Shown here piece after piece: positions 1 through 40,692 of a DNA stretch of 40,692 bases. The position numbers and the translations under genes are program-made. The stretch's first letter is position 1. Every line of letters starts with the position of its first letter. The stretch is from a bacterium (lineage in GTDB: Bacteria > Bacteroidota > Rhodothermia > Balneolales > M1805): the NCBI GenBank assembly GCA_006226965.1, contig SBGQ01000129.1, forward strand, positions 87,202 through 127,893, given 5' to 3'. The notes under the pieces are model-generated. The model made no database searches and was not told the origin of the DNA. It saw only the letters and a list, made by a program, of their open reading frames with translations.

Positions 1-68
1 TCAGACTTTTCATTTTCCGTTACATACGCTCTACTCATACTAGCATAAATATCACACAAAAAAAATAA

Positions 69-116
69 TTGCGAAACCGAATAGTTGCATTTATATTTGC
101 AACCGAATAGTTTCAT
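69..116 (+). promoter_or_regulatory. Bacteroidota-type promoter with two operator-like repeats
   Basis: A TTG at 69-71 is followed after exactly 20 bases by TATATTTG at 92-99, a perfect match to the Bacteroidota -7 consensus TANNTTTG. A 16-base direct repeat AACCGAATAGTT(G/T)CAT lies at 75-90 and 101-116, one copy between the two promoter elements and one just after the -7 box. Each copy is a weak palindrome (AAC-N6-GTT). The placement suits autorepression by the ArsR-type regulator that starts at 134. The promoter match is seen directly; the operator role is inferred. Confidence 0.65.
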
Positions 117-133
117 ATAAACTAAGTAATGAA

Positions 134-454
134 ATGAGAAGAGATATTTTTCAAGCCATAGCCGATCCGACACGAAGAGCAATTATTGTCTTAATTGCAC
201 TGCAAGCCATGACTCCAAATGCGATTGCCGATAATTTTAAAACAACACGGCAAGCTGTATCAAAGCATTTACGCATTTTAACCGAATGCGAACTTGTTAA
301 ACAAGAGCAAAAAGGCAGAGAGATTTATTACTCTCTGGAAATTGACAAAATGAAAGAAATAGATATGTGGTTAGAACAATTCAGAAAGATTTGGGAAACC
401 CGATTTAACCAATTAGACAACTTATTATCAACAATTAAACAACCGAAAAAATGA
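134..454 (+). CDS. ArsR-family winged-helix transcriptional regulator
   Basis: A 106-residue protein with the compact ArsR/SmtB fold. It opens with '[14 protein letters not shown]' (residues 5-18), typical of regulators paired with SRPBCC proteins, followed by a helix-turn-helix around 28-55 ('[20 protein letters not shown]') and a wing around 56-70. No cysteine or histidine pair for metal binding is visible in the recognition region, so it is probably not a metal sensor. It overlaps the next gene by four bases (ATGA), so the two are translationally coupled. The direct repeats upstream suggest it represses its own operon. The inducing signal cannot be read from the sequence. Confidence 0.9.
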
Positions 455-951
455 GCTCCTTACTTTTTGATTTCATCGTTGACAAAACGGCAAAAACGGT
501 TTTTATAACCAGAGAATTTGATGCAGAACTTCCTCTTGTTTGGGATGCCTTTACAAAACAGGAATTATTAGATCAGTGGTGGGCGCCAAAGCCTTTTACA
601 TCAAAAACGATTTCAATGGAATTTAAAGTCGGAGGTCGAAGATTTTACGCCATGGTTGGCGCTGATGGAGTCGAATTAGGCTGGCAAATTCATGATTATA
701 CTTCAATAAGTCCAAAAACTAATTTCAAATTTTTTAATGCATTTGCTGATAAAGACCAAAACTTGCATTTACCCGGGTCGAATTGGGATTTTAGTTTTAG
801 TGAGTTTGAAGGGATTACAAAAGTGAACATTACGATTTACAACGAATCTCTTGAACGTATGGTTAAGATGATTGAAATGGGCTTTAAAGAAGGTTTTACA
901 ATGACATTGAACGAGTTGGAAAACGTACTCAACAATCAAAAAAAGCATTAA
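451..951 (+). CDS. SRPBCC / AHSA1-type START-like domain protein
   Basis: A 166-residue protein of the SRPBCC superfamily, in the branch once called activator of Hsp90 ATPase homologue 1-like. Diagnostic parts are '[29 protein letters not shown]' near residues 18-46, read as the entry motif for the helix-grip cavity, and '[24 protein letters not shown]' for the long C-terminal helix. These proteins bind small hydrophobic ligands. In this arrangement, with an ArsR regulator directly upstream and overlapping by four bases, they are often assumed to handle or report the ligand that the regulator senses. The ligand is unknown and no catalytic residues are apparent. Confidence 0.85.
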
Positions 952-998
952 TTGTGCACCTTTTTTAGTTTGATGAGAACTCGCTTGTTCCTAGTTAC

Positions 999-1038
999 AA
1001 TAGTCATTAAGTTCTAATTTTAGGACTTAATGACTATT
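999..1038. terminator. 17-bp inverted repeat, possible terminator of the ArsR/SRPBCC operon
   Basis: The arms at 999-1015 and 1022-1038 pair over 17 bp with one G-U wobble, around a six-base AATTTT loop. It lies 48 bases after the SRPBCC stop codon. No run of Ts follows, so intrinsic termination is uncertain. It could instead stabilise the 3' end of the transcript. Confidence 0.4.
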
Positions 1039-1669
1039 ATTTCGACAACCAAAAAGTAAACTCACCATTTTGAGTTTCTTTTTAACTCAGATTCATTCGT
1101 ATTGGTGTTGAAACACTTGATTTAAGTAATGAAAATTTTCGAAATCCGATTTCCGCAATGTACAGAACTAGTTCTGTGGCGCTTTGTTGCTAGTTTCTAG
1201 ATGCTGTTTTTCAAATGTATGATATAGAAACCAAGGTCATTGCGGCGAAAGCCGCAATCAAGGCGTCTCTCGAAAACGTTTGTAGCAAAGCGTAGCTATA
1301 CTTGGTTGCTAGCTTTTTAAATGCCGTCTTCAATGAAATAACTTCTGATTTTGACAATTTTGTCTAAAGTTATAAGTACCTGAATAACGAATTCGTTCGT
1401 ATTTGACATCTCCCAAACCAGACTTTCCATTCGTTTTATCGTTTTCTCTCGGATTAGGGACTCTCCTGCCATAAACGACATAGTTAACGTTTATGAATCC
1501 TACTAAAAATCCCAAGCTCCAAGAGACTCCCGATGCATGGAAGTGACAGATTTTCTGTTCCCAAATCCTTACATCAACCATCAACCATTATCATCAGTTC
1601 ACTATCTTGAAAAATTCTAAAATTCAAAAGCATAAGAGAGCTTTATGCTCAACATTTTTCAAAGCTTAA

Positions 1670-1718
1670 ATCAAAAATCAGCCATCAGCAATCAGCAATC
1701 AGCAATCAACCATCAAAA
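1670..1718. repeat. Heptamer tandem repeat, ATCARNN-type (about 7 units)
   Basis: Seven consecutive 7-base units that all start with ATCA: ATCAAAA, ATCAGCC, ATCAGCA three times, ATCAACC, ATCAAAA. A shorter version (ATCAACC twice, then a degenerate unit) lies at 1573-1593. The array sits 17 bases past the mltG stop codon. Similar heptamer arrays with the same period occur inside the trp operon at 12002-12126. Confidence 0.8.
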
Positions 1719-1735
1719 ATTTCTACTATCCGAAA

Positions 1736-2797
1736 TCATTTAGCTTCATTCATTTTCTTAATGCGATATTGCTGGCGCAGCCACTTAACCCAACGCGCAC
1801 TTTTTTGTTGATGTTCTTCATAAGTAATTGAAAAATCATGCTTTCCTTCTGGTGTTGCAACCATATACATATAACGATGTACAACCGGATTCAAGACCGC
1901 ATCAATCGACTTCACATCAGGATTAGTTATCGGTCCGGGAGGCAAACCACGATATTTATACGTGTTATAAGGATGATTAATTTGGTAATCAGCATAGGTT
2001 AGACGGCGGCGTTCACCTAATGCAAAATTCACGGTCGGGTCGGCTTGTAATGGCCATTTTTTTCGTAAACGATTCAAATACAAACCAGCAATCATGGGTT
2101 TTTCTTCATCGTTGCCTGCTTCCCATTGCACAATAGAAGCGAGTGTTAAAACTTCGTCGGAACTCAAATTCTGTGGAATCGAACCTTCTTTGGATTCTAT
2201 CGTTTTCATTGCCAAAGACTGAGTTTCTTGTATCACTTGTTTAGGTGAATAGGTCCAAAACATGGAATACGTTTCCGGTGTAAGTCTGGAAATCACATTT
2301 TCAGGTGTTAAGCCTAATTCTGCAAGTTTAATTTCACTGTGAACAAAATCAGAAAACTCCTGTTCTGAAAATCGAAATGAATCACTTATTTCTAGTATGA
2401 GTTTCTCGATAGATTGTCCGGGTAAAATAGTTAGCCTAATCGGGTCTTGATGCCCCAAACCCGGCTTTGAAATCATATCACCGACTTTATAATTCCCTCT
2501 TTTTAAAACATAATGTCCGGCTTGCACTTGTCTGAACCCTTCCAGTTTCGCAGTCCAAACAAAACTCTTCGTATTTCTTACCAAACCAAGCTCTTGAAGC
2601 TGTTTTGCAAACTGCTCAATCGATTTTTTTTCTTGAATAAAGACAGATGTATTTGCCGAAACGGTTACTGCATAGGGATTTTCGAGACGAAACCACCTTA
2701 CTGAACTCACAATTAATAAAGAAATCACAAAAAGTGACGAAAAAACAAGCGTTTCGTTTTTGTTCAAAGGCCAATATGACTTAATTTCCATCTGCAT
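1736..2797 (-). CDS. mltG: Endolytic murein transglycosylase MltG (YceG-like)
   Basis: A 353-residue MltG homologue, the inner-membrane enzyme that cleaves nascent peptidoglycan glycan strands and is thought to end their synthesis. One transmembrane helix lies near residues 15-31 and the rest is periplasmic. The YceG core is clear: 'LASIVQWEAG' carries the conserved glutamate, followed by 'IAGLYLNRL', 'LQADPTVNFALG', 'YNTYKYRGLPPGPITNP' and the terminal 'HDFSITYEEH'. Length is normal for the family. The start used gives MQMEIK; a second ATG two codons later is equally possible. It is divergent from the large gene that starts 56 bases away. The downstream end runs into a heptamer repeat and no clear terminator is visible. 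Confidence 0.95.
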   Translation of the reverse strand: MQMEIKSYWPLNKNETLVFSSLFVISLLIVSSVRWFRLENPYAVTVSANTSVFIQEKKSIEQFAKQLQELGLVRNTKSFVWTAKLEGFRQVQAGHYVLKRGNYKVGDMISKPGLGHQDPIRLTILPGQSIEKLILEISDSFRFSEQEFSDFVHSEIKLAELGLTPENVISRLTPETYSMFWTYSPKQVIQETQSLAMKTIESKEGSIPQNLSSDEVLTLASIVQWEAGNDEEKPMIAGLYLNRLRKKWPLQADPTVNFALGERRRLTYADYQINHPYNTYKYRGLPPGPITNPDVKSIDAVLNPVVHRYMYMVATPEGKHDFSITYEEHQQKSARWVKWLRQQYRIKKMNEAK

Positions 2798-2852
2798 TTG
2801 TTTGCTGTCGGGAACTAAAATAAACGATTTTTTCGCATTACGCTTATACTAC

Positions 2853-5800
2853 ATGGCCATATTTGAAAGCACTTCGTATTTAATTAAAGCTGATTCTGAT
2901 TTTGACTGGGATTTATCCAGCTTTGAGAGTGACGCACTTTACCAATCCTTAGTTGTTAAAAAACAAGCAATTCCGCTAACAGGAAAAGCACCGGCACAAC
3001 CCAAAGCGAGTATGGGTTTTGGTTTGAAAAAAAAACCTGTAGAAACAGAATCCGACACGGCAACTAATCAACATTTAGTTTTTGATTTAGATTCGAATGC
3101 GCTAAGCACTGAACTACTTAATCAATTTAAAAGAGCACATCGCGACCGATTAAATAAACAAGCTTTTTGTTTTATTATCGGACTTGGAAGTTTAAAAAAA
3201 GCTGGAAAATCTCGTCCTGTTTTATGTATTCCTGTTCATCTAGTGAACGATCCTGCTTTAGAAATACCGTTTTGTTTTGCATGGTCTGACCAATTACCCT
3301 TTCTTCACCATGAAGTAATTGATTGGCTTGCAGAAGCTGATTCACCCATTCCGCAGTTGCCGGATGTTCTTTCAGATATTTCCGTGAAAAATTTCTTTCA
3401 TGATTTAACCTATAAACTAAATGCTGAATCGGGATTAACGTTCACAGAAGCGGTAAAAACGCAACGTATCCATTTTGAATACAAACACGCTGAATTTGAA
3501 GACTTAGCAGAGATTCCACTTTTAAACAATTATGACGACAGTTTTACTCATACCAGAATAACAGGAAGTGATGCTTTAGCTAAGTCATACGCCGTTAAAG
3601 ATATCAACAGAAAAATTTCTACTTCTATTTCGGCAAAGGATATACAGTCTTTTGTACATAATCTTGCGGTACATAAAAGCTTAGAAAAACCGGTAATTAT
3701 TACTTCTGCACAGGCGGGACAATTACGTTCCATTAGAAAAGAATTACACGATGTTGCCCCTGTACTTTCGCTTTTTGATCATCTTGAGCCGGAAAATTTA
3801 ATTGATGAGCTCATCACTCTTTTTGAAAATACTCCCGAAGTTGAAGCGATAAAAGCTCCCCAACTCCATGTAACTGAAATAGTAGAACGTTTACATGAAT
3901 ACGACGATGCATTAAACGGTGCTCATGAAGATGAATTCGGCTCACCGGCTGAAATCATGGCATTTCTTTTAAAAACAAAAGTTACAAGTACGTATAAACC
4001 CCATTTACATGAATACCATGGCTTAACAGCATCAATTCTTAATCAGCGAAAGTTATTGATTAAGCAATTGTTGAAATTACAGGGCTCAATGACACCACAT
4101 CCTGTTTGGGATAAAGCTGAACCAACCTTAAACCATGCGGAAATGGTTGAAGAATTGGAAAAAGCATCGTTGAAACTATCTAATGTGCATCGCCATATTA
4201 AAGAACTCACCCAAAAATCGAAAGATATGCTTGGGGTTTCATTCCCTGACAATCCCGAAGAATTGGAAAAATTCATAAAAAAGCTGCACATACTTGAAGA
4301 CATTCCTCAGTTTGAACGCCACCAACTCGATCAAAACTGGTATCCTATCCCTGATGTTATTCCGCCGGCTTTCGATCAAATCCACAAAGTAAAACAAGAG
4401 CTGGAGAAGCTTAAGCCGTACTTCCATCTCGAAATTGTGAACGAACCGCTTGAAAACTTAATTCCTGAGTTGGAGGCATTATCACACAGCCCCAAACGAT
4501 ATGTTGATTGGAATTACAGACAACATGCCAAACGTTTATTGGGTTATGCACGTGCAAACACGCAGAAATTCGACCATGCCTATATCGCGCACTTGAGAGA
4601 TGTTGTTAAAGTGCAGAAAGAAATGGCGAAGTTAAGCGAACATGGTAAACTTGTTGCTCGCTATTTTGGCTCATATTGGAACGGATTAGAAACCGACGAA
4701 CCTTTCCTGAAAAAACAAATGGTTTGGATGGAAGGATTTTCTAAGTTAAAACTGGAATACATTGAAGAGAATATTGACCAATTAAAGCGTCTAATACTCA
4801 GAAAAGACACGCAACGTGCTGTAAGTACAATTAAAGACTTACGAAATTATCTAATAGAAAAACACGAAACAGAAAATCACATTTGTGAAATAATGGGGAT
4901 AAAACATTTTCTGTTAGTTAAACTATTAGAGGAATCTGAGTTTGATATTAAAACCTTTTTTGATGATTTAATTGAAAACAGTGAGAGTCTGAAACAACGA
5001 GCCATGCTTCACAGACTCAAAGAAAGTGAGAATGCTAAACGTTTAGAACGTTTTATAGAGCATATCATCGAACATGCTATTCCATTTAATGATGCCGCAG
5101 ATCGATACGAACACGCCATGTTGGTTGCGTCTTTAAAAAAAATGGAAGATGAACGAGATATTCTCTCCCACTTAGAGATTTCTGATATCAAACAAATGCT
5201 CGATTTATTAAAAGAGCAATACCATTCTTTATGCGAATATGGAGTGTTCAAAAAAATGGAACACTATGTTTCGATTAGGAAACAACCATCAATCAAAAAG
5301 AGATTTAAAGAGCAAATTGCGCAACTAAAACAACTTCGAGATTCTGACAGAATGCCTCATACACAGGTAATTCTTCAATTGGTTAAAGACATTTTGCAAC
5401 AGTTGCAAACTATTGTTTTATGTACACCCGACCAACTTGCACAAACCTTGCAATTAATTGATGCTCACGTAATTACAACCACCAAATTAGAAGCTCCAAA
5501 TCCATTTAGTAATCTGTGGCTTTATATAAAAGAAGTCCCCGAAACAGCAAAAAACTATCCCATCGCTTTCGAAATACAAGAAACACCCAAAGCAGCACAA
5601 ATTAAGGGTGAAGTAGCTACGGACTTCATCATAAAGCAGTTCGAAATTGCAGGAAAAACTAATCTAATGTGGGTTTTTGAATCTGATAAAGCTGAAAACG
5701 CATTTTGGCATAAAGTCACCCATTCCGCGATTGATTTCAAGACCTGGACAAAAGCACTTAACGATGGTATGATTCAATGCACTACTTTCGTTGAATCCGA

Positions 5801-7085
5801 TTTAGAAGATGTAACATTCCCGTTTTTTGATGTTACTGTAGTTGATTTTTCATTTGTTGACCCCAAAGCAAATCCATTTGCGCTCAAGAAATCATCTCCA
5901 AAAATTCTCACGGATTCTGCGAAGCGTTTAAGCAAACTCGGTTTTGAGATTCTCCTCGTAAAAAACGAAGGTGATAAATCGGATGATGTAAAAAAGAAAA
6001 CCGAAGTATTACAAGATGAGCTAAGCTGGAAATTAAAAGATGAAACCTTGTTTGCATCTCAACTGAAAAAAGCCACTTTCTTGGAAGAAAATCCGGTAAA
6101 ATCGTTGGGTGAATTATCCGGTTTTGTTGCCACATTGGACGGACGAGTAGCCTCTGTTTGGTCTGATTACGCACTTAGCGAAGGCGAACACATCTTCACC
6201 TCTTTCCATGATTCTTTGATTTGGGATGCAAGCATTTATAACCCGATTCGAAAACTCTACAAAAAAGCTGATTCGCTTATTCTGGATTCGATGAATTTCA
6301 TTAAAAACGAACCGGAAGAAAAATCTAAGCCGAAAAAGAAGAAACAACAATCAACCAAAGCAGATGAGTCTGTAACGGTAACATCAGCGAAAACGGAAAC
6401 TGAAAAGCCTAAACCGGCTACAGTAAGTATTTCTGATCCGTTTTCATTTCCCGATGTACCTATGGAATTTACGTTCACACAAATCAATAATCCTTCGAAA
6501 GCAGTTAAACCCAAACTCAATAAACTGCCTAGAATTAAGTCTTTCGCACCGTTCGATGTTCAGCCTATGGGCGAAGCAGACGAGTTTTTCACAGTAACCG
6601 CTCGTTCGCTCAAAAAAGGAATTTTAGAAATCGTAAAAGCGGAATCTCCGATAAATTGGCACCGTTTAACACGCCTGTTGATTTCCGGTTGGAAAATGGA
6701 ACGTCTTAATGAAAACGCACTCACCATCACCAAAAAACTATTAGCTGAATTAGCTGAAAAAGGCGAAGTAGGTGTAAAAGAAGGTGTGATTTACGAAACC
6801 ACCGATTTTAAATTTACGATTCGTTCCCGCGCTGATTTGCAAGATTTTAATGCCGAAGAAATTCCGATGGTGGAATTGGAAATGGCGTTATTTCTCGTTT
6901 TAGACCAATATCATCCGCTAAAAATGGAAGATTTATTAAAAGCGGCTTCTTTCCTTTTAGGTTTTGATGAGTTGACTCAACCCATGGAAACCGTTCTTAA
7001 ACGCGCATTGATAAAGATGGGAATGGAAGACGTTGTTTGCGTGAGTGAAGCAGGATTCCAGTTAACCCGTCCGATTTTATTATAA
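2853..7085 (+). CDS. Large DUF4011/DUF3320 helicase-like protein with a degenerate ATPase site
   Basis: A 1410-residue protein. I use the ATG at 2853 because the earlier in-frame ATG at 2760 lies inside mltG. Residues ~85-135 ('LLNQFKRAHRD', 'IIGLGSL', 'VLCIPVHL') resemble the DUF4011 entry domain of large superfamily-1 helicases. Residues ~253-300 align with their Walker A region and following strand ('PVIITSAQ', 'IRKEL'), but the GPPGTGKS loop is replaced by 'STSISAKD'. Residues ~604-626 match the family's 'FG..W.G..TD' segment. At ~991-1001 the Walker B segment DLVIFDEAS is replaced by 'DVTVVDFSF'. A Lys/Pro-rich linker (~1160-1200) leads to a DUF3320-like end ('ILEIVKAESPINWHRL'). It has long helical stretches and no membrane segment. 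The reading is a pseudo-helicase or scaffold. It overlaps the next gene by one base. Confidence 0.65.
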   Translation: MAIFESTSYLIKADSDFDWDLSSFESDALYQSLVVKKQAIPLTGKAPAQPKASMGFGLKKKPVETESDTATNQHLVFDLDSNALSTELLNQFKRAHRDRLNKQAFCFIIGLGSLKKAGKSRPVLCIPVHLVNDPALEIPFCFAWSDQLPFLHHEVIDWLAEADSPIPQLPDVLSDISVKNFFHDLTYKLNAESGLTFTEAVKTQRIHFEYKHAEFEDLAEIPLLNNYDDSFTHTRITGSDALAKSYAVKDINRKISTSISAKDIQSFVHNLAVHKSLEKPVIITSAQAGQLRSIRKELHDVAPVLSLFDHLEPENLIDELITLFENTPEVEAIKAPQLHVTEIVERLHEYDDALNGAHEDEFGSPAEIMAFLLKTKVTSTYKPHLHEYHGLTASILNQRKLLIKQLLKLQGSMTPHPVWDKAEPTLNHAEMVEELEKASLKLSNVHRHIKELTQKSKDMLGVSFPDNPEELEKFIKKLHILEDIPQFERHQLDQNWYPIPDVIPPAFDQIHKVKQELEKLKPYFHLEIVNEPLENLIPELEALSHSPKRYVDWNYRQHAKRLLGYARANTQKFDHAYIAHLRDVVKVQKEMAKLSEHGKLVARYFGSYWNGLETDEPFLKKQMVWMEGFSKLKLEYIEENIDQLKRLILRKDTQRAVSTIKDLRNYLIEKHETENHICEIMGIKHFLLVKLLEESEFDIKTFFDDLIENSESLKQRAMLHRLKESENAKRLERFIEHIIEHAIPFNDAADRYEHAMLVASLKKMEDERDILSHLEISDIKQMLDLLKEQYHSLCEYGVFKKMEHYVSIRKQPSIKKRFKEQIAQLKQLRDSDRMPHTQVILQLVKDILQQLQTIVLCTPDQLAQTLQLIDAHVITTTKLEAPNPFSNLWLYIKEVPETAKNYPIAFEIQETPKAAQIKGEVATDFIIKQFEIAGKTNLMWVFESDKAENAFWHKVTHSAIDFKTWTKALNDGMIQCTTFVESDLEDVTFPFFDVTVVDFSFVDPKANPFALKKSSPKILTDSAKRLSKLGFEILLVKNEGDKSDDVKKKTEVLQDELSWKLKDETLFASQLKKATFLEENPVKSLGELSGFVATLDGRVASVWSDYALSEGEHIFTSFHDSLIWDASIYNPIRKLYKKADSLILDSMNFIKNEPEEKSKPKKKKQQSTKADESVTVTSAKTETEKPKPATVSISDPFSFPDVPMEFTFTQINNPSKAVKPKLNKLPRIKSFAPFDVQPMGEADEFFTVTARSLKKGILEIVKAESPINWHRLTRLLISGWKMERLNENALTITKKLLAELAEKGEVGVKEGVIYETTDFKFTIRSRADLQDFNAEEIPMVELEMALFLVLDQYHPLKMEDLLKAASFLLGFDELTQPMETVLKRALIKMGMEDVVCVSEAGFQLTRPILL

Positions 7086-7624
7086 TGAATACGTATGTTG
7101 CTTGGCTTCGCGGAATAAATGTTGGCGGACACCATAAAGTTCCGATGAAAGACCTAAAATCCCTTTTAGAAAAATTGGGATTTAGTGATGTAAAAACCCT
7201 CTTAAACTCCGGGAATGTCGTTTTTAAGTCTGAAATATCCAATGAAAAAGAACTTGAAAACGTGTTGGAAAATGAATTTAAAATATATTTCGGGTTCCCA
7301 ATTTCAACCATAGTTTGCCCCAAAGAACAGATTCAGAATCTTATTAGCTTGAACCCGTTTGCGAACATCAAACTCACTCCTGATTTACGCTTTTACATTT
7401 CATTTTTAAAAGAACTTCCTACAATTAAGCTCGAATTCCCTTGGATTTCAGATGACAAATCGTTCCAAATTATAGTCGTGATTAGCAAGATGATAGTCAG
7501 TTATTTGGATGTTTCTGTTAGTAAAACAACTAAAGGAATGGAATCGATGGAAAAGATGTACGGTAAACAGATTACTACCAGAAATTGGAATACGATTGAA
7601 AAGATTGCTGCATTGATGGGCTGA
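7085..7624 (+). CDS. DUF1697 family protein
   Basis: A 179-residue member of the DUF1697 family, recognised by the opening 'YVAWLRGINVGGHHKVPMKD', then 'LLNSGNVVF' near residues 40-48, and the closing 'KQITTRNWNTIEKIAALM', where the TTRNWNT box is the family signature. Length is normal. The function is not established; the fold has no known catalytic centre. The start codon overlaps the stop of the preceding large gene (TAATG), so they are probably co-transcribed. Confidence 0.92.
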   Translation: MNTYVAWLRGINVGGHHKVPMKDLKSLLEKLGFSDVKTLLNSGNVVFKSEISNEKELENVLENEFKIYFGFPISTIVCPKEQIQNLISLNPFANIKLTPDLRFYISFLKELPTIKLEFPWISDDKSFQIIVVISKMIVSYLDVSVSKTTKGMESMEKMYGKQITTRNWNTIEKIAALMG

Positions 7625-7675
7625 TTTGCTATAAACTAAGCATATGAATCAAAACTATTAAATATTTTATTCGAG

Positions 7676-8593
7676 ATGATACCTGATTACCAAACAATAA
7701 TGTTGCCGCTCTTAAGATTAACTAGCGACAATAACATTCATAAATTTAGACAAGTTGTTGATTCACTCGCGACTCATTTTCAGCTTACTGATGAAGAAAA
7801 AAAAGAGTTATTACCAAGTGGTAATCAAGCAATATTTGACAATAGAGTTGGTTGGGCTCGTTTTTATTTAGCAAAAGCCAATTTACTCCAATCTGAAAAA
7901 AGAGGTAAACTTCAAATAACACAACAGGGGTTAAACTTTATTAAAACCAACCCCAAAAAGCTTCGAACTAAAGACTTAGAAAATTTTAGTGCATTTAGAG
8001 AATTCAAGTCGTCTATAGATAAACGTAATCATTCTAATTCACTCAATATTGAAGACTTAAAAAATGAAGAAATAGAACGAACGCCTGAAGAAGCACTTGA
8101 ATATGCTTATCAAAAATTAAAGAATGATTTATCTAGAGATTTATTAGATACAATTAAAAATTGTTCACCATCATTTTTTGAAAGATTAGTCATCGACCTG
8201 TTAACAAAAATGGGGTATGGAGGTTCTAGGCAAGATGCTGGCAGGGCACTTGGGAAATCTGGAGATGGTGGAATTGATGGAATAATCAAAGAAGATAAAC
8301 TAGGACTCGATACAATTTATATTCAGGCAAAACGATGGGAAAATACTGTCCCAGTTAGAGAGATTAGAGATTTTGCAGGTGCTTTATTATCTAAAAAAGC
8401 ACGTAAAGGTATCTTTATTACAACTTCAAATTTTCCTAAAAGCGCATTCGATTTTGTTGAAAGTATTGAGCACAAAATTATTCTTATCAACGGGGAAAGG
8501 TTAACAGATTTGATGTTTGAATTCAATGTAGGATTATCTATACAATCGGCTTATGAATTAAAAAGAATTGATTCTGACTACTTTGATGAATAG
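7676..8593 (+). CDS. Mrr-family restriction endonuclease (type IV-like)
   Basis: A 305-residue protein with the Mrr two-domain layout. Residues ~5-92 form the N-terminal winged-helix DNA-binding domain ('MLPLLRL', 'NRVGWARFYLAKANLL', 'ITQQGLNFI'). Residues ~165-290 form the PD-(D/E)XK nuclease core: E170 in 'FFERLVIDLL', D201 in 'GDGGIDGII', and Q217 and K219 in 'IYIQAKRW'. All key residues are present, so the enzyme should be active. Mrr proteins cut DNA carrying modified bases. No methyltransferase or specificity gene is adjacent, as expected for a modification-dependent enzyme. It starts 51 bases after the DUF1697 gene. Confidence 0.92.
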   Translation: MIPDYQTIMLPLLRLTSDNNIHKFRQVVDSLATHFQLTDEEKKELLPSGNQAIFDNRVGWARFYLAKANLLQSEKRGKLQITQQGLNFIKTNPKKLRTKDLENFSAFREFKSSIDKRNHSNSLNIEDLKNEEIERTPEEALEYAYQKLKNDLSRDLLDTIKNCSPSFFERLVIDLLTKMGYGGSRQDAGRALGKSGDGGIDGIIKEDKLGLDTIYIQAKRWENTVPVREIRDFAGALLSKKARKGIFITTSNFPKSAFDFVESIEHKIILINGERLTDLMFEFNVGLSIQSAYELKRIDSDYFDE

Positions 8594-8623
8594 AATAAAA
8601 TGACATTAATATTTTGTTCAAAC

Positions 8624-8651
8624 AAAAAAGGGTGATTTCTCACCCTTTTTT
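8624..8651. terminator. Bidirectional intrinsic terminator
   Basis: A 12-bp stem with arms at 8624-8635 (A6 then GGGTGA) and 8640-8651 (TCACCC then T6), around a four-base loop. A/T runs on both sides let it work for the mrr gene on the plus strand and for the membrane protein at the end of the trp cluster on the minus strand. Confidence 0.9.
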
Positions 8652-8657
8652 ATTCTC

Positions 8658-9065
8658 TTATGGATTGATTTTTGCGTAAATCATTCCGACTAAACTACCT
8701 TGTATAATTCCGTGAATTAACCAAGTTACCACAACCGCAACGGTTACATCAAATGCACTTAAAATCATCCACATTGATGGTAAAACGGCAACCAATCCAT
8801 AAACTAAACCGAGTTCTAAACCTCTTACAATAAAAGAACCTTTGAATAATTGTTTTGAGCGTTGCCAAAACCAAGCAAGTGCAAAACTGAGTACAAACGG
8901 GTGTAACATAAATAAATACCCCTTATAACCGTCCATATCAAAAGTCGGGCTGTAATATTGCTCCGCAACTGATGGAAATAAGTAAACAGTGGCGTATAAT
9001 CCAATAAAGTTAAGTGCTAAAAGTAAAACACCTGCAAGCAGGCTTTTAGTGATAAATATTTTCAT
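8658..9065 (-). CDS. Small four-helix membrane protein of unknown function
   Basis: A 135-residue protein with four predicted membrane segments, near residues 8-28, 52-66, 86-104 and 107-127. I do not recognise the family. It has an unusually good ribosome-binding site for this genome (AGAGG, six bases before the ATG). It lies 85 bases downstream of trpA on the same strand, with no terminator between, and the bidirectional terminator at 8624-8651 closes the unit, so it may be the last gene of the trp transcript. A link to tryptophan is inferred from position only. Confidence 0.7.
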   Translation of the reverse strand: MKIFITKSLLAGVLLLALNFIGLYATVYLFPSVAEQYYSPTFDMDGYKGYLFMLHPFVLSFALAWFWQRSKQLFKGSFIVRGLELGLVYGLVAVLPSMWMILSAFDVTVAVVVTWLIHGIIQGSLVGMIYAKINP

Positions 9066-9150
9066 TTAATCCTCTTTTTTGAGTGTGATGCGATGCCCGA
9101 ATGTAACGCTACTTTATCAAAAAGAAAATGAAGCTTACACCAAATGCTAT

Positions 9151-9942
9151 TTAATTTCCTTTTAATGCTTTCACAAAAGCTAAGGTTTTTTCTTTCCAGT
9201 CTGAATTAGGATAGTTTGAACGAATAGTTTCTATCAATGCAGAACCGACTATAAATCCGTCAACATCTCCGGCAATTTGTTTTGCATCATCATGAGATTT
9301 TATGCCAAAACCAATCATAATCGGATTTTTTTGGATTGAAGCTTTCACACGGTCTTTAAACTTTGATACAGACTTTGCAACCTCTTCCCCGCTTCTTGCG
9401 CCTGTAACACCTGTTACAGAAACACAATACACAAAACCACTCGATTCAGTATCTACCAATTTCATGCGTTCATCTTTGGAGTTTGGAGCAACCAAATAAA
9501 TTACATCTAAACCATTCTTATGCGCTTCTGCTTTTAATTCTTTGGATTCCTCAATCGGGACATCAGGAATTATGAGCGCATCGGCACCGCTTTCTCCTGC
9601 TTTTTTACAAAATGCTTCTAAACCGTAGTATAAAATCGGATTGATGTAGCCCATAAGCACTATGGGAATTCTTGACGATTTTCGAATTTCGGAAACCATA
9701 TCAAAAATCACATCTAAATCAACACCGTTTTTTATTGCCACATCGCTGGCATACTGAATCGTCGGGCCATCGGCTAATGGATCACTGAACGGCATTCCCA
9801 ATTCTATGATATCGGCTCCGGCTTTTTCCATCTCTAAAACCAGATTAACGGTGGATGTTTTTTCCGGAAATCCGGCTGTGATATACAAGCTCATTATAGA
9901 GCCGTCTTTTTTTCCTGTAAATACGTTTTTGAGTCTGCTCAT
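9151..9942 (-). CDS. trpA: Tryptophan synthase alpha subunit
   Basis: A 263-residue TIM-barrel protein that cleaves indole-3-glycerol phosphate to indole and glyceraldehyde-3-phosphate and channels the indole to TrpB. The catalytic acids are present: E47 in 'ADIIELGMPFSDP' and D58 in 'LADGPTIQ', equivalent to E49 and D60 of the E. coli enzyme. The phosphate-binding segments 'GFGIKSHDDAK' and 'GFIVGSALIE' are near the C-terminus. It is the last biosynthetic gene of the operon, 108 bases after trpB. Confidence 0.98.
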   Translation of the reverse strand: MSRLKNVFTGKKDGSIMSLYITAGFPEKTSTVNLVLEMEKAGADIIELGMPFSDPLADGPTIQYASDVAIKNGVDLDVIFDMVSEIRKSSRIPIVLMGYINPILYYGLEAFCKKAGESGADALIIPDVPIEESKELKAEAHKNGLDVIYLVAPNSKDERMKLVDTESSGFVYCVSVTGVTGARSGEEVAKSVSKFKDRVKASIQKNPIMIGFGIKSHDDAKQIAGDVDGFIVGSALIETIRSNYPNSDWKEKTLAFVKALKGN

Positions 9943-10050
9943 TTTAAAAAGTAATAAAGGTTTATAGATGTAAAGGCGTAAAGCTGGTATATGGATTATG
10001 GGTTTGGAGTACTATTTTAGAAATCCGAACTCAAACACTTGAAATCACAT

Positions 10051-11238
10051 TCAATCTCCGAAAATTTCTTTGGAAATTGTTCCCATGTCTTTATCTCCTC
10101 TACCGGAGCAATTCACCACAACTATTTCATTGTTTGATGTAGTCGGCATCAATTCTTCCAAATAGGCAATGGCATGTGCTGATTCAAGCGCGGGTATTAT
10201 TCCCTCTAAACGGGATGTTAACTTAATCGCTTCCAAAGCATCAGCATCGGTTACCGGATAATACTGTACACGTTTTGAGTCGTGTAAATGGGCGTGTTCA
10301 GGTCCGATTCCCGGATAATCTAAACCGGCACTAACTGAATGTGCTAACTGAATTTGACCGCCCGGTTCCTGTAATAAGTAGCTTTTTGCACCATGCAACA
10401 CACCAATTTGACCTTTTGCAATTGACGCTGCGGTCATGTGTGTTTCAGCGCCGTGTCCGGCAGCTTCTAATCCAATCAAATTCACAGAATCGTTAATGAA
10501 CGGATAAAAAATTCCCATGGCATTTGAACCGCCGCCCACACAAGCAAGCACGTAATCAGGAAGTTTGCCTTCTGTTTCCTGCAACTGACGTTTAGTTTCT
10601 TCCCCTATAATCTTTTGAAATTCGCGAACCATCATCGGATATGGATGTGGACCCACAACCGAACCTATTATATAAAACGTATCATCTACATTCGTTACCC
10701 AATCACGAATAGCTTCGTTCGTGGCGTCTTTTAACGTTTTTGAACCGGAATAAACAGGACGAACCTCAGCGCCGAGTAAACGCATTCTGTCCACGTTTAA
10801 TTTTTGGCGAACTGTGTCTTCTTCACCCATATAAACCACACATTCCAAACCGAATTTTGCGCAAACCGTTGCAGTTGCAACACCATGTTGTCCGGCACCT
10901 GTTTCAGCGATAATGCGCTTTTTCCCCATGCGTTTAGCCAATAATATTTGCCCGATTGTATTATTGATTTTGTGCGCACCCGTGTGGCATAAGTCCTCCC
11001 GTTTGAAATAAATTTTTGCTTTTCCGTAATGCTCGGTTAAGCGATTACAATAGCTTAAGGGTGTCGGGCGACCCACATATTCTTTCAACAAATCGAGAAA
11101 TTCTTTTTTGAAGGATTCATCGTTTCTGGCTTCTTCAAAAGCGAGTTCCAATTCTTCAACTGCGGGTATTAAAATTTCCGGGACAAATTTACCGCCGAAA
11201 CGACCAAAATAACCTTGTTTTGTGGGAAAATTGTACAT
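10051..11238 (-). CDS. trpB: Tryptophan synthase beta subunit
   Basis: A 395-residue PLP enzyme that condenses indole with serine to give tryptophan. K90 in '[15 protein letters not shown]' forms the PLP Schiff base, '[13 protein letters not shown]' carries the catalytic glutamate, and '[15 protein letters not shown]' binds the cofactor phosphate. Sequence and length fit the TrpB1 class that partners TrpA, not the stand-alone TrpB2 class. It starts 61 bases after trpF. Confidence 0.99.
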
Positions 11239-11299
11239 GATTTTTCGAAAGGTTTAAGTTATAAGTTCTCAGGTTTCAGGAGATTGATTATGCTGTTTA

Positions 11300-11971
11300 T
11301 TATTCGTGATCCTGAGTTTGCCAAAGTTCATCAACAACATCAAAAAAGTCCGCCATTTTATCGAAATCTTTAATTCCCGGCTCTGACTCTAAACTGCTGG
11401 AAACATCAACAGCGAAAGGATTACAAGCATTTATTACATCGTTGAGATTATCAATTCCGATTCCACCGGCTACAAAAAACGGAACGGTGGTTTCCAGTTC
11501 ATTCAAAACCGACCAATCGAATGTTTTACCTGTTCCGCCGAAAGCTTCATCTGTGTATGTATCAAACAAAAAATAGGAAACACAATCTTGGTATGGTTTT
11601 ATGAGCGCTTCAATATCAGATTTACCCATTCCTTGCTTGATTCGAAATGCTTTGATGACCTCTTTTTCCATCAACTGGCAATATTCCGGGGATTCATCGC
11701 CATGTAACTGAACGTAATGAACTCCGGCAATCAAAGCTGAATTGTTCACTTCATCAATCGCTTCGTTCACAAAAACTCCGACTGATTTAGGACCTTCCAA
11801 CCACGAAATAATCGCGCCTGCTTCTTCCGGTTTGATATATCGGGGAGATTTTGGATAAAAAATGAATCCACAGAAATCAGCCATTGCACCGGATACAAAT
11901 CGCGCATGTTCCAATAAAGTGAGGCCACAAATTTTAACTCTTGTTCTGTGGTTTTGGTTTGATTCAGACAT
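11300..11971 (-). CDS. trpF: Phosphoribosylanthranilate isomerase
   Basis: A 223-residue TIM barrel catalysing the Amadori rearrangement of N-(5'-phosphoribosyl)anthranilate. The N-terminal 'VKICGLT' carries the catalytic cysteine and 'YFLFDTY' the catalytic aspartate. 'PFFVAGGIGIDNLNDVI' and 'FAVDVSSSLE' form the phosphate site. It is a separate gene here, not fused to trpC as in enteric bacteria. A 158-base spacer with two heptamer arrays separates it from trpC upstream. Confidence 0.98.
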   Translation of the reverse strand: MSESNQNHRTRVKICGLTLLEHARFVSGAMADFCGFIFYPKSPRYIKPEEAGAIISWLEGPKSVGVFVNEAIDEVNNSALIAGVHYVQLHGDESPEYCQLMEKEVIKAFRIKQGMGKSDIEALIKPYQDCVSYFLFDTYTDEAFGGTGKTFDWSVLNELETTVPFFVAGGIGIDNLNDVINACNPFAVDVSSSLESEPGIKDFDKMADFFDVVDELWQTQDHE

Positions 11972-12001
11972 TATTAAAAAGTATAAAGTTGTAAAGGTTT
12001 T

Positions 12002-12036
12002 AGGAGTAAGGAGTAAGGAGTAAGGAGTAAGGAGTA
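12002..12036. repeat. Heptamer tandem repeat (AGGAGTA)x5
   Basis: Five perfect copies of AGGAGTA in the trpC-trpF spacer. As transcribed on the minus strand they read TACTCCT repeated, so they are not Shine-Dalgarno sequences for trpF. Confidence 0.95.
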
Positions 12037-12064
12037 TTTAGGCTTTTTCGTTTCCAAATCAACA

Positions 12065-12126
12065 ATCTGCCATCATCCATCAAAAATTTATAAAATCCGA
12101 CATCCGACATCTGACATCCGACATCC
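12065..12126. repeat. Second heptamer block in the trpC-trpF spacer (ATCCGAC units)
   Basis: Units ATCTGCC, ATCATCC and ATCAAAA at 12065-12085 are followed by ATCCGAC, ATCCGAC, ATCTGAC, ATCCGAC and a partial ATCC at 12095-12126. The sequence CCATCAAAAATTT at 12077-12089 is identical to 1711-1723 next to mltG, so the two loci share more than the repeat period. Confidence 0.85.
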
Positions 12127-12129
12127 TTT

Positions 12130-12918
12130 TCATCCGTTTCCTTTCAGAATTTCTTTGAGCGCTAAACCAGGATCTGGCTTACGCATAAAATGCTCGCCTA
12201 TTAATGCCGCATGTATTCCTTCTGAGGCCAAGAGCTCAATATCCTGAGGTTTAGACAATCCGCTTTCAGAAACCGTTACTGTTCCTTTCGGAGCTTGTTG
12301 TAACAGTTTTATCCCTTGGTGCACATTCACTTCAAAAGTATCCAGATTGCGATTATTCACACCGAGAACCTTCACCCATTTAAAATCCAACTTGTTGAAA
12401 TCGGCTTCATCATAACATTCAACCAGACATTCCAAACCGGTTTCCTGTGCACAATGGATGAGTTCAGTAAGTTGATTGGGCTCTAAAATGGTGGCAATCA
12501 ACAAAATGGCATCGGCTCCAAATGCTCGTGCTTCTTCAATTTGGAATGCATCAACAATAAAATCTTTTCGCAAAACCGGAATCTCAGACATTCTGGAAAC
12601 CAATTGCATATACAGTAAATCTCCTTGAAAAAACGGTTTATCCGTTAAAACAGACAAAGCCGCCGCACCATTTTTCATGTATTGCTCGGCATGCTTCTGA
12701 GGATTAAAATCCGGACGAATGAGTCCTTTTGATGGCGATGCTTTTTTGATTTCGGCAATTACCCGAACTTCATTTTCTTTTTGGAGTGATGCCGCAAATG
12801 GTCTGCGCTCGGCCTCGTAATCTTCCATCGAACGGAAAGAAGAAACCGAAAATTTGAATTTCCTTTTCTGAATGTCTTCTTTGGTTTGAGTAACTATTTT
12901 TTCAAGAATCCCGGACAT
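12130..12918 (-). CDS. trpC: Indole-3-glycerol-phosphate synthase
   Basis: A 262-residue TIM barrel that closes the indole ring. Family signatures are 'VIAEIKKASPSKG' (residues ~53-65, a catalytic lysine region), 'PVLRKDFIVDAFQI', 'LGVNNRNLDTFEV' and 'TVSESGLSKPQDI'. It is mono-functional and of normal length. It is 99 bases downstream of trpD, and heptamer repeats begin immediately after its stop codon. Confidence 0.98.
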   Translation of the reverse strand: MSGILEKIVTQTKEDIQKRKFKFSVSSFRSMEDYEAERRPFAASLQKENEVRVIAEIKKASPSKGLIRPDFNPQKHAEQYMKNGAAALSVLTDKPFFQGDLLYMQLVSRMSEIPVLRKDFIVDAFQIEEARAFGADAILLIATILEPNQLTELIHCAQETGLECLVECYDEADFNKLDFKWVKVLGVNNRNLDTFEVNVHQGIKLLQQAPKGTVTVSESGLSKPQDIELLASEGIHAALIGEHFMRKPDPGLALKEILKGNG

Positions 12919-13017
12919 GGTTTTATTGCAGATTTCTGATTAATAATTTTTGATTGTTTACCGAAAAAAAAGGACTTCGATTTGATTATCAAACGCTGAG
13001 TTTCCATCATTGTAGTT

Positions 13018-14040
13018 TCATGCTTTCTGAGTTTCTTCAGCAAAGCGAGTTAATGCTTTGTACGCTTTCCCTGAACGGATACTTTCACGTGCCATGTGTA
13101 AGGTTTCCTCAAGCTGTAAATCATCACGTGAAGCCAACATCGAATACGCTGCATTTAACACAACAACATCTTCGCGAATACCTTTATCTTCACCTTTCAG
13201 AACAGATAAAATCAGGTTTGCATTCGTGTGTTTATCGCCGCCTTTCAAAAAAGAATCATTCGTATAAATCATGCCTACATCTTTAGGATGAAATACATCC
13301 TTCTCGGAAATTCGCTGATTTTGCAAGACATAAAAACTACTTTCAGATAACACACTTAATTCATCTAAGCCTTGATGAGCATGTACCGTAATCGCTTTCT
13401 CCGTTTCTAATTGTGCCAAAATTTGAATCATCGTGAATGCAGCTTCTTCACTAAACGCACCAATCAACTGACGTTTAACATCAGCAGGATTAAGCAAAGG
13501 ACCAAGCATATTGAACAAGGTTCGCATTTTCATAGCTTTGCGAACGGGAACTATGTTTTTCATTGCCGGATGAAATAAAGGCGCAAACATGAACCCCATT
13601 CCAGTTTTTTCGAACACTTTTTCAACTTGAGGCGCTTGTAAATCCACTTTTACGCCTAAAGCTTCTAACACATCAGCGGAACCTGTTTGGGATGATACAC
13701 TTCTGTTTCCGTGTTTTAATACTGGAATTCCTGCTCCGGCCACAACAAACATTGCCGCAGTCGAAATATTAAAATAACCGGAATGATCGCCTCCTGTACC
13801 ACATAAATCAATGGCGCCTGTAGTATCAACTTGAACTTTAACGGCAGCATTTCGCATGGTTTGCACTAAGGCGGTCAGTTCTTCTATCGTTTCGCCCTTC
13901 ATACGCATTCCAAATAAAAACGTACCGGCTTCAATATCTGTTACCGCACCTTCGATAATTTGGTTTAAAGCAAAACCGGCTTCTTTTGCGCTTAAATCCT
14001 GTTTTTCAACGAGTTTGTGTAGAATTTCCGTGAAGGTCAT
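13018..14040 (-). CDS. trpD: Anthranilate phosphoribosyltransferase
   Basis: A 340-residue enzyme that transfers phosphoribose from PRPP to anthranilate. The PRPP site '[18 protein letters not shown]' and the '[19 protein letters not shown]' motif are intact, as is '[12 protein letters not shown]'. The start overlaps the trpG stop by four bases (ATGA), which implies translational coupling to the glutamine amidotransferase. Confidence 0.98.
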
Positions 14041-14609
14041 TTTGAAACTCCATTAACCCAGTTCTTAATCAATTTTGGACCTTCCACAGTTAAAATACTT
14101 TCAGGGTGAAACTGCATACCTTCAATCGGAAGCGTTTTATGCCGAACTCCCATTATCACTTTATCTGATGTCCATGAAGTTACTACCAATTCATCAGGAA
14201 CGGTTTCCGGAGCAATTACCAACGAGTGGTAACGGGTTGCTGTAAACTCAGTAGGAACACCTGTATAAATCGACTTTCCATCATGAAAAACTTGAGAAGT
14301 TTTGCCGTGCATTAAACTGGGAGCATGAACAACTTTTGCACCAAATACATCGCCAATTGCCTGATGACCCAAACAAACTCCCAAAATCGGCGTTGTTTTT
14401 CCTAATTCGCGAATTACATCTTCTGTTACTCCGGCATCTTCCGGTCTTCCGGGTCCGGGTGATAACAATATTTTGGATGCGTTTAATTCCTTAATCTCAG
14501 CTACACTTAAGTCATCGTTTCGAATAATTTTGTAATCCGGCGTTTCCATCGCTATCAGATGAACCAAGTTGTAGGTGAAGGAATCGTAATTATCGATAAT
14601 GAGAATCAT
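14037..14609 (-). CDS. trpG: Anthranilate synthase component II (glutamine amidotransferase)
   Basis: A 190-residue class-I glutamine amidotransferase that supplies ammonia to TrpE. The catalytic triad is C79 in '[12 protein letters not shown]', H168 and E170 in '[10 protein letters not shown]'. The oxyanion strand is '[10 protein letters not shown]'. The gene is not fused to trpD or trpE. It begins three bases after the trpS stop codon. It could also serve p-aminobenzoate synthase, since these subunits are often shared; no pab genes are seen here. Confidence 0.97.
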
Positions 14610-14612
14610 AAC

Positions 14613-15602
14613 TTATCCGGCGTAATGTGTTCTGATTAAACCTAATGCTTCACGAATCGGTTGCATGACTTCCTCTGCACGTTTTCTGGCTTTTTCGCCG
14701 CCTTCTTTCAGAACATCCATCACAAAATCGGGGTTTTGCTCCAATTGATGACGTTTTTCGCGAGCTTCGGCAAAATACTCGGTTATCATTCCCAACAATT
14801 CTTTCTTAGCATGGCCGTAACCGTAACCGCCGGCACGATATTTAGCAGCGATTTCTTCTTTCTTTTCCGTTGATGCAAAAAGCTTAATAAGTGCAAACAC
14901 ATTACAGGTATCCGGATTTTTTGGATCTTCCAATGGTGTGGCATCCGTTACTATTTTCATCACCTTTTCTTTTAAAGCTTTGCCCTCATCAAAAATAAGA
15001 ATGGTATTCCCGTACGATTTCGACATTTTACGTCCGTCAACTCCCGGAACAATTGCAACCGACTCAACAATATGCGGCTCAGGGATTTTGAGTAATTCTT
15101 TTTCGTAGGTAAAATTCAACTTTTGAGCCAAATCTCGCGAAAATTCGATGTTTTGTTTTTGATCGGCACCAACCGGTACAATATCGGAGTTGTAAATCAA
15201 AATATCGGCAGCTTGTAAAATCGGATACGTGAATAAACCAATATTTGCAGCTAAACCATTTGCAACTTTGTCTTTGTAAGCGACCCCCTTTTCCATGAGT
15301 GAAACCGGACAAAGTGTTCCTAAAATCCAAGCCAGTTCCGTTACTTGCGGAACATCAGACTGAGCAAAAAATGTACATTTCGTCGGGTCGAGTCCTAATG
15401 CTAAATAATCTAACACCACATCAATGGTATTTTGACGTAATTCCGGTCCGTTTTGAAGTGAAGTGAGCGTGTGATAATTCGCCATGAAATAAAAGGCATC
15501 ATGCTCTGCCTGCATTTCAATATGCTGACGCATTGCTCCGAAATAATTCCCCAAGTGTAATTTCCCGCTTGGTTGTATGCCTGATAAAACTGTTTTTCTC
15601 AT
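14613..15602 (-). CDS. trpS: Tryptophanyl-tRNA synthetase
   Basis: A 329-residue class-I aminoacyl-tRNA synthetase. The HIGH-type signature is 'KLHLGNY' (residues 14-20) after 'SGIQPSG', and the KMSKS loop is 'RKMSKSYGN' (191-199). Length and sequence match the standard bacterial TrpRS. It lies between trpE and trpG and is separated from trpG by only three bases, so it belongs to the trp operon. It is therefore expected to fall under the attenuator upstream of trpE. This placement is unusual, since trpS normally sits elsewhere. A second trpS elsewhere in the genome cannot be excluded. Confidence 0.97.
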   Translation of the reverse strand: MRKTVLSGIQPSGKLHLGNYFGAMRQHIEMQAEHDAFYFMANYHTLTSLQNGPELRQNTIDVVLDYLALGLDPTKCTFFAQSDVPQVTELAWILGTLCPVSLMEKGVAYKDKVANGLAANIGLFTYPILQAADILIYNSDIVPVGADQKQNIEFSRDLAQKLNFTYEKELLKIPEPHIVESVAIVPGVDGRKMSKSYGNTILIFDEGKALKEKVMKIVTDATPLEDPKNPDTCNVFALIKLFASTEKKEEIAAKYRAGGYGYGHAKKELLGMITEYFAEAREKRHQLEQNPDFVMDVLKEGGEKARKRAEEVMQPIREALGLIRTHYAG

Positions 15603-15732
15603 TGTTGTACTATTGTTTTAATTAAATATCGCTTTTAATGGTTTATGATTGATGGCTGTGGTTGATTTAACAAGTTGATAACCGCTTTATCCTTACCCTG
15701 AAAACTCAAACCTTACACCTTAAACCATTTCA

Positions 15733-17202
15733 TTAATATATTTTCCCGGCTAATTTGAGCGCTTCGGTTAATGCTTTTGCCTTGTTTACGGTTTCTTCAA
15801 ATTCTCGATCAGCATCTGAATCCGCAACAATTCCGGCTCCGGCTTGAATATAAATGGTGTTATCCGTTGCAATCATTGTTCTGAGAGCAATACAAGTATC
15901 CATATTTCCTGACAAATCGAAATAGCCAACCGCACCTGCATAAGGTCCACGTTTATGCACTTCGAGTTCATCAATAATTTCCATCGCTCTTACTTTCGGT
16001 GCACCGGAAACTGTTCCGGCCGGAAAACAACGAGCGAGAGCATCTGCAGAAGTTTTTTCTGAAGATAACATCCCTTTTACCTCAGAAACGATGTGCATAA
16101 CATGGCTGTAGCGCTCAACAAAACCCTGACGATGTACTTTTACAGAACCGGGTTCACACACTCTGGATAAGTCATTTCTACCCAAATCAACCAACATAAT
16201 ATGCTCCGACATTTCCTTCGGATCGGCAAGCAAGTCTTTTTCCAAAGCGAGGTCTTCTTCTTCTGATTTTCCTCTCCAACGTGTTCCGGCAATAGGTAAA
16301 ACTTCTGTTACTCGGTTTTGCACACGAACCAAGACTTCCGGAGATGAACCGATTAAAGCGAACTTTCCAAAATCCAGGTAAAACAAATACGGTGAAGGAT
16401 TCACCGTACGTAATGCACGATAAAACTGAAAACGGTCGCCTTCATAGTGTGCACTGAAACGCTGTGAAAGCACAACCTGAAAAATATCACCCTCGTAAAT
16501 ATAATTCCGAGCTTTTGCAATCATTTCAGCATACTGAGATTTCTCAGTATTACTTTTGAGTTCACTAGTAAGTTGAACAGATTTTCTAGCCGGAAGCGGT
16601 TGTTGCAGAACTCGTTCCAAATCATCTAACGATTTTTGTGCATGTTGATATTGAAACTCAAGAGTTTCTTCATCAGCAGCATCAACAAAAACAGTTTTTA
16701 TAAGAACTACGCTGTGTTTTACGTGGTCGAAAGCAACGATTTCATCGTAAAATGCCCAAACGGCTTCCGGTAAATGCAGAACATCTTCCGGTGTATTTGG
16801 CAAATGCTCAACCTGACGAATGGTATCGTAAGAGGAATATCCAACGGCGCCGCCTTTTAAACGCGGCAAATCCAAAATTTCAGGTTCATTCCAACCACTT
16901 GTGAGCTCTTTTAAGGCATCGAAATAAGACTTCTGTATAGGTTTAACACGTCCGTTTCGTTCGTCTGTAAGCAAGACCTGTTCCCCATCGAAGCGTAAAA
17001 CCTGATATGGATTACGTCCCATAAATGAATATCGAGCCAAATGTTCACCGCCTTCAACACTTTCCAACAGAAACGGATAACGTGCGCCTTCGCGAAGTTT
17101 TAAAAAAATTGAAACCGGAGTTTGAGTATCGATAATCAGTTTTCGATACACAGGTACGGCAAATCCGGGTTTTGCTAATTCTATAAAGGTTGATTTTTCC
17201 AT
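15733..17202 (-). CDS. trpE: Anthranilate synthase component I
   Basis: A 489-residue chorismate-utilising enzyme that makes anthranilate with TrpG. The N-terminal 'PFLLESVEGGEHLARYSF' holds the LLES element that binds tryptophan in feedback-inhibited TrpE. The C-terminal catalytic core shows 'GDIFQVVLSQRF', 'NPSPYLFYL', 'PIAGTRWRG', 'LVDLGRNDLSRVC' and 'AGTVSGAPKVRAMEII'. I start at the ATG at 17202 (MEKSTF); a TTG three codons earlier lies in the T-run of the attenuator terminator and is unlikely to be used. No Shine-Dalgarno sequence is visible. Regulation is by the leader at 17210-17381. The next gene, trpS, follows after 130 bases. Confidence 0.97.
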   Translation of the reverse strand: MEKSTFIELAKPGFAVPVYRKLIIDTQTPVSIFLKLREGARYPFLLESVEGGEHLARYSFMGRNPYQVLRFDGEQVLLTDERNGRVKPIQKSYFDALKELTSGWNEPEILDLPRLKGGAVGYSSYDTIRQVEHLPNTPEDVLHLPEAVWAFYDEIVAFDHVKHSVVLIKTVFVDAADEETLEFQYQHAQKSLDDLERVLQQPLPARKSVQLTSELKSNTEKSQYAEMIAKARNYIYEGDIFQVVLSQRFSAHYEGDRFQFYRALRTVNPSPYLFYLDFGKFALIGSSPEVLVRVQNRVTEVLPIAGTRWRGKSEEEDLALEKDLLADPKEMSEHIMLVDLGRNDLSRVCEPGSVKVHRQGFVERYSHVMHIVSEVKGMLSSEKTSADALARCFPAGTVSGAPKVRAMEIIDELEVHKRGPYAGAVGYFDLSGNMDTCIALRTMIATDNTIYIQAGAGIVADSDADREFEETVNKAKALTEALKLAGKIY

Positions 17203-17209
17203 GATTTTC

Positions 17210-17243
17210 AAAAAAAAAGCCCACTTTCTACAAGAAAGCGGGC
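17210..17243 (-). terminator. Attenuator terminator hairpin
   Basis: An 11-bp GC-rich stem with arms at 17233-17243 and 17219-17229 (one G-U pair) and a three-base loop, followed on the minus strand by eight to nine Ts (17218-17210). It ends only eight bases before the trpE ATG. Confidence 0.95.
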
Positions 17244-17297
17244 CGACAAAAATTTCGTTTTAAAACGTGTGTTACATACACAGTGAGGTCGATCCGC

Positions 17298-17345
17298 TTA
17301 GCAGATGTGCCACCACCAGTTTGTATGTACAGAATGTTTTAACAT
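17298..17345 (-). CDS. trpL: trp leader peptide with three consecutive Trp codons
   Basis: A 15-codon frame encoding MLKHSVHTNWWWHIC followed by TAA. Three adjacent TGG codons at positions 10-12 form the control site where a ribosome would stall when charged tRNA-Trp is short. The E. coli leader peptide has two adjacent Trp codons in a peptide of similar size. The ATG lies seven bases after the -7 promoter box, so the transcript may begin at or within a base or two of the start codon, and no Shine-Dalgarno sequence is present. A 15-codon frame with WWW, placed exactly before an antiterminator and terminator, is very unlikely to be chance. Confidence 0.92.
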   Translation of the reverse strand: MLKHSVHTNWWWHIC

Positions 17346-17352
17346 GGCGCTG

Positions 17353-17381
17353 AATTTAGATGTGAATGAAATGAATGTCAA
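17353..17381 (-). promoter_or_regulatory. trp operon promoter
   Basis: On the minus strand, TTGACA (17381-17376) is followed by 17 bases and TAAATT (17358-17353). Read the Bacteroidota way, this is TTG, 20 bases, then TAAATTCA, the same geometry as the promoters at 69-99 and 31223-31253. It lies 24 bases past the stop codon of the K+ channel gene. Confidence 0.75.
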
Positions 17382-17405
17382 TACAAAAAATGGAGAAATT
17401 TGAAT

Positions 17406-18170
17406 TTACTTTCCATCAAGTTGAAGCCACTTATTCAGACGGATATGTTCGTGATTTAAACAACTTCTAAGAAGCTCATCGCTTGGTAAAACTGTCACTT
17501 TTCGATTTAGCATGGCTAACAATTCATGTTTGGGGTCTTGCAGTTCAATAAACACATGAGCTGTAGTATTTTCACGTAAAATCCGACTTGTAGTATGAAG
17601 AGTCTTAGTATCAGGCTCAGTAAATCGGTTGTTTGAAAACACAAAAATATGACTCGCATTACGCACATGAGCTTTTTCTAAAGCTTTGGGACTTATCGGC
17701 ACTCCATATATAAATTCGAATTCAGGATAAGGATTTCGATCAACCAACGTGGTTAATATTACACACTCTTTTTTATTCAAGTCCGATGCTGCTAATTCCT
17801 GAATCATTTCATCGGCAAATGCAGTGTATTCACAAATTAAAATATGATTCGATGCATGAATACTGGCATTTCCTCTTTCTTTTTGATGAATCATATCCCG
17901 AACGTAATTCAAAATTAAACTAACGGTATAGGTGTAGCCAATAATTCCAAAAATGATAACGATTGATGCGATTACTCTTCCGCCATGAGTTACAGGTACG
18001 ATATCGCCATAACCAACAGTTGAAGATGTTACAACCCACCACCACATAATGTCTGTTAGTGAATGAATTTTATCATTATGGTTTTCAAAGAGTGAAAACC
18101 CCACTAAGCCTACGCTAAAACTAATGAACAGCAATAAGACTACGAACAATAACTGCTTTCTCATATACAA
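17406..18170 (-). CDS. Two-TM potassium channel with cytoplasmic RCK/TrkA-N domain
   Basis: A 254-residue K+ channel subunit. Helix one is near residues 6-27, the pore loop carries the selectivity filter 'TVGYGD' (about 51-56), and helix two is about 65-90. The remainder is a TrkA-N/RCK regulatory domain beginning at 'NHILICEYTAFADEMIQEL'. In that domain the glycine-rich nucleotide motif is lost: E and Y occupy positions that are usually glycines, so NAD or ATP binding is doubtful. Start could be either of two in-frame ATGs (MYM). It is divergent from the response regulator at 18280. Confidence 0.9.
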   Translation of the reverse strand: MYMRKQLLFVVLLLFISFSVGLVGFSLFENHNDKIHSLTDIMWWWVVTSSTVGYGDIVPVTHGGRVIASIVIIFGIIGYTYTVSLILNYVRDMIHQKERGNASIHASNHILICEYTAFADEMIQELAASDLNKKECVILTTLVDRNPYPEFEFIYGVPISPKALEKAHVRNASHIFVFSNNRFTEPDTKTLHTTSRILRENTTAHVFIELQDPKHELLAMLNRKVTVLPSDELLRSCLNHEHIRLNKWLQLDGK

Positions 18171-18279
18171 TACGAATCCCCATGTAAACCTAAATTTTAC
18201 TGAATTCTAAAGTCTTTTTCACGATTCTGAACGAAATTTATCGTATTTCCATTTAGTGGATAAAACGTAACTTACGCAT

Positions 18280-18960
18280 ATGAATATTCTGGTAATTGAA
18301 GACGAAAAAAACGTTGCTTCTTTCATCAAAAAGGGTCTAGAAGAAAACGGGATGATAGTAACATTGGCTTATGACGGGGAAACCGGACTGAGTTTGTTAC
18401 AAGAACAAGAGTACAATGTAATTGTATTGGATGTAATTTTACCTCAAGTAAACGGGTGGGAAGTGTGTAATCGAATCAGAAAACAACTTCGCCTAAAAAC
18501 ACCCGTTTTAATGCTCACGGCTTTATCATCAACAGATAATTTGGTGAAAGGCTTCGAACAAGGCGCTGATGATTATTTGGCAAAACCATTCAAGTTTCAA
18601 GAATTGTTGGTTCGTGTGAAAGCGTTAGACCGCAGAAATCGGAATCAAGTCGCTACACAATCTGTCTTACGTTTCGATGATATTGAAATGAATATGGAAC
18701 AAAAGATGGTAACCCGAGCCGGAAAAGAAATCAAATTGACATCAAGAGAATACAATTTGTTAGAGTTCTTTATGAAAAATCCGAATAAGGTTATTTCAAG
18801 AATGGAAATCCTGGAAAACGTTTGGGGAGTTAACTTCGATTTAGGAACTAACGTGGTTGATGTGTATGTAAATTATCTGCGAAATAAACTCGAAAAGAAT
18901 TTTGAAAAGAAGGTTATTCAAACAGTTGTAGGCATGGGCTATATCTTAAGAGCAAATTAA
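18280..18960 (+). CDS. OmpR/PhoB-type response regulator
   Basis: A 226-residue two-component response regulator. The receiver domain spans residues 1-118 with acidic pocket E7-D8, phospho-acceptor D51 in 'VIVLDVILP', threonine in 'VLMLTAL' and lysine in 'YLAKPFK'. The C-terminal winged-helix DNA-binding domain is about 128-224 ('LTSREYNLLEFFMKNP', 'VVDVYVNYLRNKL', 'TVVGMGYIL'). The partner sensor kinase begins one base after its stop codon. The sequence resembles the metal/envelope-type regulators such as CusR, but the signal cannot be deduced. Confidence 0.96.
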   Translation: MNILVIEDEKNVASFIKKGLEENGMIVTLAYDGETGLSLLQEQEYNVIVLDVILPQVNGWEVCNRIRKQLRLKTPVLMLTALSSTDNLVKGFEQGADDYLAKPFKFQELLVRVKALDRRNRNQVATQSVLRFDDIEMNMEQKMVTRAGKEIKLTSREYNLLEFFMKNPNKVISRMEILENVWGVNFDLGTNVVDVYVNYLRNKLEKNFEKKVIQTVVGMGYILRAN

Positions 18961-18961
18961 C

Positions 18962-20350
18962 ATGAGCAATATGACGCTTAAAACAAGGATAGCAATAACC
19001 TTTTCTGTTATTACTGCCATCATATTGATTTCATTAAACTTTAGCATTTACTGGTTTTCTTACAACTACAATGAAATTCAATTTTTTCACCGATTAGAGG
19101 AGCGCGTAAATATCGCTTCGCAATATTATTTGGGAGAAAATGAATTTGGAGCAAGGTTCATTGAGGAAATACGCCAACGTCACCTGCAATTACTTCCGCA
19201 AGAAAAAGAATACATCGTTTCATTTGCTGATTCTTTGACTGCTAAGGCTTTCCCAGACAGTTTATCCCTCATTTTTTCTGATACGTTTATCCAAGACATT
19301 ATTCTAGCCAAAACTGCAAACTTCAGAGACGGTGATGTGATGGCTATGGGAAAAGTGTTTGAGACCAAGAATACTCCGCATGTGGTTATTATTAGTTCTT
19401 ACGACCAATTTGGCGTAGATAAAATGACAGATTTACGCACAAAATTGTATGCACTCTTTTTTGTGTATTTAGCAATGGTTTTTGTAATCGGTCGTATTTA
19501 TGCAACTCAAATTTTAAAACCTCTCAAAAAGATTGTCAATAAAGTAAATCAGATTCGTTCGAACAACTTGCATATCCGCTTAGATGAGGAAAAAGAACCG
19601 GATGAAATCGGGGAAATCTCGAAAACATTCAACCGTTTGATGGATCGTATTGAAACTAGTATCGAGATACAAAACAATTTTATTTCGAACGCATCGCACG
19701 AATTAAAAAACCCGCTGACAGCCATTTTGGGCGAAACTGAAATCACACTTTCTAAAGAACGTTCTGCGGAAGATTACAAAAAATCGATGGAGAAGATTTC
19801 TCGTGAAGCATCCCGACTCCATAAGCTTACCCTGCACTTACTTCGATTAGCTCAAACCAGTTTTGATGAAACTACACTGCATACTCAGGAATTCAGAATT
19901 GATGAACTTATATTTGATATCAAAGAAGATTTAGAAGAATCGAACAGAGCTAATAAAATCTTAATTGATTTAGAAAAATTACCGGATGATCCTGATTTAT
20001 TACTTACAAAAGGCAATGTGGATTTAATCAAAATCGCTTTGACAAACATTATCGAAAACGGTTGCAAGTTCTCGAATAATGCTCCTGTTCTGGTTGAACT
20101 GAACTGTTCGTCTAATTTTGTTGAGGTTTCTGTAACTGATACTGGTGTCGGAATACCCGATGATGAAATACGGAATATTTATGTACCGTTTTTCAGAGCT
20201 ACGAATGTGCGAATGTTTCAAGGATTTGGAATTGGCTTACCCTTAACACAAAAAATTGTGATGATGCATCATGGTGAAATACTGGTAAGTTCTGAGGTAA
20301 ATAAAGGGACAAAAGTAATTTTGAAACTTCCCAATTCTGCACATGAATAG
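18962..20350 (+). CDS. Membrane sensor histidine kinase
   Basis: A 462-residue sensor kinase, the cognate partner of the regulator just upstream. Two membrane helices (about 9-30 and 162-182) bracket a periplasmic sensor domain of about 130 residues. A HAMP linker follows at about 185-235 ('LKPLKKIVNKVNQI'). The dimerisation domain has phospho-acceptor H246 in 'NASHELKNPLTAI'. The ATPase domain has the N box 'IIENGCKFS', the G1 box 'DTGVGIPD', the F box 'VPFFRA' and the G2 box 'GFGIGLPL'. All catalytic boxes are intact. No known sensory domain was recognised in the periplasmic part. Confidence 0.95.
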   Translation: MSNMTLKTRIAITFSVITAIILISLNFSIYWFSYNYNEIQFFHRLEERVNIASQYYLGENEFGARFIEEIRQRHLQLLPQEKEYIVSFADSLTAKAFPDSLSLIFSDTFIQDIILAKTANFRDGDVMAMGKVFETKNTPHVVIISSYDQFGVDKMTDLRTKLYALFFVYLAMVFVIGRIYATQILKPLKKIVNKVNQIRSNNLHIRLDEEKEPDEIGEISKTFNRLMDRIETSIEIQNNFISNASHELKNPLTAILGETEITLSKERSAEDYKKSMEKISREASRLHKLTLHLLRLAQTSFDETTLHTQEFRIDELIFDIKEDLEESNRANKILIDLEKLPDDPDLLLTKGNVDLIKIALTNIIENGCKFSNNAPVLVELNCSSNFVEVSVTDTGVGIPDDEIRNIYVPFFRATNVRMFQGFGIGLPLTQKIVMMHHGEILVSSEVNKGTKVILKLPNSAHE

Positions 20351-20431
20351 TTTTTTGCATTAGCTTCAAAATGCTTAAGTTCAAACACGATTTACCGATA
20401 TTGGGTGAAAGATATTATTAGGGAATAAACT

Positions 20432-21529
20432 ATGTTCAACACATTAGACTTGCGAGACAAAGTAGTATTAGTTTTGTTGTTGTTATTTTATGTTTTTGCA
20501 TTTACTCAGATTACACCTTCTGAGTTTGGAAAAAATACTTGGGCACAACGTCGTGGTCATCAATCAAAACCAAAAATGACACAACAAATGTCCAAGCAAA
20601 AACCGGTTAAAAGTGAACCTAATCCCGCACAACCGGAAAAACCTACTCCTACTGAAAAATTTCTAGAAACAACTCCAACTCCTACACCGGAAAAATCAAA
20701 GCCAATTGCAGAACAGCCTAAAGCTCAGGTAAAGCCAACTCCAAAACAAGATTCTAAGCCTGCGCCAAAAATTGATAACAGCTTTGTACAAGCAAATCCT
20801 ATTCGTTCAAAAGAAACCTCTGAGAGTGATAAACCTTCGTTAGTAGTACCTGCTTCATTCGAAATTTCAGGTGTTTCGGGGAAAGTTAAAGTGAATAATC
20901 AACCGGTTTATTCAACTTCAGATTTCGGAAAAATCCTTACCAAACTGACTTCAATAATTACTGAATCTGATTCTTGGATTGTAATCAGCACAGGAAATAA
21001 AGGTGAGTTGGTAGTTTTCCCCAATACTGAAATTGTGATAAATGGGCAGACAGTTGAGTTAAAAGAAGGCAAAGTTTTAAACAGAAGCAGTTATTTCACC
21101 AAACATAAAATTGATGCCATCACGGTAAACAGCAGCGAAAGTAAACCTGAGTTTGTTTACTTCACTGAACCCGGAAAAGCCCGCATTTTTGCATTAACAT
21201 CCGATATCTCAATAACCGGATTCGGAAAAACTACTAAAGTGAAAAAAGCGTTTGGAACCTCTGTTTTCATTTTGAACAAACAAATTAATCTGTACAACTT
21301 AAAAACTCCTGTTTCAGGTATTTCAATTAGCGGATCACAGGTTAGTTGGAAAGCAAATGCAGAATCGACCAATTACTATATCTTAAGCAAACACATTTTA
21401 GGCAATAAAGCAATGTGGCAATTAACCAGTACATCTTCAACTTCAGCCACCCTTTCTGGTGATTTAGATGAAGTGAGAGTATATTATGAAAACAATTTTT
21501 CGACTTGGTCTCAACCTGCAATCAAATAA
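20432..21529 (+). CDS. Membrane-anchored FecR-like domain protein
   Basis: A 365-residue protein with one N-terminal membrane helix (about residues 10-27), a long Pro/Lys/Thr-rich linker (about 35-135) and a beta-rich extracytoplasmic part. Residues about 145-225 look FecR-like: 'ISGVSGKVKVNNQPV', 'DSWIVISTGNKGELVVFP', 'VELKEGKVL'. The C-terminal ~90 residues ('GISISGSQVSWKANAESTNYYIL') resemble a fibronectin-III or similar beta sandwich. The linker probably spans the periplasm. It lies 81 bases after the sensor kinase on the same strand, so it may belong to the same unit. The exact role is unknown. Confidence 0.7.
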   Translation: MFNTLDLRDKVVLVLLLLFYVFAFTQITPSEFGKNTWAQRRGHQSKPKMTQQMSKQKPVKSEPNPAQPEKPTPTEKFLETTPTPTPEKSKPIAEQPKAQVKPTPKQDSKPAPKIDNSFVQANPIRSKETSESDKPSLVVPASFEISGVSGKVKVNNQPVYSTSDFGKILTKLTSIITESDSWIVISTGNKGELVVFPNTEIVINGQTVELKEGKVLNRSSYFTKHKIDAITVNSSESKPEFVYFTEPGKARIFALTSDISITGFGKTTKVKKAFGTSVFILNKQINLYNLKTPVSGISISGSQVSWKANAESTNYYILSKHILGNKAMWQLTSTSSTSATLSGDLDEVRVYYENNFSTWSQPAIK

Positions 21530-21546
21530 GCGTAATTTCCAGTCAT

Positions 21547-21583
21547 AAAAAAAGCTGATGATTAAAAACCATCAGCTTTTTTT
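21547..21583. terminator. Bidirectional intrinsic terminator
   Basis: A 14-bp stem, A7-GCTGATG at 21547-21560 with CATCAGC-T7 at 21570-21583, around a nine-base loop. It serves the convergent ends of the FecR-like gene and transketolase. Confidence 0.93.
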
Positions 21584-21599
21584 GTTTTCAATATCTGTA

Positions 21600-23594
21600 T
21601 TAAAGAATTGATTTAGCTGTTTTTACAACGTTTTCTGTCGTAAATCCAAACTCTTTGTAAAGCACTTCAAACGGAGCTGATGCACCAAAATGATCAATAC
21701 CAATTACTGCCCCTTCTGAACCAACAACTTTATACCAAGGCATTGTTGTTCCTGCCTCAATCACCACTCGTTTAGTTACAGATTTTGGAAGAATTGATTC
21801 CTTGTAAACTGCATCTTGTTTGTTGAATAATTCCAATGAAGGCATGGAAACAACTCGCGCCGATATTCCTTCTGCTTCTAAAACTTTTTGCGCTTCTAAC
21901 GCATATTGTACTTCTGAACCTGTTCCGATTAAAATGACTTGTGGCGCTTTGGAAGATTCAGATAAAATATATCCACCCTTTTCGGTTAAGCTAGCCGGAT
22001 TGGAGTCATTACGCTCGTAAATAGGCAAGTTTTGGCGAGTCATTACCAATGCAACCGGAGCATTTCTGGTTTCAATAGCAATTTTCCAAGAATAAACTAC
22101 CTCGTTTGCATCAGCGGGACGTAAAACAATTACATTTGGGATGGCGCGTAAAGCGGTTAAATGCTCAATCGGCTGGTGAGTCGGGCCGTCTTCACCTAAA
22201 CCGATACTATCGTGTGTAAATAATAAAATCGGGTCAATTTTCGATAATGCAGCTACACGAATTGCGGGTTTTGAATAATCGGAGAATACCAAAAACGTTG
22301 CTACGTACGGTTTTAAAACACCGTGCATAACCATACCGTTTGCAATTGAAGTCATGGCGTGCTCACGAACTCCAAAGTGAATATTTCTCACACTGTAATC
22401 ATCAGCCTGAATAAATGCTTCACCTTCGATTTCTGATAAATTTGAACCGGCTAAATCGGCAGATCCACCCAATAAGAACGGGATTTTTTTAGCAAAGTGA
22501 TTGAGTGTTTTACCGGATGCTTTTCTCGTTGCAACGCCTTTTGCATCAGCGGCATATACAGGAAGGTTTTCGTCCCAACCTTTTGGTAATTCACTACTTA
22601 ACAATTGAACCGCAGCTGAATATGCGTTTTCGTCAGACTTTTTGAAGTCTTCCATCATGGCAAGCCATTCATGTTCGCGTTGTTTTCCATAAGTCAAAGC
22701 AATGTTCATTTGCTCTTTTACTTCAGCCGGGATATAAAAATCTTCTTCGAAGGTCCAACCGTAAGCAGCTTTTGTTAGTTTGATTTCGTCTTTTCCAAGC
22801 GGTGCACCGTGTGATTCTTCTTTGCCTTCTTTGTTTGGTGAACCAAATCCGATCTTTGTTTTGCAACAGATTATAGATGGTTTTCCTGATTCAGCCTGTG
22901 CGTTTTTAATCGCTTTTTCTATGGCATCACGATCATGTCCGTCAATTTTTTGAACATGCCATCCGTATGCTTCAAAACGTTTTTGAGTATCCTCGGTGAA
23001 CGCTACCGCAGTATCTCCTTCAATAGAAATACTGTTATCATCATACAAATAAATAAGTTTTCCAAGTTTCTGATGTCCGGCAAATGAGGCTGCTTCATGT
23101 GAAATACCTTCCATTAAATCACCGTCTGAAACGATTGCGTAGGTATAATGATTAATTACCTGAAAATCGGGTGTATTTAACTTTGCCGCTAAGTGTGCTT
23201 CAGCAAATGCCATTCCTACACCATTTGCAAAACCTTGTCCTAAAGGACCCGTTGTAGTCTCAACACCGGGAGTGTGGCCGAATTCAGGGTGTCCAGGAGT
23301 TTTACTTCCCCATTGGCGGAAGTTTTTGATATCGTCTAATGTGACATCATAACCCGTTAAATGCAACATTGAATACAGAAGCATGGAACCATGCCCTGCG
23401 GATAAAACAAAACGATCTCTATTTACCCATTTAGGATTTGCCGGATTATGGCGCATAAACTTTTGAAATAGCACATAAGCTACATCAGCCATACCCATTG
23501 GCATGCCCGGGTGACCAGAATTTGCTTTTTGAACCGCATCCATTGATAATGTGCGGATTGTATTAACACAGAGTTGATCGATAGATTGTTGCAT
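21600..23594 (-). CDS. tkt: Transketolase
   Basis: A 664-residue single-chain transketolase that moves two-carbon units in the pentose phosphate pathway using thiamine diphosphate. Signatures are '[20 protein letters not shown]' (N-terminal), '[14 protein letters not shown]', the diphosphate/Mg segment '[12 protein letters not shown]', the catalytic glutamate region '[14 protein letters not shown]' and '[19 protein letters not shown]'. Length is normal. It is the last gene of a same-strand run from 31094, 108 bases after the AAA ATPase gene. It may have its own promoter in that gap. Confidence 0.98.
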
Positions 23595-23702
23595 GGAGAA
23601 AGAGTGATTTACTTAAAAAATGGTTGGGCTAAGATACCACTTTGAAAGCTAAGCCTCTCGCAAAAAAATTGAAATCTTTGATTAAATCTACGCTTTTATC
23701 AA

Positions 23703-25415
23703 CTAGGCAATCATCAACTTTAATTCTTCCACTCGCTGGGCAACTTCCGCTCTGCTCATACTTTTATAAGGCTCAGGGAGTAAACTTTTTGAAGTGCATT
23801 CCATTACAGCACTAAGTATTTGCAATTCAATTTCTTCCGGATATGTCGGAGGGATGAAATCAGCCAAAACTTCATCAATAATTTCTGCTGAAACGGACTC
23901 TTCCCCTTTAGTTGCTGCCTTAAATTTCGCACGTGTTAGTGCCGCTTCCATATCAGCGCCTGAAAGTGAGTATTGGCCTGATGAAATACTGTAAGGCGTT
24001 GTTTCATCTGTCATTTTCAGCCCGGTTTTCTTTTTCATGGCTGTAAATAATTCGATACGCTCTTCTTGAGTACTCGGATAAAATAATGCGAGGTGTTCTT
24101 CTGCTCTACCTTGGCGTTTTAAATCGACCGGCATTAAATCGGGACGAGCAGTCATCAAAAACCAAATTATTCTACCTCGGTTTTCGGTATTACTCATAAA
24201 ACTTGCAATTGTAGCAAAAACACGACTCGATACACCTGAATCACCACCTGAATTTCTGTCTCCCAAATAGGCATCTGCTTCGTCTATCATAACTGCAACA
24301 GGTGCCATAGCTTTTAAAATGTGAAGGATTTTTTCAAGATTTCCTTCAGTTACACCCTGCCATTGCGAGCGAAAATTTTTCAATTTCACCATCGGAACAC
24401 CAATATCTGTTGCAAAACAGGTCACTAAAAAAGTCTTTCCAGTTCCAACTGGTCCACAAACCAGATAACCCATTGGTAAAACATCCGGGCGACCATTTTC
24501 AAGGGCTTTTGCAGCTTCACGAAGATGTTGTTTTACATGGGTATGTCCGGCAACTACATCTAAACCGAACTTGGTTTCAACAAATTCCAGTAATCCGTAA
24601 GATTCGGCTTCAATTAATTCTTTTTTGGTTTTGGAAAGATGTTTTTGTGAAAGAGTTTTACCGTTCTCAACAACTCCGGCTAGTAAACTTTCTAAGTTCA
24701 CAAAACTCAAACCTGCTGTTTGTTGTGCTAAAACAACATCAGAAACATCAGATTTAAACGCTTCACCATAACGATTTCTAAAATCAGAGATATATACTTC
24801 TCTGTCATTCAAAAGTGGTAAATCTATTTTAATTTCTGCATTGTAAGGCGATTGAACTAAGTTTTTATTCAGATCGTTTAAGTTTTCTGTCAACAGTACT
24901 AATGAATAATCCGATTGTAAAAGTTGCGGATCGTGTGACCATTTTTGTAAGAAAACTAATGCGTTTCTATCCTCTGATGAAGATGCAGAACTATCACTCA
25001 TCGGGACAATGGTTTCAGCAAAATCGAGAATTACGGCAATACTTTTTCCGTCTGATGTTCTTAAACGAACATAATTTTCGAGTAAGGCAAAAACACGAAC
25101 CGGATCTTTAGGTACTTTTTGTGAAAAATCAGTTCCGTTAAATGAATCGTAACCGGTTAGTGCACGTCTAAAATCATTGTATGAAGCTTCATCTCTGAAA
25201 GTAACACCACTTGAGCGATCGTAAAACAATACAATATCTCTCGAACCAAAAAGTTCGTGCGATAAAAACTCTTTTAAGCGTACAAACTTTGATTGAGAAC
25301 CCTGTCTGTAATGCACATAGTCATGAACATTTCCGTGCAAAATGAACTGATTAACTGTTTTACTAAAATATTTTTCAGCAAATTGCTGCGCCCAATTCGG
25401 ATAGTGTTCTAGCAT
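23703..25415 (-). CDS. AAA ATPase (Ycf46/SpoVK/Vps4-like) with an N-terminal degenerate module
   Basis: A 570-residue protein. Residues 1-250 form a degenerate AAA-like module that starts 'QFILHGNVHDYV' and lacks a P-loop. Residues about 275-500 are an intact AAA domain with Walker A 'GPVGTGKT' (321-328), Walker B 'VAVMIDEADA' (373-382), sensor 'IIWFLMTARPDLMP' and an arginine-finger region 'DLKRQGRAEEHLALF'. This architecture matches Ycf46-like ATPases. No membrane segment is seen. It lies 45 bases downstream of the CNNM gene and in one run with pspA. The inference is that it acts on the PspA assembly, as Vps4 acts on ESCRT-III. Alternatively it could be an unrelated housekeeping ATPase. Confidence 0.88.
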   Translation of the reverse strand: MLEHYPNWAQQFAEKYFSKTVNQFILHGNVHDYVHYRQGSQSKFVRLKEFLSHELFGSRDIVLFYDRSSGVTFRDEASYNDFRRALTGYDSFNGTDFSQKVPKDPVRVFALLENYVRLRTSDGKSIAVILDFAETIVPMSDSSASSSEDRNALVFLQKWSHDPQLLQSDYSLVLLTENLNDLNKNLVQSPYNAEIKIDLPLLNDREVYISDFRNRYGEAFKSDVSDVVLAQQTAGLSFVNLESLLAGVVENGKTLSQKHLSKTKKELIEAESYGLLEFVETKFGLDVVAGHTHVKQHLREAAKALENGRPDVLPMGYLVCGPVGTGKTFLVTCFATDIGVPMVKLKNFRSQWQGVTEGNLEKILHILKAMAPVAVMIDEADAYLGDRNSGGDSGVSSRVFATIASFMSNTENRGRIIWFLMTARPDLMPVDLKRQGRAEEHLALFYPSTQEERIELFTAMKKKTGLKMTDETTPYSISSGQYSLSGADMEAALTRAKFKAATKGEESVSAEIIDEVLADFIPPTYPEEIELQILSAVMECTSKSLLPEPYKSMSRAEVAQRVEELKLMIA

Positions 25416-25460
25416 AAAACTCCATTTTTGAAAGCCCTGAACGTGAACAAACTGTAAAAG

Positions 25461-26741
25461 TTAATCTTCTAATAAGATAATTCTTACCGTTTCTATTCTG
25501 GCAGGTGATGCTTTACTGATAATAATTTTTTTAGTCCCAATAATAAGTTCTTCATTCACTTTTGGGATTCTTCCAATGTGATGAATGATAAATCCGGCAA
25601 TAGTTTCATAATCAGCTGAATCATCAACAAAATCGACTTCCGGAAATTTTTCTACAATGTCCTCAATCTCAACGGTACCGCTAAAAATGAATGTAGTGTC
25701 ATTCAATTTTTTCATAATTTGATCGGTTGTATCGTATTCATCCTCGATATCTCCAACCACTTCTTCAATCAAATCTTCAATTGTTACTAAGCCGGATGTA
25801 CCGCCATATTCGTCGAGCACTACTGCCATCGATGTATTGGATACTCTAAAATCTGCTAACAAATCTCTCGAACGTTTTGAATAAGGTACAAATTTAACCG
25901 GGCGACGAATTTCTTCCAGCGTTTGCGGACGTTTGAATAAATCGCCGGCGAAAACAACCCCAATAATGTTATCAATAGATTCATCGTAAACAGGAAGCTT
26001 ACTGTAACCGCTTGAAACAAAAGCTTTAAGCACTTCATTGATAGGTGTTTCTTTTTCCACAGCTACTATTTCAGTACGTGTAATCATAGAATCTTTTACA
26101 CGTTTGTTCGATAACTCCAATACATTTGAAAGTAATTCAGAATCTTCTTTGTCAATATCGGAAGCGCCTTTTTCCTGAATATCTTGAATAATCATCTCAA
26201 TATCCTGACGACGAAAAATATCTTCTACTTTACCTGATTCTACATTAAATGCTTTCAATAATAATTGTGATGCCCAGTTAGCCAAACCTATAAAAGGTTT
26301 TAAAACCCACTCAACCAATTGCATTGGAATTGCAATTTTTGGCAAAATACTATCTGCCCTACTTCTGAATATGGCTTTAGGTATAATCTCACCTAAGTAC
26401 ATAATAATCAGGGAAGCGATTGTAGTTTGGATCAACAAAACAATAAGCGATGAAGGCACATCACCCGTAAGTCTTTCAATTAGATGCTCAATCGGGTCAG
26501 AGAGGTACAAGGTCATTAAGGTTGCATAAAGCACATTAATGATGTTATTTCCGACTAAAGTTGTAATGAGAAATGATTCAGGATTGGAAACATATTTAGA
26601 CAAGTAACCCGCAGCGGTTGTATTTTTTCTTAGGAAAAGTTCCAATCGTAATCGATTTGCCGAAACAAAGGCAATTTCAGAACCTGAAAAAAAACCACTC
26701 AGGTAAATGGTTAAAACAATGAGGAGCCATTCCATTACCAT
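25461..26741 (-). CDS. CNNM/CorC-type (HlyC/CorC family) membrane transporter
   Basis: A 426-residue protein with the standard three-part build: a CNNM (DUF21) membrane domain with about three or four helices (residues ~1-160, 'SGFFSGSEIAFVSANRLRLE' near 15-34 and 'YLGEIIPKAIF'), two CBS domains (~205-330; 'VKDSMITRTEIVAV', 'LDEYGGTSGLVTIEDLIEE') and a C-terminal CorC/HlyC domain (~345-425). Family members are linked to Mg2+/Co2+ export or magnesium homeostasis. The CBS pair usually binds ATP. It is 50 bases after the enoyl-CoA hydratase gene. The start gives MVMEW; the internal ATG two codons later is an alternative. Confidence 0.95.
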   Translation of the reverse strand: MVMEWLLIVLTIYLSGFFSGSEIAFVSANRLRLELFLRKNTTAAGYLSKYVSNPESFLITTLVGNNIINVLYATLMTLYLSDPIEHLIERLTGDVPSSLIVLLIQTTIASLIIMYLGEIIPKAIFRSRADSILPKIAIPMQLVEWVLKPFIGLANWASQLLLKAFNVESGKVEDIFRRQDIEMIIQDIQEKGASDIDKEDSELLSNVLELSNKRVKDSMITRTEIVAVEKETPINEVLKAFVSSGYSKLPVYDESIDNIIGVVFAGDLFKRPQTLEEIRRPVKFVPYSKRSRDLLADFRVSNTSMAVVLDEYGGTSGLVTIEDLIEEVVGDIEDEYDTTDQIMKKLNDTTFIFSGTVEIEDIVEKFPEVDFVDDSADYETIAGFIIHHIGRIPKVNEELIIGTKKIIISKASPARIETVRIILLED

Positions 26742-26791
26742 GAAATAACTCCTCTACTACTTCGACTTTCGCTTATATCCATTCTCGTGTA

Positions 26792-27583
26792 TTAACGTCC
26801 GGTAAAATTTGGCTTCCTTTTTTCAAGGAAAGCAGTTGTGCCTTCTGTAAAATCTTCAGTTGCGCACAAATTTCCAAATAATTCTGCTTCCGCTCTGTAG
26901 CCGGACTCTTTGTCTAATTCTGATGCCTGAATTGCTTTAATTGCATTCTTAACTGCCAATGGCGCTTTTGTTGTAATTACTTTCAACATTTCTTTTGAAG
27001 CTTTCACTTCTTCACCAACGGCTACAACTTTATTTACCAACCCGATTGCTAAAGCCTGTTCAGCTTTAATCTGCGCTCCGGTTAAAATAAACTCTAAGGC
27101 TCTTCCTTTACCGACTAAACGGCTCAAACGTTGAGTACCGCCATATCCCGGAATTAATCCAAGTGATAATTCAGGTAAGCCGAATACCGCTTTTTCGCCG
27201 GCAATACGAATGTGAGCAGACATGGCTAATTCACAACCGCCACCTAGTGCATAACCGTTAACCGCAGCGATAAATGGTTTTGTTGAATTTTCAATAAGAG
27301 CAAAAACTTCTTGACCTCTTTCGGCAGCAACTGTACCACGCGGAGCATTCAAATCCTGTAATTCTGCGATGTCAGCACCGGCAACAAAAGCTTTCTCACC
27401 ACTTCCTGTTAATATTGCTGCAAAAATATCTTCTCGGTCATTAATTTCATGAACTACATCTTCCAACTCACTTAACACTTGCGAATTTAACGCGTTCAAT
27501 TTTTGAGGTCGGTTTATAGTGATAACCGCCAAACCTTCTTCATCAACTTCCAGAAGTAAGGTTTCAAATACATGTTTACTCAT
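26792..27583 (-). CDS. Enoyl-CoA hydratase / crotonase family
   Basis: A 263-residue crotonase-fold enzyme. The oxyanion-hole segments are 'FVAGADIAEL' (about 67-75) and 'GYALGGGCELAMSAH' (110-124). The two catalytic glutamates, E118 and E138 ('FGLPELSLGLIPGYGGTQ'), are present, so hydratase activity on a short-chain enoyl-CoA is expected. I use the ATG at 27583, one base after the stop of the upstream gene; a GTG four codons earlier overlaps that gene and is less likely. Its place between a PspA-associated membrane protein and a CNNM transporter is puzzling; a membrane-lipid role is a guess. Confidence 0.93.
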   Translation of the reverse strand: MSKHVFETLLLEVDEEGLAVITINRPQKLNALNSQVLSELEDVVHEINDREDIFAAILTGSGEKAFVAGADIAELQDLNAPRGTVAAERGQEVFALIENSTKPFIAAVNGYALGGGCELAMSAHIRIAGEKAVFGLPELSLGLIPGYGGTQRLSRLVGKGRALEFILTGAQIKAEQALAIGLVNKVVAVGEEVKASKEMLKVITTKAPLAVKNAIKAIQASELDKESGYRAEAELFGNLCATEDFTEGTTAFLEKRKPNFTGR

Positions 27584-27584
27584 T

Positions 27585-28454
27585 TTAAGACCCACTTTTT
27601 AAGCGTTGTGATGCTTCGGGTGCTTCTTCATTTTCAAAAGAAGTATCCAAATCATCTTTCTGCTTAAATATACCAAAATCATCGAGTCCCGTACCGTCCA
27701 TTGCTTCAATTATTGAAGATGTTTCTTCAACTTCCATGAGTAAGTTATCTAACTGGAAGCCAATCTCTTCCGGATTATTCATTGTCATTGATTGTTCAAA
27801 GATGTAGCGAATAGCATCTTCAATGGTTTCCAATTCAGTTGTACAAATCTGATAACGCTCTTCAGCCGATTCAAATCGCTCTAAACGTTTGTTTAATATA
27901 AGAATACGACGACGCTTTCTTTCTTTTAAGCGCTCTGATTCTATCTGCTCCAATTCAGCATTCTCTTCATCAATCTCTTGTTTTAAAGCTGATTTACTTG
28001 CTGTTTGAATGAACAGTCTGAATCTGTTATTCAAATCAAGCAAATTGATGTAATTGTTCATCAATCCATCAATTTTTTGCTCAATATTCTGCAATAAACC
28101 TTGTGATGAATACGACTGTTTTTCGAAGTTCTCGCGAATTTTGATAGTCAAATGCTTTAAAATCAAAAAACGCTTTTTATCAGATTCGATTAGAGTATTA
28201 AAGATATTTTTTGATTCAAGAACAGGTTCACGTTCTTTTAGTTTTCGAAGCTTTATCATTTTTCTAAAGTTCGGCAAACGCGGAACAGTACCTAAAAACA
28301 TCAACTCTAAACCAAAAGTCATCGTCAGAATCACATTTGGAATCATTCCCGCATCATTCAAAAAAAAGGATGTGAGCGTGGCACCGAAAAGGATTCCCAA
28401 ATTTAGCGGGTGAAAAAAGGCCTCTTTAGTATAATTAATGTTTTCTTCTGACAT
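27585..28454 (-). CDS. Membrane-anchored coiled-coil protein, PspA neighbour
   Basis: A 289-residue protein of no family I can name. Two hydrophobic segments near residues 15-32 and 36-56 are separated by only a few residues, forming a hairpin. The rest is cytoplasmic and mostly helical and charged; residues ~160-230 are a likely coiled coil ('LEQIESERLKERKRRRILIL'). An acidic tail ends the protein. It starts eight bases after the mini-PspA gene and its stop codon is one base from the hydratase ATG, so it is tightly co-translated. Position and shape suggest a membrane anchor for the PspA-type coiled coils. Confidence 0.8.
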   Translation of the reverse strand: MSEENINYTKEAFFHPLNLGILFGATLTSFFLNDAGMIPNVILTMTFGLELMFLGTVPRLPNFRKMIKLRKLKEREPVLESKNIFNTLIESDKKRFLILKHLTIKIRENFEKQSYSSQGLLQNIEQKIDGLMNNYINLLDLNNRFRLFIQTASKSALKQEIDEENAELEQIESERLKERKRRRILILNKRLERFESAEERYQICTTELETIEDAIRYIFEQSMTMNNPEEIGFQLDNLLMEVEETSSIIEAMDGTGLDDFGIFKQKDDLDTSFENEEAPEASQRLKSGS

Positions 28455-28462
28455 AGTAATCG

Positions 28463-28954
28463 TTACCCTTTTGGACCTATGGTCTTTTTAACATCTGATT
28501 TTTTTTCTGCCTGTGATGTTTCTTGCTGCGCATTAGGACCTAATGTTTTTGCAACTTGTAAATCTTCGACTTCGCTTTTCTTGGATTCTGCATTAATGGT
28601 TCCCATTTCTGCTTTCATCTTTGCTACAGCATCTTTTGCCTGTTGTTTTTTTAATTCGGCTTCGTAAGCTGCTCGTTGTTCTTCTGAAAGTTCCTGCTCG
28701 GCTTTTTCCGCTTCTGATTCGAATACCGAATCGAGTGCAATGGATAATTTTGCTTCTGCCATACTCACTTTTTCGCGAAGTACGTCCATCATTTCATCCA
28801 TTGACTCCATTACCGGTTTGGCGTCCATATCCTGAATCGCCTTTGTAATTCGTTGAGTATGTTTGGCTTGCGCGAGACGATCCTTAAGCTCTTTCATTTT
28901 CTTGAAATGGTCTTTGTATTCGTTTTTAATCTTATCGTAGTCAGCCTGATTCAT
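28463..28954 (-). CDS. Short coiled-coil protein resembling the C-terminal half of PspA
   Basis: A 163-residue, highly charged helical protein without membrane segments. 'MDEMMDVLREKVSMAEAKLSIALDSV' (about 55-80) and 'AKDAVAKMKAEMG' (about 108-120) can be aligned with 'HDEMILRINEQAAKNEARMEMALDGL' and 'ELVKQFKMEMG' of the adjacent PspA. It looks like a paralogue of the PspA C-terminal part without the N-terminal hairpin. It carries 'KTLGP' and ends 'KKTIGPKG', echoing the PspA tail 'SKTLGKQKTQ'. It sits 18 bases after pspA. Function is unknown; a regulator or cap of PspA polymers is inferred. Confidence 0.75.
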   Translation of the reverse strand: MNQADYDKIKNEYKDHFKKMKELKDRLAQAKHTQRITKAIQDMDAKPVMESMDEMMDVLREKVSMAEAKLSIALDSVFESEAEKAEQELSEEQRAAYEAELKKQQAKDAVAKMKAEMGTINAESKKSEVEDLQVAKTLGPNAQQETSQAEKKSDVKKTIGPKG

Positions 28955-28972
28955 ACTCTTCCCAATAAAAAA

Positions 28973-29722
28973 CTATTGAGTTTTTTGTTTGCCTAATGTT
29001 TTTGATGATGTTGCTTCAGGAGCTTCTTCGTCAACTGAATCTAATAATGGTTTAGCCTCAGATTTACCCATTTCCATTTTGAACTGTTTTACCAATTCCT
29101 GAGCGCGTAATTTTTCTGCATCAACTTCAATTTGCATGGCTTGGGTATCTAAACCATCTAAAGCCATTTCCATACGAGCTTCATTTTTAGCGGCTTGTTC
29201 GTTAATACGTAAAATCATTTCATCGTGAGTTTGGTCTAAGCCGCCCACTTCAAATTGTTCCATCGCATCAGCGATTTTAGATTGCCATTTTGCTCTTTCA
29301 TGAGCACGTAAAGCTTCTCTTGCTTCGTTGATTTTGCGGTCTTTCTCACGCATAAAAGCTTTTTTCACTTGAAGAGCTTTTTCGTAAGCACGTTGTGCAA
29401 CCGTTAATTGCTCTTTAGAACTAGCTAACTGCTCCTGTGCTTTTTGCATTTGCATTGCATACGATTCAGCAATGTCATCACGCCCCGCATTAATTGCTGA
29501 TCTAATTTTCGCAGTTACTTCTGTGAGTTGTGTTTCATATCGACGCACTTCTTTTTCGAGCATCATCACACTGGCTTTAACCGTTGCGATGTTTTCATTC
29601 ATTTTAGGAACCTGATCATTCAATTCACGAATATTTTGCTCCAATATTAATTTGGGGTCTTCCATTGTACTTACCACACCGCCGAAAATGGATTTTATAG
29701 CTCTGACAAATCTTTTCCACAT
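28973..29722 (-). CDS. pspA: PspA/IM30 (Vipp1) family membrane-remodelling protein
   Basis: A 249-residue PspA/IM30 protein, part of the ESCRT-III superfamily that polymerises on the inner leaflet of the cytoplasmic membrane. The N-terminal amphipathic helix 'MWKRFVRAIKSIFGGVVSTM' (1-20) is followed by the typical 'EDPKLILEQNIRELNDQ' and a long helical hairpin (about 25-145). The C-terminal part is acidic and ends 'SKTLGKQKTQ', beyond the usual PspA core (E. coli PspA has 222 residues). It starts 28 bases after deoA. The neighbours are a mini-PspA-like gene, a membrane coiled-coil protein and, further on, an AAA ATPase. No PspB, PspC or PspF is adjacent. Confidence 0.93.
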   Translation of the reverse strand: MWKRFVRAIKSIFGGVVSTMEDPKLILEQNIRELNDQVPKMNENIATVKASVMMLEKEVRRYETQLTEVTAKIRSAINAGRDDIAESYAMQMQKAQEQLASSKEQLTVAQRAYEKALQVKKAFMREKDRKINEAREALRAHERAKWQSKIADAMEQFEVGGLDQTHDEMILRINEQAAKNEARMEMALDGLDTQAMQIEVDAEKLRAQELVKQFKMEMGKSEAKPLLDSVDEEAPEATSSKTLGKQKTQ

Positions 29723-29750
29723 AGTGATCTGTTCCTTACTTATTGATTTT

Positions 29751-31094
29751 TTATAGGTTAAATGGCATTATACCGTTTTTGTCAATTTTATGCGATACCA
29801 TTTGAGGCTGTTTTGGCCCAATCATTGAAATTGTTACTGCCTTGGCTATCAATTCATGAACGGTATCAAGTGCTTCGGGTCTGTTCGTGTAAAAGCGGAA
29901 AATTGTTTCACCTTTACTTACTCTATCACCAACTTTCTTTTCTAAAACAATTCCGGCTGTTGGGTCAATTCGATCTTCCTTCTTCTTTCTACCGGCACCT
30001 AGTTCTAATCCGGCAATACCAAAAGAGAATGCATCTAACTTAGAAATGTACCCGTCTTTATCTGCTTTAAATTCAGACACATGAGCCGATTTCGGATAAT
30101 TTTCAGGATGATCAATAAAACGTACATCTCCACCTTGTTCTATTACAATATCTCTGAATTTTGCGAAAGCTGAACCATCAGCGATAGAGGCCTTACTTTT
30201 TTGAATGCCCTCCTGAATACTTGAAGCTTTTTTTCCCAAATAAATCATGGTTCCCGCTAAAACATGTGTTACTTCCATAATATCATCCGGACCTTTGCCC
30301 AACAAACCGTCAATACTCTCTTCAACTTCTAACCAGTTTCCGATTTTATAACCCAGTGGTTGATCCATATTGGTTAAAAATGCAATGGTTTGTTTGCCGA
30401 ATGATTCACCGATTGAAACCAGCGTTTGTGCCAACAAAGTCGCATCTTCAACTGTTTTCATAAATGCTCCGTCACCACATTTTACGTCAAGAACCAATGC
30501 GTCGATTCCTTCTGCCATTTTTTTTGACATAATACTTCCTGCAATCAACGGAATACATTCAACCGTTGCGGTAACATCACGCAAAGCGTACATACGTTTA
30601 TCAGCAGGTGCAATTTCTTCGGTTTGACCAATTAAAACCATCTTATGTTTAGCAAGAACTCTGCGATAATCATCCAAGTTAAGATTCACATTAAAACCCG
30701 GAATTGACTCCAATTTATCTAGAGTTCCGCCAGAGTGCCCTAAACCTCGTCCCGAAATCATAGGCACAGGAACGCCGCAAGCAGCCACGATTGGGGCTAG
30801 AATTAAGCTTAATTTATCGCCGACACCGCCTGTTGAATGCTTATCCACTTTTGTGCCCGGAATTTCAGATAAATCCAAAACGGTACCTGAATACAACATG
30901 GCTTTTGTAAATGCTGAAGCTTCATCATTATTCATCCCGTTTAAAAACGTTGCCATCAAAAAGGCACTCATTTGATAATCCGGAATCCTGTCAGCGGTGT
31001 ATTCCTGAATTAAAAACTCAATCTCTTCTTTTGAGAGAGATTCTTTTTGGCGCTTTTTTCTAATTAATTCAACGGCGTTGTACGATTTTGACAT
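29751..31094 (-). CDS. deoA: Pyrimidine-nucleoside / thymidine phosphorylase
   Basis: A 447-residue enzyme that splits thymidine or other pyrimidine nucleosides by phosphorolysis. The N-terminal helical domain starts 'AVELIRKKRQKESLSKEEI'. The phosphate-binding motif 'KHSTGGVGDK' is at 85-94 and the family signature 'SGRGLGHSGGTLDKLES' follows at about 115. The C-terminal PYNP domain is present ('GAGRKKKEDRIDPTAGIVL'). Specificity between thymidine and uridine cannot be settled by reading; the length is intermediate between the two types. It heads the minus-strand run that includes pspA. Confidence 0.95.
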   Translation of the reverse strand: MSKSYNAVELIRKKRQKESLSKEEIEFLIQEYTADRIPDYQMSAFLMATFLNGMNNDEASAFTKAMLYSGTVLDLSEIPGTKVDKHSTGGVGDKLSLILAPIVAACGVPVPMISGRGLGHSGGTLDKLESIPGFNVNLNLDDYRRVLAKHKMVLIGQTEEIAPADKRMYALRDVTATVECIPLIAGSIMSKKMAEGIDALVLDVKCGDGAFMKTVEDATLLAQTLVSIGESFGKQTIAFLTNMDQPLGYKIGNWLEVEESIDGLLGKGPDDIMEVTHVLAGTMIYLGKKASSIQEGIQKSKASIADGSAFAKFRDIVIEQGGDVRFIDHPENYPKSAHVSEFKADKDGYISKLDAFSFGIAGLELGAGRKKKEDRIDPTAGIVLEKKVGDRVSKGETIFRFYTNRPEALDTVHELIAKAVTISMIGPKQPQMVSHKIDKNGIMPFNL

Positions 31095-31222
31095 GTGTAT
31101 TAATCTCCAATACTTCCTAAAAACTTAAAACTATTTTATTCAAAAGGTTTATTATTTCCATTATTTCGGGAATAAAACTAACTTGTGCAACCAAATGCAA
31201 AAAAGAAAATATACAGAACCAT

Positions 31223-31253
31223 TTGCTGCCAACGGAATAGAAATCTTAGTTTG
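31223..31253 (+). promoter_or_regulatory. Candidate Bacteroidota-type promoter
   Basis: TTG at 31223-31225 is followed by 20 bases and TTAGTTTG at 31246-31253, one mismatch from TANNTTTG. The spacing equals that of the other two promoters called here. The ATG of the next gene is seven bases after the box, so the transcript may be nearly leaderless. Confidence 0.55.
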
Positions 31254-31260
31254 ATAGAGT

Positions 31261-31794
31261 ATGGATAGTATTTTTGAAATTATAGTAGTGATATCAGTCA
31301 TTTGGTCTATTTACAGTTCCTTGACTTCCAAGAAAAAACAAGAGCAACAAAAACGCCCAAGAGTTTCTACAACAGATAATTTGTTTGCAGAGTTAGAAAA
31401 CCTGCTCGAAAAGAAACAAGCATCTAATGAAGTGATTGAAACAGAGGAAACTAATTCTTCTTTTGAAATTCCGTTTCAAGATAATAGCGGAAAATCCAGA
31501 GCGACAGCCAAGCCCAAAAGCAGCTTGTTTCGTGAAAAAATGGAAATGAAAAAGCCGCTACTTCCAAGAAAACCGCGTTCCAACCATTTAGAGTTTCATT
31601 CAGCAATCGACCACGAAGAACATTTTGATGTTGGACTTGAGCATCATGTTTCAGACTCGAACCCATCGCATCCTAGCGAATCAACCGTTTTAAGTGAAAC
31701 CATAGATACTGAAACACTTTTAGATCCCAAGCATGTTCGCGAAGCCATTTTACTCAACGAAATTTTGAACAAACCGAAAGCGCTTCAACGTTAA
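31261..31794 (+). CDS. Single-pass membrane protein with a conserved 'EILN' tail
   Basis: A 177-residue protein with an N-terminal membrane helix (about residues 2-20) and a charged, low-complexity cytoplasmic or periplasmic region. The last residues, 'HVREAILLNEILNKPKAL', look like the conserved tail of small orphan proteins common in Bacteroidota, where the pattern is roughly 'A.I.sEIL..P'. Beyond that I do not recognise it. The stop codon overlaps the pdxB start (TAATG), so the two are coupled. Function unknown. Confidence 0.7.
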   Translation: MDSIFEIIVVISVIWSIYSSLTSKKKQEQQKRPRVSTTDNLFAELENLLEKKQASNEVIETEETNSSFEIPFQDNSGKSRATAKPKSSLFREKMEMKKPLLPRKPRSNHLEFHSAIDHEEHFDVGLEHHVSDSNPSHPSESTVLSETIDTETLLDPKHVREAILLNEILNKPKALQR

Positions 31795-32918
31795 TGAGTA
31801 AATCTGCTGATATGTTGGTTATCGCTGACCCACATATTTATCAATTACAAGAACATATTGGTGAGAATTGGGACATTCACACACTAGAAAGCACCTTGAA
31901 AAATGGTTTTTCCGGTAATGAATCGGCAATCTTAGTTCGCACAGTTACTAAAGTCAATAAAACGTTTATTCAAACTTTCCCAGATTCTATTCGATTCTTA
32001 GCAACAGCTTCTGCGGGATTTGATCACATCGACAAAAAAGAACTTCGAAAAAAACACATACATTTTGCTCATGCGCCGGGTTGTAACTCAAAAGCTGTTG
32101 CTGAATATGTGCTCACCGGAATGCTGCTTTGGGCTGATGCCAATCATATAGACCTATCAACAAAAATACTTGGGATTATTGGTGTTGGGAATGTTGGCAA
32201 AGAAGTTGATACACTGGCAAAAAAGTTCAATATAAAAACAGTTCTTTTCGACCCCCCGCGTGAAAAACGTTCAAAAACGTTTCATTCAGCCACTTTTGAT
32301 GAAGTTTTATCTTGTGATATGCTCACTTTTCATGTTCCTTATGATGCATCTACTCACCATCTATTTAATGAAAAGTCTATCGGAAATCATTCATTTGATT
32401 TGGTGATAAATGCTGCACGAGGCGGAGTTATCGACGAAGAATTTCTGCTAAAAAAAATGCAAGACGGTACCTTAACAAACTGCATTATAGATTGTTGGGA
32501 AAATGAACCCAAGCTCAATCCCCAACTTGTTTCTCATGCTTTTATAGCAACGCCACACATTGCAGGGTATTCAGAACAAGCTAAAATTAAAGCAACCGCA
32601 ATGGTTACACATGCTTTAAATAAATACTTTGGACTTGCAAAAAAGGCAAAGACTGAAAAAAGGCTTCCAAATACAATTGTGCTGGATTCCAGTAACAACC
32701 TTAGTGAAGTACTTACTAAAGTGCATCCGATACGAGATTATGATGCTGCTATGAGACTCTTAATACAGGAAAAGAATGAGAATCATGCTGTATTATTTGC
32801 ACATTTAAGAACGAACAAAGCTTATCGAAATGAATACAAAACCATTGAGATACAAGGTCTTGAGCAAGAATTTCATGAAACATTGCGTAAACTTGGAGTA
32901 AGAAAAGTCTGTTCATGA
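31794..32918 (+). CDS. pdxB: Erythronate-4-phosphate dehydrogenase
   Basis: A 374-residue D-2-hydroxyacid dehydrogenase of the PdxB type, the second step of the DXP-dependent pyridoxal phosphate pathway. The NAD-binding motif is 'GIIGVGNVGKEV' (about 127-138). The catalytic residues are R209 in 'INAARGGVID', E236 in 'DCWENEP' and H255 in 'TPHIAGYS'. A C-terminal extension of about 90 residues is the PdxB dimerisation domain, which distinguishes it from SerA. It overlaps both neighbours by one to four bases, forming a tight operon. PLP is a cofactor of TrpB in this same window, though no regulatory link is visible. Confidence 0.93.
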   Translation: MSKSADMLVIADPHIYQLQEHIGENWDIHTLESTLKNGFSGNESAILVRTVTKVNKTFIQTFPDSIRFLATASAGFDHIDKKELRKKHIHFAHAPGCNSKAVAEYVLTGMLLWADANHIDLSTKILGIIGVGNVGKEVDTLAKKFNIKTVLFDPPREKRSKTFHSATFDEVLSCDMLTFHVPYDASTHHLFNEKSIGNHSFDLVINAARGGVIDEEFLLKKMQDGTLTNCIIDCWENEPKLNPQLVSHAFIATPHIAGYSEQAKIKATAMVTHALNKYFGLAKKAKTEKRLPNTIVLDSSNNLSEVLTKVHPIRDYDAAMRLLIQEKNENHAVLFAHLRTNKAYRNEYKTIEIQGLEQEFHETLRKLGVRKVCS

Positions 32919-34075
32919 ATCCTTTTTTTAAAAGTAATTGGTGGTTATATGTCGTTTTGCTATTGCCATTACTTATTTCAGCCTTATTTATCCCGTTAAA
33001 TCGATTTGAAGAAATTCAGCTTATTGGCTTATTTGTGATTGGATTAAGCCTTCCGACAATGTGGGTTTATTTGTTTTTCCCTGTTTCTAATTTTCATTAC
33101 TGGCATTTATACACTCCATCAAAGATAATTTTCTATCTCTTGTTTAGAGTTCGTTTCTTTTTGTTTTTTTGGGTGATTTGCGTACTTATTTGCACATGGG
33201 TTTCTCATCTTCTTCCTGCATTTCTTATTGTTCCGCCTGCATTATTCGTTCTGAATAGCATAGCTTTTTGGGGCGTCGGACACCAATCGTTATTGTGGAG
33301 AACCGGAAAACGCGGCAATAAGATTCGTGCATTTGCAAAAGAAACCGGACAATTGAGCTCACCTATGGGGAGTATTCCAACATTAGTTCGAACAATAATC
33401 TCTTCATTTTTTTCCATATTGATTATTACTCAATCACTTTCTTTAAATCTGATTCAAGTGATGAATCTTTTAGTGATTTTATTTTCAATATGTGGTTTAG
33501 GATTGTTTTTACTTACAAAATCTTCGCTAAAAGCCCGGTTTATCCCCACATTTGTTTCGGATAATGCCTTTTATGATGAGTATTTTTTGGTTCAGGATTC
33601 GATACAATCGATGAAACCCGTACCGGCAGAGTCATTATTTTGGATTCCGGCATTCATGCGAACCAGAATTCGATATTTATTGACACAACACCTTCGTATC
33701 CGTTCAACATCCAGAATCTATTTAGGTATTTCTATCATAGTTTGGATTTTAGCACTCATTTCGCCGGATTGGTTCGATGCGGACATAGCCCTTGGATTTA
33801 TTTTATTGAGCTTGTTATTCGAATTTCATTTGTTTTTTGATGAAACCATGGGCAGTTTTGGTTTACATCAAAAAAATCAATTTACCGAAACATTAATTAC
33901 TCATTTTCTGATTGCGATTCGATGGCTTCCTGTAACAGCGATTAGCTTATTTCTGCTTGATTCGTTTAATGGCCAACACATCGAACTTTTGCTGTTTATT
34001 TTACTATTCACTTTTATAAACAGTTTTATGCAAGCAATTTACCATCATTTAAAATCAAAAAAACGTTATGGCTGA
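32915..34075 (+). CDS. ABC-transporter membrane subunit (DUF5687-like)
   Basis: A 386-residue integral membrane protein with about nine to eleven hydrophobic segments, distributed through two blocks (about residues 5-135 and 160-380) around a polar stretch near 135-165. It is not a standard FtsX or ABC2 permease by sequence. It resembles the membrane subunits paired with a single ATPase in Bacteroidota. Its start overlaps pdxB by four bases (ATGA) and its end overlaps the ATPase gene by eight bases, which strongly supports a two-gene ABC system. Substrate unknown. Confidence 0.75.
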   Translation: MNPFFKSNWWLYVVLLLPLLISALFIPLNRFEEIQLIGLFVIGLSLPTMWVYLFFPVSNFHYWHLYTPSKIIFYLLFRVRFFLFFWVICVLICTWVSHLLPAFLIVPPALFVLNSIAFWGVGHQSLLWRTGKRGNKIRAFAKETGQLSSPMGSIPTLVRTIISSFFSILIITQSLSLNLIQVMNLLVILFSICGLGLFLLTKSSLKARFIPTFVSDNAFYDEYFLVQDSIQSMKPVPAESLFWIPAFMRTRIRYLLTQHLRIRSTSRIYLGISIIVWILALISPDWFDADIALGFILLSLLFEFHLFFDETMGSFGLHQKNQFTETLITHFLIAIRWLPVTAISLFLLDSFNGQHIELLLFILLFTFINSFMQAIYHHLKSKKRYG

Positions 34076-34709
34076 TTCCTTACTCGTTAAACAACTCAGT
34101 AAACAATATGGAATGGCTCCTCCGATTTTTAAGGATTTTTCTTATGAATTTAAAGGTGGAACTATAACCGGATTGATTGGGCAAAACGGAAGCGGTAAAA
34201 GTACACTGATGAAGGTTCTCGGAATGTTATCTCGCCCTGATTCAGGTCAAATTATCATCAATCAAACTAATGTTTGGGAAAAACCTGAGCAGTATTTGAG
34301 AGAAATTGGCATAGTGGCTGATTGGTTTCAATTACCTGAAACGTTGAGTTTTGAGGAGTTACTCGATTGGCAAATGGAAGAAAAAGGAATCCCTTTAGAT
34401 GAGCAGCGAATCATCAAAAAAGAATTAAAAGTCGAGTTTAATTTTGATAACCGCAGTGAACAAATAATTCGTACCTATTCATCGGGAATGCGAAAAAAAA
34501 CAGCTATTTGTGCTGCATTGTGTACAAATCCTAAAATTTTGTTGTTTGATGAACCTTTTCAGGCCTTAGATGCCGAAACCAGAGAAATTTTAGCAAATCG
34601 CCTAAAAAGTGAAAAAGAAGCCGGAAAGATTGTTTTATTGGCCAGTCACTTTAATCACGACGAAACCAACCTCTTAAGCGATGCCATCAACTTCCCTTTG
34701 AATCGCTAA
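34068..34709 (+). CDS. ABC transporter ATP-binding protein
   Basis: A 213-residue ABC ATPase. Walker A is 'GQNGSGKST' (38-46), the signature is 'YSSGMRKK' (a variant of LSGGQ), Walker B is 'ILLFDEPFQALD' and the switch histidine is in 'LLASHFN'. The variant signature and short length fit the exporter type found with ABC2-like membrane subunits. It overlaps the preceding membrane protein by eight bases and is surely its partner. Confidence 0.95.
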   Translation: MADSLLVKQLSKQYGMAPPIFKDFSYEFKGGTITGLIGQNGSGKSTLMKVLGMLSRPDSGQIIINQTNVWEKPEQYLREIGIVADWFQLPETLSFEELLDWQMEEKGIPLDEQRIIKKELKVEFNFDNRSEQIIRTYSSGMRKKTAICAALCTNPKILLFDEPFQALDAETREILANRLKSEKEAGKIVLLASHFNHDETNLLSDAINFPLNR

Positions 34710-34730
34710 CCTGAACTGTTACATTTGTGC

Positions 34731-35777
34731 ATGGAAAGCCGTTTGCACAAAGCGTATGAAACATTAGGATTACCATCAGGAAGCTCGCTTGAAACTATAA
34801 AGCGAAAGCATCGGGAATTGGTGAAAATCTGGCATCCGGATAAACATCAACACCATGATGAAAAACATCGAGCAAATGCTAAAATTGCTGAAATAAACGC
34901 AGCTTATGCCTATCTCCGTTCAATAAAAGAACGTACAACAAAACGAAAAAAGCAAGACCCGACAACGGCTGAAAGACCTAAACAATCGACTTCTCACACA
35001 GCTAATTCAGCACCGTCGTTTTCTCAAGCAACCACCAATCAGAAAAAAGCAAAAACAAAAACTAACACAAGTCGACAGAATCGTTACGGAACATCGTTCC
35101 AGCAAAGTAAATTAGACTCCATTTTATCCGGACTTCAAAACCGATTTAGTTATTGGCAACTCAAAAAGAAACGAGAAATCCGAAAAGATAAATGGCGTAA
35201 AATGATGGAATCGGAACGCGCTTATTGGGTAAAATTGAGAGAGAAATACGATGAACGAACACGAGTTGGCTTGTATCGAAGTTTATTCAATGCGCTTGTT
35301 TTTGGCAGAATTATCCAGTTTGAATCGGGTTCAACTGCTCTTGGATTGTTTACCATTCAAGAAAAATATGAGATAGATTTACGACACAATCTCATTAACG
35401 ACCAAATCTTTTACTCCATCAACAAAGGCCTCAACTTACTCTTAAAATATGTATTTGGCGGGTTTTCACTTTTATTGTTCTTTTACCTCACCTTGATGTA
35501 TTACGCTTATGGAAAAATTCCGACTTTGGATGATTATTTATTGTTACAAATGGGAGTTGTTACTCAGGCAAGTTTACTATTCATCCCAGATAATCTATTT
35601 CAGAGGGGATTATTGTGGAAATACAGACATTTGCGGAAAATGGAAATTCAGCAGACATTTGCAAACAAAACCTTACCTGGAAAATGGAATAAAATTATTC
35701 AGGTTGCCTTTTTAATTAAATATGCTGCACTTTTTCTATATCTCTCCTTCTTTTTGAAACAAATTCCAACTCTTTAA
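34731..35777 (+). CDS. Membrane-anchored J-domain (DnaJ-like) protein
   Basis: A 348-residue protein. The N-terminal J-domain (about 1-65) has the HPD motif in 'LVKIWHPDKHQHHDE' needed to stimulate Hsp70. A basic, low-complexity linker (about 65-120) follows, then a charged helical region and at least two or three hydrophobic segments in the last 130 residues ('VFGGFSLLLFFYLTLMYYAY', 'VAFLIKYAALFLYLSFFL'). There is no Gly/Phe region or zinc finger, so it is a type-III J-protein, presumably recruiting DnaK to the membrane. I use the ATG at 34731, not the TTG two codons earlier. It begins 21 bases after the ABC ATPase gene. Confidence 0.88.
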   Translation: MESRLHKAYETLGLPSGSSLETIKRKHRELVKIWHPDKHQHHDEKHRANAKIAEINAAYAYLRSIKERTTKRKKQDPTTAERPKQSTSHTANSAPSFSQATTNQKKAKTKTNTSRQNRYGTSFQQSKLDSILSGLQNRFSYWQLKKKREIRKDKWRKMMESERAYWVKLREKYDERTRVGLYRSLFNALVFGRIIQFESGSTALGLFTIQEKYEIDLRHNLINDQIFYSINKGLNLLLKYVFGGFSLLLFFYLTLMYYAYGKIPTLDDYLLLQMGVVTQASLLFIPDNLFQRGLLWKYRHLRKMEIQQTFANKTLPGKWNKIIQVAFLIKYAALFLYLSFFLKQIPTL

Positions 35778-35794
35778 CTTTCACTCCAGAACAT

Positions 35795-35831
35795 AAAAAA
35801 AGGCAATCGATACTTTACCGATTGCCTTTTT
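35795..35831. terminator. Bidirectional intrinsic terminator
   Basis: Stem A7-GGCAATCG (35795-35809) with CGATTGCC-T5 (35819-35831) and a nine-base loop. It separates the convergent J-domain and clpP genes. Confidence 0.93.
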
Positions 35832-35853
35832 AATAAGAAAGAATAGTAATGGA

Positions 35854-36423
35854 CTAAAATTTATCCATTATTCCATCTACGATTCCGTATTTGAGTGATT
35901 CTTCAGAATCCATCCAATAATCACGGTCGAAATCTTTCATTACTTTTTCAAAATTCTGTCCGCAATTATCGGCTAAAATTTTTGCCGAAATCTCTTTTGT
36001 TTTGATGATTTCGCGAGCTTGAATCTCAATATCAACTGAAGGACCGCGAGCGCCGCCGCTTGGTTGGTGAATCATCACTTTTCCGTGCGGATAAATGTAA
36101 CGATGCCCTTTTTCGCCACCTGATAGTAACAAACTACCCATAGAAGCTGCCAAACCCATACAAATGGTATGAACAGGCGATGAAATTGCCTGCATGGCAT
36201 CGTACATCGCCATACCGGATGTTACATAACCACCCGGACTGTTTATATAAAATTGAATCGGTTTTCCCGGATCTTGCAATTCAAGATAAAATAATCGGTC
36301 AATTACATGTTTTGCAGAATCGTCGTCAACCTGACCCCAAAGAAAGATTTTGCGTTCTTCAAGCAGGCGTTTTTCAATCTGAGCTTTATCGTTTTGATTT
36401 TTTTTGTCTTTTTCTTCTGACAT
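35854..36423 (-). CDS. clpP: ATP-dependent Clp protease proteolytic subunit
   Basis: A 189-residue ClpP. The catalytic triad is S94 ('GLAASMGSLLL'), H119 ('KVMIHQPSGG') and D168 ('DFDRDYW'); the spacing of 25 and 49 residues is the same as in E. coli ClpP. The handle region and 'INSPGGYVTSGMAMYDAM' are intact. The N-terminal stretch is short and rich in charged residues ('MSEEKDKKNQNDK') compared with the usual processed leader. No clpX is adjacent, so this may be a second, non-canonical ClpP copy. The inverted repeat at 36450-36485 lies between it and the upstream peptidase gene. Confidence 0.96.
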   Translation of the reverse strand: MSEEKDKKNQNDKAQIEKRLLEERKIFLWGQVDDDSAKHVIDRLFYLELQDPGKPIQFYINSPGGYVTSGMAMYDAMQAISSPVHTICMGLAASMGSLLLSGGEKGHRYIYPHGKVMIHQPSGGARGPSVDIEIQAREIIKTKEISAKILADNCGQNFEKVMKDFDRDYWMDSEESLKYGIVDGIMDKF

Positions 36424-36449
36424 GATTGAACTCTTTTTGTATCAATATT

Positions 36450-36485
36450 TTGCCCGATGTTACGATAAAGTGCAACATCGGGCAA
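36450..36485. repeat. Perfect 12-bp inverted repeat between the M1 peptidase gene and clpP
   Basis: TTGCCCGATGTT (36450-36461) and AACATCGGGCAA (36474-36485) flank a 12-base spacer. On the minus strand it follows the peptidase stop codon by 15 bases, but only a broken A/T tract follows it, so it is either a weak terminator or a structure in the clpP 5' leader. Confidence 0.6.
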
Positions 36486-36500
36486 CCTTAATTTGCGAAA

Positions 36501-38459
36501 TTATTGCTTATCAGCCTCTTTTTTTTCCATGCTTGGAGTTAAGACATTGTTTTCACGGTTTATATCAGGAAAGCGAAATTCTGGGTCAAGTTCTACTTTT
36601 TGAATAACGCTTGTAGAATTTACACGCAATCTCCAAACCGGACCTCTTGTCCAGATTTCAACCGGAAGTTTAACATCGTGAACTGTACCATTGGATTCAG
36701 TCACTTTAATGAAACTAGGGAAAACTAATTTTTCATTACTGCTGATCGTAATAATTGCACCCTCTTTCGGATTATCCTCAACATATTGTACGTCATCAAC
36801 AGATTGATCGAATAACCAAGTATTAAAAAACCAACCTTTCCAGAACCAATCCAATTTTTCACCGGTAGCATTTTCCATGTATCGGAAAAAATCATACGGA
36901 GTCGGATGTTTAAACGCCCAAGTTGCGATGTAACCTTTAAACGCAAAATCAAACCGATCAATACCTATAATGTCTTCGCGTAACATACGTAAGCCCAATG
37001 CGGTTTTATAATAGTAAGCATTGCCGAGATTTCTGGATTGTAACACATCAGGAAAAGTAATTGTGGGTTCTACTTTCTCGGATAACATATAAGGAACGAT
37101 ACCGTCAGCATTTTGGCGTCTTGGCTTATATTCCCCATTGTTAAATTTCTCCGTTGAGTAAATATTAATAAACGTATTAAAACCTTCGTCCATAAACGGG
37201 TATCTGCGCTCATCACTTCCTACAATCATTGGAAACCAGTTGTGCCCGAATTCGTGGTCGGTTACACCCCAAAGTCCGGCTCCTCTGCTTTTCCATGAAC
37301 AAAATGAAACGCCCGGATATTCCATACCGCCGACAATACCGGCAATATTTGCAGCTGCAGGCCAAGGAAATTCATACCAATAAGAATTGTTTTCAATACT
37401 GTTTTTGGTGTATTCCGTTGAACGTTCCCATCCGCTTTTTTCGCTGTCGATACTTTCTTCAGGATAACCGGACATAGCCATTGCTTTTTTTCCTGACGGC
37501 AAATTTATCCGTGAAGCATCCCATATAAATGCGTTCGAAATACCTACCGCTATATCTCTGGAGTTTTCCAATCTGAATTTCCACGTTAGTTTTCCTTTTG
37601 AAACCGGACGCGATTTTTTATCCCCAACTTCTTTTTTCGCGATAATTTCTACTGTTTTATCGCTTGAAGCGGCTTTTTCCCAACGCTTTAATTGCTCTTT
37701 TGTAAGTACTTCTTCTTTATTTAAATATTCAGCAGAAGTAACAACCACATAATTCCATGGAGTTGTAATTTCAAAATCGAAGTTGCCATATTCCAAGTAA
37801 AACTCACCGGCACCTAAATAGGGCAAAGCATTCCATCCATTGATGTCATCATACACATACATTCTTGGATACCATTGTGCGAGCTCGTAAATCGTTCCTT
37901 TCTTTACCTCTAAACGCCCCATTCTATCGCTGCCGTACTCAGGAACAACGAATTCATAGTTCATCGAAATATTCACTTCATCGCCATTCGCTTGCATTGG
38001 TTTTTCTAAGAAAACCTGCATTCTGGTATCATCGATCAAATACTTTGCATCACTGCCGTTCACTTTTACATTTGAAACGGAATAGCCACCGTCAAAGGCT
38101 TTGTTACCAAAACGACCACCTTCAACAGGAGTAGTTTTCGCTCCTCTTGATGACTGAGAAAACAGGTTTTGATCTAGTTGAATCCATAAAAAAGGCAACT
38201 CATCAGGCGAATTATTTTTATAAGTGATGGTAACATTACCTTTAACTGTGTGCGTAGAAGGCTCTAAGTCAACAGCTAATTTATAATGTGCTTCATTTTG
38301 CCAGTAATGAGCAGCAGGACGTCCACTTGCAGAACGAAACTGACTTTGTGTCGGGAATTGAAACGGTTTAAACGCTTCCATCTGCTCGAATGGTTTATCC
38401 TGTGCAAAGGATAAAACGGGTAATAAACATCCGAGTAAAGCTACATAGGTTCTTTTCAT
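36501..38459 (-). CDS. Secreted M1-family metallopeptidase
   Basis: A 652-residue zinc metallopeptidase. The first 20 residues ('MKRTYVALLGCLLPVLSFAQ') are a signal peptide. An N-terminal beta domain ('YKLAVDLEPSTHTVKGNVTI') precedes the catalytic domain. The zinc site is H402, H406 and E425 (HEFGHNW, then 18 residues, then E), the exact M1 spacing. The usual exopeptidase GAMEN motif is replaced by 'GGMEYPG', so aminopeptidase specificity may differ. 'YYKTALGLRMLRE' holds the likely catalytic tyrosine. It is periplasmic or exported and probably used for peptide scavenging. Confidence 0.95.
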   Translation of the reverse strand: MKRTYVALLGCLLPVLSFAQDKPFEQMEAFKPFQFPTQSQFRSASGRPAAHYWQNEAHYKLAVDLEPSTHTVKGNVTITYKNNSPDELPFLWIQLDQNLFSQSSRGAKTTPVEGGRFGNKAFDGGYSVSNVKVNGSDAKYLIDDTRMQVFLEKPMQANGDEVNISMNYEFVVPEYGSDRMGRLEVKKGTIYELAQWYPRMYVYDDINGWNALPYLGAGEFYLEYGNFDFEITTPWNYVVVTSAEYLNKEEVLTKEQLKRWEKAASSDKTVEIIAKKEVGDKKSRPVSKGKLTWKFRLENSRDIAVGISNAFIWDASRINLPSGKKAMAMSGYPEESIDSEKSGWERSTEYTKNSIENNSYWYEFPWPAAANIAGIVGGMEYPGVSFCSWKSRGAGLWGVTDHEFGHNWFPMIVGSDERRYPFMDEGFNTFINIYSTEKFNNGEYKPRRQNADGIVPYMLSEKVEPTITFPDVLQSRNLGNAYYYKTALGLRMLREDIIGIDRFDFAFKGYIATWAFKHPTPYDFFRYMENATGEKLDWFWKGWFFNTWLFDQSVDDVQYVEDNPKEGAIITISSNEKLVFPSFIKVTESNGTVHDVKLPVEIWTRGPVWRLRVNSTSVIQKVELDPEFRFPDINRENNVLTPSMEKKEADKQ

Positions 38460-38594
38460 AGTCTACTTTTTTGGGTTGAAATCTAACTTTGGAAGATGCT
38501 TCAGCTTTGTGAAAAATCAAATCACATTAAAAACAATTTACATTAGATTCTTTGTAATTATTGATTCTTTATACTTCCGGCAAATTATTAGTAC

Positions 38595-39602
38595 ATGTCT
38601 GAAAAAATTACGTTTACAATTTTACAAAGCGGTTTTATAACTAATTGGGATTCAAAAGGTGAAACCGCGTATTCATTAAAATCTATTGCTGATTTCTGGG
38701 AAGATTTTACAGCACATTTTGATTATTACTATTGCCACTCCAGTAAAACGGACTGTTGCAAATTAGAAGACCAAACTCATATTCTTCTAGAAAAATTCAG
38801 CACATCTAATCATTATGCCGTTAAAGGAGTTATTAGTGAATTAAGTGATGGGACTGCTACTTTCGAAGGAACCGTTTATCAAACAACTGAAAAACAATAC
38901 AATGCGAATGAGTTGATTGAGTTTATCGTAAATGAAATTCGAAATCCGATTGTAGGCTTAATTGCTACTTCAGATTTGTTTATCAATTATGGAAAAGATC
39001 TTCAATTAGACAAAGACGAATATTTCCAACTTTCAAGAAACTATGCAACCGGAATGTCTGAGTTTGTTGATCAAATCTTGTATTTGATTAAACTGGACTC
39101 ATCCGAAGCTCATGAAGACTTACACCCGGTTTGTGTTAAGTCTGTTCTTGAATCTTTAATCGACTCCAACCAACAACTGCTGATCGAAAATGATTTAACT
39201 ATTCAGAATCATGTACACAATCATCTTATCTGTAATGGTTCAGAAGAGCTTATCAAGCTGGCTTATAAGCAAGTATTTTTAAATAGCATTTTATACGGAA
39301 ATCAAAATCGAACCATTTCTTTAAAACCTTTCCAGTCCGACAATCAACAAGGACTTGTTATAACAGATTATGGCTTTGGAATTCAACCTGAACACGCTGA
39401 CAGGATTTTTGAACGCTTTTATCGTGTAAAAAATAAAGGCATCAAAACGAATATGGATGGTGTCGGATTGGGATTATGCCTTGTGAAATCGATTTCCAGA
39501 AAATTAAACGGTAAAATTAAAATCTGTTCCAAACCTCAGCTAGGAACCCAATTCACCCTGACTTTCCCGAAAGTTAAACAAGGTGAATTGAGTATTTACT
39601 AA
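38595..39602 (+). CDS. Cytosolic histidine-kinase-like protein lacking the phospho-acceptor histidine
   Basis: A 335-residue soluble protein with no membrane helix. Residues 1-95 are a putative sensor region without a recognised fold. The dimerisation helix reads 'FIVNEIRNPIVGL': the position of the phospho-acceptor histidine in 'SHELRNPL' is N113 (codon AAT, one base from CAT). The ATPase part is well kept: N box 'AYKQVFLNSILYG', G1 'DYGFGIQPE', F box 'IFERFYRV', G2 'GVGLGLCLVK' (about 290-299). It should bind ATP but not autophosphorylate at the usual site. No response regulator is adjacent. It is convergent with the dioxygenase gene, one base apart. Confidence 0.85.
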   Translation: MSEKITFTILQSGFITNWDSKGETAYSLKSIADFWEDFTAHFDYYYCHSSKTDCCKLEDQTHILLEKFSTSNHYAVKGVISELSDGTATFEGTVYQTTEKQYNANELIEFIVNEIRNPIVGLIATSDLFINYGKDLQLDKDEYFQLSRNYATGMSEFVDQILYLIKLDSSEAHEDLHPVCVKSVLESLIDSNQQLLIENDLTIQNHVHNHLICNGSEELIKLAYKQVFLNSILYGNQNRTISLKPFQSDNQQGLVITDYGFGIQPEHADRIFERFYRVKNKGIKTNMDGVGLGLCLVKSISRKLNGKIKICSKPQLGTQFTLTFPKVKQGELSIY

Positions 39603-39603
39603 G

Positions 39604-40659
39604 CTATTTCAGAGGACTTAAATGTTGCTCAATTTGAGAACGATATTGCTCAAATTGTTTGGGCAACATTAAATTAGTCCCCAGTTCTTCTTCTTTTTCA
39701 TCGAATGAAAATCCGGGACCTTCTGTCGCAATTTCCAGAATATGCCCGTCTGGGTCGTTAAAATAAATACTTCTAAAGTAGGTTCTATCCATAAAAGGAC
39801 TTACTCGATAACCTTTAGAACGTAATTTTTCATACATCTGCATTTGGGTTTCATTATCCGGCACAGAAAAAGCAATATGATGAGTCATTCCTGTTCCCAT
39901 CTTTACCTGACGGTATGTGCCCGGCTTGTATTCGAAATAGGTCATTACACTACCTAAATCAGCATGTTGATTACTCCAATACCAATGCGGTGCTGAACCG
40001 TCGTCATAATTTTTTGTTCTTTTGATGCGTCTCATTCCAAGTACATCCTGATAGAAATCATCCGTGCGTTCAATATCGCTAGAAATTGCTGAAATATGAT
40101 GCATTCCGTAATCCAGCTTCATATCAGGTGTAATTTCAGGAACAGGATCCGGCCAAGTAATTTTTGAAATCGTTTCGGCATCTCTTCCTTCTTTAGTCTT
40201 ATCACTGGCGGGAGTCAGATATGCTTCGCCAAGCGATTCAAATGGTTCATCAATTGTAAAACCGGGCCCATCTGTTGCCAATTCGATAATAAGACCGTCA
40301 GGGTCAGTTGTGTAAATTGACTCGAAGTAATTTCTGTCGAAGGGACCGTTTACGTGGTATCCTAAATCATTTAAACGTCTTTTCCATTTCAATAAAATGG
40401 TTTTATCTGGAACACGTAAAGCCACATGATGTGTGCCACCGATACCGGGTAAACCACGTTGTAATTGCGCCCATTCGAAAAATGTTAAGATTGTTCCTGG
40501 TCTTCCCGTCCTATCGCCAAAATAGAGATGCCAAGCACCGGGGTCATCAAAATTTACGGTTTGTTTAACCATTTTGAGTCCAAGTACGCGAGTGTAATAG
40601 TCTACCGTTCGTGCTGCGTTGCTAGAAATTGCTGTAAGGTGATGGAAACCGGTAATCAT
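39604..40659 (-). CDS. Ring-cleaving dioxygenase, two-VOC-domain (MhqO/PcpA-like)
   Basis: A 351-residue protein made of two tandem vicinal-oxygen-chelate halves, about 1-135 and 180-320. Each half repeats the same blocks: 'GFHHLTAIS' and 'GMHHISAIS', 'GTHHVALRVP' and 'GMTHHIAFSVP', 'DPDGLIIELATDGPGF' and 'DPDGHILEIATEGPGF'. The His-His-Glu metal site is kept in both halves, although in PcpA only the C-terminal one holds iron. The family cleaves hydroquinone-type or other aromatic rings with Fe2+ and O2. The substrate cannot be read. It has no aromatic-degradation neighbour in view; detoxification of quinones is the likeliest role. Confidence 0.9.
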   Translation of the reverse strand: MITGFHHLTAISSNAARTVDYYTRVLGLKMVKQTVNFDDPGAWHLYFGDRTGRPGTILTFFEWAQLQRGLPGIGGTHHVALRVPDKTILLKWKRRLNDLGYHVNGPFDRNYFESIYTTDPDGLIIELATDGPGFTIDEPFESLGEAYLTPASDKTKEGRDAETISKITWPDPVPEITPDMKLDYGMHHISAISSDIERTDDFYQDVLGMRRIKRTKNYDDGSAPHWYWSNQHADLGSVMTYFEYKPGTYRQVKMGTGMTHHIAFSVPDNETQMQMYEKLRSKGYRVSPFMDRTYFRSIYFNDPDGHILEIATEGPGFSFDEKEEELGTNLMLPKQFEQYRSQIEQHLSPLK

Positions 40660-40692
40660 ATGATTCCTTTCTAAAATAATTTAATATTAAAT

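Follow-up and report, generated by a model that had tools for sequence, protein, structure and literature searches.

Does a bacterial PspA, a member of the ESCRT-III superfamily of filament proteins, share its operon with a AAA motor of its own? The locus raising this question lies in a window of 40,692 nucleotides (the whole stretch of DNA analysed), where the original prediction placed seven tightly spaced genes running from deoA to a Vps4-like AAA ATPase. Coordinates, strand and the short gaps between genes were all verified, and we concluded that deoA-pspA-mini-CC-ECH-CNNM-AAA is a real operon on the minus strand, extending from 31094 to 23703 with all seven genes in place. Its features are as follows.

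29751..31094, minus strand: deoA-like thymidine/pyrimidine-nucleoside phosphorylase, at the head of the cluster (Pfam PF00591/PF07831/PF02885)
28973..29722, minus strand: PspA (249 aa), ESCRT-III superfamily filament protein (Pfam PF04012, E = 4.8e-18)
28991..29002, minus strand: KTLG at residues 241-244, the tail motif of PspA; its K and G do not vary across a 14-row alignment
28463..28954, minus strand: mini (163 aa), paralogous to the C-terminal half of PspA and bearing two tail motifs (PspA profile and alignments)
28538..28549, minus strand: first motif of mini, KTLG (residues 136-139), K136 unchanged in alignments of 17 and 27 orthologues
28475..28486, minus strand: second motif of mini, KTIG (residues 157-160), a second copy present in only some orthologues
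27585..28454, minus strand: CC (289 aa), a long helical coiled coil preceded by two short hydrophobic helices at the N-terminus (AlphaFold2 model, pLDDT 82)
26792..27595, minus strand: enoyl-CoA hydratase, ECH (PF00378, E = 4e-64), likely start ATG at 27583
25461..26741, minus strand: CNNM/CorC (GldE-like) CBS-domain transporter (PF01595, PF00571, PF03471)
23703..25415, minus strand: AAA ATPase (570 aa) made of two AAA domains in tandem, the first of them degenerate (PF00004, E = 4e-24; model pLDDT 85)
24576..25415, minus strand: D1 (residues ~1-280), AAA fold without a P-loop, with HGNxxD instead; Walker-B-like DxxE kept
24432..24455, minus strand: D2 Walker A GPVGTGKT (residues 321-328), six of its residues invariant in 47 sequences

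The two metabolic enzymes and the CBS-type transporter expected in the operon were recovered by Pfam (Glycos_transf_3/PYNP_C, ECH_1 and CNNM+CBS+CorC_HlyC, respectively); the transporter scored 243 bits against the GldE model TIGR03520, which is below the cut-off. The operon order was kept across Balneolales in all contigs read that were long enough (L021-L038, L040), with protein identities of 28-71% and with mini missing from L040, and was found again in 55 GTDB loci from Fodinibius, Gracilimonas, Rhodohalobacter and others. Because the gene order recurs across these contigs and loci, it is not due to chance. In the loci compared, deoA was invariably upstream of pspA. A promoter scan gave no excess over shuffled sequences, and a terminator scan gave a slight excess.

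The identity of PspA was confirmed: the PspA_IM30 domain covers residues 2-206, most of the protein, at 66 bits against a cut-off of 33.9, and the PspA profile matched, over residues 1-201, chains of Synechocystis IM30/Vipp1 (E = 0.003). It was the sole PF04012 gene found in the source genome. The predicted absence of PspB and PspC held for PspB, which was not found in the genome, and failed for PspC, since PspC-domain proteins occur at other loci (C58, C22), none of them beside PspA. Thus, the classical PspFABC arrangement, in which PspB and PspC adjoin PspA, was not found here.

The protein described beforehand as mini-PspA-like proved to be a PspA paralogue that corresponds to the C-terminal half. 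Its orthologues were matched by the PspA profile over PspA positions ~124-252 only (E down to 5e-11), which rules out a full PspA with a complete alpha1-alpha2 hairpin and C-terminal helices. No Pfam family reached its cut-off for mini, PspA_IM30 included, and a search of the mini profile against solved structures returned only noise. Likewise, no Pfam family reached its cut-off for CC. An ESCRT-III fold was rejected for CC on finding no significant PDB match, the best being BAR domains at E = 0.06, which we took as coiled-coil noise. The membrane hairpin predicted for CC is plausible from the model, which places two short N-terminal helices at residues 16-31 and 38-59; their hydrophobicity is borderline in the window protein and clearer in orthologues.

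What kind of motor is the AAA protein? Over its full length, Foldseek matched it to the tandem D1-D2 proteins Cdc48/p97/Rix7 (E ~1e-20), and a D1-only profile matched the stretch from Walker B to the lid of AAA domains (E = 5e-4 to 2e-3), so that residues 1-280 constitute a degenerate AAA domain. In a Pfam scan only AAA/NTPase models matched, and neither MIT nor Vps4_C was found. With no MIT, no Vps4_C and a tandem D1-D2 instead of a single cassette, membership in the Vps4 (ESCRT-IV) family was ruled out, and the label Vps4-like had to be given up as a description of architecture. Across 47 sequences, D2 residues G321, V323, G324, G326, K327 and T328 were invariant, as were the Walker B DEAD, pore-loop W352 and R434/R437. 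Judged by these residues, D2 has the intact AAA motifs and aromatic pore loop to be expected of an active ATPase, a combination not specific to Vps4. A defence-system reading was also discarded, because PADLOC matched only generic AAA and coiled-coil models (IetA, E = 3e-10, AAA domain only).

A tail motif, K[TS][ILVM]G, lies close to the C-terminus of both PspA and mini. The motif was found in all 55 GTDB loci with AAA, and at least one copy stood on PspA or mini in every AAA-positive case read: 18/18 loci of the order, 8/8 further genomes and 20/20 genomes of other orders. Four of the AAA-positive genomes from other orders (L121, L122, L127, L129) had the motif off PspA and kept it on mini. 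Among PspA genes of AAA-negative Balneolales the motif was present in 0 of 16, and it was absent from the tails of all nine readable PspA-like proteins from other families of the phylum without AAA. When 1738 ORFs from fetched loci were searched, the motif fell within the last 40 residues of 70/74 PspA, 52/55 mini and 13 other proteins, of which at least half were plainly either members of a single enzyme family or spurious frames; in a smaller count of 350 ORFs, every one of the 34 tail-motif genes was PspA or mini. Genomes G048, G052, G379 and G123 have AAA, no detected mini and the motif retained on PspA, indicating that the motif tracks AAA and not mini. Three MAGs (G460, G469, G503; 89-92% complete) carried the motif with no AAA found, and the missing AAA probably reflects assembly gaps. 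Because clade f2 (15 genomes read; tails of the type KTVHV) retains CC while AAA, mini and the tail motif are gone, CC is unlikely to be the reader of the motif.

A tree of the PspA core placed two independent losses of AAA, in each of which mini and the motif disappeared as well; with only two loss events, no formal significance attaches to this co-loss. In genome G344, one of the two, deoA, the PspA core, ECH and CNNM survive, whereas AAA (a separate remnant), mini, CC and the PspA tail are gone. A single deletion there may have removed mini along with the PspA tail and the greater part of CC, in which case the motif loss was collateral. Taken together, the shared tail motif and the co-loss give the first concrete lead for contact. 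From these sequence patterns, we consider it fairly probable that the operon encodes an envelope-maintenance module in which the AAA motor remodels PspA/mini filaments by gripping their K[TS][ILVM]G tails, Vps4-like in action.

The tail motif could instead be a site of regulatory phosphorylation, or serve some other protein (a Ser/Thr kinase, an FHA-type reader or a protease adaptor) as its handle, with AAA coupled only indirectly. Nothing but T or S occurs at the second motif position (86 T and 23 S among 109), as expected of a phospho-acceptor, and L110, the only family member from outside this class, shows KKEIGP at the motif place. However, motif loss coincided with AAA loss in both AAA-loss lineages, and a Pfam scan found neither a kinase nor an FHA gene within the operon. 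We regard this explanation as unlikely.

Profile searches found AAA (D1 profile) and CC in an identical set of 97 of the 394 genomes of the phylum. Co-occurrence of AAA with pspA, a check named beforehand, was borne out, in that AAA accompanies PspA and CC across the class Rhodothermia; because AAA and PspA are both near-universal there, their plain co-occurrence partly reflects shared ancestry. Linkage of AAA to pspA was found solely in Balneolales; in other Rhodothermia orders AAA lies at unrelated places. Of 20 such unlinked loci, 11 had nearby a three-gene cluster (approximate gene number, genes in tandem) and 6 had glycine-oxidase-like and aldolase-like genes, none of them PspA-related. 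One example of the three-gene cluster starts with a signal-peptide-like stretch and is apparently amidohydrolase-like. In the outlier G311, CC adjoins AAA and PspA is on a separate contig; since AAA occurs in 1 of the 98 genomes of that class, we treated G311 as a transfer or binning artefact and gave it little weight.

These scattered positions, and operon mates (deoA, ECH, CNNM) without an obvious link, are what one would expect if AAA were a general chaperone or quality-control unfoldase that simply sits in a long Balneolales housekeeping operon. That possibility appears even less likely than the phospho-site, because AAA and CC presence is identical over the 394 genomes despite unlinkage, AAA loss accompanies loss of mini and the PspA motif, and G344 keeps deoA, the PspA core, ECH and CNNM but not AAA, mini, CC or the tail. 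Equally improbable is action of AAA on CC, with PspA merely downstream and the motif serving PspA-mini co-assembly: it suits the identical distributions and the adjoining genes of G311, but clade f2 has CC without AAA and mini-less AAA-positive genomes keep the PspA motif.

The pairing was less novel than first supposed. Ravi et al. (2024 mSystems, PMC11237479) described a PspA neighbourhood that includes a protein with two AAA domains, the N-terminal one inactive (e.g., AEY64321.1), and already proposed ATP-dependent membrane remodelling for it; they also noted a neighbourhood of PspA, Snf7 and a third coiled-coil gene in Bacteroidetes (CBH24266.1). By description, their tandem AAA resembles ours in having two AAA domains, the first degenerate; the present set differs in being class-wide, with mini, CC, the tail motif and co-loss, and linked in one order only. 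The CBH24266.1 trio very likely corresponds to pspA, mini and CC of another member of the lineage, going by the description alone. It occupies one sentence, and the main text ties it to neither AAA nor a tail motif. What looks new is the identical AAA/CC genome set, the tail motif common to PspA and mini, and the double loss of AAA with mini and motif. Like ESCRT-III/Vps4 with its MIM-MIT pairing in eukaryotes and archaea, the system has an ESCRT-III-fold filament protein, a tail motif on several subunits and a AAA with a W-containing pore loop; unlike it, the AAA is a tandem protein without MIT or Vps4_C, and the tail is a short K-T-I-G peptide as opposed to helical MIMs. In E. coli, PspA is contacted, also at its C-terminal portion, by the AAA+ protein PspF (PMC6003685). 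That protein belongs to the sigma-54 enhancer-binding proteins, whereas the AAA here has no transcription-factor domain.

Under the motor reading that we favour, PspA, probably with mini, would coat the inner membrane in an ESCRT-III-like manner, and CC would be a membrane-anchored coiled-coil partner. The tandem AAA, presumably a hexamer, would extract or exchange PspA/mini subunits: their C-terminal tails would be the handle on which it docks, most likely by the inactive D1, and would then be fed into the D2 ring, whose pore loop carries a conserved tryptophan. That is, it would act as Vps4 does on ESCRT-III, from outside the MIT-Vps4 family. More tentatively, and with somewhat more doubt than belief, we propose a Rhodothermia tail code, in which a p97-like tandem AAA, its D1 degenerate, recognises the same short C-terminal peptide on PspA and mini, leading to motor-driven turnover of a heteropolymeric ESCRT-III coat.

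PspA, mini, CC and the p97-like ATPase appear to be one membrane-stress module in Rhodothermia. A tag on PspA and mini that is lost along with the ATPase suggests, without proving it, a bacterial counterpart of ESCRT-III/Vps4 filament recycling. With a candidate motor, two filament subunits and a handle of four residues, the module would lend itself to simple peptide-binding and filament-turnover testing in non-pathogens, among them Rhodothermus, Salinibacter and isolates of Balneolales.

All seven genes of the original prediction were present as claimed on the minus strand of the window (23703-31094): deoA, pspA, a half-size PspA relative (mini), a membrane coiled-coil gene (CC), an enoyl-CoA hydratase gene (ECH), a CNNM transporter gene and an AAA ATPase gene (AAA). 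Intergenic gaps were 28 bp (deoA-pspA), 18 bp (pspA-mini), 8 bp (mini-CC), ~1 bp (CC-ECH, if ECH starts at ATG 27583), 50 bp (ECH-CNNM) and 45 bp (CNNM-AAA). The window corresponded to contig C45 in our searches, in a genome of 3.78 Mb. The strict gene order was found on all sufficiently long Balneolales contigs (loci L021-L038 and L040, the last without mini) and in 55 GTDB loci with AAA and PspA together. The best 80 loci of the GTDB scan were titled as Rhodothermia or unclassified Bacteroidetes relatives, mostly Balneolales, and included Fodinibius, Gracilimonas, Rhodohalobacter and Balneola. Elsewhere in the window, a 1441-aa ORF without Pfam matches (2760-7085) lay divergent from a YceG-like gene.

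The window's PspA was a standard PspA_IM30 protein, the sole one found in the genome; two PspC-domain proteins (G000:C58:26423-26593 and G000:C22:39014-39190) were unlinked to pspA. In many genomes the PspA profile matched mini over positions ~124-252 (E 5e-11 to 1e-4, a score to which the common tail contributes part); thus, mini is paralogous to the C-terminal half of PspA and is not a complete PspA of small size. The CC model had two short hydrophobic N-terminal helices plus long helices, and a search for structural relatives gave no significant fold match. In one single-contig genome, CC was broken by a frameshift or stop (G025:C1:2082561-2083435), which may be a sequencing error.

On its predicted structure (pLDDT 85), which aligned full length with p97, Cdc48, NVL and Rix7 (E ~1e-20), the ATPase is a tandem AAA protein. 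A profile built from residues 1-284 alone matched AAA proteins in the region from Walker B to the lid (E 5e-4 to 2e-3), and this first domain (D1) carried HGNxxD at the P-loop position. In the second domain (D2), Walker A, Walker B, pore-loop W352 and R434/R437 were invariant in 47 sequences.

Co-occurrence of AAA with CC and PspA was surveyed across 394 genomes sampled from the whole phylum. AAA-D1 and CC profiles each matched 97/394, and the two sets were identical; PspA was detected at E <= 0.001 in 96 of the 97, and in the remaining one, G311, at E 1e-8. Beyond these, PspA was found in G344, with weak matches in at least 10 other genomes. Within the class, the AAA profile matched 178/199 genomes, one of these matches, in G017 (E 3e-6), being only at noise level. 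Outside Balneolales AAA was unlinked to the pspA set (L071-L089); deoA-pspA-(mini)-CC stayed together there, usually with ECH/CNNM (L111-L130). Six small or incomplete Balneolales genomes (G430, G450, G454, G455, G407, G026) yielded neither AAA nor PspA, and whole-module loss is possible in them. In G311 (contigs C160 and C127; L090, L110), which lies outside Rhodothermia, a CC-like gene adjoined an AAA of 37% identity, an arrangement seen in 1/98 genomes of its class. There a 236-aa gene followed AAA, and its paralogue adjoined a solute-binding-like protein and an unlinked PspA, the latter ending in KKEIGPQTEGQ.

Towards its C-terminus PspA had a linker that was acidic and variable, and after it came K[TS][ILVM]G[RKN], ~8-11 residues before the end; mini carried one or two copies of this motif. 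Among 1738 non-overlapping ORFs, K[TS][ILVM]G occurred within the last 40 residues of 70/74 PspA, 52/55 mini and 13 other ORFs; six to seven of the 13 had one conserved enzyme sequence in common (YRHVKMVERTIG), and several resembled spurious frames. In every AAA-bearing genome read, PspA, mini or both carried the motif. This held for 18/18 loci of the order, 55/55 GTDB loci and 8/8 additional genomes of the order, as well as for 20/20 genomes from other orders (four on mini only; one PspA read RTMG), sets that overlap in species. The motif was absent from 16/16 PspA genes of Balneolales lacking AAA, 15 from family f2 plus G344, and was kept in three incomplete MAGs in which AAA was not found. 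Position 2 was strictly T/S, which leaves room for phospho-control.

On a PspA-core tree with the tail left out, the genomes lacking AAA fell into two groups whose separation was required by supported branches; mini and motif were lost in both, and with n=2 loss events formal significance is impossible. Family f2 retained CC and a tail with an altered motif (e.g. QKTVHVNRNNHV), and mini was gone. G344 was nested in a genus whose other readable members carry AAA, mini and motif. Its deoA, PspA core, ECH and CNNM were intact (L221, G344:C11:1-20000), and just downstream of CNNM lay a remnant resembling the AAA C-terminus (FIPPTYPEEVELQTLLAVLECTSK). This species has a small genome, and its AAA/mini/CC part appears to be undergoing decay; a single deletion may explain the loss of tail, mini and CC together. 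Because PspA kept the motif in G048 and G052, which have AAA and no detected mini, and likewise in G379 and G123, the motif follows AAA, not mini.

The PspA-AAA pairing, originally put forward as a candidate for a little-described system, is not new: Ravi et al. 2024 (PMC11237479) already reported PspA adjoining a two-AAA protein with an inactive N-terminal copy, described a neighbourhood in Bacteroidetes where PspA is accompanied by Snf7 and a third coiled-coil gene, and proposed ATP-dependent remodelling. The identity of mini, AAA-CC congruence across the class despite unlinkage, the common tail motif and co-loss were not found in the literature searched, supplements aside. Reviews (PMC7615534, PMC8281802, PMC10936438) describe a Vps4-equivalent for bacterial PspA as still missing or unknown. 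The simplest reading is that AAA would recognise both the PspA tail and the mini tail and then pull subunits out of the filament, much as Vps4 acts on ESCRT-III tails, with D1 as the putative docking site and D2 as the putative motor. We concluded that deoA-pspA-mini-CC-ECH-CNNM-AAA is a genuine conserved module and that it offers a handle open to testing.
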